The notes under the pieces were generated by a model, which saw nothing but the letters and a program-made list of their open reading frames with translations, was not told the DNA's origin and ran no database searches. A stretch of 50,607 bases of DNA, taken from the NCBI GenBank assembly GCA_030529365.1, contig JAUMXB010000018.1:1-50607 (forward strand). Direction: 5' to 3'. Origin of the DNA: Cardiobacteriaceae bacterium. Lineage in GTDB: Bacteria; Pseudomonadota; Gammaproteobacteria; Cardiobacteriales; Cardiobacteriaceae. Shown piece by piece: positions 1 to 50,607 of the stretch (position 1 is its first letter; every line of letters starts with the position of its first letter). The translations under genes and the position numbers were made by a program.

Positions 1-258
1 GGTCAAGCGCTTCGTGCTTTGCATTCAACCCGTGTCGGCCATGAATGGCCGACCTGCCATCACTGCGCGATGGTGGGCTAAAGCCCACCCTAGGATTCAT
101 GAGAATATTTCTCGCCAGGCGAATGGTAAATGCATCTGGTGGTCAAGCGCTTCGTGCTTTGCATTCAACCCGTGTCGGCCATGAATGGCCGACCTACTAT
201 CGCTGCGCGACGGTGGGCTGAAGCCCATTCTGTGAGTCATGAGAATATTTCTCATCAT
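1..258. repeat. Tandem 140-bp intergenic repeat, two copies with hairpins
   Basis: Copy 1 spans about 1-118 and copy 2 about 141-258, so the period is 140 bases; the first 55 bases are identical. Each copy holds two short palindromes: GTCGGCCAT-GA-ATGGCCGAC, and a GGTGGGCT/AGCCCACC hairpin that is perfect in copy 1 and decayed on its right arm in copy 2. Both end in a CATGAGAATATTTCTC segment. No coding sequence is credible here. The compact hairpins resemble REP-like dispersed elements; that assignment is inference. Confidence 0.8.
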
Positions 259-335
259 GAAGCGCTTATGATGAAAATTTTTATCAAAATAAACGATTTT
301 ATTGGTAAAAAATATCTATTTTCGACCTGATTTTG
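241..335 (+). repeat. AAGCGCTT palindrome repeat, copy R1 (partly degenerate)
   Basis: The octamer AAGCGCTT lies at 260-267, and a degenerate AAACGATT lies exactly 31 bases further on at 291-298. The right flank GGTAAAAAATATCTATTTTC matches the conserved tail of the other copies. It directly follows the tandem repeat. See the first finding for the whole family. Confidence 0.7.
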
Positions 336-369
336 TATTTTGATTGTAAGTAGGGCAAGCGGGGCAGGC

Positions 370-407
370 AAGAAAAAAGCCTGTGCCGTTGCCGGCGCAG
401 GCTTGCA
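370..407 (-). terminator. Rho-independent terminator of the response regulator gene
   Basis: On the minus strand an AAGCCTGCGCC/GGCACAGGCTT stem closes a short loop and is followed by a T-rich run. It begins about 15 bases after the stop codon at 422. Confidence 0.85.
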
Positions 408-421
408 ATCATGCGGATAGG

Positions 422-1705
422 TCAGGAAGGGTTTTTGTTTTCCACGTATCCGGCATCGACGATTTCCACGCTGTCATCATCGAGGATGGCGAGATCGTTT
501 TCATCGAAATCGATGCGGTTGTGCGATGCGTCGTCCTGCTGTCTTTTTTCCTGCTCCTGCCCGGCTTCTGCGGCTTTCACTTCTGCCAGGGAAAATTCTA
601 TGGTGTGGGCATCGGCTATTTCGGCTTCCAGCGGCTCACCGGCTGGTGGCAGGGTGGGGGAATCGTCTTCTTCCAGCTCCAGTTCAAAGATTTGGCTTTC
701 GTCATCAAATTCGCTGAAATCCAGTTCCAGCTCGGCGGACTCGGCCACTTCTTCTTCTGTTGCCGCAAAGGCTTCGGGATCCTCGAGGCGTTCGTCATGC
801 CGCTTGCGGATGGTTTCCAGAAGCTCTTTGACCTTGTCGCGGTCGTCTTCGCTTTCCAGGGTTTCCACCTGATGGCGTGCCTGTTCTTCCGGATGATCGA
901 GCAGGAAGGCATGGCGCATGGCCGCACCACGCAGGTTTTCGCTGAGCAGTTTGGTGGAAACCGGGCGCACGAGGCAACGGTACACTTGCCCGTAGTTGAT
1001 CAGGTCAATGAGTGCTTCGCTGTCCTGGGTTTGGGTGACGACGATGGTCATGATGTGCGGGAAGAAGGATTTCATGACGTTCATGGTGGCAACGATGTCC
1101 TGCCCGCAGAAATGCACGTCGCTGATGATGATGCCGATGTTGCGTCCCAGAAGGGCTTCCATGGCGCTGTCCAGGTCTTTCGCCCAGTACGGGGTGTAGT
1201 GGCGGCCGAAAACGTAACGGAATTTCTCGAAGATTTTTTCGTCTTCAAACATGACCATCACGCCGCAACGCACTTCAGGCAGTGCCTGTTCGCCGCTTTC
1301 CTGCAAGGCGCGCATGTGGCGCAGCGAGCGGGCGATGTTGGTGGCGTCGCTGATGGTGCGCAGGAGATCGTCGGTATCCCAGGGTTTGGTGATGTAGCGG
1401 TAGATTTCACCTTCGTTGATGGCATCGAGCACGTCGTCGCGTTCGGCGTAGCCGGTGAGCAGGATGCGCATGGCGTCCGGCGCGCTCTCGCACACTTCGG
1501 CAAGCAGTTCCGTACCGGAGACGAGGGGCATTTTCTGGTCGCACACGATGACGTCCATGGGAATGGTCGCCACTTTTTCGCGAAATTCGTCAGGGTCTTC
1601 CGTGATGTAAACGTTGTGGCTTGCGCGGAAAATCGAATTCAGGCTGCGCAAGATGCGCGGGTCGTCATCAATAAAGATGATATTGGGCTTTTCCTGTGCA
1701 GACAC
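422..1705 (-). CDS. Response regulator with two receiver-like domains and an acidic tail
   Basis: The 427-residue protein starts with a receiver domain: acidic residues D13-D15, probable phospho-acceptor D56 in VCDQKMP, T in LLTGY, and K in YITKPW. A second receiver-like segment (about 145-260) keeps a SDVHF acceptor-like motif but has R (VRPVS) where the conserved Lys is expected, so it is probably degenerate. Residues 260-427 are highly acidic and low-complexity, with no DNA-binding, HD-GYP or GGDEF domain. The start is GTG, preceded by AGGAGG at ideal spacing. No histidine kinase is adjacent. Output by protein-protein contact is likely, but partner and signal are unknown. Confidence 0.8.
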   Translation of the reverse strand: MSAQEKPNIIFIDDDPRILRSLNSIFRASHNVYITEDPDEFREKVATIPMDVIVCDQKMPLVSGTELLAEVCESAPDAMRILLTGYAERDDVLDAINEGEIYRYITKPWDTDDLLRTISDATNIARSLRHMRALQESGEQALPEVRCGVMVMFEDEKIFEKFRYVFGRHYTPYWAKDLDSAMEALLGRNIGIIISDVHFCGQDIVATMNVMKSFFPHIMTIVVTQTQDSEALIDLINYGQVYRCLVRPVSTKLLSENLRGAAMRHAFLLDHPEEQARHQVETLESEDDRDKVKELLETIRKRHDERLEDPEAFAATEEEVAESAELELDFSEFDDESQIFELELEEDDSPTLPPAGEPLEAEIADAHTIEFSLAEVKAAEAGQEQEKRQQDDASHNRIDFDENDLAILDDDSVEIVDAGYVENKNPS

Positions 1706-1793
1706 GATTCCTCCTGTGGTGCAAAAACGGCTTCATTTTATGACGATCTGGCCATATGGTACGTTCCATGACGGTATAGTAAGGCAAAAAAAT

Positions 1794-2816
1794 CTACTTT
1801 CCAGCGATTTTTTCCCACGCCGCCGTGATGATGGCGTGGTGATCCTCGAAACATTCTTCGCGCCGCAATTGGTCGAGCGGCCACCATTGCGCGGTTTCCG
1901 CGTCGTCCTGTCCGCTGATCTGCGGCCTTTCCTGCGCATCCGGCAAACGGAAGGCGAAGGCATGGGTAATCGTGCGGCCGCGATCGCTGCGCGTCGGCTT
2001 GTCGTAAACGGTGCTGGCGACCAGGCAATCGGCGGCCTCCTGGAAATCCCAGCCGGTTTCTTTACGCAATTCGCGCAGGCAGGAGGCGAAAAGCGTTTCG
2101 TCCGCATCGAGAAAGCCGCCGGGCAATGCCCACAAGCCTTTGCCGGGGTGGTGTTTGCGGCGGACGAGCAGGACATGGCCGCGATGGAAAACGGCTGCGT
2201 CAGTAGTGACGAAGATGACGGGGTAGGGCGCGTCTTTCCATAATGCCTTGCTGGCCTGGATGCTGTCCTGTTCGGCGAGCAGCCAGGCAAAATCATCGCT
2301 TGCGCGGAATGCCTGCAACCATGTGGCGACGCCTTCTGGCAGCCAGGGATGGCGGAAGGGCGCTGTGGCGTCATGGCGGAAATAGGCTTTGCGGATGGCG
2401 GTGGCGTTGTAATCGCCGGCGCTCGGCACGCTGACGAGGCCCCAGTCCGGGAACAGCGCAAGATAATAGGAGGTTTCATCCTTGATATGGCCGAAGAGTG
2501 CGATGCGGGCATGGTCGCCGGCAAGGCGCGCGACTTCGGCGCGCACGGCTGCTACCCAGTCGTTGTCGTCTGGATAATCGGCAACGGAACCAATTTGCAC
2601 GCGCGCGTTTTCCTCGGCGGTGAGCCCCGCGCGGATCATGGCTTCGCGTTCGGCGACGCGCCACGGGTTGCGCAGGCGTCTTGCGCTGCCTGCCGCGCCG
2701 CACAGCACGATGAGGCGCCCGGCGCGGGTCAGGGCTTCGCGCATCAGGGCAAAATGGCCGAGGTGCGGCGGCTGGAAGCGGCCGATAAAGACGTAGGTAT
2801 CGGGAGACTGGGGCAT
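1794..2816 (-). CDS. nadM: Bifunctional NMN adenylyltransferase / Nudix hydrolase (NadM type)
   Basis: This 340-residue protein joins a nucleotidyltransferase to a Nudix domain, the layout of bacterial NadM proteins that make NAD from NMN and ATP and hydrolyse ADP-ribose-type nucleotides. The N-terminus has GRFQPPHLGH (the HxGH signature) and the first domain ends with NATAIR. The Nudix box begins at GGFLDADE and ends RELRKETGW, so one position of the usual EE pair is Lys. I chose the ATG at 2814-2816 because it directly precedes the conserved TYVFIGRFQPPH; an in-frame ATG at 2852 lies inside a dispersed repeat. The ribosome-binding site is weak. Adenylyltransferase function is fairly certain, Nudix activity less so. 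Confidence 0.85.
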   Translation of the reverse strand: MPQSPDTYVFIGRFQPPHLGHFALMREALTRAGRLIVLCGAAGSARRLRNPWRVAEREAMIRAGLTAEENARVQIGSVADYPDDNDWVAAVRAEVARLAGDHARIALFGHIKDETSYYLALFPDWGLVSVPSAGDYNATAIRKAYFRHDATAPFRHPWLPEGVATWLQAFRASDDFAWLLAEQDSIQASKALWKDAPYPVIFVTTDAAVFHRGHVLLVRRKHHPGKGLWALPGGFLDADETLFASCLRELRKETGWDFQEAADCLVASTVYDKPTRSDRGRTITHAFAFRLPDAQERPQISGQDDAETAQWWPLDQLRREECFEDHHAIITAAWEKIAGK

Positions 2817-2835
2817 GGATATTCCGTTGGTGATG

Positions 2836-2940
2836 ATGGTAAATTTTCTCATCCATAAGCGCTTATGATGAGAAAATTTATCACAATAAGCGCTTATGTA
2901 TGGTAAAAAATAACTATTTTTGATGATTTTATGAAAAACA
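2836..2940 (+). repeat. AAGCGCTT paired-palindrome repeat, copy R2
   Basis: Octamers lie at 2857-2864 and 2888-2895, 31 bases apart. The left flank is GGTAAATTTTCTCAT and the right tail GGTAAAAAATAACTATTTTT. The element fills the gap between recR and nadM and ends just past the recR stop. Confidence 0.9.
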
Positions 2941-2958
2941 GGTTTTTGTGAGACGGGT

Positions 2959-3567
2959 TCAGCGTTCGCTGCTGTAACGGCTGCGGGTGCGGAAGGCGAG
3001 GGACAGGGTGCTGCCATCCAGATAGGCCAGTTCGCCGCCCATCGGTACGCCGTGCGCGAGGCGCGTGGCTTCCACGCCGTGTTTCGCCGCGAGTTCGGCA
3101 AGAAAATAGGCGGTGGTTTCGCCTTCCAGCGTGGAGTTGGTGGCGAGTACCAGTTCGCGGATGTCGCCGCTGGCGAGGCGTTCGTCGAGGAGATCGAGGC
3201 CGAGTTCGGCAGGGCCGATGCCGTCGAGCGGCGCGATATGCCCCATGAGGACGAAATACACGCCCTGGTAATCAGTGGATTGCTCGATGGCGAGCACGTC
3301 CGCCGGCGCTTCGACGACGCAGACGACACCGTGATCGCGGGTGGCGTTCGCGCAGATGAGGCAGAGATCATCGTCGCTCAGGTTGCGGCATTGCCGGCAG
3401 TTCTTGACGTTGAGCAGGGCGTCGCCGATGCGCATGGCCAGCGTTTGCGCGGCTTGCGGTTTCTTGAGGAGAAGGTTGAGTGCCATGCGCTGCGCCGATT
3501 TCTGCCCGACACCGGGCAGGCAGGTGAGCGCTTCGACGAGCTGGTCGAAATGACGGGAAAAGGACAC
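2959..3567 (-). CDS. recR: Recombination mediator RecR
   Basis: The 202-residue protein acts with RecO (and RecF) to load RecA on gapped DNA. It has an N-terminal helix-hairpin-helix (LPGVGQKSAQRMA), a four-Cys zinc site (C57, C60, C69, C72) and a Toprim segment (VVEAPADVLAIEQ...). Length is normal for RecR. The start is GTG, three bases after the ybaB stop, so the two are co-transcribed in the usual dnaX-ybaB-recR order. Confidence 0.97.
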   Translation of the reverse strand: MSFSRHFDQLVEALTCLPGVGQKSAQRMALNLLLKKPQAAQTLAMRIGDALLNVKNCRQCRNLSDDDLCLICANATRDHGVVCVVEAPADVLAIEQSTDYQGVYFVLMGHIAPLDGIGPAELGLDLLDERLASGDIRELVLATNSTLEGETTAYFLAELAAKHGVEATRLAHGVPMGGELAYLDGSTLSLAFRTRSRYSSER

Positions 3568-3570
3568 GGC

Positions 3571-3897
3571 TCAGAACGGCAGTTTCAGGCCGCCCGGGAG
3601 ATTGAGGCCGCCGGTGATGGCTGCCATTTCCTGCTGGGTCATGGCCTGCACTTTCTGTGCGGCATCGCTGATGGCGGCGGCAATCAGGGCTTCGAGCATG
3701 TCGCGGTCTTCGCGCAGCGCTTCTTCGGAGAGCTGGACGCCCATGCAGTGATAATGGCCGTTGAGCGTGACTTTGACTGCGCCGGCGCCGGCTTGTCCTG
3801 CCACGCTTTTGCGCGCCAGTTCTTCCTGCATTTTCTGCATGTTTTCCTGCATTTCCTGGGCTTTTTTCATCATGTTGCCCAATCCGCCTTTCAGCAT
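3571..3897 (-). CDS. ybaB: YbaB/EbfC-family nucleoid-associated protein
   Basis: A 108-residue protein typical of YbaB/EbfC, small homodimers that bind DNA. It opens with MLKGGLGNMMKKAQ, continues with a Met/Gln/Glu-rich helix, then a beta segment (VKVTLNGHYH) and a C-terminal helix, and ends GGLKLPF. The ATG at 3895-3897 follows GGAG with good spacing and lies two bases after the dnaX stop, so translation is probably coupled. Its precise role is unsettled even in well-studied bacteria. Confidence 0.95.
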   Translation of the reverse strand: MLKGGLGNMMKKAQEMQENMQKMQEELARKSVAGQAGAGAVKVTLNGHYHCMGVQLSEEALREDRDMLEALIAAAISDAAQKVQAMTQQEMAAITGGLNLPGGLKLPF

Positions 3898-3899
3898 AG

Positions 3900-5816
3900 T
3901 TACTCCGTTTTTGTGGTAAGGGATTGAATGGAATGCGGCTGAACCTTGGCGTCCAGCCTTTCCTGCAAGGTGAGGGTGAGGGCGTGCTGGTAAAAGGCCT
4001 GCTCCGCCCGTGCCTGCTCCGCTTCCTTGGCCTGGTTGCGCCATTTGCCCGGCGTCATCACGTCGTCATTGACGACCAGCGCAATCTCGCACGGTTCGCC
4101 TACGAGCGCGGCAAGCGCTTCGCCAAGCGCGACCAGGCGCTTGCCATCATCAAAGCCCGTCATCATGAAGGGCACTTGCAGGGTGAGCAGCGGCGGCTGC
4201 CAATCAACCGGGCAGGCGTTGTCGGCAAACATGCGGACTTTGCCCGCTTTGGGCAAATGGCGGACGTACCGGCTCCAGGCTTCGACATCGCCCAATGTCT
4301 CGGCAAGCGGCGGGAGATCGGCGGGCGGTGGCTCGGCTTCTGCTTCGTCGTCGGCGGACGGTGCAGCTGGCGCTTCCTGCGCGGGCGGCGGCGCGATGGC
4401 AGGGGCGAGATGCTCTTCGGCGGCGGCCTCGATATGGGGAGGAACGTCGTCCCAGGGCGGCACGTCGTCGTTGGCAAAGGGAGCGTAAGCGTCCACACTT
4501 TCCGGCAGGGGAAGCGCTTCCATGGGGGGCATGGCTGGCGCAGCGGGTTGTTCGTTTTGCGCGGATGCAACAGGCGCTTCGTGCTTTTCTGCGGGCGCGT
4601 CGGGAGAAGGGGCGGGAGCGGGTGTTTTGGCCGCTTCCGCGTCGTGGTGCATCTGGCTCAGGTGCGCCACGGTTGCCAGGGTGGCATCGCTGGCGGTACC
4701 GGCAAGATCGGGGATGGTTTTTGCCGCATCTCCGGGGAAGAGCGGCTGCATGGCGGCCATGCGCAGCAGCATCATTTCAAAGGCAAGACGCGCGTTGGGC
4801 TGGTAGGGGAAATATTGCCAGGTGTCGGTGGCAATCTGGTACCACAGCTGCATCAGTTCCACCGGCAGGCTGCCCGCAAGCAGGGCCAGTTCCGGTTCGA
4901 AATATTCGTCCGGCTGCTGCGCGGCGAGCTGGAGGACGGTAATGCGCTGGAATTGCTGCATCAGTTCGGCGAGCAGCACGCCATAATCGGGCGCGTATTC
5001 GTCCATGTCGGCCAGAATGCGGCGCAATCCGGCGCAATCCTGGCGCGCCATGGCTTCGATCATGGCGAGAAAATGCCGTGTGGGCACGGCGCCGAGCAAT
5101 CCCGCGACCGGCCGGGTGCGCACTTCGCCCTGGCCAAAGGCAATGGCCTGGTCGAGCAGGCTCAGCGAATCGCGCATGCTGCCGTTGCCGGCGCGGGCGA
5201 TCAGCGTGAGCGCTTCGTCGTCAAACGGCGTGTTTTCGCTGTTGAGGATGGCGGCAAGATGTCCGGAAATCTGGCGCGGCGTCAGGTTTTTCAGGTGGAA
5301 TTGCAGGCAGCGCGACAGCACGGTGGCCGGCAGCTTCTGCGGGTCGGTGGTGGCGAGGATGAATTTGACGTGCGGCGGCGGTTCTTCCAGGGTTTTCAAC
5401 AGCGCGTTGAAGCTGCTTTTGGAAAACATGTGGACTTCGTCAATGAGATAGACTTTGTAGCGCCCTTTGACCGGGGTATAGGGGACGTTGTCAAGCAGCT
5501 CGCGGGTATCGTCCACGCCGGTGCGCGAGGCGGCATCGACTTCGATGAGATCGGGAAAGCGTCCGGCATCGATTTCCTGGCAGTGCTCGCATTCTCCGCA
5601 GGGATGGCTGCTCACGCCATGCGTCAGGCAATTGAGGGATTTGGCAAAGATGCGCGCGATGGTGGTCTTGCCGACGCCGCGCGTGCCGGTAAAGAGATAG
5701 GCGTGATGGATGCGGTCGTGATCCAGCGCATAGGAAAGCGCTTGCGCCACATGCGTTTGGCCAACCAGTTCATGAAAGTTTTTCGGTCGCCACTGCCGGG
5801 CTAGGACTTGGTACAT
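3900..5816 (-). CDS. dnaX: DNA polymerase III tau/gamma subunit
   Basis: The clamp-loader ATPase subunit, 638 residues. It begins MYQVLARQWRPKNF, with Walker A GTRGVGKTT (44-52), a four-Cys zinc module (about residues 64-80), Walker B-like LIDEVHMF and the sensor SRC motif. Domain III is followed by a long Pro/Ala/Glu-rich linker and a tau-type C-terminal domain, as in full-length tau. I see no obvious A-run slippery site for making gamma. The start codon has no visible Shine-Dalgarno sequence: the bases before it are pyrimidine-rich and it lies only about 26 bases after the 4.5S RNA. The upstream in-frame extension runs through that RNA and is not real. Confidence 0.95.
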   Translation of the reverse strand: MYQVLARQWRPKNFHELVGQTHVAQALSYALDHDRIHHAYLFTGTRGVGKTTIARIFAKSLNCLTHGVSSHPCGECEHCQEIDAGRFPDLIEVDAASRTGVDDTRELLDNVPYTPVKGRYKVYLIDEVHMFSKSSFNALLKTLEEPPPHVKFILATTDPQKLPATVLSRCLQFHLKNLTPRQISGHLAAILNSENTPFDDEALTLIARAGNGSMRDSLSLLDQAIAFGQGEVRTRPVAGLLGAVPTRHFLAMIEAMARQDCAGLRRILADMDEYAPDYGVLLAELMQQFQRITVLQLAAQQPDEYFEPELALLAGSLPVELMQLWYQIATDTWQYFPYQPNARLAFEMMLLRMAAMQPLFPGDAAKTIPDLAGTASDATLATVAHLSQMHHDAEAAKTPAPAPSPDAPAEKHEAPVASAQNEQPAAPAMPPMEALPLPESVDAYAPFANDDVPPWDDVPPHIEAAAEEHLAPAIAPPPAQEAPAAPSADDEAEAEPPPADLPPLAETLGDVEAWSRYVRHLPKAGKVRMFADNACPVDWQPPLLTLQVPFMMTGFDDGKRLVALGEALAALVGEPCEIALVVNDDVMTPGKWRNQAKEAEQARAEQAFYQHALTLTLQERLDAKVQPHSIQSLTTKTE

Positions 5817-5842
5817 GGGGGGAACACAAGAAAAATAAAAAG

Positions 5843-5942
5843 GCCTGCACCAGCGCTCTCCGGCACTCAATATCACCACTACCGTTGCTTCCTTCCGGAC
5901 CTGGCGGGGTTCGCGGCACACTGATGCGGAGTACCAATGCAG
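5843..5942 (-). ncRNA. ffs: 4.5S signal recognition particle RNA
   Basis: The strand carries the diagnostic SRP domain IV sequence GGTCCGGAAGGAAGCA with its GGAA tetraloop and asymmetric loop. The two ends pair into a long stem (about 5926-5942 with 5844-5862), giving an RNA of roughly 100 nt, the usual bacterial 4.5S size. A T-rich tail (CCTTTTTATTTTTC) follows and would end transcription. The product binds Ffh and targets membrane proteins. The gene lies immediately upstream of dnaX on the same strand. Exact ends are estimated from pairing. Confidence 0.93.
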
Positions 5943-5953
5943 ACCAGTCGCGA

Positions 5954-5981
5954 ATTATAGAGGATAAATGGCAAATGACAA
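5954..5981 (-). promoter_or_regulatory. Sigma-70 promoter of the 4.5S RNA gene
   Basis: On the minus strand TTGTCA (5976-5981) is followed by a 16-base spacer and a perfect TATAAT (5954-5959). The predicted start falls within a few bases of the RNA 5' end. It probably also feeds dnaX by read-through. Confidence 0.8.
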
Positions 5982-6159
5982 GCCCGCCATCACGGCCTGC
6001 GTGCTTTGCTTTCGTCCCGATACGCAGGGCGTTGTGCAGGTACGCCGGTTTCCGCCAGAGCAGATGGATGAAGAGTTTCTGCCTCTTGTTCGGAGCCGAC
6101 GGTTTTGCTGCCCGAATATGTCTGTCTGGCAGGGGATGATTGCTGATGAGATGTGGTAA
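5968..6159 (+). CDS. Possible 63-residue small protein, doubtful
   Basis: An open frame begins at ATG 5968, six bases or so after a GAGG sequence that could serve as a ribosome-binding site. The product is Cys-containing (ACVLCFRP, RRFCCPN), without a signal peptide or recognised domain. Its last codons run into dispersed repeat R3, which supplies the stop. It overlaps the -35 region of the 4.5S promoter on the other strand. It may be a chance frame. Confidence 0.2.
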   Translation: MANDKPAITACVLCFRPDTQGVVQVRRFPPEQMDEEFLPLVRSRRFCCPNMSVWQGMIADEMW

Positions 6160-6252
6160 ATTTTCCCATCAACAAGCGCTTATTGCGAGAAATTTTCTCA
6201 TGATAAGCGCTTGTTGATGGGAAAAATCAACCATTTTTGACTATTTTATAAA
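6155..6252 (+). repeat. AAGCGCTT paired-palindrome repeat, copy R3
   Basis: Octamers lie at 6174-6181 and 6205-6212, 31 bases apart. They sit in a perfect 22-base inverted repeat (6161-6182 with 6204-6225); the 21-base loop holds the palindrome GAGAAATTTTCTC. The tail CTATTTTATAAA touches the stop codon of the next leftward gene (6253). This is the most symmetrical copy. Confidence 0.92.
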
Positions 6253-7809
6253 TTACCGGCAGAGAATACTGACGACAATGCCGGTCTTGCTGATGATGGC
6301 GTCGCACTGGCGGCCACCGGCCTGCGGGTAGTACGACTGGCACCAGCTGGCTTCGATGGGCTGGCCGTCGATGGTGCATTGGCTGGCGGATTGGTAGCGC
6401 ATGGTGCCGCTGACTTTGTTGAAGGTTTTGCTGACCGGCGTGCCGGCATTGGCCTGGGTGGCGCGCACGATATCCGGCGAGGCGACGATGGGCTGGCCTT
6501 TTTCCGCGGCCTTGAAGGCGCTGAAGGCTTCGCGCTTGGCGACGCGGGCGGCGCGGGCGGCTTCTTCGGCTTTCTCGCGTGCGGCCAGTTCGGCCTTTCT
6601 CGCCGCTTCCGCTTCGCGTTGCGCCCGTTCTTCGGCGGCGCGGCGCTCGGCAGCTTCTTTCTCGCGGCGCTGTTTTTCGACGAGACGCTGCATTTCGGCG
6701 GCCTGCCGCGCTTCTTCGCGCTGGCGTGCGGCTTCAACGGCGGCTTGCTCCTGGGCGCGGCGTTGCGCTTCGATGGCTTCCATTTGCGCTTGCAGTTCGC
6801 GGATGGCCTGGGCGTCTTTTTCCTGCTGGGCGCGGCGCTCGGCGGCCGCCATGGCTTCGGCAAGGCGCGCGGCTTCGGCCTGGCGCTGCGCTTCCGCTTG
6901 TGCCTGCTGGGCGGCGGCCTGCTGCTGCGCGGCTTGTTGCGCCTGCTGCTCGCGTTGGCGCGCTTCGGCGAGCTGGCGTTCTTCGGCGAGACGTTTTTCA
7001 TGCGCGGCTTCGGCCGCAGCTTCGGCGCGCGCGCGCTGTTCGGCGGCGCGGCGTTGCGCTTCGCGCTGCTTGCGCGCAAGTTCCTGGCGCGCGGCAGCTT
7101 CCTGGGCGATGCGGCGTGCCTGCCGTTCGGCATCGCGCTTGGCGATGGCTTTTTTGTTCGCTTCGTTTTCCGCCATCATCAGTTGATACAGCAGCTGGTC
7201 GTCGATATTGGCGTAGTCGGCCTGCGGCATGGAGCGCTCCTGGCGGAAGGCCTGCATGGCGCTGCGCGTGTTCTGGCCGATGATGCCGTCGGCGCTGCCC
7301 GCGGAGTAGCCGAGCTGGCCGAGCACGCCCTGCATTTTCTTGGCAACTGCCTTGTTGAAGACACCGAGCCATTGCGGCGAGAGTTTGCCGTCCACCTTGA
7401 GCTTGTGCGCTTTCTGGAACATGACGATGCCGTCTTTGGTGGCGCTGTTCATTTTGCCGTCGATGACGCCGGCGTCGAAGTTGAGGAAGCGCAGGCCGGT
7501 TTGCACGAGCTTGAGCAGGGCGGTGGAGTGCTCGCCTGCCTTGGCCACGCCGTTTTGCACCAGCCACTCGGCGAGCTTGGAGTTGCCGGCAAGGGCGGCG
7601 TGATCATAGGCGGTAAAGCCGCGCTGGTCGGCAATGGCGATGTTGCAGCGGTTCTTGCGGTAGCGCTCGAGCATGTCGATCTTGTTTTCGCGCGCGGCCT
7701 GGAAAATGCCGGCCTTTTCCGCGTCGCAGTCGAAGCTGTCGCCGCTCGGGTAGGCGTATGCCCACAGGGGGAGGGCGCACAGAATCAGGGCATGAAGGCG
7801 TTGGGTCAT
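6253..7809 (-). CDS. Secreted ankyrin / peptidoglycan-binding / coiled-coil protein
   Basis: A 518-residue protein of unknown function. A signal peptide is clear (cleavage near AYA-Y20). Next are an ankyrin-like segment (about 60-92, with RGFTAYDHAALAGNSKLAEWL) and two peptidoglycan-binding-1-like repeats (about 97-150 and 155-197; FDAGVIDGKMNSATKDGI and SADGIIGQNTRSAM). A very long Ala/Glu/Arg/Gln-rich coiled coil covers about 212-430. The Cys-containing C-terminus (about 440-518) is unfamiliar. Its ATG overlaps the nudF stop (ATGA), so it is last in the surE-nlpD-nudF operon. This suggests an envelope role, perhaps spanning the periplasm like TolA- or TonB-type stalks; that is inference. 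Confidence 0.75.
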   Translation of the reverse strand: MTQRLHALILCALPLWAYAYPSGDSFDCDAEKAGIFQAARENKIDMLERYRKNRCNIAIADQRGFTAYDHAALAGNSKLAEWLVQNGVAKAGEHSTALLKLVQTGLRFLNFDAGVIDGKMNSATKDGIVMFQKAHKLKVDGKLSPQWLGVFNKAVAKKMQGVLGQLGYSAGSADGIIGQNTRSAMQAFRQERSMPQADYANIDDQLLYQLMMAENEANKKAIAKRDAERQARRIAQEAAARQELARKQREAQRRAAEQRARAEAAAEAAHEKRLAEERQLAEARQREQQAQQAAQQQAAAQQAQAEAQRQAEAARLAEAMAAAERRAQQEKDAQAIRELQAQMEAIEAQRRAQEQAAVEAARQREEARQAAEMQRLVEKQRREKEAAERRAAEERAQREAEAARKAELAAREKAEEAARAARVAKREAFSAFKAAEKGQPIVASPDIVRATQANAGTPVSKTFNKVSGTMRYQSASQCTIDGQPIEASWCQSYYPQAGGRQCDAIISKTGIVVSILCR

Positions 7810-8423
7810 GGTTGTATTGCCTTGGTCAGTCGGTCGTCACCGGCAAGATGACGGATGTAAAAAGCCTGCAACGCCACAAGCATGGTGGCATTGCGCACCT
7901 CGCCTTGCATGAGCCAGCGGAAAGCTGTTTCATAGGGAATGCAGTGTACGAGGATGTCTTCGCCTTCTTCGAGCAGGCCGGTGTGCCGCGCCACCTGGGT
8001 AGAATCGACTTCGGCGAAGTAGAGATGCGTTTGCCCGGCGCTGCCGCCGGGGCTGGGAAAATAGGTTTGCACATGATGCAAGGCGCGCGCGCGGGTGCCG
8101 ATTTCTTCTTCCAGCTCGCGCTGCATGCAATCGTCCGCGCTTTCGCCGGGGATGTCCATGAAGCCGGCGACGATTTCCAGCTGCCAGGGATTGTCGCCCG
8201 CGACCATCGCGCCGATGCGGAACTGCTCGATAAAGACGAAGCATTCGCGCGCGGGATCGAAGGCCAGACCAGCCACGACAAAGCCGCTGGTGGCCGAGCA
8301 CTCGCGCATGACGGCGCCGCTCATGCCGCCGCGAAAGAGTTCGAAATCGACCTGATAGCGGTCAAGCTTGAAGAAGCCGCGATAGGCCTGCTGTTTGTCG
8401 AGAACGCGGAAACGGTAATCCAT
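7806..8423 (-). CDS. nudF: ADP-ribose diphosphatase, NudF-like Nudix hydrolase
   Basis: The 205-residue protein resembles the NudF/ADP-ribose pyrophosphatase group, which cleaves ADP-ribose to AMP and ribose 5-phosphate. The Nudix box is present (VAGFMDIPGE ... RELEEEIGT) and has all catalytic Glu residues, but six rather than five residues separate the first Gly and Glu. The upstream FIEQFRIGA segment also fits this family. The ATG starts two bases after the nlpD-like stop, and its own stop overlaps the next start, so it is inside a tight operon. The exact substrate is inferred. Confidence 0.85.
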   Translation of the reverse strand: MDYRFRVLDKQQAYRGFFKLDRYQVDFELFRGGMSGAVMRECSATSGFVVAGLAFDPARECFVFIEQFRIGAMVAGDNPWQLEIVAGFMDIPGESADDCMQRELEEEIGTRARALHHVQTYFPSPGGSAGQTHLYFAEVDSTQVARHTGLLEEGEDILVHCIPYETAFRWLMQGEVRNATMLVALQAFYIRHLAGDDRLTKAIQP

Positions 8424-8425
8424 GG

Positions 8426-9115
8426 TCAGTGCCGCGGGGTAGTGCCGATAAAGCTGAAGGGGTTGACGGGTTGCCCCTGCTTGCGCGTTTCAAAATGCAG
8501 GGTGGGCGCATTTTGCGGGCTGATGCCCATGCTGCCGATCTGCTGGCCGCGGCTGACGCGCTGCCCTTCGTGGACGGTGCTTTCGGCGAGGTAGCCGTAG
8601 GCGGAGAGCACTTTGCCATCGTGGCGGAGGATCACCATGCGCCCGACGCCGGAAAGGCCGCTGCCGTTGTAAGCGACTTCGCCGTCACGTGCGGCGACGA
8701 TCGGTTGGCCGCGCTGGCCGCGAATCTGGATGCCCTGGTGGCCGGGCTGGTTTTTGTTGAACTGGCGCGAGACATTGCCGCGTGTCGGCCAGATCCAGCC
8801 GGGCTGGCCGGCTTGTGTCACTTGCGGTACCACCACTTTTTCGCGCACGGTGCCGACTGGCGGCGTGGTGCGCAGGATGCTGCCGGCGAGAATGCGGTTG
8901 GGATCGGCAATGCCGTTCCAGCTTGCCAGTTCGTTCATGTCCAGCCCGTAGCGCCAGGCGATGCCGAACAGCGTATCGCCGGGGCGGATGACGTAATTGC
9001 CACCGGGGCGGATGGCGCCACGCTGGCCGTGCACATCAAAAGCCGTCGGACGGCTGCTGCATGCGGCCAGTGCCAACAGGCAAACCATCAGGCCGCAACG
9101 CCAGCCCTTGTTCAT
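8426..9115 (-). CDS. nlpD: LysM / M23-like lipoprotein, NlpD family
   Basis: A 229-residue lipoprotein: signal peptide ending in lipobox LAAC with Cys19, a LysM domain (YVIRPGDTLFGIAWRYG), then a LytM/M23 domain. The zinc site is degenerate: GHQGIQIRG has Gln where active enzymes have Asp, and LSAYGY lacks the His of the SAxxH motif. This is the NlpD/EnvC pattern of amidase activators, so it likely promotes septal peptidoglycan cleavage rather than cutting itself. I chose the ATG at 9113-9115: it overlaps the surE stop, has GGAAGG upstream and starts a good signal peptide. The surE-nlpD order is common in gammaproteobacteria, usually with rpoS after it; rpoS is not here. Confidence 0.88.
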   Translation of the reverse strand: MNKGWRCGLMVCLLALAACSSRPTAFDVHGQRGAIRPGGNYVIRPGDTLFGIAWRYGLDMNELASWNGIADPNRILAGSILRTTPPVGTVREKVVVPQVTQAGQPGWIWPTRGNVSRQFNKNQPGHQGIQIRGQRGQPIVAARDGEVAYNGSGLSGVGRMVILRHDGKVLSAYGYLAESTVHEGQRVSRGQQIGSMGISPQNAPTLHFETRKQGQPVNPFSFIGTTPRH

Positions 9116-9861
9116 AAACCTTCCAGCCATTGTGTAACATCTCCCAGCTGATCAAAGTCGGTCAAATTGAATTGCAGCGGCGTGACGGACACATAGCCCT
9201 GTTCCACTGCCCGGAAATCGGTATCTTCATCGCCTTCCGCAGCCTCGCCGGCGCGGCCTATCCAGTAGAGCTTCTTGTTGCGCGGGTTGACGGTTTCCAC
9301 CAGCGGCATGGCTTCCATGCGCCGCCCCAGCGTCGTGGTACGGAATCCGCGGATTTCGTTGTAGGGCAGGTCGGGGATGTTCACATTGAGCAGCGTATTG
9401 GGCGCGAGCGGATATTGGCGGACATGGCGGAACAAATCCAGCACCACATGCGCGCTGCTTTCCCAGTGCGCGGGATCGTGCGCCACATTGGATACGGCAA
9501 TGGCGGGCAGGCCGAGATGGCGGCCTTCGAACGCGGCGGCCACCGTGCCGGAATACATGACATCGTCGCCCAGATTGGCGCCGCGGTTGATGCCGGAAAT
9601 CACCATTTGCGGACGTTCGTCGAAAAAGCCGCTGACGGCCAGATGCACGCAATCGGAAGGCGTGCCGTCCACGCTGTAAAAGCCGTCGGCATGGGCATGC
9701 ACGGCGAGCGGGCGTTTCAGGGTGAGCGAATGGCTGGCGCCGCTGCAATCGCGGTCGGGCGCCATGACGACAAGCCGCCCCACCTGATCGCGCAGCACAT
9801 CCGCCATCACGCGCAGGCCGGGCGAAAGATACCCGTCATCATTGGACAACAGCAAAAACAT
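9112..9861 (-). CDS. surE: 5'/3'-nucleotidase SurE
   Basis: SurE is a metal-dependent nucleoside monophosphate phosphatase involved in stress survival. The 249-residue product begins MFLLLSNDDG, with the acidic metal ligands, and has MAPDRDCSGASHSLT, VDGTPSDCVHLA and SGINRGANLGDDVMYSGTVAAA, all family hallmarks. Two ATGs are possible (9867 and 9861); GAGG is only one base from the first and seven from the second, so I use 9861. Its stop overlaps the nlpD start. Confidence 0.95.
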   Translation of the reverse strand: MFLLLSNDDGYLSPGLRVMADVLRDQVGRLVVMAPDRDCSGASHSLTLKRPLAVHAHADGFYSVDGTPSDCVHLAVSGFFDERPQMVISGINRGANLGDDVMYSGTVAAAFEGRHLGLPAIAVSNVAHDPAHWESSAHVVLDLFRHVRQYPLAPNTLLNVNIPDLPYNEIRGFRTTTLGRRMEAMPLVETVNPRNKKLYWIGRAGEAAEGDEDTDFRAVEQGYVSVTPLQFNLTDFDQLGDVTQWLEGL

Positions 9862-9964
9862 CCGCATTCCTCGGTTTTCAAGCAGTGCGACAGTGTACCG
9901 TTCGCCCGCGGTGAAGAAAAGCGCGACGCCCGCCTGCCGCCAGCGCCGCTGCTCAGGGCATGGT

Positions 9965-10060
9965 TTTGATATTTTTCTATTTTTGCGAATAAAATAATCG
10001 TTTTTTATCGCAATAAGCGCTTATGGATGGTAAAAAACAACCATAAATACCATAAAAATG
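9965..10060 (+). repeat. AAGCGCTT palindrome repeat, copy R4 (single octamer)
   Basis: One octamer at 10015-10022, flanked by TTTTTTATCGCAATA on the left and ATGGTAAAAAACAACCATAA on the right. It lies between divergent surE and deoD, about 20 bases upstream of the deoD promoter. Confidence 0.8.
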
Positions 10061-10077
10061 AATAAAAGCCTTGCGGT

Positions 10078-10106
10078 TTGGCAACGCCCTTGCCCCGCTA
10101 TATACT
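10078..10106 (+). promoter_or_regulatory. Sigma-70 promoter of deoD
   Basis: TTGGCA (10078-10083), 17-base spacer, TATACT (10101-10106). It leaves a leader of about 20 bases before the ATG, which has CAGGAGA as its ribosome-binding site. Confidence 0.75.
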
Positions 10107-10133
10107 CGGCCTTTTCGCAATCAGGAGAATGCC

Positions 10134-10847
10134 ATGACCCCGCACATCAACGCCCCGGCCGGCGCCTTTGCCGACACCGTTCTCATGCCCGGCGACCCCT
10201 TGCGTGCCAAATTCATCGCCGAAACCTACCTGGAAAACCCGGAAGAAGTGACCAACGTGCGCGCCATGCTCGGCTTCACCGGCACCTACAAGGGCAAGCG
10301 CCTCTCCGTGATGGGGCATGGCATGGGCATTCCCTCGTGCTCGATTTATGCCAAGGAACTCATCACCGAATACGGCGTGAAAAACCTCATCCGCGTCGGT
10401 TCCTGCGGCGCGGTGCTCGATGACGTGCACGTGCGCGATGTCATCATCGGTCTTGGCGCCTGCACCGATTCCGGCGTGAACCGCACCCGCTTTGCCGGCC
10501 ACGATTTCGCCGCCACCGCCGATTTCGCGCTCACCACTGCCCTCGTCGAAGCCGCGCGCTCTCTCGGGATTCCTGTGAAAGTCGGCAATATCTTCTCGGC
10601 CGACCTTTTCTACACGCCCGATCCGCACATCTTCCAGGTCATGCGCCGCTACGGCATTCTCGGCGTGGAGATGGAAGCGGCGGGCATCTATGGCGTCGCC
10701 CACGAATTCGGCGCGCGCGCCGCGACCATCTGCACCGTCTCCGATCACATCCTGCGCGAAGAATTCACCAGCGCGGAAGAACGGCAGACCACCTTCCGCG
10801 ACATGATGGCGATCGCGCTGGATGCCGCAGCCGCATTTACGGATTGA
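10134..10847 (+). CDS. deoD: Purine nucleoside phosphorylase DeoD
   Basis: Phosphorolysis of purine (deoxy)nucleosides to base and (deoxy)ribose 1-phosphate. The 237-residue protein is collinear with Escherichia coli DeoD: TPHINA at the N-terminus, [56 protein letters not shown], and CTVSDH with the catalytic Asp followed by the conserved Arg in ERQTTF. The ATG at 10134 is well placed after CAGGAGA. No other deo gene is adjacent, so it stands alone behind its own promoter. Confidence 0.97.
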
Positions 10848-10891
10848 CCATCCGCATACATATAGCCAAATAAATAAAAAACAGAACGAAA

Positions 10892-11004
10892 CTGTAGGTT
10901 GGTGGTGAGCCGTCAGGCGAACCCCAACATAATGAATTCTAAAATGTTGGGGTTCGTGCTGCGCACGGTTATCGAGCTTGCCGAGATGCACCACCAACCT
11001 ACGG
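10892..11004. mobile_element. Nested inverted repeat, MITE- or REP-like element
   Basis: The outer arms GTAGGTTGGTGGTG (10894-10907) and 10989-11002 are perfect 14-base inverted repeats. The inner arms CGAACCCCAACAT (10918-10930) and 10944-10956 are perfect over 13 bases. No coding capacity is present, so any movement would need an outside transposase. It lies just downstream of deoD and is unrelated to the AAGCGCTT family. Confidence 0.75.
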
Positions 11005-11040
11005 TCTGGACGTTTTTATGATGATTTCACTATAAAGCAG

Positions 11041-11068
11041 CAAAGGCGGCTCACGGCCGCCTTTTTGA
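11041..11068 (+). terminator. Terminator downstream of deoD
   Basis: AAGGCGGC-TCAC-GGCCGCCTTTTT forms a strong GC stem followed by five T residues on the plus strand. Confidence 0.8.
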
Positions 11069-11073
11069 TGCTT

Positions 11074-11176
11074 GATGGTAAATTTTCTCATCATGAAGCG
11101 CTTCTTGTGAGAAAATTTCTCGAAAGAAGCGCTTATCAGTGGTAAATAATCACTATTTTGGGATATTTTATGAAAT
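11074..11176 (+). repeat. AAGCGCTT paired-palindrome repeat, copy R5
   Basis: Octamers at 11096-11103 and 11127-11134, 31 bases apart, with a palindrome of the GAGAAAATTTCTC type between them. The tail (CACTATTTTGGGATATTTTATGAAA) ends against the cysS stop codon. Confidence 0.9.
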
Positions 11177-11177
11177 A

Positions 11178-12548
11178 TCAGTTTTCATAACGCCATTCGC
11201 AGCCTTGCGGCGTATCCTTGAGCACCACGCCCTTTTCTGCGAGTTCGGCGCGGATGGCGTCGGCTTTGCCATAGTCTTTCGCGGCTTTGGCGGCCTGGCG
11301 TTCGGCAATCAGCGCTTCGATTTGCGTGGCATCCAGTTGTCCGCTGCGCTGGCTGCCTTTTAAAAACACGGCGGGATGTTGCTGGAGGACGCCGAGGCGC
11401 GCGCCGAGCTGTTTCAGGGTATGGGCCAAAGCGCTTTCGCCGCTGTTGACGCGGCGCGCGAGGTCGAAGAGCACGGCCAGCGCTTTCGGGGTGTTGAAAT
11501 CATCATTCATGGCGGCGACGAATTCCGCTTGCGCGGCGTCATCGATGGCGCCTTCATCGCAGGCCACGCCGTCGAGCGCGCCATAGAGGCGGTTGAGCGC
11601 TTTTTTGGCTTCATCGAGGGCGGCATCGCTGTAATTCAGAGGGCCGCGGTAGTGGCTGCCGAGCATGAAGAAGCGGATGACTTCGCCGTCGTATTTTTTG
11701 AGGACGTCGCGCACGGTGAAGAAGTTGCCGAGCGATTTGCTCATTTTTTCGTTGTCGATTTGCACGAAGCCGTTGTGCAGCCAGTAGTTGACGGTTTGGT
11801 GACCGCAGGCGCCTTCGCTTTGCGCGATTTCGCATTCATGGTGCGGGAATTTGAGATCCATGCCGCCGCCGTGGATGTCAAAATGATGGCCGAGCGCGTC
11901 GGAGCTCATCACCGAGCATTCGATGTGCCAGCCGGGGCGGCCCTTGCCCCACGGGCTGTCCCAATAGGGTTCGCCGGGTTTGGCGGCTTTCCAGAGGACG
12001 AAATCGAGCGGGTCTTTTTTCGCGTCATTGACGGCGATGCGCTCGCCGGCGCGCAAATCATCGAGGCTGCGATTGGCGAGTTTGCCGTAGCCAGGAAAGC
12101 TGCGTACGGCGTAGTAAACATCGCCGTTGTCCGCCGCATAGGCGTGATTTTTGGCCATCAGGGTCTCGATCATGGCTATCATGCCGGGCACGGCATCGGT
12201 GGCGCGCGGTTCGTGATCGGGCGGGAGGCAGCCAAGCGCTTTTTCGTCTTCATGCATGGCGTCGATAAAGCGCGCGGTGAGATGGTCGATGGGTTCGCCG
12301 TTTTCATTGGCGCGGGCGATGATTTTGTCGTCGATGTCGGTGATATTGCGCACATAGTTGAGCGCGTAGCCCTCGGCGCGCAGGTGCCGCGCGATGACGT
12401 CGAACACGGTCATCACCCGCGCATGGCCGATATGGCAGTAGTCATAGACGGTCATGCCGCACACGTACATGCCCACTTTCCCCGCCTCGATCGGGGTGAA
12501 GATTTCTTTCTCTCGGGTGAGGCTGTTGTAAAGAACGAGTGCTGGCAT
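11178..12548 (-). CDS. cysS: Cysteinyl-tRNA synthetase
   Basis: The class I enzyme that charges tRNA-Cys, 456 residues, normal length. The HIGH motif is CHIGHAR (H39-H42), with zinc ligand C30 just before it and further ligands in WHIECS and FPHHECE; the KMSKS motif is EKMSKSLGN. The C-terminal anticodon-binding region ends GCEWRYEN. The ATG at 12546-12548 has only a weak ribosome-binding site. It diverges from ppiA, sharing a 59-base intergenic space. Confidence 0.97.
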
Positions 12549-12607
12549 TGGTATATCCCGGAATAAAATTCCGCTAGTATAAGCCCTCCTTTTGACGAGG
12601 CAACCAC

Positions 12608-13189
12608 ATGAAAAAAGTTCTCCTTGCCGCCGTATTTGCGGCTTTTCCGGCGTTTGCCGTGCAAACCGTGGTGCTGGAAACCACGCTCGGCAACATCACC
12701 CTCGAACTCGATGAAGACAACGCCGCCGCGTCCACCGCCAATTTCGTCACTTATGTGAAAGATGGCTTTTACAACGGCACCGTGTTCCACCGCGTGATCG
12801 ACGGCTTCATGATCCAGGGCGGCGGCTTCGACGATGCCCTGAACAAGAAACCCACGCGCGCGCCGATTGCCAACGAAAGCTACAACGGCCTGAAAAACAC
12901 GCGCGGCACCATTGCCATGGCACGCACTGCCGATCCGCATTCGGCCACTTCGCAATTCTTCATCAACCTGGTCGATAACGATTTCCTCAATCCCGGCGGC
13001 GCGGATGCGCATGGCTACACCGTGTTCGGCAAGGTCGTCTCCGGCATGGACGTGGTCGCGCAAATCGGCAAATTGCCGACTGGCGGCAAGGGGCCGTTTG
13101 CCCAGGACGTGCCGGAACCGCTCGTCGTCATCAAGAGCGCAACCCTGGTTGAACCCCAATCTTCTGAAACTGCAAAGGAAACAAAATGA
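12608..13189 (+). CDS. ppiA: Periplasmic peptidyl-prolyl isomerase (cyclophilin A type)
   Basis: A 193-residue cyclophilin with a cleavable signal peptide ([17 protein letters not shown]), so it is periplasmic and would catalyse proline isomerisation in exported proteins. Family motifs are [22 protein letters not shown] and [12 protein letters not shown] precedes the ATG. The last four bases (ATGA) contain the ppiB start, so the two are translationally coupled and probably arose by duplication. Confidence 0.93.
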
Positions 13190-13677
13190 TCCGTTTTACT
13201 ACCAACAAAGGCATCATCGACATCGAACTCGATTTTGACAAAGCCCCGCAAACGGCTGCCAACTTCGAGCAATACGTGAAAGACGGCTTTTACGACGGCG
13301 TGATCTTCCACCGCGTCATCCCCGGCTTCATGATCCAGGGCGGCGGCATGGAACCCGGCCTGAAAGAGAAAAAAACCCGCGCACCCATCCAGAACGAAGC
13401 CGACAACGGCCTTGCCAACAAGCGCGGCAGCATCGCCATGGCGCGCACCTCCGACCCGCACTCGGCCAGCGCGCAATTCTTCATCAACCTGGTGGACAAC
13501 AGCTTCCTGAACCACAGCGGCAAAACCCCGCAAGGCTGGGGCTATGCTGTGTTTGGCGAAGTGGTGGCGGGCATGGAAGTGGTTGACGAGATTGCCAAAG
13601 TCAAAACCGGCCGCCTTGGCATGCACGCCGATGTGCCCACCGAAGATATCGTCATCGAGAAAGCGGAAGTGATCTGA
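13186..13677 (+). CDS. ppiB: Cytoplasmic peptidyl-prolyl isomerase (cyclophilin B type)
   Basis: A 163-residue cyclophilin without a signal peptide: [13 protein letters not shown], the active-site Arg and [12 protein letters not shown], then [14 protein letters not shown] lies seven bases before the ATG, which overlaps the ppiA stop. A clean terminator follows. Having exported and cytosolic paralogues in one operon lets both compartments be served from one transcript. Confidence 0.95.
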
Positions 13678-13705
13678 TCGCGCATCATGGATGCCCGCGC
13701 CGTGA

Positions 13706-13730
13706 GGACGTTGCCTGCAACGTCCTTTTG
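13706..13730 (+). terminator. Terminator of the ppiA-ppiB operon
   Basis: GGACGTTG-CCTG-CAACGTCC stem followed directly by TTTTG, 28 bases after the ppiB stop. Confidence 0.88.
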
Positions 13731-13735
13731 TTATT

Positions 13736-13822
13736 CATAAAATTGGTTTTTATGGTGATTTTTTACCGAAACAAGCGCTTATGAATGGTAAAAAATAACT
13801 ATTTTTTTCTATTTTATAAACT
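13736..13822 (+). repeat. AAGCGCTT palindrome repeat, copy R6 (single octamer)
   Basis: One octamer at 13773-13780 in TTTTTTACC...GGTAAAAAA dyad symmetry. The conserved tail (AACTATTTTTTTCTATTTTA) runs right up to the lpxH start codon. Confidence 0.88.
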
Positions 13823-14545
13823 ATGCCGCATCTCTACTTTCTCGCCGATATTCATTTGAGCGCCGAAGCGCCGGAGATCACTGCTGCGTTCCGCCGTGCG
13901 CTTGCGCAGATCGCGGCGAGCAAGCCTGATGGCGTCTATATCCTCGGCGATTTGTTTGATGCCTGGCTCGGCGATGATCTCGCCGATAAATTTGCCCGCG
14001 AGATTGCTGCAAGCCTTGCCGCGCTGCCCTGCCCGGTCTGGTTTCAGCATGGCAACCGCGATTTTCTTCTCGGCGAGGACTTTGCGCGCGAGGCGGGCAT
14101 GACCTTGCTCCCCGAGCGCCATGTGATGGAGGTGGCAGGCAGGCGCATTCTCATCGAGCACGGCGATTTGCTCTGCATTCATGATCACGGCTATTTGCGC
14201 CTGCGCAAGATACTCCGCCATCCCGCCACGCAAGCGCTCTATCGCGCGCTGCCCGGTGTTTTCAAACGGCGCATTGCGCAGAAATTGCGCGCGCAAAGCA
14301 AGAGACGCGGCGCGCGCAAGGACAGGCGCATCACGGACGCCGATGCAAATGAAGTCGCGCGTATCCTGGAAAAATACCGGTGCGATATGCTGATTCATGG
14401 CCATACACACCGCGCGGGCGAACATGACAGGCGCTTCGTCCTCGGCGACTGGTCGGCAGCGGGCGGCGTGATCCTGCAATACCGCGATGGCGCGTGGCAG
14501 CTTGTGCAGTGGCCGCCGTGCTTGTCGCAGGAAAGCGCGCGATAG
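13823..14545 (+). CDS. lpxH: UDP-2,3-diacylglucosamine diphosphatase LpxH
   Basis: A calcineurin-type metallophosphoesterase that makes lipid X in lipid A synthesis at the inner membrane. The 240-residue protein has all the metal motifs in order: LADIHLS (D9, H11), LGDLFDAWLGDD, QHGNRDFLLG, IEHGD and HGHTHR. The start ATG directly follows repeat R6 and I see no Shine-Dalgarno sequence in the AT-rich leader, so initiation may rely on an unstructured leader. There is no promoter I can assign with confidence. Confidence 0.94.
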   Translation: MPHLYFLADIHLSAEAPEITAAFRRALAQIAASKPDGVYILGDLFDAWLGDDLADKFAREIAASLAALPCPVWFQHGNRDFLLGEDFAREAGMTLLPERHVMEVAGRRILIEHGDLLCIHDHGYLRLRKILRHPATQALYRALPGVFKRRIAQKLRAQSKRRGARKDRRITDADANEVARILEKYRCDMLIHGHTHRAGEHDRRFVLGDWSAAGGVILQYRDGAWQLVQWPPCLSQESAR

Positions 14546-14588
14546 CGTTTCCCTCCAAAACGGCGCAGGATTTTTGCCGAAGCTCCGC

Positions 14589-14596
14589 TATATAAT
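14589..14596 (+). promoter_or_regulatory. Probable -10 element of the dipeptidase gene
   Basis: TATATAAT contains a perfect TATAAT (14591-14596), 29 bases before the next ATG. No good -35 lies at the right distance. Confidence 0.4.
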
Positions 14597-14625
14597 TCCG
14601 CCCTTTCCACTTTGCGAGAACTGCC

Positions 14626-15594
14626 ATGACTTTCTGGTATGCCGATGCCCACAGTTGCCTGCCGGTGCGCGCCGACAGCGATATTCACCAATTGCGCCGC
14701 CATTTTGAGGCGGGCGTGCGCTATGTATCGATCAATGTCGGCATGGATCTCAATCCCTTGCCGCAAATCATGGGCACCATTGCCGGATTCCGCGCGCAGA
14801 TCGCGCAAAGCCCGTGGATTGCGCTCGCTGAAACCCATGCCGATATCCTGCGCATTGCCGGAGAAGACAAACTCGCGGTCAGCTTCGATCTCGAAGGGGC
14901 GCTGCCGCTCCTCGAATTGCCGGAGATGGTTGCCCTTTATCACCGCCTCGGCGTGCGCCAGATCCATTTGGCCTATAACCGCAACAACAGCGTGGCCGGC
15001 GGCGCGCACGACGTGCCGCAAGGGTTGACCAGACTGGGCGAGCGCGTGGTCGATGCGATTCACGACGCGGGCATTCTCATGGATTTGAGCCACAGCGATG
15101 AAAAAACCGCCCTCGATATCTGCGCCCATAGCGGCAACCGCCCGGTGCTCTACAGCCACGGCAATCCCGCTGCCGTGCTCGCGCATGGCCGCAACGTCAC
15201 CGATCGTGCCATCAAGGCCGTGGCCGCCACCGGTGGTATCGTCTGCCTGAACGGCGTGGCGCGTTTCATTGGCGATCCCGAGCTCAAGCCGCAAAGTCTG
15301 ATTCCCTTTATTGACCATGTGGTGCAGCTGATTGGCGCGGAGCGCACCGGCATCGGCCTCGACTATTGCTACGACGACGGCATTTCCGACATCCCTGCCG
15401 ACGTCAACCGCCAATACTGGTGGCCGCCGGAAGCGGGCTATGATCCGGTGAAAGGGCTGGGGGGCAAATATCTGCCGCCGGAAGCGCTGGCGGACATCCG
15501 TCTCGGGCTGGAAAACCTCGGTTACAGCGAGGCGGCCATTCGCGGCATCTTCCGCGACAACCTGCTCGGGCTGATTGCGCGGGTGTGGAAGTGA
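14626..15594 (+). CDS. M19 (renal dipeptidase) family membrane dipeptidase
   Basis: A 322-residue zinc dipeptidase-like protein. Family motifs are SFDLEGA (bridging Glu), MDLSHSD and YSHGNPAAV (His ligands), and GIGLDYCYDD near the C-terminus. The first metal motif, usually HxD in DGHxDLP, reads DAHSCLP, so the Asp ligand is Cys11; one metal site may be altered. There is no signal peptide. Bacterial relatives hydrolyse dipeptides, some with D-residues; the natural substrate here is unknown. TGCGAG before the ATG is a modest ribosome-binding site. Confidence 0.8.
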   Translation: MTFWYADAHSCLPVRADSDIHQLRRHFEAGVRYVSINVGMDLNPLPQIMGTIAGFRAQIAQSPWIALAETHADILRIAGEDKLAVSFDLEGALPLLELPEMVALYHRLGVRQIHLAYNRNNSVAGGAHDVPQGLTRLGERVVDAIHDAGILMDLSHSDEKTALDICAHSGNRPVLYSHGNPAAVLAHGRNVTDRAIKAVAATGGIVCLNGVARFIGDPELKPQSLIPFIDHVVQLIGAERTGIGLDYCYDDGISDIPADVNRQYWWPPEAGYDPVKGLGGKYLPPEALADIRLGLENLGYSEAAIRGIFRDNLLGLIARVWK

Positions 15595-16316
15595 CAGTAA
15601 TACACCTGTGTACGCAAGATGGTCGTTGCCTTGCGAGATGGCGAGTGTGACTCTGGTGTTGGTAAACTTTCTCATCATCAATCGCCTGGCGTGAAGGATG
15701 TTCGCATAAACGATCATGTTGTTTATGTGAAAAAAATTCAAAATGGTTTCTTTCGAATAATTTCATTGGCAACGCGCGGTAGGTATTATCGCTTGCCGCC
15801 AGCATGCGTCTTATTTTTACGCTGCCTTTGCGCGTACTTGGGGCAGTGCGCAAGAGATTCGGAGGCATTTGCTTCAGCGCGTGCAGGTTTCATCCCGCAT
15901 TCTCCGTGCGCAAGCGTAGCCAAAGTTCATGTCTAGCTGCCAGAAGAGTCGGTTTTTAATGCCCGTGGCGCGCATGAGGACAAGCAGAGCTTCGGTGCTC
16001 ATGTTCCGGCTGCTGATGTGGCAGCGGCTTTGCTGGGTGATTTTACCGCTTTGTTGTCGTCCGCTTTCGCAGCGGCAAAGCAGGCAAGTCCCGGTATTGT
16101 TCGGCTTTGGGCAGGATGCCTGTGGTGATGCAGAGAAGGCAGCGCTTTGCTGGTACGAGTCGGGCAGGGAAGTCATGGGTTTCTCATGAGTATTGTGAGT
16201 CACCCATAACTATCTTATCCGCTTGTGTTCATGCGCTGATGCGTTTGTCTTGCAAAATAAGCAATTATTTTTGATAAAAATAATTGCTTTCGAATATTTT
16301 GAAACAGTCCGCAAGA
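15595..16316. other. 722-base gap without a convincing gene
   Basis: The stretch holds only short frames. The longest leftward one (15874-16203, 109 residues) has no signal, no domain I recognise and poor composition; another leftward frame (15404-15868) overlaps the dipeptidase gene and is a shadow there. At 15660-15690 TTGGTAAACTTTCTCATCATCAATCG looks like a decayed left end of the AAGCGCTT repeat. The region may be the remnant of a lost gene. An AT-rich hairpin closes its right side. Confidence 0.5.
16259..16289 (-). terminator. AT-rich perfect hairpin downstream of nnrS, possible terminator
   Basis: Perfect 14-base arms (AAGCAATTATTTTT at 16259-16272 and its complement at 16276-16289) with a three-base loop, 28 bases after the nnrS stop. 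It lacks a GC-rich stem, so termination is only probable. Confidence 0.45.
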
Positions 16317-17483
16317 TCATCCCGGCTTGCCATCGGCGCGCGGGCTGTTCCAGATGCGCCAGTAGGCGATGAGCAGCAGGATGAAGGAGATGAGCCATGC
16401 AACTTGCGCATGGATGAGCCATACGGTGTATTGCGCGGGCAGGAACATCGGGAAGAGGATGCGGAAAACCGTGGCAGCGATGATAAAGACGAGCGCGATG
16501 ACGAGCAGCCTGGAAGGCTGGTGGATGTTGCGCCCGCTGTGGCCGAGGCTGACGCGCCCCATCATGGAGACGGTCATGATGCCGATGCCGCCAAGGGTGA
16601 GGGCGTGCAGCGCCAATGAGTCGCTGATTTGCGGCAGGAAGGCTTGCAGGAAGAAAAGGAAGAAGCCGAAGACGACGCTCCACAGCGAAATCACCATGGT
16701 CCACAGCAGCGGTTTTTTCCAGATGCCCGGCGTGTGCCAGCCGACGAGACGCCAGCCTTGCAGGATGGCGGTAACAAGTGCGGCAATGGATGCCGGCCAT
16801 TGCCATGGCGTGAAGAGTTCGAAGAGGAAGAAGGCGAGGAAGGAGATGAGGCAGGCGCGGTCAATGCGATCACTGTTTTTCGGCTCGAAGGGATAACCCA
16901 CGCCGCGCGAGATGAAAAACGGTGTGACGCGGCGGCCAATAGTGAGCACCAGGCCGATGACGAGATAGACGCCGAGATAGAGGCCGATGCGGTAGCCGTC
17001 CGCCCAGGTGGTGAGGCTGGCGATGAGGAAGCACAGGGCAGCCACGAGCATGAGGACAACTTTGGAGAGGATGCCCATTTGCCGCCATTGCTTGACGGCG
17101 ATGATGGGGCGGGCGATGGCGACCGCCAGGAAGATCATGAAAAGGATATCGGCAAGCTGGGCGACGAGCATGAAGCCGGCGATGAAGGCGATGCGCGCGG
17201 CGAGCCACGGCAGCCAGAGGAGAGCGAGCGCGCGGCCGGAGGGCATGGGCTGGCCTGTCCAGTTGCCGACAGCGGTCAAGAGAAATCCGGCGACCACCGC
17301 CATGCTGTAGCCGAACACCATTTCATGGCCGTGCCAGTAGGGCAGGGGAATGTTGGCGGCAGGCGGCAGTACGCCCCAGGCATAGACGCCCAGCCATTGC
17401 GCCATGCTGACGATGGCGATAACGGTGGCGCTGCAAAAGAAGATGCGGAAGCCCAGATTGAAAAGCGGCGGAAAGCGGTTCAC
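16317..17483 (-). CDS. nnrS: NnrS family haem-copper membrane protein
   Basis: A 388-residue polytopic protein with about twelve hydrophobic segments. Family motifs with possible haem/copper His residues are YWHGHEMVFGY, LHALTLGGIG and MMGRVSLGHSGR. NnrS proteins are linked to nitric oxide metabolism and protection against nitrosative stress, usually with denitrification genes; none is adjacent here. I start at GTG 17481-17483, which follows AAGGAA and begins VNRFPPLFNLGFR; an upstream TTG in frame has no ribosome-binding site. Confidence 0.88.
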   Translation of the reverse strand: MNRFPPLFNLGFRIFFCSATVIAIVSMAQWLGVYAWGVLPPAANIPLPYWHGHEMVFGYSMAVVAGFLLTAVGNWTGQPMPSGRALALLWLPWLAARIAFIAGFMLVAQLADILFMIFLAVAIARPIIAVKQWRQMGILSKVVLMLVAALCFLIASLTTWADGYRIGLYLGVYLVIGLVLTIGRRVTPFFISRGVGYPFEPKNSDRIDRACLISFLAFFLFELFTPWQWPASIAALVTAILQGWRLVGWHTPGIWKKPLLWTMVISLWSVVFGFFLFFLQAFLPQISDSLALHALTLGGIGIMTVSMMGRVSLGHSGRNIHQPSRLLVIALVFIIAATVFRILFPMFLPAQYTVWLIHAQVAWLISFILLLIAYWRIWNSPRADGKPG

Positions 17484-17552
17484 GTCGGTTCCTTGTGGTA
17501 ACGGGACGCGCGCCAGCTTAGCAGGCAAGCGGCGCTGCGCCGATGATGCATG

Positions 17553-19722
<2,170 letters not shown>

Positions 19723-19752
19723 TCATGATACGGGATTGGCGCGGATTGGCCA

Positions 19753-19782
19753 TAAAAAAAGCCCCGCCAGGCGAGGCTTTTG
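19753..19782 (-). terminator. Terminator after rpmA
   Basis: On the minus strand AAAGCCTCGCC-TG-GCGGGGCTTTTTTT, 18 bases beyond the rpmA stop. It may be leaky and let some transcripts continue into obgE-proB, as I see no separate strong obgE promoter. Confidence 0.85.
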
Positions 19783-19799
19783 CATGCGCAGCGTGAAGA

Positions 19800-20063
19800 T
19801 CAGGCTTCTACGGCTTCGATGCTGACAAATTTGCGGCCTTTGGGGCCACGGGTGCTGAACACCACTTTGCCGTCGGCCAGGGCGAACAGGGTGTGGTCGC
19901 GACCGACGCCAACGTTGTCACCGGCATTGAACGGGGTGCCACGCTGACGCACGAGGATGCTGCCCGCGCTGACCATTTCGCCGCCGAAGCGCTTGACGCC
20001 GAGACGTTTGGACTGGGAATCGCGTCCGTTGCGGCTGGAACCGCCCGCTTTCTTGTGTGCCAT
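19800..20063 (-). CDS. rpmA: Ribosomal protein bL27
   Basis: An 87-residue protein beginning [21 protein letters not shown], the flexible N-terminal tail that reaches the peptidyl-transferase centre, then the beta-barrel ending in [17 protein letters not shown]. No cleavable N-terminal extension is present. GGAG precedes the ATG. It is co-transcribed with rplU. Confidence 0.98.
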
Positions 20064-20089
20064 GATTTACTCCTTGAATATTCTGAATA

Positions 20090-20404
20090 TTATGCGCCGA
20101 TGCTGTCGATGACCACTTCGGTGTAGTTCTGGCGGTGACCCATCTGTTTCATGTGGTGCTTGCGGCGGCGGAATTTGATGATGCGGATTTTTTCGCCGCG
20201 GCCATGAGCGGCGATGGTGGCATTGACCACTTTGCCATCGAGGTAGGGCGCGCCCACTTCCACGCTGTCTTCGCTGCTGGCAACCAGCAATACCTTGTCG
20301 AAGGCCACTTTGTCGCCCGCTTCGCCTTTCAGGGTTTCCACGCGCAGACGCTGACCCTGCTTGACTTTATATTGCTTACCGCCGGTTTCGATAACTGCAA
20401 ACAT
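20090..20404 (-). CDS. rplU: Ribosomal protein bL21
   Basis: A 104-residue protein starting MFAVIETGGKQYKVKQGQ, with KIRIIKFRRRKHHMKQMGHRQ near the C-terminus that contacts 23S rRNA. I use the ATG at 20402-20404, which has GGAGA at suitable spacing; an upstream in-frame start would add five residues and lose this spacing. First gene of the rplU-rpmA unit. Confidence 0.97.
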   Translation of the reverse strand: MFAVIETGGKQYKVKQGQRLRVETLKGEAGDKVAFDKVLLVASSEDSVEVGAPYLDGKVVNATIAAHGRGEKIRIIKFRRRKHHMKQMGHRQNYTEVVIDSIGA

Positions 20405-20460
20405 TGTGTATTTCTCCAAAAAATTATGCGCGGCGGTAGCCGCCGTCCGAAAGGCGGCAT

Positions 20461-20489
20461 ATGATAATGGCCGTCCTTTTGAAAATCAA
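20461..20489 (-). promoter_or_regulatory. Promoter of rplU-rpmA
   Basis: On the minus strand TTGATT (20484-20489), 17-base spacer, TATCAT (20461-20466), giving a leader of about 50 bases before the rplU start. Confidence 0.6.
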
Positions 20490-20535
20490 GGCATAAATGC
20501 GGCAAATTTTGCTTGCAACAGAATGGTATGATTTA

Positions 20536-20640
20536 TCATTCAGATTGGATTTATAGTAATTTTTTACCGCAACAAGCGCTTTTATTGGGAAAATGTTTCA
20601 CAATAAGCGCTTGTTGATGAGAAAATTTCCCATTTTGCTT
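20536..20640 (+). repeat. AAGCGCTT paired-palindrome repeat, copy R7
   Basis: Octamers at 20574-20581 and 20605-20612, 31 bases apart, in inverted context (AACAAGCGCTT / AAGCGCTTGTT). Left flank ATTTTTTACCGC, right flank GATGAGAAAATTTCCCAT. It lies between rplU and tRNA-Val. The following 100 bases up to the tRNA terminator hold nothing I recognise. Confidence 0.88.
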
Positions 20641-20735
20641 TTTGCGACAGGAGAGAACGGTGGCCGTTCGCGAAAATGCCGGAAAGCGGCGGGGAAATCG
20701 CGGGAGGTATGCCCGCAATGCCTTGCCTTAAAACA

Positions 20736-20760
20736 GAAAAACCCCGAATATTCGGGGCTT
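20736..20760 (-). terminator. Terminator of tRNA-Val
   Basis: On the minus strand GCCCCGAATATTCGGGGTTTTT: a perfect CCCCGAA/TTCGGGG stem and a T run, about 15 bases after the tRNA 3' end. Confidence 0.85.
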
Positions 20761-20773
20761 TTCTTGTGAATTC

Positions 20774-20850
20774 TGGTAGACACGATTGGACTCGAACCAA
20801 CGACCCCCACCATGTCAAGGTGGTGCTCTAACCAACTGAGCTACGTGTCT
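20774..20850 (-). tRNA. tRNA-Val (anticodon GAC)
   Basis: A 77-base cloverleaf on the minus strand: acceptor AGACACG/CGTGTCT, D arm GCTCAGTTGGTTAGAGC, anticodon stem CCACC/GGTGG around loop TTGACAT, T arm with GGTTCGAGTCC, and an encoded CCA. It matches the E. coli tRNA-Val(GAC) pattern closely in the arms. Confidence 0.96.
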
Positions 20851-20863
20851 AAGGAAGGCGCGT

Positions 20864-20892
20864 ATTATATAGAGGCGTTTTCCCGATGACAA
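20864..20892 (-). promoter_or_regulatory. Promoter of tRNA-Val
   Basis: On the minus strand TTGTCA (20887-20892), 17-base spacer, perfect TATAAT (20864-20869), followed by a GC-rich discriminator (ACGCGCC) typical of stringently controlled stable-RNA promoters. It closely overlaps the 3' end region of the neighbouring hydrolase gene. Confidence 0.82.
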
Positions 20893-20907
20893 GCTCTGCG
20901 GCGTTTT

Positions 20908-21453
20908 TTATCGCACCAGATTGGATATGGTTTTGAAAGCTGGGTGTTTGGCGTCGCCAAGAAGCTGGAACAGTAAGCTTTCCGTGTTGGTGATGATGAT
21001 GCCGGCTTCGCTCATTTGCCGTACGGCGTTTTTCTTGTGGGTGAGGTGGCGCGAGGCGACGCAGTCGGCAGGAAGATGGACGCGGCGGCCGCTTTGTTGC
21101 AGTTCGAGAGCGGTTTGCAGGACGCAGACGTGCGATTCGGCGCCAACGACGATGACGTGGCGCACGCCGCGGGCATCGAGGGCGGCGTTGACTTCGGGAA
21201 TGCAGGCGGAAAAGCGGGTTTTTTCAAACACGGGGGCTTGTTCCGCGAGTTCGCGGATTTCCGCGAGCGTTTGCCCGAGCCCCTTGGGGTATTGTTCGGT
21301 GATGAGGACGGGAACGGCAAGCGCTTGCAGGCCGCTGAGGAGCATGCGGGTTTGCGCGATCATGTGCGGGCCGCCGTGGAGGACGGGCATGAGGCGTTCC
21401 TGGATGTCAACGATGAGGCAGAGGGTGTTGTCCGGGGTGGGAAAGAGGCTCAT
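20908..21453 (-). CDS. Isochorismatase-family cysteine hydrolase
   Basis: A 181-residue member of the isochorismatase-like superfamily. The catalytic triad is visible: D16 (IVDIQ), K78 (FEKTRFSA) and C110 (ESHVCV). It resembles the YcaC-like group of unknown substrate more than nicotinamidase or true isochorismatase, and no siderophore or nicotinamide genes are adjacent. GGAGAAACACC gives a strong ribosome-binding site for the ATG at 21451-21453. Stand-alone gene between a repeat and tRNA-Val. Confidence 0.85.
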   Translation of the reverse strand: MSLFPTPDNTLCLIVDIQERLMPVLHGGPHMIAQTRMLLSGLQALAVPVLITEQYPKGLGQTLAEIRELAEQAPVFEKTRFSACIPEVNAALDARGVRHVIVVGAESHVCVLQTALELQQSGRRVHLPADCVASRHLTHKKNAVRQMSEAGIIITNTESLLFQLLGDAKHPAFKTISNLVR

Positions 21454-21469
21454 GGTGTTTCTCCTGGGT

Positions 21470-21562
21470 TTTTGATGAGAAATTTTCTCATAATAAAGCG
21501 CTTGTTGTGAGAAAATTTCTCATATTAAGCGCTTTTCAGTGATAAAAAATACTATTTTATGA
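21470..21562 (+). repeat. AAGCGCTT paired-palindrome repeat, copy R8
   Basis: The clearest alternating structure: GAGAAATTTTCTC (21477-21489), AAGCGCTT (21496-21503), GAGAAAATTTCTC (21509-21521), AAGCGCTT (21527-21534). Centres are 15-16 bases apart and octamers 31. It begins about 20 bases upstream of the hydrolase start codon, so it could influence that promoter. Confidence 0.92.
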
Positions 21563-21813
21563 ATTGCCATCTCGGTACACGACAAAACTCGAAAATATGC
21601 TCTAAATCAACCTCTCCTCCCAACCCTTCTCGTCCTTCGGATGAGCTGGCAAAGCCACTGGAACAGCTTGCGTCAGCGAGAGTCGCCCCTCGAGGGGGCT
21701 TTAGTTCATTGCTTTATTTTAAGTTCATTGTGTTGCAGCATGAATTGTCAACACGCCCTAATCCAGTAAGGAGTTTTGTCGTGTACTGAGGAATTGCCAA
21801 TATGTAGTGCTGT
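21563..21813. other. Gap between hydrolase and livF, no gene seen
   Basis: A short rightward frame (21559-21789) has no ribosome-binding site and unlikely composition. The stretch holds the palindrome CCCCTCGAGGGG (21686-21697) and a weak GTGTTG/CAACAC inverted repeat (about 21732-21756) that might help end livF transcription. Nothing else is recognisable. Confidence 0.5.
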
Positions 21814-22515
21814 TTACGATCCCAGATAGGCGGCTTTGACGAGGTCGGAGTTGAGGAGGTTGGCGCCGGTGTCTTCGTGCTTGATGTGGCCGGTTTCGAG
21901 GATGTAGCCGCGGTCGGCGATTTGCAGGGCCTTGTGCGCGTTTTGTTCGACGAGGAAGACGGTGATGCCGGCGGCGCGGATGTTGGTGATGATCTCGAAG
22001 ATCTGGGCAATGATGATGGGGGCAAGGCCGAGCGAGGGTTCGTCGAGGAGCAGCAGGCGCGGTTGCATCATGAGGCCGCGGCCGATGGCGAGCATTTGCT
22101 GTTCGCCGCCGGAAAGCGTGCCCGCGCGCTGTTTGCGTCGTTCTTTCAGGCGGGGAAAGAGGGTGTAGGCGTGCTCGATGTTGCGCGCGTTGGTGGCGGC
22201 GTTTTGGTGAAAGCCGCCGAGTTCGAGGTTTTCTTCGATGGTGAGGCCTGCGAAGATGCGGCGTCCTTCCGGGACGAGGGCGATGCCGCTTTGCATGATT
22301 TTGTGGGTGGGCAGGCGGGTGATGTCCTGCCCTTCGTAGAGGATTTGGCCGCTTCTCGCCTGCGGGCTGCCGCACAGGGTGTTGAGCAGGGTGGATTTGC
22401 CCGCGCCGTTGGCGCCGATGAGGGTGACGATTTCGCCCTGGTTGATATGCACGGAGACGCCCTTGAGCGCTTCGATCTGGCCGTAGAAGGTATGCACATT
22501 TTTGATTTCCAGCAT
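21814..22515 (-). CDS. livF: Branched-chain amino acid ABC transporter ATPase LivF
   Basis: A 233-residue ATPase: Walker A GANGAGKST (34-42), signature LSGGEQQ (134-140), Walker B LLLLDEPSLGLAP and switch H-loop region LVEQN. Length and EP(S/T)LGLAPI context are typical of LivF. The ATG overlaps the livG stop by one base (TAATG). Last gene of livHMGF. Confidence 0.93.
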   Translation of the reverse strand: MLEIKNVHTFYGQIEALKGVSVHINQGEIVTLIGANGAGKSTLLNTLCGSPQARSGQILYEGQDITRLPTHKIMQSGIALVPEGRRIFAGLTIEENLELGGFHQNAATNARNIEHAYTLFPRLKERRKQRAGTLSGGEQQMLAIGRGLMMQPRLLLLDEPSLGLAPIIIAQIFEIITNIRAAGITVFLVEQNAHKALQIADRGYILETGHIKHEDTGANLLNSDLVKAAYLGS

Positions 22516-23291
22516 TATTCTTCTCCGAGGTAGGCTTTGATGACGGCCGGGTTGGTGCGGATTTCTTCGGGGGTGCCGTAGGCGATGGGGCGGCCGTATT
22601 CCATGACCATGATGTGCTCGGAGAGATTCATGACGAGCGACATGTCGTGTTCGATCAGGAGGATGCTGACGGCGTATTTGTTGCGCAGGAGGCGGATGAG
22701 GTCGGCGAGTTCCGCGGTTTCGCTGGGATTGAGTCCTGCCGCAGGTTCGTCGAGGATGAGGACTTTGGGCGAGGTCATCATGCAGCGCGCGATTTCCAGG
22801 CGCCGTTGCTGGCCGTAGGCGAGGCTGCCGGCTTCGTGGTTGGCAAAGGCGCGCAGGCCGAAGACGCTGAGCCATTTCACGGCTTCGTTTTTGGCGGCGC
22901 GTTCGCTGGTCTGGTAGGCGCTGGTGCGGAAGATGCCGCCGAGGTAGCTGCGGTTCATGGCGTTGTGCCGCGCGACGAGCAGGTTTTCCACCACGGTCAT
23001 GTCGCGGAAGAGGCGGATGTTCTGGAAGGTGCGGGTCAGGCCGTAGCCGGCGATGACGTGGCTGGGCTTGCCGGTGATGTCGTGGCCGTCGAGGAGGATT
23101 TTGCCGGCGCTCGGGCGGTAGAAGCCGCTGGCGCAGTTGAACACGGTGGTTTTGCCGGCGCCGTTGGGGCCGATGATGGCGGCGATTTCGCCGTGTTTCA
23201 GGGTGAAGTTGACATCGTCCACGGCGACGAGTCCGCCAAAGACCATGCGCAGGTTTTCAATCTGAAGGATTGCGGGAGAGGGCGTTTTCAT
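22515..23291 (-). CDS. livG: Branched-chain amino acid ABC transporter ATPase LivG
   Basis: A 258-residue ATPase with Walker A GPNGAGKTT, LTRTFQNIRLF (typical of LivG), a YGQQRRLEIAR signature and Walker B LILDEPAAGLNPSE. It pairs with LivF on the inner membrane. I start at the ATG 23289-23291 overlapping the livM stop (ATGA); an upstream in-frame start lies within livM and is unlikely. Confidence 0.93.
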   Translation of the reverse strand: MKTPSPAILQIENLRMVFGGLVAVDDVNFTLKHGEIAAIIGPNGAGKTTVFNCASGFYRPSAGKILLDGHDITGKPSHVIAGYGLTRTFQNIRLFRDMTVVENLLVARHNAMNRSYLGGIFRTSAYQTSERAAKNEAVKWLSVFGLRAFANHEAGSLAYGQQRRLEIARCMMTSPKVLILDEPAAGLNPSETAELADLIRLLRNKYAVSILLIEHDMSLVMNLSEHIMVMEYGRPIAYGTPEEIRTNPAVIKAYLGEE

Positions 23292-24511
23292 TCGGGCAGC
23301 TCCAGTTTCGGGCGTTGTGCGGGGATCAGCCCTTGCGGCCGCCATACCATCATCAGCACCATGACCGCGCCGAACACGAGCATGCGGTATTCGGAGAATT
23401 CCCGCGCGATTTCCGGCAGCACGGTGAAGGCGATGGCGGCGAGGATGACGCCAATCTGCGAGCCCATGCCGCCGAGGACGACAATGGCGAGGATGATGGC
23501 GGATTCGATGAAGGTGAAGGATTCGGGATCGATTGCGCCCTGCTTGGCGGCGAAGAATGCACCGGCGATACCGGCAAAGAGCGCGCCGATGGCAAAGGCG
23601 GAGAGTTTGACCAGCGTGGGGTTCAGCCCAAGCGAGCGGCAGGCGATTTCATCTTCGCGCAGCGCTTCCCAGGCGCGCCCCACCGGCATGCGCAGCAGGC
23701 GGTTGATGACCCACAGCGAGACGAGGCAGATCGCGAATATCAGCAGATACAGGAAAATGAGCCGGTATTCCGATTTGTAGGCGATATCCATCCATTGGTG
23801 AAAGGCGGTTTCGCCGGCGGGCGGCTTGCGCAGGAAGGAGAGGCCGAAGAGCGTGGGCGTGGGGATGTCGTTGATGCCGGCCGGGCCGTTGGTGAGGCTG
23901 TCGAGGTTGTTGAGCAAAATGCGGATGATTTCGCCGAAGCCGAGGGTGACGATGGCGAGGTAGTCGCCGCGCAGGCGCAGCACGGGAAAGCCGAGGAGCA
24001 CGCCGGTAATGCCCGCGAGCAGGGCGGCGACGGGCAGCGCGCTCCAGAATCCCCAGCCGAATTGCGTCGAGAGAATGGCGTAGGTGTAAGCGCCCACGGC
24101 ATAGAAGCCGACGTAGCCGAGATCGAGCAGACCGGCAAAGCCGACCACCACGTTCAGCCCCAGCCCGAGCAACACGTAAATCAGCGCCAGGGTGGCGATA
24201 TCAATGGTGGCGCGCGAGCCGAACACGGGAATCAGGCAGCCAATCATGATCAGGATGCCGAGCACCCAGCCGCGATGCGTTTCCAGATAGCGCGAGGGCT
24301 GGAAGCGCGGATGCACGCGTTTGCCGATTTGCAGCAGGGGCAGGGCGAGATGGGCGAGGAACACGGCGACGGCGGCATAGACGCTGTGCAGCCATTGCCC
24401 TGACAGTTGCAGGCCGCTCGCGCTTTGCTCAAGCTGCACGCCGAGAATGGGCAGGGTGACGAAGAAAGTGAGCAGGGCCATGAACAGGGCGCTTTGCAGA
24501 TTGCGGGTCAT
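23288..24511 (-). CDS. livM: Branched-chain amino acid permease LivM
   Basis: A 407-residue permease with about ten membrane segments. The family core is GLLDLGYVGFYAVGAYTYA, LRLRGDYLAIVTLGFGEIIR, and the EAA-like loop RMPVGRAWEALREDEIACRSLG. An N-terminal extension (about 90 residues, two to three extra membrane helices) precedes the core, as in many long LivM proteins. The ATG at 24509-24511 overlaps the livH stop (TGATG). Confidence 0.93.
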   Translation of the reverse strand: MTRNLQSALFMALLTFFVTLPILGVQLEQSASGLQLSGQWLHSVYAAVAVFLAHLALPLLQIGKRVHPRFQPSRYLETHRGWVLGILIMIGCLIPVFGSRATIDIATLALIYVLLGLGLNVVVGFAGLLDLGYVGFYAVGAYTYAILSTQFGWGFWSALPVAALLAGITGVLLGFPVLRLRGDYLAIVTLGFGEIIRILLNNLDSLTNGPAGINDIPTPTLFGLSFLRKPPAGETAFHQWMDIAYKSEYRLIFLYLLIFAICLVSLWVINRLLRMPVGRAWEALREDEIACRSLGLNPTLVKLSAFAIGALFAGIAGAFFAAKQGAIDPESFTFIESAIILAIVVLGGMGSQIGVILAAIAFTVLPEIAREFSEYRMLVFGAVMVLMMVWRPQGLIPAQRPKLELPE

Positions 24512-25428
24512 CACACTTTCTCCACTTCCGGTTTGCCGAGAATGCCGGTGGGGCGGAAGAGGAGCACCAGCACGAGGAGGGAAAAGGCGACCACGTCTTT
24601 ATATTGCGTGGGCAGATAACCGGAGGAGAAACTCTCGGCCAGCCCCAGCACCAGCCCACCGAGCATGGCGCCGGGAATCGAGCCGATGCCGCCGAGCACG
24701 GCGGCAGTGAAGGCTTTCATGCCGGCGATGAAGCCCATGTAGGGCGTCACCACGCCGTAATAGAGCGCGTAAAGCACCCCGGCGATGGCGGCGAGCGCCG
24801 CACCGATGACGAAAGTGAGCGCAATCACGCGGTTGGCGTCGATGCCGAGAAGGCGCGCCATGCCCAGATCCTGGGCGCAGGCGCGGCAGGCCTTGCCCAT
24901 GCGCGATTTCTGGATAAAGAGATTGAGGGCGAGCATAGCCGCGAGCGTGATCACGAAAATCATCAGTTGCACGGCGGAGAGGCTCACCGAGACGCCGTCC
25001 GGGTTGTCGATCAGCGTCCAGCTTTGCGGTAGTACGTTTTGCAGCGCGAGGTTCTTGTTGCTCTGGCCGATGGCGACGTAGTTCTGCAAAAAGATGGACA
25101 TGCCGATCGCGGAAATCAGCGGCACCAGGCGCGGGCTGCCACGCAGCGGCTTGTACGCGGTTTTTTCCACCATGAAGCCGTAGCCGCCGGTAATCGCCAT
25201 GGCGACCAGAAAAGTGAGAACAATCATCAGCGGCAACCAGCTGATGCCGGCGGCGCCGAGGCCGACGATCATCACGATGCCGGTATAGGCGCCGAGCATG
25301 AAAATCTCGCCGTGCGCGAAATTGATCAGCCCGATAATGCCATAGACCATGGTGTAACCGATGGCAATCAGCGCATACAGGCTGCCCAGGGTCAAACCGT
25401 TGATCATTTGCTGTAAAAAATCATGCAT
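24511..25428 (-). CDS. livH: Branched-chain amino acid permease LivH
   Basis: A 305-residue permease starting MHDFLQQMINGLTLGSLYALIAIGYT, with INFAHGEIFMLGAY and GKACRACAQDLGMARLLGID (EAA loop), ending RPTGILGKPEVEKV. AGGAGC precedes the ATG at 25426-25428. First gene of the operon. No periplasmic binding-protein gene (livJ/livK) lies on either side, so it must be elsewhere or shared; substrate assignment to Leu/Ile/Val is from family only. Confidence 0.93.
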   Translation of the reverse strand: MHDFLQQMINGLTLGSLYALIAIGYTMVYGIIGLINFAHGEIFMLGAYTGIVMIVGLGAAGISWLPLMIVLTFLVAMAITGGYGFMVEKTAYKPLRGSPRLVPLISAIGMSIFLQNYVAIGQSNKNLALQNVLPQSWTLIDNPDGVSVSLSAVQLMIFVITLAAMLALNLFIQKSRMGKACRACAQDLGMARLLGIDANRVIALTFVIGAALAAIAGVLYALYYGVVTPYMGFIAGMKAFTAAVLGGIGSIPGAMLGGLVLGLAESFSSGYLPTQYKDVVAFSLLVLVLLFRPTGILGKPEVEKV

Positions 25429-25574
25429 GCAGACGCTCCTGACAGGTGGCATTCCGCCGCCCGACGATGCGGACGGCAGCGACAAGGTTACGCATTGTAC
25501 ATATCCTTGCCCGTTTATCACCATGATTTTGCCGCCATTGTGCGCAAAATCATGGGGAAAGCTGACAGGGTGGT

Positions 25575-25690
25575 GATGAAGCGATGATAATTTTTATCAA
25601 AATTAATGGATATATATTGTATTTTTACCGTAATAAGCGCTTGCCTATGGTAAAAATACTCTATTTTAGAGGTTTTTATAAAACCTCATG
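25575..25690 (+). repeat. AAGCGCTT palindrome repeat, copy R9 (single octamer)
   Basis: One octamer at 25635-25642 in ATTTTTACCG...ATGGTAAAAAT dyad symmetry, with the CTCTATTTTAGAGG tail. It lies between divergent livH and pyrE, about 30 bases upstream of the probable pyrE promoter. Confidence 0.8.
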
Positions 25691-25716
25691 TAAAACAACA
25701 GGTACAAGGTGGCAGC

Positions 25717-25744
25717 TTGGAAGGCGGATATTTTCCGGTACAAT
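25717..25744 (+). promoter_or_regulatory. Probable promoter of pyrE
   Basis: TTGGAA (25717-25722), 16-base spacer, TACAAT (25739-25744), giving a leader of about 70 bases. No pyrimidine-sensing attenuator hairpin with a T-run is obvious in that leader. Confidence 0.5.
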
Positions 25745-25819
25745 GCGCCGCGCCAACGGATGCGTGCGACATCGAGCGTTCCCATCCTGATGTATTCAAG
25801 AAAACAACGGAGTGTTGCC

Positions 25820-26485
25820 ATGACGACGCAATGTCAAAACGCTTTCCTGCAAACCGCGCGCGAAGTCGGCGCGCTCAGCTTCGGCCAGTTCGAGCTGAAA
25901 AGCGGGCGCATCAGCCCCTATTTTTTCAATGCCGGCGCTTTCTGCACCGGGGAATCGCTGAACATCATGGCCAGCGCCTACGCCGAACGCATCCATGCCC
26001 TGATCCAGGCCGGCGTGCCGGTCGATACGCTTTATGGCCCTGCTTACAAAGGCATTCCGCTGGTGGCGGCCGTTGCCGTGCTGCTTGCCGAGCGCCACAA
26101 TCTTTCGCTGCCCTGGACGTTCAACCGCAAGGAAGCCAAGAATCACGGCGAGGGCGGCATGCTGGTCGGCGCAGTGGTGAAAGGCAAAAACGTCCTGATT
26201 ATTGACGACGTGCTCACTGCCGGCACCGCCATCCGCGAATCCCTGAACCTGCTGCACGAGCATGGCGGGCATCCTGTTGCCGTTGTCGTCGCGCTCGACC
26301 GCCAGGAAAGCGTGGGCGAAAGCGGCATGTCTGCCCTGCAACACCTGCGCCGCCAGGAAAAGCTGCTGACCGATGCCGTCATCAACTTCACCGACCTGCA
26401 AAATCTCGTCAACGAAGACCCGGAGCTTTCCAGGCATCAGGCAGCCATGGCCGCCTATCGCGAACAATATGGTGTAAAATCATAA
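25820..26485 (+). CDS. pyrE: Orotate phosphoribosyltransferase
   Basis: Converts orotate and PRPP to OMP in pyrimidine synthesis. The 221-residue protein has FELKSGRISPYFFNAG near the start, the catalytic-loop Lys in FNRKEAKNHGEGG, and the PRPP motif VLIIDDVLTAGTA. GGAG precedes the ATG at 25820; an upstream in-frame extension has no homology-like sequence and no ribosome-binding site. The TAA stop is formed within the CATAAAATA end of repeat R10. Confidence 0.96.
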   Translation: MTTQCQNAFLQTAREVGALSFGQFELKSGRISPYFFNAGAFCTGESLNIMASAYAERIHALIQAGVPVDTLYGPAYKGIPLVAAVAVLLAERHNLSLPWTFNRKEAKNHGEGGMLVGAVVKGKNVLIIDDVLTAGTAIRESLNLLHEHGGHPVAVVVALDRQESVGESGMSALQHLRRQEKLLTDAVINFTDLQNLVNEDPELSRHQAAMAAYREQYGVKS

Positions 26486-26582
26486 AATAACGAAAAATCA
26501 CCATTTTTTCTCACGAGTAAGCGCTTATTGCGATAAAAAATCACGCAATAAGCGCTTTTTAATGGGAAATTTTCTCATTTCT
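26480..26582 (-). repeat. AAGCGCTT paired-palindrome repeat, copy R10 (inverted)
   Basis: Octamers at 26519-26526 and 26550-26557, 31 bases apart. The tail CATAAAATA faces pyrE and the GGAAATTTTCTC head faces mgsA, so it is inverted relative to the other copies. It fills the whole space between the convergent genes pyrE and mgsA and contributes both stop codons. Confidence 0.9.
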
Positions 26583-26951
26583 TTCCTGTAGCAGTGCCCG
26601 CACCAGCAAATCGCCGCTGCGCTCATTCATGGCCAGCGCCGTGTGATAGAGCGTGGCGATGCGCAGCAGCGCTTTCACGTCCACGTCATGCGGCACGGCC
26701 GACAGCGGGTCGAAGAAAAATACCAGCACGTCAATGCGGCCTTCGGCAATCATGGCGCCAATCTGCTGATCGCCGCCGAGTGGCCCGGACAGCAGGCAAG
26801 TCACGTCCAGCCCGGTGTGTGCGGCGATTTGCCGTCCGGTGGTGCCGGTAGCGACAATTACGCAGTCTTGCAGGAAATTGCGGTGCTTGAGCGCCCAATC
26901 GTTCATGGCGGATTTGCGGGCATCGTGTGCGACCAGCGCGATACGCAACAT
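26559..26951 (-). CDS. mgsA: Methylglyoxal synthase
   Basis: Converts dihydroxyacetone phosphate to methylglyoxal and phosphate, a bypass of lower glycolysis. The 130-residue protein has LVAHDARK, ATGTTG (phosphate site), LLSGPLGGDQQIGA, and FFFDPLSAVPHDVDVKALLR with the catalytic Asp/His. It is short: the last residues (EKISH) are encoded inside repeat R10, which suggests the original C-terminus was replaced. GGAG precedes the ATG. Confidence 0.93.
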   Translation of the reverse strand: MLRIALVAHDARKSAMNDWALKHRNFLQDCVIVATGTTGRQIAAHTGLDVTCLLSGPLGGDQQIGAMIAEGRIDVLVFFFDPLSAVPHDVDVKALLRIATLYHTALAMNERSGDLLVRALLQERNEKISH

Positions 26952-27201
26952 TTCTTTCTCCAGGCAATGAAATGTCGGCAGTATAAAGAATTTTCATGCC
27001 GGCAAACGGAAAGCGCGGCGTGCGGGGAATGGGCGAATGCCGAATCCGTCGGGCAGGCTTTTTTACCTGCTTCCCCCAAAAATCATACAGTACAGTGCTC
27101 TGCCTATGGGCTGCTGAATAAAAGGCTTTATTTAACAGGCTGTCTGTCTGATTTTTCGGAGATCCGCTATCTGATGCGCCGCCGGCGCGGCAAACGGGCA
27201 A

Positions 27202-27230
27202 TAAAAAACCCTGTCTTGCGACAGGGTTTC
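27202..27230 (-). terminator. Terminator of tRNA-Arg
   Basis: On the minus strand AAACCCTGTC-GCAA-GACAGGGTTTTTT, about 10 bases past the tRNA end. Confidence 0.88.
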
Positions 27231-27239
27231 GAGAATAAG

Positions 27240-27316
27240 TGGCGCGCCCGGAAGGATTCGAACCTCCGACCGCCTGGTTCGTAGCCAGGTACTCTATCCA
27301 GCTGAGCTACGGGCGC
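27240..27316 (-). tRNA. tRNA-Arg (anticodon ACG)
   Basis: A 77-base cloverleaf on the minus strand with acceptor GCGCCCG/CGGGCGC, D arm GCTCAGCTGGATAGAGT, anticodon stem CCTGG/CCAGG around CTACGAA, T arm GGTTCGAATCC and encoded CCA. The wobble A34 would be edited to inosine by TadA, encoded elsewhere. Confidence 0.96.
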
Positions 27317-27333
27317 GTCGTTGTGAGGCGCGC

Positions 27334-27362
27334 ATTATGCGCATGTGCAAGGGTGTTGTCAA
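27334..27362 (-). promoter_or_regulatory. Promoter of tRNA-Arg
   Basis: On the minus strand a perfect TTGACA (27357-27362), 17-base spacer, CATAAT (27334-27339). The -35 overlaps the stop codon of ttcA, so the tRNA promoter is embedded in the end of that gene. Confidence 0.8.
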
Positions 27363-28261
27363 ACCCTTTGCGAACTATTTTTTATCGCCTTGTTCTGCGG
27401 GAAGAATAGCAGCGGTTTTTCCAAGGAAGTGCCGCTGTTTTCTTCCTCGTGATCGCCGCCGACCAGCCAGGAGCGCTGCTCACCTTCGCCCGCGCCGAGC
27501 GACTGGAAATCAAAGAGCTCGCGATCGAGCAAATGCGAGGGCTTCACCCGCGTCAGGGCGGCAAACATGCTGTCGAGGCGCTGCGGATGTTCGCGTTCCC
27601 AGGCAAGCAGCATTTCCTTGGCGGCCTGGCGCTGCAAATTATCCTGCGAGCCGCACAAATTGCAGGGAATGATGGGAAAGGCTTTCCACTGCGCATACTT
27701 GGCGATGTCGCGCTCGTCGCAGTAGGCGAGCGGACGGATGACGATATGCTCGCCGTCATCGCTTTGCAGCTTGGGCGGCATGGCTTTCAGCTGCCCGCCG
27801 TGGAACAGGTTGAGGAAAAAGGTTTCGAGGATGTCGAATTTGTGGTGGCCGAGCGCGATTTTCGTCATGCCGTGTTCTTTGGCAAACGTATAGAGATGGC
27901 CGCGGCGCAAGCGCGAGCACAGCGAGCACATGGTGTTGCCGGGCGCGATTTTGTCGGTGACGATGCTGTAGGTGTCGCTCTCGATGATGTGGAAGTCCAC
28001 GCCGATGGAAGCGAGATATTCCGGCAATACATGCTCGGGAAAGCCGGGCTGCTTCTGGTCGAGATTGACGGCGGTGAGGCGGAAATTGACCGGTGCGCTG
28101 CGTTGCAGGGAAAGCAGCAGATCGAGCATGGCATAGGAATCCTTGCCGCCGGACAGGCACACCATGACGTGGTCGCCCTCCTCGATCATGCGGTAGTCTT
28201 CGATGGCCTTGCCGACGTTCTTGCGCAGGCGTTTTTGCAGTTTTCTCAGGGTGACGCTCAT
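27359..28261 (-). CDS. ttcA: tRNA 2-thiocytidine synthetase TtcA
   Basis: Iron-sulfur PP-loop enzyme that thiolates C32 of certain tRNAs, including tRNA-Arg(ACG) in E. coli. The 300-residue protein has [14 protein letters not shown] (PP loop), [11 protein letters not shown] (first two cluster Cys) and PCNLCGSQ (third). I start at ATG 28259-28261 ([12 protein letters not shown]), the normal N-terminus; the longer frame upstream overlaps the tRNA-Thr promoter. It sits just upstream of tRNA-Arg(ACG), one of its own likely substrates. Confidence 0.95.
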
Positions 28262-28333
28262 GATGATGCTCGTAAAAAACGGACATGATACCAACAGCGC
28301 CGTTGCGCACCAAAAAAATGCCGCACAAGAGGC

Positions 28334-28361
28334 TTGACAAGCCCCGGCAATTCCATAAAAT
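28334..28361 (+). promoter_or_regulatory. Promoter of the tRNA-Thr/tRNA-Leu operon
   Basis: Perfect TTGACA (28334-28339), 16-base spacer, TAAAAT (28356-28361), and a GC-rich discriminator (GGCACGCC) before the predicted start. Confidence 0.82.
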
Positions 28362-28384
28362 GGCACGCCTTGTCGCAAGGCAAG

Positions 28385-28460
<76 letters not shown>

Positions 28461-28466
28461 CAAAAC

Positions 28467-28553
28467 GCCCAGATGGCGGAACTGGTAGACGCGCTAGGTT
28501 CAGGTCCTAGTGGGAGCAATCCCTTGGAGGTTCGAGTCCTCTTCTGGGCACCA
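28467..28553 (+). tRNA. tRNA-Leu (anticodon CAG)
   Basis: An 87-base class II tRNA: acceptor GCCCAGA/TCTGGGC, anticodon stem CTAGG/CCTAG around loop TTCAGGT, a long variable arm (TGGGAGCAATCCCTT), T arm GGTTCGAGTCC, encoded CCA. It is the last chromosomal gene before the conjugative block; such tRNA 3' ends are common integration targets. Confidence 0.96.
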
Positions 28554-28616
28554 TTTAAATTTGATTTTATTGAGAATTTAAATGGTGCTGGCGTAAAAAT
28601 GGCGTAATTGGCGTAA
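28549..28616. other. Candidate attachment region at the tRNA-Leu 3' end
   Basis: Starting inside the tRNA CCA, CACCATTTAAAT (28549-28560) is repeated in inverted form at 28576-28587 with a 15-base spacer. Three direct GGCGTAA copies follow (28590, 28601, 28610). Chromosomal genes end to the left and transfer genes begin 13 bases to the right. Placement suggests an att site with integrase-binding arms. No integrase gene or second att copy is in the window, so this is inference. Confidence 0.5.
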
Positions 28617-28628
28617 AAGTTGTAGTGA

Positions 28629-31466
28629 TCAAATACTGCGCGAACGCCGTTTCTTTTGCGCATTTTCTTCTTCCTGCTTTCTTTGCCGGACTTCTTTCTC
28701 TACTCTTTCCTGGCTTTTTTCCTGCGCCTGATGACGCTCGTTGTCTTCGGCGACGTTGCCGCGTGCCACTGCCAATCCCGCCTGGATTTGCCGCTTGACT
28801 GCCGCCAGGCCGGCAATACGATGCAGGTCCGAATAGTCACTGTATGACTTGCCCTGCTGCCCTGTAGCAAAGGTTGGCACGGCATAGCGTCCACCCACGG
28901 CTTTTGCCGCCGCTCTCGCGCTTTCCAGTCCGCTGTTTTTCAACCCTTTGGTGACATTGTGCTGGTCGTTGTCGCCGGCGATGAAAAAACTGCGATAGGG
29001 ATACATGGCCTTGAACGCTTCCGCCACTGCGCGCAGGTTGCTGTCCTGGAAAGCAACGACGATCGGCTCGCCGGTGGCAAGATGAATGCTCGCGGCCGTG
29101 GCCATGCCGGTGCTGATGATGATGGGTTCGCTGCGATCCTGGGCAAACTCCGCGCTGTCGCCGATGACGGCAAAACCGCCCTGTGCCTTGCAGCCGCTTT
29201 CAAACTGCTTGAAGCCGTTGCCACCGATGCGTTGCACGCTCTGGATTTCCTGATCTCGGTTTTTCACCGGCACCACCAGATGCCCCCGACCATCCACACG
29301 CAAATCGAGCTTGTCGATGATGTCCTGGTTCAACCCTTTTGCCGCCAAATAGGGATGATCCGGTGTCGCCTTGGGCAGACGGTTGAACTCGTCGGCTGCC
29401 TTGCGCGCATTCTCACGCTGCGTCTCTTCCCTTTCCTGCTCGCGTTGCGCACGAATGGCCGCCATTTCCGCGCGCTGCGCGGCCAGCTCGGCATCCGACA
29501 GCTCCGTTCCCGTGCTTTTCCAGTTTTCCGTGTGTCCGGTCACAAAATTCTGGATATAACCGGAAGGACGGCCATCCAGGTGCAGTGTGTACGCGCCATC
29601 CTTGCCACGCGGACGACCTTCCACCGGCACACGGTGCAACTGGCCGTCCGCGCGGATGTTTTCAACCACCAGTCCGGCTGCCGCCAGCGCCTGGGCAAAC
29701 TCGCTTATCGGATCGTGATGATTGCCTGCCGTCATCATGGCATTGCCGCGCGGTATCCAGCGCTGCAACGGAGCAAGATCCGTGCCTTCCGGCGCGTACC
29801 AGCTTTTCGCATTCTTGTCCCAGCGTGCGCCGAGTGCCTTGGCGTCATCCTTGTCGGCAAAGGGCACGGCCAGAAATGTCTTCTCTGTGGCAACGTTTGT
29901 CATGGTGTTTTCCTCTTTGACAACGGTCTCAACCGCTTTTTGCTCCGCATCGATCGCAGATTGCTCCGACGCTACAGGCTGTTGCTGATCGACATGGCCA
30001 AAGGCATCGGGGAAGCGGCGCACCATGCCGGGATGCTCGCGCAGCACCGCTTCCGGGGGCAAATTGGGCACAGGCTGATTGGCGATGCGTCGATGTTCCC
30101 GGCCTTGAGGCGTATTCGCATACAATGCCGCGCCGACCAAATCGTCATGCACCTCCCAAATGGCCTCTTTGGCCGTCGCTCCCTCTTCGTAATAGCGTGT
30201 GTCGCCATAAGTGATTGCCCATATCGGTTTTCCATCCAATGAGGTTGCAGTGGATACCTTGGCCAAGCGCGCAAATTCGCGGAAAGTGATCTCATGCGGC
30301 GGCAGCAATTCGTGGTTTTCCGGCAACCATTGCGCCAACCGTTCCATATCCGCACCCGCCGGGGCATACCAGCTTTTTGCCCTGCCATCCCAGCGTGCGC
30401 CGAGCGCTCTGGCCTGGTTCTTTTCCTCATGGGGCACGTCGAGATAGACGCGCGCCTCACGCGGTTCTTGTTCCGGTGCAGCCTGTTGCACGGCCGCATG
30501 GGTCTGTTCCTCACGATTCATCTGTACCTCCCGGCTTGGCTGCGTCTGTGCCTGGGCGAGTGTCTGCGATCGATCGAAGCCTGCAATGTAATGGCTGATT
30601 TTGGCGGCTTCGGCACTCGCACTGATGATTTCCTGGGGATCGTCTTCCAGAGCGCCAATCCAGCTGCCGACATAGCTGGCATGACGGGCGGGATCATGGG
30701 GCACGCCGTAACGCTGCGCATTCATGAAAGACGAGATTTCCGCGCGCAGTTCCTCGCGCGCATAGCCGACCGAGCCGAAGGGATGGGAAAGGTCGCGATC
30801 GAGCCGTGAGGCATGTCCTGTCCAGTGCCCGAGTTCATGCAGCGCCGTGGCGTAGTAAGCCGCGCTGTCCACAAACTGCTCGCGTGCCGGCAGCATGATG
30901 TAGTCACCTGCCGGATCGTAATATGCCTGCTCACCATATTTGTGGCGGATGTCGGCATCGCTTGCCTGCAAGATGGCTTCGATCTGTTCGTGCATGGCCA
31001 CGGGATCGATGGCGGCTTCGCGTTCCTGGGCTGCTGCGAGTGGCGGTATGCCGTCCATCTGCTCGGCATTGAAGACACGCGCCGAGAATATTCTGGGACG
31101 GGTGTAGGCAACAAAGACACGCACGGGGTTCCCGTTGTCGTCAAGCCGGGGATTGCCCGCCTCGTCGAGTGCGTCACGCATCTCGCCAGTTTTCACATAC
31201 TGCACGGTACGGCCTTTTTCGCCCTTGCGCACCTGTGCGCCGATGCCCTGCGCCTGGTTGTAGGTCAGCCAGCGCGGATCCTCGTAGCCGGCCATGCGCA
31301 GATACAGGCTGTTCGTGCCCCGGTAAGGCTGGCCTGTCACCGGATTCATGGGGGCACTCGCCATGGCCTCACCGGTGCGCCACGGACGCTGCCAGGGTGC
31401 GGTGCCGTCCTTGATCGCCTGGATCAGGGTTTCCGCGATCAACTCGTGATGGGTTTTCTGTTCCAT
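28629..31466 (-). CDS. traC: TraC-like primase with ArdC-type N-terminus
   Basis: A 945-residue protein with three parts. Residues 1-300 are ArdC/DUF1738-like: an ssDNA-binding segment (APWQRPWRTG...PYRGTNSLYL) and a zincin-like motif HELGHWTGH near residue 209. Two DUF5710-type modules follow (near 337 and 528; YLDVPHEEK...ALGARWDGRAKSWYAP and FLAVPFADKDD...ALGARWDKNAKSWYAP). The C-terminal half is a Toprim primase domain (IIISTGMATAASIH, FIAGDND), with a basic tail. RP4 TraC1 also has an ArdC-like N-terminus. It likely enters the recipient with the DNA, primes the complementary strand and may protect it. Last gene of the leftward operon. Confidence 0.85.
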   Translation of the reverse strand: MEQKTHHELIAETLIQAIKDGTAPWQRPWRTGEAMASAPMNPVTGQPYRGTNSLYLRMAGYEDPRWLTYNQAQGIGAQVRKGEKGRTVQYVKTGEMRDALDEAGNPRLDDNGNPVRVFVAYTRPRIFSARVFNAEQMDGIPPLAAAQEREAAIDPVAMHEQIEAILQASDADIRHKYGEQAYYDPAGDYIMLPAREQFVDSAAYYATALHELGHWTGHASRLDRDLSHPFGSVGYAREELRAEISSFMNAQRYGVPHDPARHASYVGSWIGALEDDPQEIISASAEAAKISHYIAGFDRSQTLAQAQTQPSREVQMNREEQTHAAVQQAAPEQEPREARVYLDVPHEEKNQARALGARWDGRAKSWYAPAGADMERLAQWLPENHELLPPHEITFREFARLAKVSTATSLDGKPIWAITYGDTRYYEEGATAKEAIWEVHDDLVGAALYANTPQGREHRRIANQPVPNLPPEAVLREHPGMVRRFPDAFGHVDQQQPVASEQSAIDAEQKAVETVVKEENTMTNVATEKTFLAVPFADKDDAKALGARWDKNAKSWYAPEGTDLAPLQRWIPRGNAMMTAGNHHDPISEFAQALAAAGLVVENIRADGQLHRVPVEGRPRGKDGAYTLHLDGRPSGYIQNFVTGHTENWKSTGTELSDAELAAQRAEMAAIRAQREQEREETQRENARKAADEFNRLPKATPDHPYLAAKGLNQDIIDKLDLRVDGRGHLVVPVKNRDQEIQSVQRIGGNGFKQFESGCKAQGGFAVIGDSAEFAQDRSEPIIISTGMATAASIHLATGEPIVVAFQDSNLRAVAEAFKAMYPYRSFFIAGDNDQHNVTKGLKNSGLESARAAAKAVGGRYAVPTFATGQQGKSYSDYSDLHRIAGLAAVKRQIQAGLAVARGNVAEDNERHQAQEKSQERVEKEVRQRKQEEENAQKKRRSRSI

Positions 31467-31469
31467 GGA

Positions 31470-32036
31470 TTACTCCTTGTTGGGGATGTTGGTCGGGATC
31501 ACGCCATCGATATTGATGGCGGTCGGTGCCTGGAGTGCCTGGGCCAGTTGGCTGTTAGTGGCGGACGTGGCAACGGCCTTGCCGTTATAGACCTTGCCGA
31601 CATAGCCGTTCTTGACACCACGGGTGAAACTGCCGGTGTTGTAGGCACTGATGGCACCACGCAGGGCCTGGGCGCTGTCGTCATGCGCCGCTTTGCTTTT
31701 GGCGTAAAACTGTTTGAGGATCTGGCTGCCGGCGGTGATGTTGGCGCAGGGTTCAAAGAGCTCCTCGATGCGCTCGCTGCTGTAGCCCAGGCTGGCAAAA
31801 TTGCTGCTGTTGACCTGCATCAGGCCGACATCGACGCTGTAGCCCTTGCCGATGTAATGACGGGTCAGCTCGGCGGCTTCCTTCTGGCTGCCGGCGCGAA
31901 CCGCCTTGCCAAGGCCATTGACATTGATGGCGAGCAGGTTGCCCTCGCTTTCCACGCGGATGATCTGGGCGATGGTGTTGGGCGCCACATCGAGGGCGCA
32001 TATCGGAATCAGGGCGAGAATGGTTTCATGGATCAT
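31470..32036 (-). CDS. VirB1-like lytic transglycosylase
   Basis: A 188-residue SLT-type protein with the catalytic Glu in IIRVESEGNLLAINVNG, then VGLMQVNSSNF and the AYNTGSF motif. It would open peptidoglycan for channel assembly, as VirB1 or RP4 TrbN does. I see no strong signal peptide, only a short hydrophobic start (ILALIPICALDV). The ATG overlaps the traB-like stop, with GGAG upstream. In RP4 the transglycosylase is in the Trb region; here it sits with the tra genes. Confidence 0.87.
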   Translation of the reverse strand: MIHETILALIPICALDVAPNTIAQIIRVESEGNLLAINVNGLGKAVRAGSQKEAAELTRHYIGKGYSVDVGLMQVNSSNFASLGYSSERIEELFEPCANITAGSQILKQFYAKSKAAHDDSAQALRGAISAYNTGSFTRGVKNGYVGKVYNGKAVATSATNSQLAQALQAPTAINIDGVIPTNIPNKE

Positions 32037-33241
32037 GGGATGGCTCCGTTCAGGGATTCGATGACAGGCACATCCAGCCACAGCGCCCACAGGCGCAGGG
32101 ACTGGCGTTGTGCGTTTTGCAGGGAGAGAGGTGCCCACCAGATACTGGCGGGGGCGATGACGACATCCGGGCGTGTCAGCGTGGTTTGCAGCATGGGCCA
32201 GAGCACCACATGCTCGAAGCACAGGGCAAAGCCGGCACGCATCACACCGTGGCGGCCGACGAGTTCGCCGTGGCTTTGGCCGAACCAGTGCGACACGAAG
32301 TGCTCGTGCCTGTCGCCAAAGGGGTTGACCATGCCGCCGGTCATGGGCAGACGCTGCACATAGACGACGCGGCTTGTGCTGGCATTGACCGCGACCACCA
32401 CGCCTTCCGGCCGCTCTCCCTCACGACGGTATGCGCCCAGCAGCACGGTCTTGCCCGGATGGGCGCGGGCGAGAAAACCCTGCCACTGCATGGCGAGATA
32501 ATCGTCCCAGAAGCCGGCCACCGATTCCGGGAAGACATGGATGCGCGCGTTCGGGGCATCGTCGAGCATGGCCTGCATGTACCAGTGACGTTTGAGCAGC
32601 GTTTGCCGGTCAGGCAACGGGCTGCCTGCCGTGCCGATGGCGAAGGCGGTGTGATGGGCGGCAATGTCGGCATGGCGGTTGATCGCCGGGGATGGATGAC
32701 GCCAAAGCGCCTGCCCAATGATCAGGACGAGCAACACGGGAGTTGCCGGATGACGCGCAAAGGCGGCAAACAGCATCAGCAGGACGAGCGCCAGCGGCAA
32801 GGCCCAGATACCCATGCCCGGCAGCCACCAACCGGCGGCGAGCAAGGGATGTGCCCAGCCCACCAGCATCACGGGCGGCAACAACCATGCCAGGCACAAA
32901 ACCGGGATGCCGACGACAACGCGGCGAAGGTGGCGGGGATGCCAGCACAGCATGCCAACCAGCCACAGCGGCAGTGCGGCTGCCAGCCACAGGAGAACGG
33001 CAAAGACGCTGCCACGGGCAAAGAACGCCTCGCTGCCGGCGATCAGTCCGCGCGTAGCCGCGAGCACATAGAGCGCGGGCACCAGTCCGGCAAGCCAGCG
33101 TTGCCCTGCCCACGACCACACAACCGGCAGCAGGATGACCGGTGCCAATGGCCAGACGGCAAGCCCGTGTCCCCACAGACTGCCGAGAGCAATCGACGCC
33201 AAAAGGATGGCGGCTGCTTTAGCCGAGCCTGGGCTTGCCAT
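32033..33241 (-). CDS. traB: TraB-like conjugal protein, nitrilase/Lnt-type membrane protein
   Basis: A 402-residue protein with about seven hydrophobic segments in the first 200 residues and a carbon-nitrogen-hydrolase-like domain after it. Candidate catalytic Glu (HVFPESVAGFWDD), Lys (PGKTVLLGAYRR) and Cys (FALCFEHVV) follow the order of apolipoprotein N-acyltransferase. RP4 TraB belongs to this group; its biochemical role in transfer is not known. The start at 33239-33241 overlaps the topB end by 23 bases; a longer in-frame version lies wholly within topB. Confidence 0.75.
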   Translation of the reverse strand: MASPGSAKAAAILLASIALGSLWGHGLAVWPLAPVILLPVVWSWAGQRWLAGLVPALYVLAATRGLIAGSEAFFARGSVFAVLLWLAAALPLWLVGMLCWHPRHLRRVVVGIPVLCLAWLLPPVMLVGWAHPLLAAGWWLPGMGIWALPLALVLLMLFAAFARHPATPVLLVLIIGQALWRHPSPAINRHADIAAHHTAFAIGTAGSPLPDRQTLLKRHWYMQAMLDDAPNARIHVFPESVAGFWDDYLAMQWQGFLARAHPGKTVLLGAYRREGERPEGVVVAVNASTSRVVYVQRLPMTGGMVNPFGDRHEHFVSHWFGQSHGELVGRHGVMRAGFALCFEHVVLWPMLQTTLTRPDVVIAPASIWWAPLSLQNAQRQSLRLWALWLDVPVIESLNGAIP

Positions 33242-35399
33242 GGTTGTCAAAAGCAGTGAAAGTGCATTGCGGATAGCCGGAGCAGCCCCACCAGAAGCGT
33301 TTCTTGTCCTTTTGGGATGACCGCCGCACCAATCCCTTGCCGCATTGCGGACAAACATGCTCGCTGCTCACCTCCGCCTTTTTCGCGGCAAAGTCTGGCT
33401 TGCCCTTCTTGTCCGGGAAGGTGGCTTTGCATTCCGGGTAGTGACTGCACCCCCAAAACTTGCCATTCTTGCCGTTGCGCGGGCGCAAATGGCCGGTATT
33501 GCATACCGGGCACTTTGGCAGATCCAGGGCAAGTGCCAGACCTTCTGCTTTTACGCGCGCCACTTCTGCGGCAATGGCCTGGTCGATTTCGGTGAGCAGG
33601 ACATCGAGCGTCAAGTTGCCCGCCTCGATCTCCTTCTGCTTTTCATGCCAGAGCGCGGTCATGTCCGGGGTGGTGGCAAAATCGGGCAAGGCATCGATGA
33701 GCTGGCGGCCCAAATCGGTGCTGATGAGGCTTTTCTTCTGTTCGATGACGTAGCCGCGCGCAAACAGGGTTTCGATATGGCTGTCGCGGGTGGCGGGCGT
33801 ACCGATACCGCCCTTCTCGTCGGCCTTGTCGGCGTCCTTGTCGAGCAGCAGCGCCTTGATGCGCGGGTCACTGACATACTTGGCGACCGCCGCCAGATCC
33901 TTGAGCAGGGTGGCCATGGTGTAGCGTTTCGGGGGCTGGGTTTGTTTGTCCTCCACCCAGGCTTTTGCCACGGTGCCGGCATCGTCCCTGAGCAGGGTGG
34001 CGAGCGCAGCCGCATTGCCTTTCCCGTCACTATCGTCCTCGTCATCTTCTTCATCACCCCTGACCACGGCACGCCAACCGGCGCTGATTTCCTGACTGGC
34101 ATGGGCAACAAAGCGGTGTCCGGCCGCCTCGAAGATCACCCGGCATTTGTCCACCTCGCGCGGCGGGAAGAATTGCGCGATATAGAGCATGCAGATCAGA
34201 TCATAGATCTGGCGCTCCGGCACGGAGAGCGCATCCGCTTCCGGCACGTTCTCTGTCGGAATGATGGCGTGATGCGCCGTCACCTTGTCGCTGTTGAACG
34301 CCTTGCCCTTGCGTGTGGCGTCGGCACTGCCTGCCGCCTCGTACCGGGTGGCGAGCGCTGCCAGCAATGCCGGCGCTTCTGCATGACGCTCCTCATTGAG
34401 ATAGCGGCAATCGGAGCGGTTGTAGGTAATGGCGCGGTGCTGGTCGCGCAGGCGCTGGGTGATGTCGAGCACTTCCTTTGGCGACAACCCGTAACGCGCT
34501 GCGGCATCCGCCTGCAAGGCGAGCAGGTTGTAGGGCAGCGGTGCTGCCTGTGTCTCGCGCTTGTTCTCGACCGTCATCACCCGCAGGCTCTGCCCGGCAA
34601 CTGCGGCGGCAATGCCCTCGGCAAAGCCGCGATCGCTGAGGCGTCCCTTGTCGTCCACGGGATCGCTGTCCTGGGGCAGGTAACGTGCCGTGACCTGCAT
34701 GGCCGCGCGCTGGTTGACCGGATTTTCCGGCAGATGCAGCTCGGCATCGATCAAGTGGTAGCAGGCGGCCTGGTGCGATTCGATCTGGCGATCACGCCGC
34801 ACTACCAGGCCGAGAATCGGGGTTTGTACGCGGCCGACCGACAGCACGCCATCAAGGCCCTGTCGTCGGGCAAGCAGGGTATAGGCGCGGGTCAGGTTGT
34901 AGCCGTAACGTTGATCACCGACTGCGCGCGCCAGCGCCGCCTGGGAGAGACCACGATAGCGGGCATTGTCTTCCATAGCGGCAACGGCTCTGCGTACCGC
35001 CGGAGCGTTGTTGTCGTTGATGAGCACGCGCCATACCGGCTTGTGGCAACTGGCATACTCGATGACTTCATCGACGAGCCGCTGTCCCTCTGGGTCGGGA
35101 TCGCCGGCATGTACCAGGGCATCGGCCTCGCCCATCCAGGCGATGACCTTTTGCAGGTGCGCTTCATGGCGGTCTTCCGGCCGCAGTTCGATCGCCCAGC
35201 GCATCGGCAGCTCTTCCAGCCGCCATTCCCCGAAACGATCGTCCAGCTCTTCGGGATCGGCAAGACGCAACAGATGGCCATAAAGCCAGGTGATACGGTC
35301 GCCGTCCGGCAACACGAAGAGACCGTTTTGCAAGGCACCGCCCAGCGCTTCGCTGATGGCGGCGGCAACTTCCTTTTTCTCGGCAATGTACAGTTTCAT
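33219..35399 (-). CDS. topB: DNA topoisomerase III (TraE-like)
   Basis: A 726-residue type IA topoisomerase. The Toprim part begins MKLYIAEKKEVAAAI and has HAGDPDPEGQ; SVGRVQTPIL follows. The active-site Tyr is in ITYNRSDCRY near residue 326, matching the position in E. coli TopB. Two C-terminal zinc ribbons are clear (CPVC...CSHYPEC and CPQC...CSGYPQC). It corresponds to TraE of RP4 and may decatenate or resolve transfer intermediates. The ATG overlaps the traF stop (ATGA). Confidence 0.95.
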   Translation of the reverse strand: MKLYIAEKKEVAAAISEALGGALQNGLFVLPDGDRITWLYGHLLRLADPEELDDRFGEWRLEELPMRWAIELRPEDRHEAHLQKVIAWMGEADALVHAGDPDPEGQRLVDEVIEYASCHKPVWRVLINDNNAPAVRRAVAAMEDNARYRGLSQAALARAVGDQRYGYNLTRAYTLLARRQGLDGVLSVGRVQTPILGLVVRRDRQIESHQAACYHLIDAELHLPENPVNQRAAMQVTARYLPQDSDPVDDKGRLSDRGFAEGIAAAVAGQSLRVMTVENKRETQAAPLPYNLLALQADAAARYGLSPKEVLDITQRLRDQHRAITYNRSDCRYLNEERHAEAPALLAALATRYEAAGSADATRKGKAFNSDKVTAHHAIIPTENVPEADALSVPERQIYDLICMLYIAQFFPPREVDKCRVIFEAAGHRFVAHASQEISAGWRAVVRGDEEDDEDDSDGKGNAAALATLLRDDAGTVAKAWVEDKQTQPPKRYTMATLLKDLAAVAKYVSDPRIKALLLDKDADKADEKGGIGTPATRDSHIETLFARGYVIEQKKSLISTDLGRQLIDALPDFATTPDMTALWHEKQKEIEAGNLTLDVLLTEIDQAIAAEVARVKAEGLALALDLPKCPVCNTGHLRPRNGKNGKFWGCSHYPECKATFPDKKGKPDFAAKKAEVSSEHVCPQCGKGLVRRSSQKDKKRFWWGCSGYPQCTFTAFDNHGKPRLG

Positions 35400-35956
35400 A
35401 GGTCACTCCAAAGGATGAACGGGCGGACGATGCCGCGCACGTTGGCAAGCGGGATCGCGCCGTAATAGCGGCTGTCCCAGGAAAAGGGGTGATGCCCGGA
35501 GATCACCCACACCGTCCCGTCGGCGACCACGCCAGTGGCGGCCGGTTCGGGCATGGCACGATGAAGGCCGTCTTCGGCCATGCGGCGGCTGTTGGCAATA
35601 CGCTCGCCGTTGACGCTCACGCCGCCGTCATCGATGGCGACGACATCGCCCGGCAGTGCCACGACCGGTTTCATCAGCGGCCGCAAATACAGCTCGCAGC
35701 CGGTATCGGGAAAGGGGGTGTCCACATAGCCCCGGCTTTTGCTGAGGCTTGCCGCCTCTCCAGACAGGCAAAAGCGGACAATATCGCCACGGCGGATGCC
35801 GTCCGCGCCGTCGCGGATCTGGCGGTAAATGCCTCGCGGCAGGGAATCGCTGGTATTGAGATGCAGGTTGAACAACGGGAAACAGGTCATCAGGGCAATG
35901 CCGAGCACGCCAAGGGCGATCAGGCTGTTCAGCAGATAACGCAAGACCCTTTTCAT
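35396..35956 (-). CDS. traF: TraF, pilin-maturing S26-type peptidase
   Basis: A 186-residue signal peptidase-like protein with one N-terminal membrane helix (about 8-28). The serine motif is NTSDSLPRGIY and the basic residue MKPVVALPGDVV, as in the RP4 TraF family; a third conserved box is SWDSRYYGAI. RP4 TraF removes the C-terminus of TrbC and cyclises it, so here it would mature the TrbC at 42494. It overlaps both traG and topB by four bases. Confidence 0.92.
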   Translation of the reverse strand: MKRVLRYLLNSLIALGVLGIALMTCFPLFNLHLNTSDSLPRGIYRQIRDGADGIRRGDIVRFCLSGEAASLSKSRGYVDTPFPDTGCELYLRPLMKPVVALPGDVVAIDDGGVSVNGERIANSRRMAEDGLHRAMPEPAATGVVADGTVWVISGHHPFSWDSRYYGAIPLANVRGIVRPFILWSDL

Positions 35957-37773
35957 AGCGCAAACTCCCGTGAACGATGGCCGCCAAGACGGTCGCTCCT
36001 CGCAGGTGCAGGCACTTGCGCACGCGCCAGGAAAGTCTTGTCGTTGAAGTAGAGAATCTGGGTGCCGAGAATGGGCGCGTAGCCGGCGGCGAACACCATC
36101 AGCTGCCCGGCATCGACGATGCGCTCGTTGTCGCCGGTGCCGCTCTTCACCGGTTTCTTGAGACGCATGACTTCATCGGCGGTGATCAGCGGCCGCTGAT
36201 GCTCGCGGAAGGTCTTGTTGTAATGCCTGGCCGCGCCACCAAAGCGTGAACCGGACACGCTTACTTCTTCCTTGATGATGGTGGCGGTGCCGCTCATCTT
36301 GGAGAATATCTCTGCCGTTTCGATCTTGTTGGGCGCATAGCCGACACGGATATGGCTGTTGGCGATGATTTTCTCGTCGCGGCCGTAAATGCCGTTCAGC
36401 TGCTGGATGTCCTGGCAGATGAGATAGGCTTTCAGACCGTAACCGGCCATGAAGGCGAGACCGTCTTCGACCATGGCGAGTTTTTTCAAAGCGGGGAACT
36501 CGTCGAGCATCAGGAGCAGGCGATGCTGGTAATGTTTGACCGAACGGCCGCCGACAAACTCCATCTTCTCGGTGAGCCGACGGATGATCTGGGTGATCAG
36601 GAGGCGTATCAGTGGCCGGATGCGGTCGGCATCCGATGGCCGGTCCACGATATAGAGGGACAGCGGCTTGTCGTGGTGCATCAGGTCCTCGATCCTGAAG
36701 TCGCTCGATGCGGTGCGTCTGGCCACAATGGGATCGCGGTAAAGCGACAGGTTGGCGAGTGCCGTGGATACCACCGACGACATTTCTTCTTCGGCCTTGT
36801 TGAGCATGGCGCGCGCCTCGGCCGCTACCACCGGATGCGGCCCCTGCGGGGTATGCGGATACTCCAGCATTTCCTGCAAGACATCGGTTATGGGCATATC
36901 GGGGTTGGCCAGCATGGTTGCGACATCGGCAAGACTTGCCGTGCGCCCTTCTTCCTGGCGTGTCTTGTAGAGGGTGTGCAGGATGGTGCCGGTCAGCAGG
37001 GCAAAGCTGGTCTTGTCCCAATGCGTTTCCAGCCCCTTGCCCTGGGGATCGACAATCATGGTGGCGATGTTCTGCACATCACCGACAGCGCGCTCTTCAT
37101 CGAGCCGCACCGCATCGAGCGGGTTGTAGCAGCAGCTGTCCACCTCGGGATTGCCGGGATCGAAATTGAGCACCACGTTGGCGGCATACTGTTGCCGCCA
37201 ACCGGCGGTCAACGCCCAGTTCTCGCCCTTGATGTCGTAGATCAGCGCCGATTCCGTCCAGGTGAGCAGCGTCGGCAATACCAGCCCCACCCCCTTGCCG
37301 GAACGGGTCGGCGCAAAGGCGATGATATGCTCCGGGCCATCATGGCGCAGATAATGGACCTTGCCGCGCTCGTCCTGCCAGGCCCCGACATAGACGCCGT
37401 GGTTGCCGAGCAGTCCGGCTTCCTCGATCTCCTGGCGTTCTGCCCAATGCGCCGAACCGTGCAAATCGGCGATGGCCGAACTGTCGCGCTTCTTGAGAGT
37501 GGCTTGCAGGATCAGCCACATCATGCCCACGCCAATGACGGCAGCAAATACCGCCAGACCGGCCGTGACGGTTTTCTGGTGACTGTCATAAAAGCGCACC
37601 AGCCATACCAGCCAGTCCCAGGGCGCATACCAATGCCCGTACAACGGTTTGCCGAGCGCGGCGTGATAGCGGAATTTCCACGCCATCACCTGGGTGGCGG
37701 CGACGCTGGCGATGACCAGCACAAAGAGCAGGGCCGTGATTTTTTTGCCCGCGCTCATGGGTTTCCTTGTCAT
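35953..37773 (-). CDS. traG: TraG/VirD4 type IV coupling protein
   Basis: A 606-residue inner-membrane ATPase. Two N-terminal membrane helices (about 12-31 and 68-92) are followed by Walker A APTRSGKGVG (near 154-163), DIKGEN and Walker B LLLMLDEFPAL. It links the TraI-DNA complex to the Trb channel. I start at ATG 37771-37773, overlapping the traI stop (ATGA); the longer frame reaches into traI. Confidence 0.96.
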   Translation of the reverse strand: MTRKPMSAGKKITALLFVLVIASVAATQVMAWKFRYHAALGKPLYGHWYAPWDWLVWLVRFYDSHQKTVTAGLAVFAAVIGVGMMWLILQATLKKRDSSAIADLHGSAHWAERQEIEEAGLLGNHGVYVGAWQDERGKVHYLRHDGPEHIIAFAPTRSGKGVGLVLPTLLTWTESALIYDIKGENWALTAGWRQQYAANVVLNFDPGNPEVDSCCYNPLDAVRLDEERAVGDVQNIATMIVDPQGKGLETHWDKTSFALLTGTILHTLYKTRQEEGRTASLADVATMLANPDMPITDVLQEMLEYPHTPQGPHPVVAAEARAMLNKAEEEMSSVVSTALANLSLYRDPIVARRTASSDFRIEDLMHHDKPLSLYIVDRPSDADRIRPLIRLLITQIIRRLTEKMEFVGGRSVKHYQHRLLLMLDEFPALKKLAMVEDGLAFMAGYGLKAYLICQDIQQLNGIYGRDEKIIANSHIRVGYAPNKIETAEIFSKMSGTATIIKEEVSVSGSRFGGAARHYNKTFREHQRPLITADEVMRLKKPVKSGTGDNERIVDAGQLMVFAAGYAPILGTQILYFNDKTFLARAQVPAPARSDRLGGHRSREFAL

Positions 37774-39350
37774 GATCGACTCCTGGATTTTTTCGGGAAT
37801 TGCAAATAACCGTGCGCCCTGACCTGCACGCTGTCGCCTCTCTTGCCCTGCTGGGCGAGCAAGGCTTGCTGTTTGGCGGATACCGGCATGACCCACATCA
37901 CGCCGTCCCTTTCCAGCAAGGCGACGGCAAGGTCGGCATCAAGGCGGCGGTGGCCGCGATAGATGAACTCGCCCTGTCGGCCGTCGAGTGCGCGATGCTC
38001 GATCACGTCGCGCGCCTTGCCGACCAGGGCATTGCGCGACGCGATCCATGCAGCAAGACGTGCATCGGGAGAGGGTTTGCTGTTGGCAGCAAGTGCCTGA
38101 CGCAGCGCTTGCTGCTGATCGTCGCCAAGCCTTGCCATGACGGCCGCCATACCGCGCCGCTGCCCTTGGCGGGTGAGTTTGGCCAGCGCCCCGGCATCGC
38201 CGGCAACGGCCTTCGCCACCAGAAACGCTTGCCAGGTCGGCAGCGGCTGCTGCACGGTGAGGAGCTGCCGTTCCTGCCGATAGCGGTTTTGCAGTTTTTG
38301 CCTGTCGCTGGCTCTGGCCTTGGCCAGCTTTTGGTAGAGCGCGGCCTTTTGCCGCTTGTTGAGCAGCGCATCGCGCCTGATCTCCTCGCGAAGCGCCGCG
38401 TATTGGTTGCGCATGCCGCGCACTTCGCGCTCGCGCATCGTGCTGATCTCGGCACGGCGTTCCCGCCGCGCGGCCATGGCCGCATGACGCTCGCGCTGAT
38501 ATTCCGTCCACAACGCATCCGCTGCTGCCGGTTGATAGGTGGACTGCACGTCCAGCGGCGAGGTTGACGCGGGTGGCATCCATGCTCCGAAACGCTCTTG
38601 CAGGGCCTCGCTGCTGGCGAAGTCTGCGCCAAGGAGTGCGGCACGAACAAAAACCGCCTTGCCGTCTTCCTGTCGTGCCGCGAGCACCATGCCCTGCTCC
38701 ACAGGCTGGATGGTGAGACCGAAACGGTTGAGCGCCTGATGCAGCTCGTCCCAAGACGCGGGCGATGACAGGGCGATGGCAGGACGCACGTCTTCGATCA
38801 CATAGCGCTCCAGCGAGACCTGGCCGCTGTAGGCTTCCATGTCGCGCGCCGCCTGGCTGAGCGAATGCGGGTCATCCATGTGGTTGTCCACGACAAGGCC
38901 CAGTTCCTGTTCCAGGGCAGCGCATACCCTGGCCAGGCGACGATGCGAGTAATAGGGCGTGATCTGGCGCAAGGACACGGGATGCACGCGGTTGATGGCA
39001 AGGTGCAGATGGGGATGTTCGGTATCGGTATGCAGCACGGAGACACGCTGATGCCCGGCAAAGCCCAGCGCCTCGCAACAGGTGGCTTCGATGCGGGCGA
39101 GACGTGCCGGACTCAGATCATCTTCCGGGTGGAAGGACAGCACCAGATGATAGGTCTTGTCGTACCCCGCACGCGCCATCTCCTGGGTGGCAGTCACCAC
39201 CTTGACCACCGACGCCACGTCATCGAAGCTGCAATTGCTGATGGTGGCCGGCAGCGGCTCGCCGAGATGGGCGCGGGTGATGTAGTCCACCAGACGCTTG
39301 AAACTGGCCTGCTGCCCCCTGGCCTTCTTGGGGATCTCCTTGGCGATCAC
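37770..39350 (-). CDS. traI: MOBP-type relaxase TraI
   Basis: A 526-residue relaxase. The catalytic Tyr is probably Y23 (RLVDYIT) and the metal site is HTDTEHPHLHLAIN (H107, D109, H114, H116, N120), the MOBP pattern shared with RP4 TraI. An Arg/Gln/Ala-rich helical stretch covers about 280-370 and the tail is basic (KKSRSRS). It nicks the adjacent oriT and stays on the 5' end. The start is GTG 39348-39350, directly abutting the traJ stop. It is shorter than RP4 TraI (732 residues) and has no primase or helicase domain. Confidence 0.94.
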   Translation of the reverse strand: MIAKEIPKKARGQQASFKRLVDYITRAHLGEPLPATISNCSFDDVASVVKVVTATQEMARAGYDKTYHLVLSFHPEDDLSPARLARIEATCCEALGFAGHQRVSVLHTDTEHPHLHLAINRVHPVSLRQITPYYSHRRLARVCAALEQELGLVVDNHMDDPHSLSQAARDMEAYSGQVSLERYVIEDVRPAIALSSPASWDELHQALNRFGLTIQPVEQGMVLAARQEDGKAVFVRAALLGADFASSEALQERFGAWMPPASTSPLDVQSTYQPAAADALWTEYQRERHAAMAARRERRAEISTMREREVRGMRNQYAALREEIRRDALLNKRQKAALYQKLAKARASDRQKLQNRYRQERQLLTVQQPLPTWQAFLVAKAVAGDAGALAKLTRQGQRRGMAAVMARLGDDQQQALRQALAANSKPSPDARLAAWIASRNALVGKARDVIEHRALDGRQGEFIYRGHRRLDADLAVALLERDGVMWVMPVSAKQQALLAQQGKRGDSVQVRAHGYLQFPKKSRSRS

Positions 39351-39677
39351 TTATTGCCCCAATTGGGCGATCAGGACATGAATGGCGGATTTGAGGTCGT
39401 TCAATTCATGCAGCAATTCGCGCACATTGAGATGCTGATGCAAATACGCATCTTCATCGCGTGACAACCACAATTTGAGCAATCCACCCACCCGGCCAAT
39501 ATCGCCATGCAAATGCGACAACGCCAATAAAGCCTGCTGATCCATTTTGGAGCGGGGAACAATGCCCAATGCCGTTTGACGAATATAGGCACTGCGAGTT
39601 AGGCAACAGGCATGCGCTTTTTGCTCAATTGTCTTTTTCTCTTCTTCAGACAAACGCAATGAAACAAATTTGGCCAT
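39351..39677 (-). CDS. traJ: TraJ/MobC-like relaxosome accessory protein
   Basis: A 108-residue protein with an N-terminal ribbon-helix-helix-like segment (FVSLRLSEEEKKTIEQKA...SAYIRQTALG) and a helical C-terminus. In RP4, TraJ binds an inverted repeat beside nic and recruits TraI. The gene starts 13 bases from the oriT repeats, with AAGGAT before the ATG. Confidence 0.85.
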   Translation of the reverse strand: MAKFVSLRLSEEEKKTIEQKAHACCLTRSAYIRQTALGIVPRSKMDQQALLALSHLHGDIGRVGGLLKLWLSRDEDAYLHQHLNVRELLHELNDLKSAIHVLIAQLGQ

Positions 39678-39689
39678 GAATATCCTTTT

Positions 39690-39807
39690 GACGTAATGGA
39701 AACGACGCGGCAGCGTCGAAATTGCCTCGCAGAGCAGGATAGGTGGTTGTGGAGAGCTGCTTGCAGCGTGTCACAACTACACATCCTGCCTTCTGGCACA
39801 TTACGTC
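39690..39807. other. oriT: Origin of transfer (oriT) with RP4-like nic site
   Basis: On the minus strand CACCTATCCTG-C (39734-39743) matches the RP4 nic consensus; the cut is expected between 39735 and 39734. Outer arms GACGTAATG (39690-39698) and CATTACGTC (39799-39807) are perfect. Inside are a GACGC/GCGTC hairpin (39704-39717) and a large imperfect inverted repeat (39735-39787) made of CAGGAT, GTTGTG, GCTGC and their complements. A second ATCCTGC lies on the plus strand at 39782-39788. Position between traJ and traK is the same as in RP4. The AT-rich 39808-40051 probably holds the divergent promoters; TATGAT at 40016-40021 is a weak -10 candidate for traK. Confidence 0.88.
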
Positions 39808-40051
39808 GAATTGGCATTGAATGGACAAAAATGAAAATTATTGCAAAACCATGATAATTGACACCAAAGAATGCAATGCAATGTCAATGGAAAATGAGAA
39901 ACAGAGACAATAATGAAGAAGAATGAAAAGAGGTGACAGAGATTGAAATTTGTAGGCTGACAAGGTCATTTGTCGTCATGTTTGAGCATGGCTTCGTGAA
40001 TTGCCGACAAGCCTCTATGATCAGGCTGTCCTTTGAAAGTGTGAGGAAAAC

Positions 40052-40354
40052 ATGAAACGCCTTGAATATGGATTTGCAAGATCATTTGTGGCGCAGCACA
40101 AGAATTACATTGAGCAGGAGATGAAAAAGCTCAGAACCGTGAAATCTATCTGGAAAGAATTGCAAAGCAATGCAAAAGACAAAATATCCTATCGAATATT
40201 TGTCTATCATGTTTCCAACCAGATTGCCAAAAATCTTCCCCTGCAATACTACATCGACAGGAAAGACACGAAAAAGAAACCGGAAAGACATGACAGAAGC
40301 ATTTCCCATGCATTCGAATTCACGACACAGGTCAATTCGGAGGAAATCATCTGA
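40052..40354 (+). CDS. traK: TraK-like oriT-binding protein
   Basis: A 100-residue, Lys-rich basic protein. The central KSIWKELQSN...ISYRIFVYHVSNQI resembles the DNA-binding core of TraK-family proteins, which wrap oriT and help relaxosome assembly. Position supports this: first gene rightward from oriT, followed by traL and traM. TGAGGA precedes the ATG and its stop overlaps the traL start. Confidence 0.7.
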   Translation: MKRLEYGFARSFVAQHKNYIEQEMKKLRTVKSIWKELQSNAKDKISYRIFVYHVSNQIAKNLPLQYYIDRKDTKKKPERHDRSISHAFEFTTQVNSEEII

Positions 40355-41106
40355 TGTCTCATATTCATTTCATCTTGCAGGGCAAGGGTGGCGTCGGCAA
40401 AAGCCTGATTGCCGCCCTGATGACGCAATACCAGTTGCATGAAGGTATTCCCACCATTGCGGTGGATACCGATCCGGTCAATGCCTCTCTCGCCGCTTAC
40501 AGCGCCTTTCCGACCCGGCGCATCGAGCTGTTGGACAAACACCAAAACCTGAAACCGCGCGAGTTCGATACCCTGATGGAAATGATTGTCGCCCACCCGG
40601 ACGAGGCATTTGTCATCGACAACGGCGCATCGAGTTTTCTGCCGCTGTCCGGCTATCTCGTCGAGAACGACGTGATGGCCATGCTGCAAGGCATGGGCCG
40701 CCAGGTCATCGTTCATACCGTGGTGACTGGCGGACAGGCGATGATGGATACCCTGCATGGGCTCGCCGCGCTCGGCAAAAACATGCAGGTGCCGCTTGCC
40801 ATCTGGATCAACGGCTACTTCGGCGAAGTGGTGGCGGATGGCAAGCGCTTCGAGCAAATGAAAGTCTATGAATCGCTGAAAAGGCAGATTGTCGCGGTGA
40901 TGCGCATCGACAAGATGTCGCCGCTCTTTGAAGACGATTTCCGCACCTTGCTGGAACGGCATCTGACCTTTGAGCAGGCCCTGCAAGATGACAGCTTCAA
41001 CCTCATGGCGCGCAATCGTCTCAAGATGATTCGCGACAACCTCTTTGCCCAGCTGGGGCATTTGAGAGCAGCCATTGCCATGGATGGCAGCCATGCTGAA
41101 ACGTGA
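40354..41106 (+). CDS. traL: TraL, ParA-like P-loop ATPase
   Basis: A 250-residue protein with the deviant Walker A QGKGGVGKSLIAAL near the N-terminus and VDTDPVN (A' motif), and FVIDNGAS as Walker B. RP4 TraL belongs to this ParA/MinD group; its role in transfer is auxiliary. The start overlaps the traK stop by one base. Confidence 0.87.
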   Translation: MSHIHFILQGKGGVGKSLIAALMTQYQLHEGIPTIAVDTDPVNASLAAYSAFPTRRIELLDKHQNLKPREFDTLMEMIVAHPDEAFVIDNGASSFLPLSGYLVENDVMAMLQGMGRQVIVHTVVTGGQAMMDTLHGLAALGKNMQVPLAIWINGYFGEVVADGKRFEQMKVYESLKRQIVAVMRIDKMSPLFEDDFRTLLERHLTFEQALQDDSFNLMARNRLKMIRDNLFAQLGHLRAAIAMDGSHAET

Positions 41107-41494
41107 GGACATCATCGCGCTGGTCGCCAGGGAGCACGGCATCCTGATCAGCCGCGACGATCCAATCTTGGCGCTGCTTGCCGTGCACCAGGTACTGGTC
41201 GATCACTACGCCCGACAGCTCGGACAGAGTTTTGAGGGCATGAGCCAGCAGCTCTGTGAGCAGCTCGGCGACATCCAGAACCGCTATGGCGAGCAATCCA
41301 GACAACTCGCCAATGAAGTGGTGGGTGGTGCCGTAGAAAGCATTGCCGAAGCAGAAAAACGCCTGGTTGCCGCCCTGCAAAGCCAGCAGCTTGATCATCG
41401 TGCGGATCAGCAGCGTCTTGCCCGCATCGAGTGGGGATTGTGGCTGTTGGTGGTGCTCGCGGCTGTTCTGGCGCTTGTGCACATCATGCTGTGA
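41093..41494 (+). CDS. traM: TraM-like small membrane protein
   Basis: A 133-residue protein with a helical body (possible coiled coil, about 25-100) and a single C-terminal membrane helix (GLWLLVVLAAVLALVHIML). Order after traK-traL matches RP4 traM, whose function is poorly known. The start is uncertain: ATG 41093 (MLKREDI) or 41084; I use 41093. It overlaps the end of traL by 14 bases. Confidence 0.72.
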   Translation: MLKREDIIALVAREHGILISRDDPILALLAVHQVLVDHYARQLGQSFEGMSQQLCEQLGDIQNRYGEQSRQLANEVVGGAVESIAEAEKRLVAALQSQQLDHRADQQRLARIEWGLWLLVVLAAVLALVHIML

Positions 41495-41502
41495 GGGTGA
41501 CC

Positions 41503-42429
41503 ATGACCGATAACGAAGAATATCAACGCCGCCTGAACAGCAAAATCGTGCGTGAACTCGGTCGCGAGATCGTCGCCGCCCTGGAAGATGCCAGGGTGAT
41601 CGAGATCATGCTGAACAGCGACGGCCGCCTGTGGATCGATCGCCTGGGAGAGGGCATGAGCTGCATCGGCAGCATGTCCGCTCCCAACGCCATGGCCCTT
41701 CTCGGCACCATTGCCGACGGTCTCGGTACGGTCGTGACCAAGACATCGCCCATTCTTGAGGGCGAGCTGCCCCTGGATGGCAGCCGTTTTGAAGGTCTGA
41801 TTCCGCCGGTGGTGGCCAGACCCACATTCACCATCCGCAAGAAGGCGCTGTTGGTGTTTACCCTGGACGATTACGTCAACCAGGGCATTCTTGAGGAAGC
41901 ACAAAAGGCCGTCATCCAGGACGCCATCCGCGAGCGCCGCAACATCCTGGTGGTGGGCGGCACCGGCTCCGGCAAGACCACGCTCACCAACGGCATCATC
42001 GCCGAGATGGTCAGGCTCACCCCGGAAGACCGCCTGGTGATCATGGAAGATACCGCCGAGATCCAGTGCCAGGCAGAAAACGCCGTCATCTTGCGCACCA
42101 GCATCGACATCAGCATGCAGCAACTGCTGCGCGCCACCATGCGCCTGCGCCCGGACCGCATCATCGTCGGTGAGGTACGCGGCGCAGAAGCGCTTGCCCT
42201 GCTCAAGGCCTGGAATACCGGCCACCCCGGCGGCATTGCCACCCTGCACGCCAACAGCGCCGACAGCGGTCTGGTACGTCTGGAACAGCTGATTGCCGAA
42301 TCCGGCATCCAGGCGGACATGAAAGCGCTGATCGATGAAGCGGTCGATGTGGTGATCTTCATCGAGAAAAGCAACGGCGGACGGCGTATCCGCGAAATCA
42401 AAACCTATTACCGAGCAGGAGGACATTGA
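41503..42429 (+). CDS. trbB: TrbB, VirB11-type secretion ATPase
   Basis: A 308-residue hexameric traffic ATPase: Walker A VVGGTGSGKTTLTNG (about 147-161), the Asp box MEDTAEIQC, Walker B RIIVGEVRGAEAL and the His box GHPGGIATLHANS. It powers pilus assembly and substrate transfer with TrbE. I start at ATG 41503, with GAGGGTGACC before it. First gene of the trb group, eight bases after traM. Confidence 0.96.
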   Translation: MTDNEEYQRRLNSKIVRELGREIVAALEDARVIEIMLNSDGRLWIDRLGEGMSCIGSMSAPNAMALLGTIADGLGTVVTKTSPILEGELPLDGSRFEGLIPPVVARPTFTIRKKALLVFTLDDYVNQGILEEAQKAVIQDAIRERRNILVVGGTGSGKTTLTNGIIAEMVRLTPEDRLVIMEDTAEIQCQAENAVILRTSIDISMQQLLRATMRLRPDRIIVGEVRGAEALALLKAWNTGHPGGIATLHANSADSGLVRLEQLIAESGIQADMKALIDEAVDVVIFIEKSNGGRRIREIKTYYRAGGH

Positions 42430-42493
42430 CGCCAAAAGACCCGTACCCCCTTTCATTTCCCCGACTTTTTCTTCCTTCTTTCTGGAGACAACC

Positions 42494-42847
42494 ATGACCC
42501 ATACTCTCAACACCCAACGTTTCTTCCTGTTTGCCCTGATGGCTCTCGCCATCGTCTTTCTTGCCGATCCGGCCAATGCCGGTTCGGCTGCCGGTTTGCC
42601 GTGGGAAGGACCGCTCGACAAGCTCAAAAACTCGATTACCGGCCCGGTGGCGCTCGCCGTTTCCCTGATCGGTATCGTCGTTGCCGGCGGCATGCTCATC
42701 TTTGGTGGTGAGTTGGGCGAGTTTGCCCGGCGCATCATCATGGTAGTGCTGGTCCTGGCCCTGCTGGTCGCGGCCAACAACCTGCTGACCACGTTCTACG
42801 GCTCTGCCGGTGCCCTCATCCATCAGCCGCTCGTGGCACATACATGA
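42494..42847 (+). CDS. trbC: TrbC, conjugative pilin precursor
   Basis: A 117-residue VirB2-like pilin: long signal peptide (cleavage near ADPANA-G30), then two hydrophobic helices (about 50-70 and 80-98). The C-terminal stretch after NNLLTTFYGSAG would be trimmed, and the product probably cyclised by TraF. GGAGACAACC gives a strong ribosome-binding site, fitting the high pilin demand; the 64-base gap before it has no obvious terminator. Confidence 0.9.
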   Translation: MTHTLNTQRFFLFALMALAIVFLADPANAGSAAGLPWEGPLDKLKNSITGPVALAVSLIGIVVAGGMLIFGGELGEFARRIIMVVLVLALLVAANNLLTTFYGSAGALIHQPLVAHT

Positions 42848-43164
42848 TCGAGCTGCGCCAGATTCCGGTCTATCGCGCCCTGAACCGGCCAAAACTGATT
42901 TTGGGCTGCGATCGCGAATTGCTGCTGATGAGTGGCCTGATCGTGGCGACGCTGATTTTTGTCGCCGCCACCATTCCCTCCGCCGTCGCCGGCATCGCGA
43001 TGTGGTTCGTGGTCTTTGCCCTCTTGCGCAAGATGGGCAAGGCCGATCCGCAGATGCGCGACATCTACCTGCAACACATCAAGTATCGCGCCTGCTACCC
43101 GGCGCGGGCCACGCCCTTTGCGCCGCCCGCCCTCTGGCAACGCAAGAAACCCAAGGTGACATGA
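42844..43164 (+). CDS. trbD: TrbD, VirB3-like protein
   Basis: A 106-residue protein with an N-terminal IPVYRALNRPKLILGCDREL motif, typical of TrbD/VirB3, and one or two membrane helices (about 28-62). It works next to the TrbE ATPase at the inner membrane. Overlaps trbC and trbE by four bases each. Confidence 0.93.
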   Translation: MIELRQIPVYRALNRPKLILGCDRELLLMSGLIVATLIFVAATIPSAVAGIAMWFVVFALLRKMGKADPQMRDIYLQHIKYRACYPARATPFAPPALWQRKKPKVT

Positions 43165-45623
43165 TGCAATCCCTGAAATCCCATCGCCGTCGCGATCCCG
43201 CCTTTGCCGATTTGCTCAATTATGCGGCGGTGATCGATGACGGCATCATCCTCAACAAGGACGGCTCGCTGATGGCCGCCTGGTATTACCGTGGCCAGGA
43301 TCTGGCCACGGTATCCTATGCCGAGCGCAACCGTATTTCCGCGCACATCAATGCCGCCTTTGTGCGGCTCGGCTCGGAATGGTGTCTGCACCAGGATGCC
43401 ATCCGCATCGAGAGCCGCCAGTATCCGCACCCGGAAGAAAGCCATTTCCCGGACTTCATCACCCGCCTGATCGACGAAGAGCGTCGCCTGCAATTCGAGA
43501 GCGAAGGCATCCACTACGAAAACCTCTACGTCCTGACCCTCACCTATCTCCCCGAGAAGGCGAGCGCCACCAAGTTCAGCGAAATGATGTTCGAGGACGA
43601 GCGCAAGAACCGCAAGACCAATGCGGCCGAAGTGGCGCTGCGCAACTTCAACGCCGCCATTGCCGACTTTACCGACCGCCTGTCCAATGTGCTCACCTTG
43701 CAGCGCCTGAAAACGGAAGTCTATGAAGACGCGTTCGGCAACGAGCAGGTGCAGGATCATTTCCTGAGCTATCTGCACCATGTGATCAGCGGCGACATGC
43801 ACCCCATCGATCTGCCGCCCTGTCCGATGTATCTCGATGCCGTCATCGGTGCCCAGGAGTTCCAGACCGGCATCATTCCCAAAATCAACGACAAGTTCAT
43901 CCAGGTGGTGGCCATCGAAGGTTTTCCGTCGCAGTGCCATCCCGGCATTCTCGCCGCCCTGGACAACATTCCCTGCACCTATCGCTGGAATACCCGCTTC
44001 ATCTTCCAGGATGCGGTGGACAGCAACGCCGCCCTCAACAATTACCGGCGCAAGTGGGAACAGCAGGTACGCGGCTTCGTCAACCAGATCTTTTTCTCCA
44101 AAGACACCAGCAAGGGGCATGTCAACCGCGATGCCATGGCCATGGTGGAAGAAACCAATACGGCCATTGCCGAGAACACCTCCGGTTTGGTGGCCTATGG
44201 CTATTACACCGCCACTATCATTCTGATGGACGAGAACCGCGAACGTCTGGAAGACACCGCGCGCAACATCAAGCGCATCATCAACAACCTGCATTTCTCC
44301 GCGCGGGTGGAAACCATCAATACCGTGGCTGCCTGGCTGGGCAGCCTGCCCGGCCATGTCGTGCAAAACATTCGCCGTCCGCTCCTCAACACCCTGCAAC
44401 TGGCCGACATGCTGCCGCTCTCCAGTGTCTGGCCCGGTCACGATCGCGCACCGTGCCCGTTTTACGATGAACACTCGCCGCCGCTGTTGCATGCCGCCAC
44501 CGACGGCAACACGCCGTTCCGGTTGAATCTCCATGTCGGCGATCTCGGTCATACCCTGATATTCGGCAAGACCGGCGGCGGCAAATCCACCGCGCTTGGC
44601 CTCATCGCCGCGCAATTCCGCCGCTACCGCAATGCCACCGTCTTTGTTTTCGACAGCGGGCGATCAATGGAGCCGCTGACCCGTGCGCTCGGCGGCGGGC
44701 ATTTCGATGTCGGCAACATGAACGAGAACGTCCTGTCCTTCTCTCCTTTGGCGTTGATAGAACAACCCAACGAACTGGCCTGGGCGCGTGACTGGGTGGA
44801 GACCCTGATCTCCCTGCAAGGTGTGAAAGTAACGCCGCAGCACCGCAACCTCATCCTGGATGCGCTGGAGAAATTGCGTGACGACCCGGAAAAGACCCTC
44901 ACCAACCTGGTGGTCAACATCCAGTCCATCGAACTCAAGGAAGCGCTTCAGGATTACACCATCACCGGTGCCTATGGCCAGTTGCTGGATCACCTCAACG
45001 ATAACTTGGCAGTTGGCCGTTTCTCGGTCTTCGAGATCGAGCAGCTGATGGCGCAAAACGAGCGCATCCAGCTACCGGTACTGCTCTATCTATTCCGGGT
45101 GATTGAACGGCAAATGAAAGGCCAGCCGTGCTTGCTGATTCTCGATGAAGCCTGGCTGATGCTGAGACACCCCGTTTTCCGCGAGCGTATCCGTGAATGG
45201 TTGAAAACCAAACGCCGGGCTAACTGCGCTGTTGTTCTTGCCACCCAGTCGCTTTCCGACGCGGTCAAATCCGGCATCCTGGATGTTTTGAGCGAATCCT
45301 GTCCTACCAAAATCTTTTTGGCCAACGACGAAGCGGAAAACGAAGACAACCGCGCCATCTACAAGGGCATGGGCTGCAACGACGCGGAAATCCGCCTGAT
45401 TGCCCATCTCGTCGCCAAGCGCGAATACTACGTCAAAACCCCGGAGGGGCGGCGACGCATCAATTTCGGTATCGGACCGATTGCCCTGGCATTCGTGGGT
45501 GTCAGTGACAAGGAAGGTCTGGCCGAAGTCCGGGCCTGTCACGCCAAATACGGCGAGGAATGGCCCATTCACTGGTTGGAAAACCACCAGATCGACTACA
45601 GCAAAGCCATGGAGCGTATATGA
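43161..45623 (+). CDS. trbE: TrbE, VirB4-type secretion ATPase
   Basis: An 820-residue ATPase: the N-terminal VirB4/CagE domain, Walker A FGKTGGGKSTALG (near 466-478) and Walker B CLLILDEAWLML (near 655-666), then the WLKTKRR and LATQSLSD motifs. It drives substrate movement and pilin extraction. Of two adjacent ATGs (43161 and 43164) the first overlaps the trbD stop. A longer upstream frame runs inside trbD. Confidence 0.97.
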   Translation: MMQSLKSHRRRDPAFADLLNYAAVIDDGIILNKDGSLMAAWYYRGQDLATVSYAERNRISAHINAAFVRLGSEWCLHQDAIRIESRQYPHPEESHFPDFITRLIDEERRLQFESEGIHYENLYVLTLTYLPEKASATKFSEMMFEDERKNRKTNAAEVALRNFNAAIADFTDRLSNVLTLQRLKTEVYEDAFGNEQVQDHFLSYLHHVISGDMHPIDLPPCPMYLDAVIGAQEFQTGIIPKINDKFIQVVAIEGFPSQCHPGILAALDNIPCTYRWNTRFIFQDAVDSNAALNNYRRKWEQQVRGFVNQIFFSKDTSKGHVNRDAMAMVEETNTAIAENTSGLVAYGYYTATIILMDENRERLEDTARNIKRIINNLHFSARVETINTVAAWLGSLPGHVVQNIRRPLLNTLQLADMLPLSSVWPGHDRAPCPFYDEHSPPLLHAATDGNTPFRLNLHVGDLGHTLIFGKTGGGKSTALGLIAAQFRRYRNATVFVFDSGRSMEPLTRALGGGHFDVGNMNENVLSFSPLALIEQPNELAWARDWVETLISLQGVKVTPQHRNLILDALEKLRDDPEKTLTNLVVNIQSIELKEALQDYTITGAYGQLLDHLNDNLAVGRFSVFEIEQLMAQNERIQLPVLLYLFRVIERQMKGQPCLLILDEAWLMLRHPVFRERIREWLKTKRRANCAVVLATQSLSDAVKSGILDVLSESCPTKIFLANDEAENEDNRAIYKGMGCNDAEIRLIAHLVAKREYYVKTPEGRRRINFGIGPIALAFVGVSDKEGLAEVRACHAKYGEEWPIHWLENHQIDYSKAMERI

Positions 45624-46390
45624 ACCGCACAGTCAAGAAAACCCTGCTCACCATCGCCTTCGCTGCCACCGCTCTCGGCCACCACGCCCACGCGGGCGCG
45701 ATGACCGGCGGTGCCACCGAGCCGACGCAAATCATGAACAACATCGAGCTGCTGCTCAGCAACATGCAGCTCGCCACCGAGGTGAAAACCACCATCGACC
45801 AGCTGCAAACCATGTACACCAACCTGAAAAAATTGCAGGATTTTGTCAACAACGGCGATGCCGTCATTGCCGAACTCACCAAATTGAGCGAGGTCATCCA
45901 GGTAGGTCAGGCGCTTGCCTACGATGCCAACAACCTCTCGCAAATGTATGCCGAGCGCTACCAGGACTTCGAGCAGTTTGCCGAGATGACCAGCAAAAAC
46001 CAGGGCAAGCGTGACGAGAGCTGGGAGAAGGACCGCTATCAGAAATGGTCGCGGCAAAATCTGGACAGCGTGCACAGCGCCCTCAATGCTGCCAATCTGC
46101 AATCCAAATATTTCTACAGCGAGGCGGCCGCCATCCAGGAAATCGAGCGCAAGGCACAAAGCGCCGAAGGCCGTGATCAGCTCTTGCAAGCGGGGGTTGA
46201 AATCGCCGCGCTGCAAGCCAACCAAATGATTAAATTGCGCCAGATGATCGCCTCCGACATGCAGATGCAGGCCAACTATCAGGCAAGCCTCATCGATCGC
46301 CAGGCGGAGAAGGACGCCTGGAAGGTCGAAGCGCTGAAAGACCATGACGCCAGGGACAAAAATCCCGGCGGCTACAACAAGCGCTGGTAA
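45620..46390 (+). CDS. trbJ: TrbJ, VirB5-like protein
   Basis: A 256-residue exported protein: signal peptide (MNRTVKKTLLTIAFAATALG..., cleavage near HAHA-G), then a mainly helical body with IDQLQTMYTNLKKLQDF. VirB5 homologues sit at the pilus tip or help pilus assembly. The start overlaps the trbE stop (ATGA). Confidence 0.92.
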   Translation: MNRTVKKTLLTIAFAATALGHHAHAGAMTGGATEPTQIMNNIELLLSNMQLATEVKTTIDQLQTMYTNLKKLQDFVNNGDAVIAELTKLSEVIQVGQALAYDANNLSQMYAERYQDFEQFAEMTSKNQGKRDESWEKDRYQKWSRQNLDSVHSALNAANLQSKYFYSEAAAIQEIERKAQSAEGRDQLLQAGVEIAALQANQMIKLRQMIASDMQMQANYQASLIDRQAEKDAWKVEALKDHDARDKNPGGYNKRW

Positions 46391-46395
46391 TCGCG

Positions 46396-47925
46396 ATGTG
46401 TCCGCCCCTGTTTTCCAAACGCGCAGCACTGGCCCTGGGGCTGGTGCTGCTCATGCTGTTGCCGCTCTCTTCCTTCGCCCAGGAAGCAGAAGTGATCCGC
46501 ACCATCACCAACAATTTCGAGCAAATCAGCAATGGCTGGCATGACAAACTGCGCCCGGCGGTGCTCTATGTCTTCTGGGCGCTTGCGGCAATCAGCTGGG
46601 CCTATACCGGCATTACCCTGGCGCTCAAGGGTGCGGACATGCCGGAACTGATGAGCGAGCTGGTCAAGATCATCCTCATCACCGGTTTCTGGCTCTATGT
46701 CATCGAGAACTCGGTCGAGATCTGCAACGCCATCATCAACTCGCTGGCAAAAGCCGCAGGCATCGCCGGGGGTGCCGGTGCGACGGGAGTGGCACCCGGT
46801 GACATCATCAACCATGGCCTGGAACTCGCCAATGCCGTGATCGAACAGGGCGGTTTCTTCGATGCGCTGATTTACGGCATTCTCGCGCTGTTCATTCTCA
46901 TCGCCTATTTCTTCATTGCCGGCGTTCTGTTCGTGGTCATGGTGGAAAGCTATATCGTCTCCGGTGCCGGCATCATCCTGCTCGGTTTTGGCGGCAGTCC
47001 CTGGACGTCGGACGTGGCCAAAAAGTACCTGATTTTTGCGCTGTCCATCGGTCTCAAGCTGTTTGTGACCCTGCTGGTGATCTTTTTTGGCGAAGCCCTG
47101 GTGCGCGGACAACTGAACGCGCAAAGCGAGATCAAGCAGATCTTTGCGATCGCGGGGATTATCGCGCTCATCGCCTATCTCACCAATCGTTTGCCGACGA
47201 TGGCGCAGTCCCTGATTTCCGGGGCATCGTCAAGCGGTCCGGCCGATGTGCGCGGCACAGCCGCCGTGGCCGGGCGTGCGGCTGCTGCCGGCATCATTGC
47301 CGCCCTGGGCACAGGTGCGGCGCTGCATGCCGCGCACCGCTCGGCACGCGACAGCACTTCGGGCGAGAGCAACCCGACCTTGGCGGCAGCCGCTGCGGTC
47401 GGCATCCCGGCCATGATGGCGATGAACCCGGCGGCAAGTACTGCGGCAAATCCAACATCAGACGGCGGCGGCACAGCCGCCGGATCATCCGCCAACCGGA
47501 CAAATGGCGGTTCGCGCGCCGCCACGTCTTCGGGCCCCTCGACAGCGCGTGCTGATCAGAAAGGTGATGCCGGCCAGGCCGGCAAAACCGGCACACCCGA
47601 TGCCGACAAAGAAGCCGGAGCGGAGACCAGCGCCGGCGCGGCCACCACCGTGGAAGCGGCGGGAGTCATGGCCGAGATGGCCGGCAGTGCGGCAGCTGCG
47701 GATGACGCCACTGTCCAGGCGGCAAGCGGCGGCAAACCGGGACGCATGGCCAGGGCGCGCGCCTATATGCAAGCCTTTGCCAGTGCCTATGCCCAGGGCG
47801 TGGCCGGTGTGGCCGGCGATCGCATGCGCAATCCGCAAAGCCGGCGCTACGCCTCGCCTTTCGATGTCGGTGCCAAGATCCGCGAACAAAGCCTGTCCCA
47901 AAAAATCGACAAACTTGATGAGTAA
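46396..47925 (+). CDS. trbL: TrbL, VirB6-like polytopic membrane protein
   Basis: A 509-residue protein with a signal-like start, five or six membrane segments (about 55-285), and a long Ala/Gly/Ser/Thr-rich cytoplasmic tail (about 285-470) ending in a basic RARAYMQAFASAYAQG segment. The conserved SGAGIILLGFGGSPWT lies between helices. It forms part of the inner-membrane channel. Only five bases separate it from trbJ, so trbK (entry exclusion lipoprotein in RP4) is absent here. Confidence 0.93.
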   Translation: MCPPLFSKRAALALGLVLLMLLPLSSFAQEAEVIRTITNNFEQISNGWHDKLRPAVLYVFWALAAISWAYTGITLALKGADMPELMSELVKIILITGFWLYVIENSVEICNAIINSLAKAAGIAGGAGATGVAPGDIINHGLELANAVIEQGGFFDALIYGILALFILIAYFFIAGVLFVVMVESYIVSGAGIILLGFGGSPWTSDVAKKYLIFALSIGLKLFVTLLVIFFGEALVRGQLNAQSEIKQIFAIAGIIALIAYLTNRLPTMAQSLISGASSSGPADVRGTAAVAGRAAAAGIIAALGTGAALHAAHRSARDSTSGESNPTLAAAAAVGIPAMMAMNPAASTAANPTSDGGGTAAGSSANRTNGGSRAATSSGPSTARADQKGDAGQAGKTGTPDADKEAGAETSAGAATTVEAAGVMAEMAGSAAAADDATVQAASGGKPGRMARARAYMQAFASAYAQGVAGVAGDRMRNPQSRRYASPFDVGAKIREQSLSQKIDKLDE

Positions 47926-47930
47926 GCACA

Positions 47931-48650
47931 ATGAGCAAGAAAGAACCTGATCTCAAAGACATCCATTCCCCGTATCTGGCGGCGCGACGCGAGTGGAACG
48001 AACGCTACGGCGACTATATCCAGTCCGCGAAAATGTGGCGCATGGTGGGCCTCCTGGGGCTGCTGATCGGCATGGTATCCAGTGCCGGCACCATCTACTT
48101 TGCCGGCCAGAACAAGCTGATCCCCTATGTGGTGCAGGTCGATGAGCGCGGTGCCACGGTAGAGGTCTATCCGGCAAGCCGCATGGGGCCGGTCGATCCG
48201 CGCATCGTGCGTGCCCAGCTCGCCCAGTTCATCCGCGATCTGCGCGGGGTGAGCGCCGACATGACGGTCGCCAAAAATGCCATCCGCCGCCTTTACACGC
48301 ATCTGGACAGCAGCAGCCAGGCCAGCACCGTCATCAACCAGTATTTCAAGGAAAACGATCCGTTCAAGAAGGCGCAGAAGAAGACGGTGGGCGTTGACAT
48401 CCTGCAACTGCTGCCGCTCTCGGAGAATACCTGGCAGATCGAATGGTCGGAACAGGAATACGGCCGCGACGGCAAGATCCTCGGCAAGAGCAATTACACC
48501 GCCACCGCCACGGTATCGGTCGGCAACAACATCAGCGAACAGACCATACTCAGCAATCCGATCGGCCTTGCCGTGGATGAAATCCACCTCTCGGCCGACT
48601 TCAAAGACAAAACCCAACCGGAAAAAGGACTCTCCCATGAAACGCAATAA
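47931..48650 (+). CDS. trbF: TrbF, VirB8-like protein
   Basis: A 239-residue bitopic protein: short cytoplasmic N-terminus (NPYLAARREWNERYG-like), one membrane helix (about 37-57), and a periplasmic domain with PYVVQVDERG and TWQIEWSEQEY. VirB8 homologues nucleate the channel in the inner membrane. Its end overlaps trbG by 14 bases. Confidence 0.94.
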   Translation: MSKKEPDLKDIHSPYLAARREWNERYGDYIQSAKMWRMVGLLGLLIGMVSSAGTIYFAGQNKLIPYVVQVDERGATVEVYPASRMGPVDPRIVRAQLAQFIRDLRGVSADMTVAKNAIRRLYTHLDSSSQASTVINQYFKENDPFKKAQKKTVGVDILQLLPLSENTWQIEWSEQEYGRDGKILGKSNYTATATVSVGNNISEQTILSNPIGLAVDEIHLSADFKDKTQPEKGLSHETQ

Positions 48651-49527
48651 TCTACTGATGGCGGCCGTATGCCTGCCCATGCTGGCACTCGCCAACGGCG
48701 AAGGTTACGCCGTACCGGACATCGCCGGCGATGCCGCGCCGCTGCCCTTGCTCAACAACGAAACGCCACTGTCGGAACGCGATCATGCCGCCCTCAAATA
48801 TGCCAACCAGTGGCTGCAAGGGCAACGCTATCCCTATCGTGACGGTGATCGCGTCGTCTATCTCTACGGCTCCGGGCAACCGACCCTGGTATGCGCGCCG
48901 CTGGAATTGTGCGTGATCTATTTCCAGCCGGGCGAACGGGTGGTGGAAAACGGCGTACATCTCGGCGACAGCGTGCGCTGGCTGGTCTCACCCGCCATCG
49001 GTGCGGACGATCGCACGCAATTGGTGGTCAAACCGGTGGACGTGGGCTTGTCCACGTCCATGGTGGCGGTGACGGACAGACGCACCTACCACATCAAGCT
49101 GATCAGCCGCCGCCGTGACCACATGCCCGGCATTGCCTTCAAGTATCCGGGCGACATGGCGGCACAGTGGGCGGAATATCACCAAAAGGCGCAACAGAGC
49201 AAGGCGCACCAGTCCACGCCGGAAGGCGTGGCACTGGCCGATCTGGATTTCAACTACCGCGTGGATGGCTGCGACGGCTGCGATTTCCGGCCGGTCCGCG
49301 TCTATAACGACGGACAGCAAACCATCATCGAGATGCCGCGCCGCGTCAACCACAGCGACGCCCCGGCACTCCTGGTGCGCAGTGGTCAGGGCGACCAGCT
49401 GGTGAATTACCGCCTGCAAAACGGCAAGTACATCGTGGACCGCCTCTTCAACGAAGCGGTCCTCATTCGCGGCGTCGGCCGCAAGCAGGAAACCGTGAAA
49501 ATCGTCTGGAAAGGAGAACGCTCATGA
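48637..49527 (+). CDS. trbG: TrbG, VirB9-like protein
   Basis: A 296-residue exported protein: signal peptide (MKRNNLLMAAVCLPMLALA), an N-terminal beta domain (GDRVVYLYGSGQPTLVCAPLELCVIYFQPGE shape), and a C-terminal domain (FRPVRVYNDGQQTIIEMP, then VDRLFNEAVLI). It forms the outer-membrane core complex with TrbH and TrbI. An in-frame longer version is inside trbF. Confidence 0.94.
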   Translation: MKRNNLLMAAVCLPMLALANGEGYAVPDIAGDAAPLPLLNNETPLSERDHAALKYANQWLQGQRYPYRDGDRVVYLYGSGQPTLVCAPLELCVIYFQPGERVVENGVHLGDSVRWLVSPAIGADDRTQLVVKPVDVGLSTSMVAVTDRRTYHIKLISRRRDHMPGIAFKYPGDMAAQWAEYHQKAQQSKAHQSTPEGVALADLDFNYRVDGCDGCDFRPVRVYNDGQQTIIEMPRRVNHSDAPALLVRSGQGDQLVNYRLQNGKYIVDRLFNEAVLIRGVGRKQETVKIVWKGERS

Positions 49528-49928
49528 AAACCTTTATGCTGGCGCTTGCGGCCGCGCTTGCCTTGAACGGCTGTGCCACCCTGCACCTGGACAACTATGA
49601 AGACAGCAGCTTGAGCCGGGAAGAAATGCAGTTTGTCGCCAAAGACGGCAGCGACATGCTCGCCGCCCATTATCCGCCGGGCAAGACTGCCCTTGCCCTG
49701 AAACCGGCCGGTCCCTTTGGCCAGTATCTGGTCGATGCCCTGCGTGCCCAGGGTTTTGGAGTGGAAGAACAGGCACCTGTCACCCTGTATTACCTCCTCG
49801 ATGTCATGGACGGGCAGCACTATCGCCTCGGTCTGATCACCAAGGACTGGCGCAGTGACGCCAGCTATCGCCGCGATGCCGGCAATACACTGGTTCGCGC
49901 CGATCACACGCAGCGGGTGGCACCATGA
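49524..49928 (+). CDS. trbH: TrbH, VirB7-like lipoprotein
   Basis: A 134-residue lipoprotein: lipobox LNGC with Cys17, then a small soluble domain unlike other proteins I know. In the P-type (trb) systems TrbH is the core-complex lipoprotein and sequence is poorly conserved, so the call rests on lipobox and position between trbG and trbI. Overlaps both neighbours by four bases. Confidence 0.83.
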   Translation: MKTFMLALAAALALNGCATLHLDNYEDSSLSREEMQFVAKDGSDMLAAHYPPGKTALALKPAGPFGQYLVDALRAQGFGVEEQAPVTLYYLLDVMDGQHYRLGLITKDWRSDASYRRDAGNTLVRADHTQRVAP

Positions 49929-50607
49929 GCGGCGTCCTCGATCCCGGCAGCTCTCCCCAGGGCAACAGCGGCACTGTGCGCCGCCTGAACAAGCTGCCGA
50001 TGATCATTGCCTTTGCGGTGATGTGCGTGGTGGTCTTCGGTATCGTCTATGCGCTGTACGCGCGCAGCAAGGTACGCGAATTGCAGGCGAGCCAGGCGGC
50101 CGCCGGCAGCATCAGCAACAACGCCATGGCCGACAAGCTCCTTGCCGGCGTTGGCGACGGCATTGCCGACAGCCATTCGGAAACCATCATCATCGACAAT
50201 ACCCAGCCCACCCCGGAATTGCCTCCAGCCGAAACAGTCCTGCCCACGGAAGTCATCGCCGAAGAGCAACCCAAGGAAGACGAAGAGGCCAGACGGATTG
50301 CCGGACTGGTACGGGAGTTTCGGGAACGGGGTTATTACGACGCCCTGGTCTCAAGCACTGCCGTTGCCGGCAAACCGGCCTATGGCGAAGGGCAGGACGA
50401 ACAAAAAGATCCCGCACAAAGTCTTGAACAAACCCGCTCTGCCCTGCAAGCGGCTGCCCTGGGCAAGGCGCTCGGTGGCCAGGGCATTGCTGCGCCCGGT
50501 CTGGACGGCATGGAAAGCCTGCTGGGGGAACGTGATCCCAATCTGCGCCTGCGCAAGGCCGCCTTTGCCGAAACCGACAATCCTTACGGCTACCGGCTCT
50601 CCGTGCG
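49925..50607 (+). CDS. trbI: TrbI, VirB10-like protein (partial, runs off the window)
   Basis: The first 227 residues are present and no stop occurs before the end. It starts MSGVLDPGSSPQG, has a cytoplasmic basic stretch (RRLNKLP), one membrane helix (about 25-45), and a long Pro/Glu-rich periplasmic linker (PTPELPPAETVLPTE). The C-terminal beta-barrel that spans the outer membrane lies outside the window. The ATG overlaps the trbH stop. Confidence 0.9.
   Translation, partial: MSGVLDPGSSPQGNSGTVRRLNKLPMIIAFAVMCVVVFGIVYALYARSKVRELQASQAAAGSISNNAMADKLLAGVGDGIADSHSETIIIDNTQPTPELPPAETVLPTEVIAEEQPKEDEEARRIAGLVREFRERGYYDALVSSTAVAGKPAYGEGQDEQKDPAQSLEQTRSALQAAALGKALGGQGIAAPGLDGMESLLGERDPNLRLRKAAFAETDNPYGYRLSV

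Follow-up and report, generated by a model that had tools for sequence, protein, structure and literature searches.

The oriT of RP4 is a standard laboratory and vector transfer origin, and its traJ-side half is regarded either as part of a leader or as an RNA motif that lacks an explanation. In RP4/RK2 (IncP-1, MOBP11; represented here by pRT801), the nic site ATCCTG^C adjoins an inverted repeat and has an opposed partner, ATCCTGC-CTCTGCGAGGC, on the traJ side, the whole being placed between traK and traJ in one account of the system (PMC7314908). The locus described below shares these parts; unlike it, RP4 has a hairpin, CTTATTCGC...GCTCAACG, between the repeat and the partner, and the RP4 partner lacks CAC. 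The corresponding Rfam family, traJ-II (RF01760), was listed as a certain, cis-regulatory RNA by Weinberg et al. (PMC2864571); since the traJ-II of RK2/RP4 has been stated to correspond to oriT (PMC6206304), that identity was already known. Like our locus, traJ-II lies upstream of traJ and comprises an outer stem of nic and partner, an inner hairpin and a CTCTGCGAGGC tail, whereas the middle hairpin of the model is missing in our locus. Two further systems are informative. The VirD2 oriT of the Helicobacter pylori tfs4 element is likewise chromosomal, with an inverted repeat next to its TATCCTGC nick motif, but there the repeat lies 5' to the nick motif, and the passages describing it mention no inverted partner (PMC3772185). 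In the pMV158 oriT (MOBV, MobM), alternative hairpins cover or expose the nick, similarly to what we propose here, the nick-covered hairpin being described as the off state; however, its relaxase family and sequence are different, and the switch was footprinted there and is only proposed here (PMC5863519). For R64/R1162, the same source reports that termination needs the whole repeat (PMC5863519).

The dyad and its gene neighbourhood

The window, i.e., the whole 50,607-nt stretch of DNA analysed, carries the following features:

35953-37896, minus strand: traG
37770..39350, minus strand: traI, MOBP relaxase of 526 aa (Pfam Relaxase)
39351..39677, minus strand: traJ, NikA/TraJ-like DNA-binding protein of 108 aa (Pfam NikA-like, 61 bits)
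39703..39718, minus strand: hairpin CGACGC-TGCC-GCGTCG, between oriT and traJ
39723..39791, minus strand: traJ-II (RF01760)-like element made up of an outer stem, an inner hairpin and a CTCTGCGAGGC tail; cmscan gave 32.8 bits (E 2.9e-4), under the gathering cut-off of 40
39726..39734, minus strand: small palindrome CTC-TGC-GAG, adjoining the partner motif
39734..39745, minus strand: putative partner (mirror) motif CACCTATCCTGC, a complete nic consensus, homologue of the traJ-side second motif
39743..39780, no strand: inner inverted repeat (arms GTTGTG/CACAAC and GCTGC/GCAGC), aligned to the traJ-II inner hairpin; probably the TraJ-binding repeat, as in RP4
39783..39789, plus strand: candidate nic core ATCCTG^C, homologue of the nic found on the traK side in relatives and in the RP4-type oriT
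40052..40354, plus strand: 100-aa ORF at the position of traK in relatives
40354..41106, plus strand: traL-like ParA/ArsA-type ATPase (NCBIfam TraL, 265 bits; cut-off 360)

The sequence-only reading had described an oriT at 39734-39788 in which two inverted ATCCTGC motifs, 42 bases apart on opposite strands, close one large dyad, and had offered three roles for it: the TraJ-binding repeat, a termination hairpin or a second nicking site in the other direction. The two motifs are indeed there (minus strand, 39734-39740; plus strand, 39783-39789), as are the arms between them, GTTGTG (39746-39751) pairing with CACAAC (39772-39777) and GCTGC (39756-39760) with GCAGC (39763-39767); the start of the dyad was right and its true end lies one base further, at 39789. 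A repeat search of the window returned it with 27-nt arms, 20/27 (74%) complementary, and a 2-nt gap. When the intergenic region (39678-40051) was dinucleotide-shuffled 100 times, the best 27-nt-arm dyad reached at most 18/27 (mean 15.3) and none of the shuffles matched the observed one, i.e., the dyad exceeds chance. The 7-mer ATCCTGC by itself says little: 9.1 copies would be expected in the window and 19 are present. For the fuller pattern YACNNATCYTGC, the expectation is 0.41 and the count three, two of these three being the dyad sites. Both strands carry the ATCCTG nick core, preceded by a flank that resembles that of nic (TACACATCCTGC on the plus strand, CACCTATCCTGC on the minus strand). 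The RP4-type oriT of pRT801 (MH192349.1) reads GCAGGATAGGTG, which is CACCTATCCTGC on the nicked strand, so the earlier remark that the minus-strand motif resembles the RP4 nic region holds at 12 of 12 positions.

The dyad lies directly upstream of the minus-strand traJ/traI/traG set and faces, on its other side, a plus-strand series consisting of the 100-aa ORF, traL, trbB, trbC, trbE, trbJ, trbL, trbF and trbG (trbB and trbE were named from Pfam T2SSE and CagE_TrbE_VirB matches together with gene order). TraI passes the NCBIfam TraI/MobA(P) model (325 bits, cut-off 250), and its Y23, H107, H114 and H116 are invariant in the alignment with relatives; TraJ scores 65 bits against the NCBIfam TraJ model, under the cut-off of 134, and the 100-aa ORF has no Pfam or NCBIfam match. 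Two features that characterize RP4-type oriTs are present, namely an inverted repeat beside nic and an adjoining traJ plus TraI-type MOBP relaxase facing the traK/traL set (traJ, traI and traL were found). These flanking genes, together with the traJ-II match, support the view that this is an oriT of the RP4 kind, and an integrated conjugative element of the RP4 type (MOBP, TraI/TraJ) almost certainly has its oriT core here. A tRNA-Leu(CAG) gene occupies 28467-28553, and the conjugation and associated genes start just past it. Since the conjugation genes extend from this tRNA gene as far as position 50607, where the contig ends, they probably belong to an integrated conjugative element; the tRNA-Leu(CAG) gene is then likely its attachment site, with the other end of the element past the contig. 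A search for a second att copy of the tRNA-Leu 3' end returned the gene itself alone.

The outer inverted pair TTTGACGTAATG/CATTACGTCGAA (39687-39698 and 39799-39810) flanks the whole dyad and possibly represents operator sites of the two divergent promoters. The repeat CATTACGTC has two exact copies around the dyad and, with one mismatch allowed, shows no excess in the window (8 vs. 6.8). Elsewhere in the host genome, a second CACCTATCCTGC (C27:90718-90729; L002 1501-1512) stands in a hairpin, CTTTGCGGGATGGG...CTATCCTGCAAAG, that adjoins a metallo-hydrolase-like ORF, a long way from any relaxase. Because the window's relaxase is the sole relaxase-family match in the host genome, we took this copy as chance.

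Order of parts and the missing middle hairpin

In seven plasmid relatives and the related genome loci, the parts follow one another, in traJ sense, as GGGCAGGAT (with nic on the opposite strand), the inverted repeat, the hairpin CTTATTCGC...GCTCAACG, in most of them ATCCTGC-CTCTGCGAGGC, and then traJ; RP4-type vector DNA shares this arrangement. The nic of these relatives is the traK-side motif of the inverted repeat, and CTCTGCGAGGC comes after the traJ-side motif. Reports on RP4 place the traJ transcript start 24 nt past nic and the TraJ-bound repeat 8 bp from nic (PMC7314908); therefore, nic is the traK-side motif there as well. Since the copy with CTCTGCGAGGC after it in the window is the minus-strand CACCTATCCTGC, this copy appears to be the homologue of the partner, and the plus-strand ATCCTG^C that of nic. 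Synteny and alignment thus make it likely that nic, and with it the nicked strand, is the plus-strand ATCCTG^C, and cleavage would probably occur between 39788 and 39789 of that strand.

The outer stem (nic and partner) and the inner hairpin of RF01760 could both be aligned in the window, but the 34 model positions of the middle hairpin are reduced to one base. The window falls outside RF01760 by score and, as judged by homology, is a divergent relative of it. The score exceeds the cut-off in 11 of 11 relatives and in five of six plasmid loci, and among 398 Pseudomonadota genomes, 11 had a match at E <= 0.001, nine of them over the cut-off. Counted between outer ends, nic and partner span 56 bp in the window and 62-97 bp (median 91) in relatives, in which the partner lies beyond the middle hairpin. 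In the window, a CACAAC arm immediately precedes each motif (CACAACTACACATCCTGC and CACAACCACCTATCCTGC), and the two are identical at 15 of 18 positions, compared with 6-13 of 18 in 69 relatives; CAC, present at the window's partner, occurs at the partner in none of those 69. It is because the middle hairpin is missing that both motifs carry a full nic consensus beside a repeat arm. The window holds an unusual, minimal form of the mirrored-nic oriT, a natural version that kept the partner and lost the middle hairpin, i.e., the reverse of the partner-less lineages (Legionella, some Nitrospira and others), which keep that hairpin; as elements were anchored on the middle hairpin, its presence in all relatives is partly by construction. 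The window's TraI forms the longest end branch of the 85-row relaxase tree (2.38), and therefore the layout may suit a divergent relaxase. The missing hairpin may also be a draft misassembly.

Smaller parts of the region also have counterparts. Where the window has the hairpin between oriT and traJ, relatives have similar hairpins with CTACCG/CTGCCG loops. The palindrome after the partner (alignment A2, columns 101-109) reads either CTC-TGC-GAG or CCC-TGC-GGG in relatives, the two sides changing jointly (T:A in 24 and C:G in four of 28 rows); it is broken in L063, L066, L069 and L081, which lie outside those 28 rows.

Joint variation of nic and partner

Across 93 distinct related elements (106 places; spurious places in L032, L052, L078 and L133 were removed after inspection), a TCYTG partner was found in 72 and none in 21; hence, the partner is dispensable in some lineages. 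Elements were present in 75 of 80 genome loci (72 in a first scan and three more in a second); L033, L035 and L093 include little upstream DNA, and L058 and L073 gave no element match. The mirrored nic is thus, on sequence grounds, a feature of the family, beyond the window alone. In the 72 elements with a partner, position -3 (nic/partner) was C/C in 63 and T/T in nine, with no mixed case, and position -6 was A/A in 58, A/C in four, A/T in three, G/G in five, G/A in one and G/T in one. By contrast with these, position +1 (C/C 67, T/C 2, C/T 2, C/A 1) is not coupled between nic and partner. A third coupled position, -5, is indicated by one locus outside the 93-element count, L136, with ACCCTG in both motifs. 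On the relaxase trees, -3 changes five times among 67 concordant rows (85-row tree) or six times among 73 (91-row tree), both motifs alike; these trees lack L131-L134 and L136, and an independent-pairs sign test gave p 0.125 and 0.0625, with too few pairs to reach 0.05. Among elements of the GTCCTG type, nic and partner agree at -6 in five of seven (L029, L037, L061, L133 and L152/L131; L132 and L134 do not). Full-text literature searches, the scope of which did not extend to the older RP4 literature, returned no paper on the joint change of nic and inverted partner, and passages on RP4 traJ in mobilisation located no mutations within the element.

GTCCTG nic cores occur in several settings. 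Plasmid and genome elements with this core were seen in L152 (1502-1610) and L131-L134, with a matching partner in L131, L133 and L152, not in L132 or L134. Three Vampirovibrio loci (L029, L037 and L061, near 2825-2940) are RP4-type oriTs in records of a non-proteobacterial lineage, with a GTCCTG core and a matching partner.

We propose that TraJ would bind the inner repeat and bring TraI to the plus-strand ATCCTG^C, the strand leaving from this nick carrying traL/trb first and traI/traJ last. On the transferred strand, GCAGGAT, the complement of the partner, would pair with nic and close a hairpin around the TraJ repeat, and this pairing could keep nic covered while the DNA is idle or, as a round of transfer finishes, restore a hairpin that can be recognised. 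In the window, where the middle hairpin is absent, these parts are fused into a single dyad whose two strands each bear a complete nic consensus. In single-strand DNA folding, the motifs pair around the inner hairpin in the window, in pRT801, in L152 and in L072. The gene context, the motif homologies, the joint variation of nic and partner and the absence of the middle hairpin are read directly from the sequences; a nic lock or a termination hairpin as the role of the outer ATCCTGC/GCAGGAT stem is offered tentatively, at somewhat under an even chance, and the explanation as a whole (RP4-type oriT, plus-strand nic, partner pairing) has about an even chance of being right.

The same joint change would be expected if the partner were a second relaxase site, with TraI docking on the opposite-strand ATCCTG so as to be available for the second cleavage at termination, or nicking it for reverse transfer. 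Cleavage in vitro by RP4 TraI and by VirD2 is reported to require the hexamer that is coupled here (PMC3772185), and RP4 TraI is described as having a single active tyrosine, its monomer being unable to perform a second cleavage (PMC7314908). That +1 is uncoupled and -3 never mixed also fits this idea, as does the complete consensus beside a CACAAC arm at both sites of the window. However, the partners of relatives lack the CAC of true nics, they stand away from the TraJ repeat, and nicks 44 bp apart on opposite strands would risk a double-strand break. We consider a second relaxase site the main rival, though less likely than not; it is more plausible for the window than for the 69 relatives, as the window's partner alone has the complete nic consensus. 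A broader form, in which RP4-type oriTs carry two opposed, co-evolving relaxase sites (a two-sided relaxosome) and the window's palindromic origin could be nicked on either strand, with transfer going either way or one site serving initiation and the other termination, has in our judgement a small chance of being true.

Pairing and recognition by one relaxase are hard to separate by sequence, since joint change fits both. The lack of +1 coupling and of wobble at -3 leans towards recognition, while the partners without CAC (0/69) and the documented nick-covering and termination hairpins favour pairing, which we place a little above recognition. Joint change at up to three positions ties the traJ-side half to the nicking reaction, and it offers a simple way to test how a relaxase with one tyrosine brings a round of transfer to an end.

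The minus-strand motif and the traJ leader

The minus-strand CACCTATCCTGC had been put forward as the nic, which is probably wrong. Its attraction is clear: besides matching the RP4-type nic in full, it fits the nic consensus CACNNATCCTG better (CAC) than the plus-strand site does (TAC), and the nics of relatives carry CAC in 59 of 69 and TAC in seven. But its place on the traJ side and the CTCTGCGAGGC that comes after it mark the partner in relatives, the traJ-II alignment puts nic at the opposite end, and transfer from it would move traJ/traI first, the reverse of RP4. We therefore regard it as improbable that this motif is the one true nic and the plus-strand copy its partner.

The weakest alternative, that the element is chiefly a structured leader of the traJ mRNA and the nic/partner stem an RNA stem controlling traJ, draws on the start of the RP4 traJ mRNA beyond nic (PMC7314908), which therefore puts the whole element within the leader, on the Rfam classification of traJ-II as a cis-regulatory RNA and on the good folding of the leader (z -3.4), but it is weakened by the few wobble pairs (G-T 5 and A-C 7, counted without a control family, with column pair 3-102 left out, as were L034 and L045 of alignment A2, in which MAFFT misplaced the partner), by the lack of a sense-strand preference (p 0.23, likewise without a control family), by a G-T state at -3 in 0/72 elements and by the stem including nic itself, which leaves it improbable. 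In our view, traJ-II has at least as good a claim to being a DNA element as to being an RNA.

In the collections searched, the window's single relaxase found no close relatives of the element among genome contigs and none in viral contigs, the plasmid relaxase matches were all below 60% identity with none covering 80%, and the window oriT DNA matched no plasmid. Within the host's order, the element occurred in one of 32 genomes, the window's own. A scan of 398 genomes for complete two-faced dyads likewise gave the window's own, with none in the 397 others. Two-faced dyads were also matched in seven viral contigs, mostly within long open frames and in L143 within short direct repeats; none was recognisable as an oriT, and the relaxase motif sought was in no listed ORF. 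In L143 (11134-11179), a contig of the viral collection, head-to-tail GTGCAGGATGT repeats end in an inverted copy, an arrangement more suggestive of a repeat-type binding site than of an oriT. The small Pseudomonas plasmid pGLE121P2, typed as non-mobilizable, carries two oppositely oriented nic-plus-hairpin elements without a partner (L155, near 802 and 1503).
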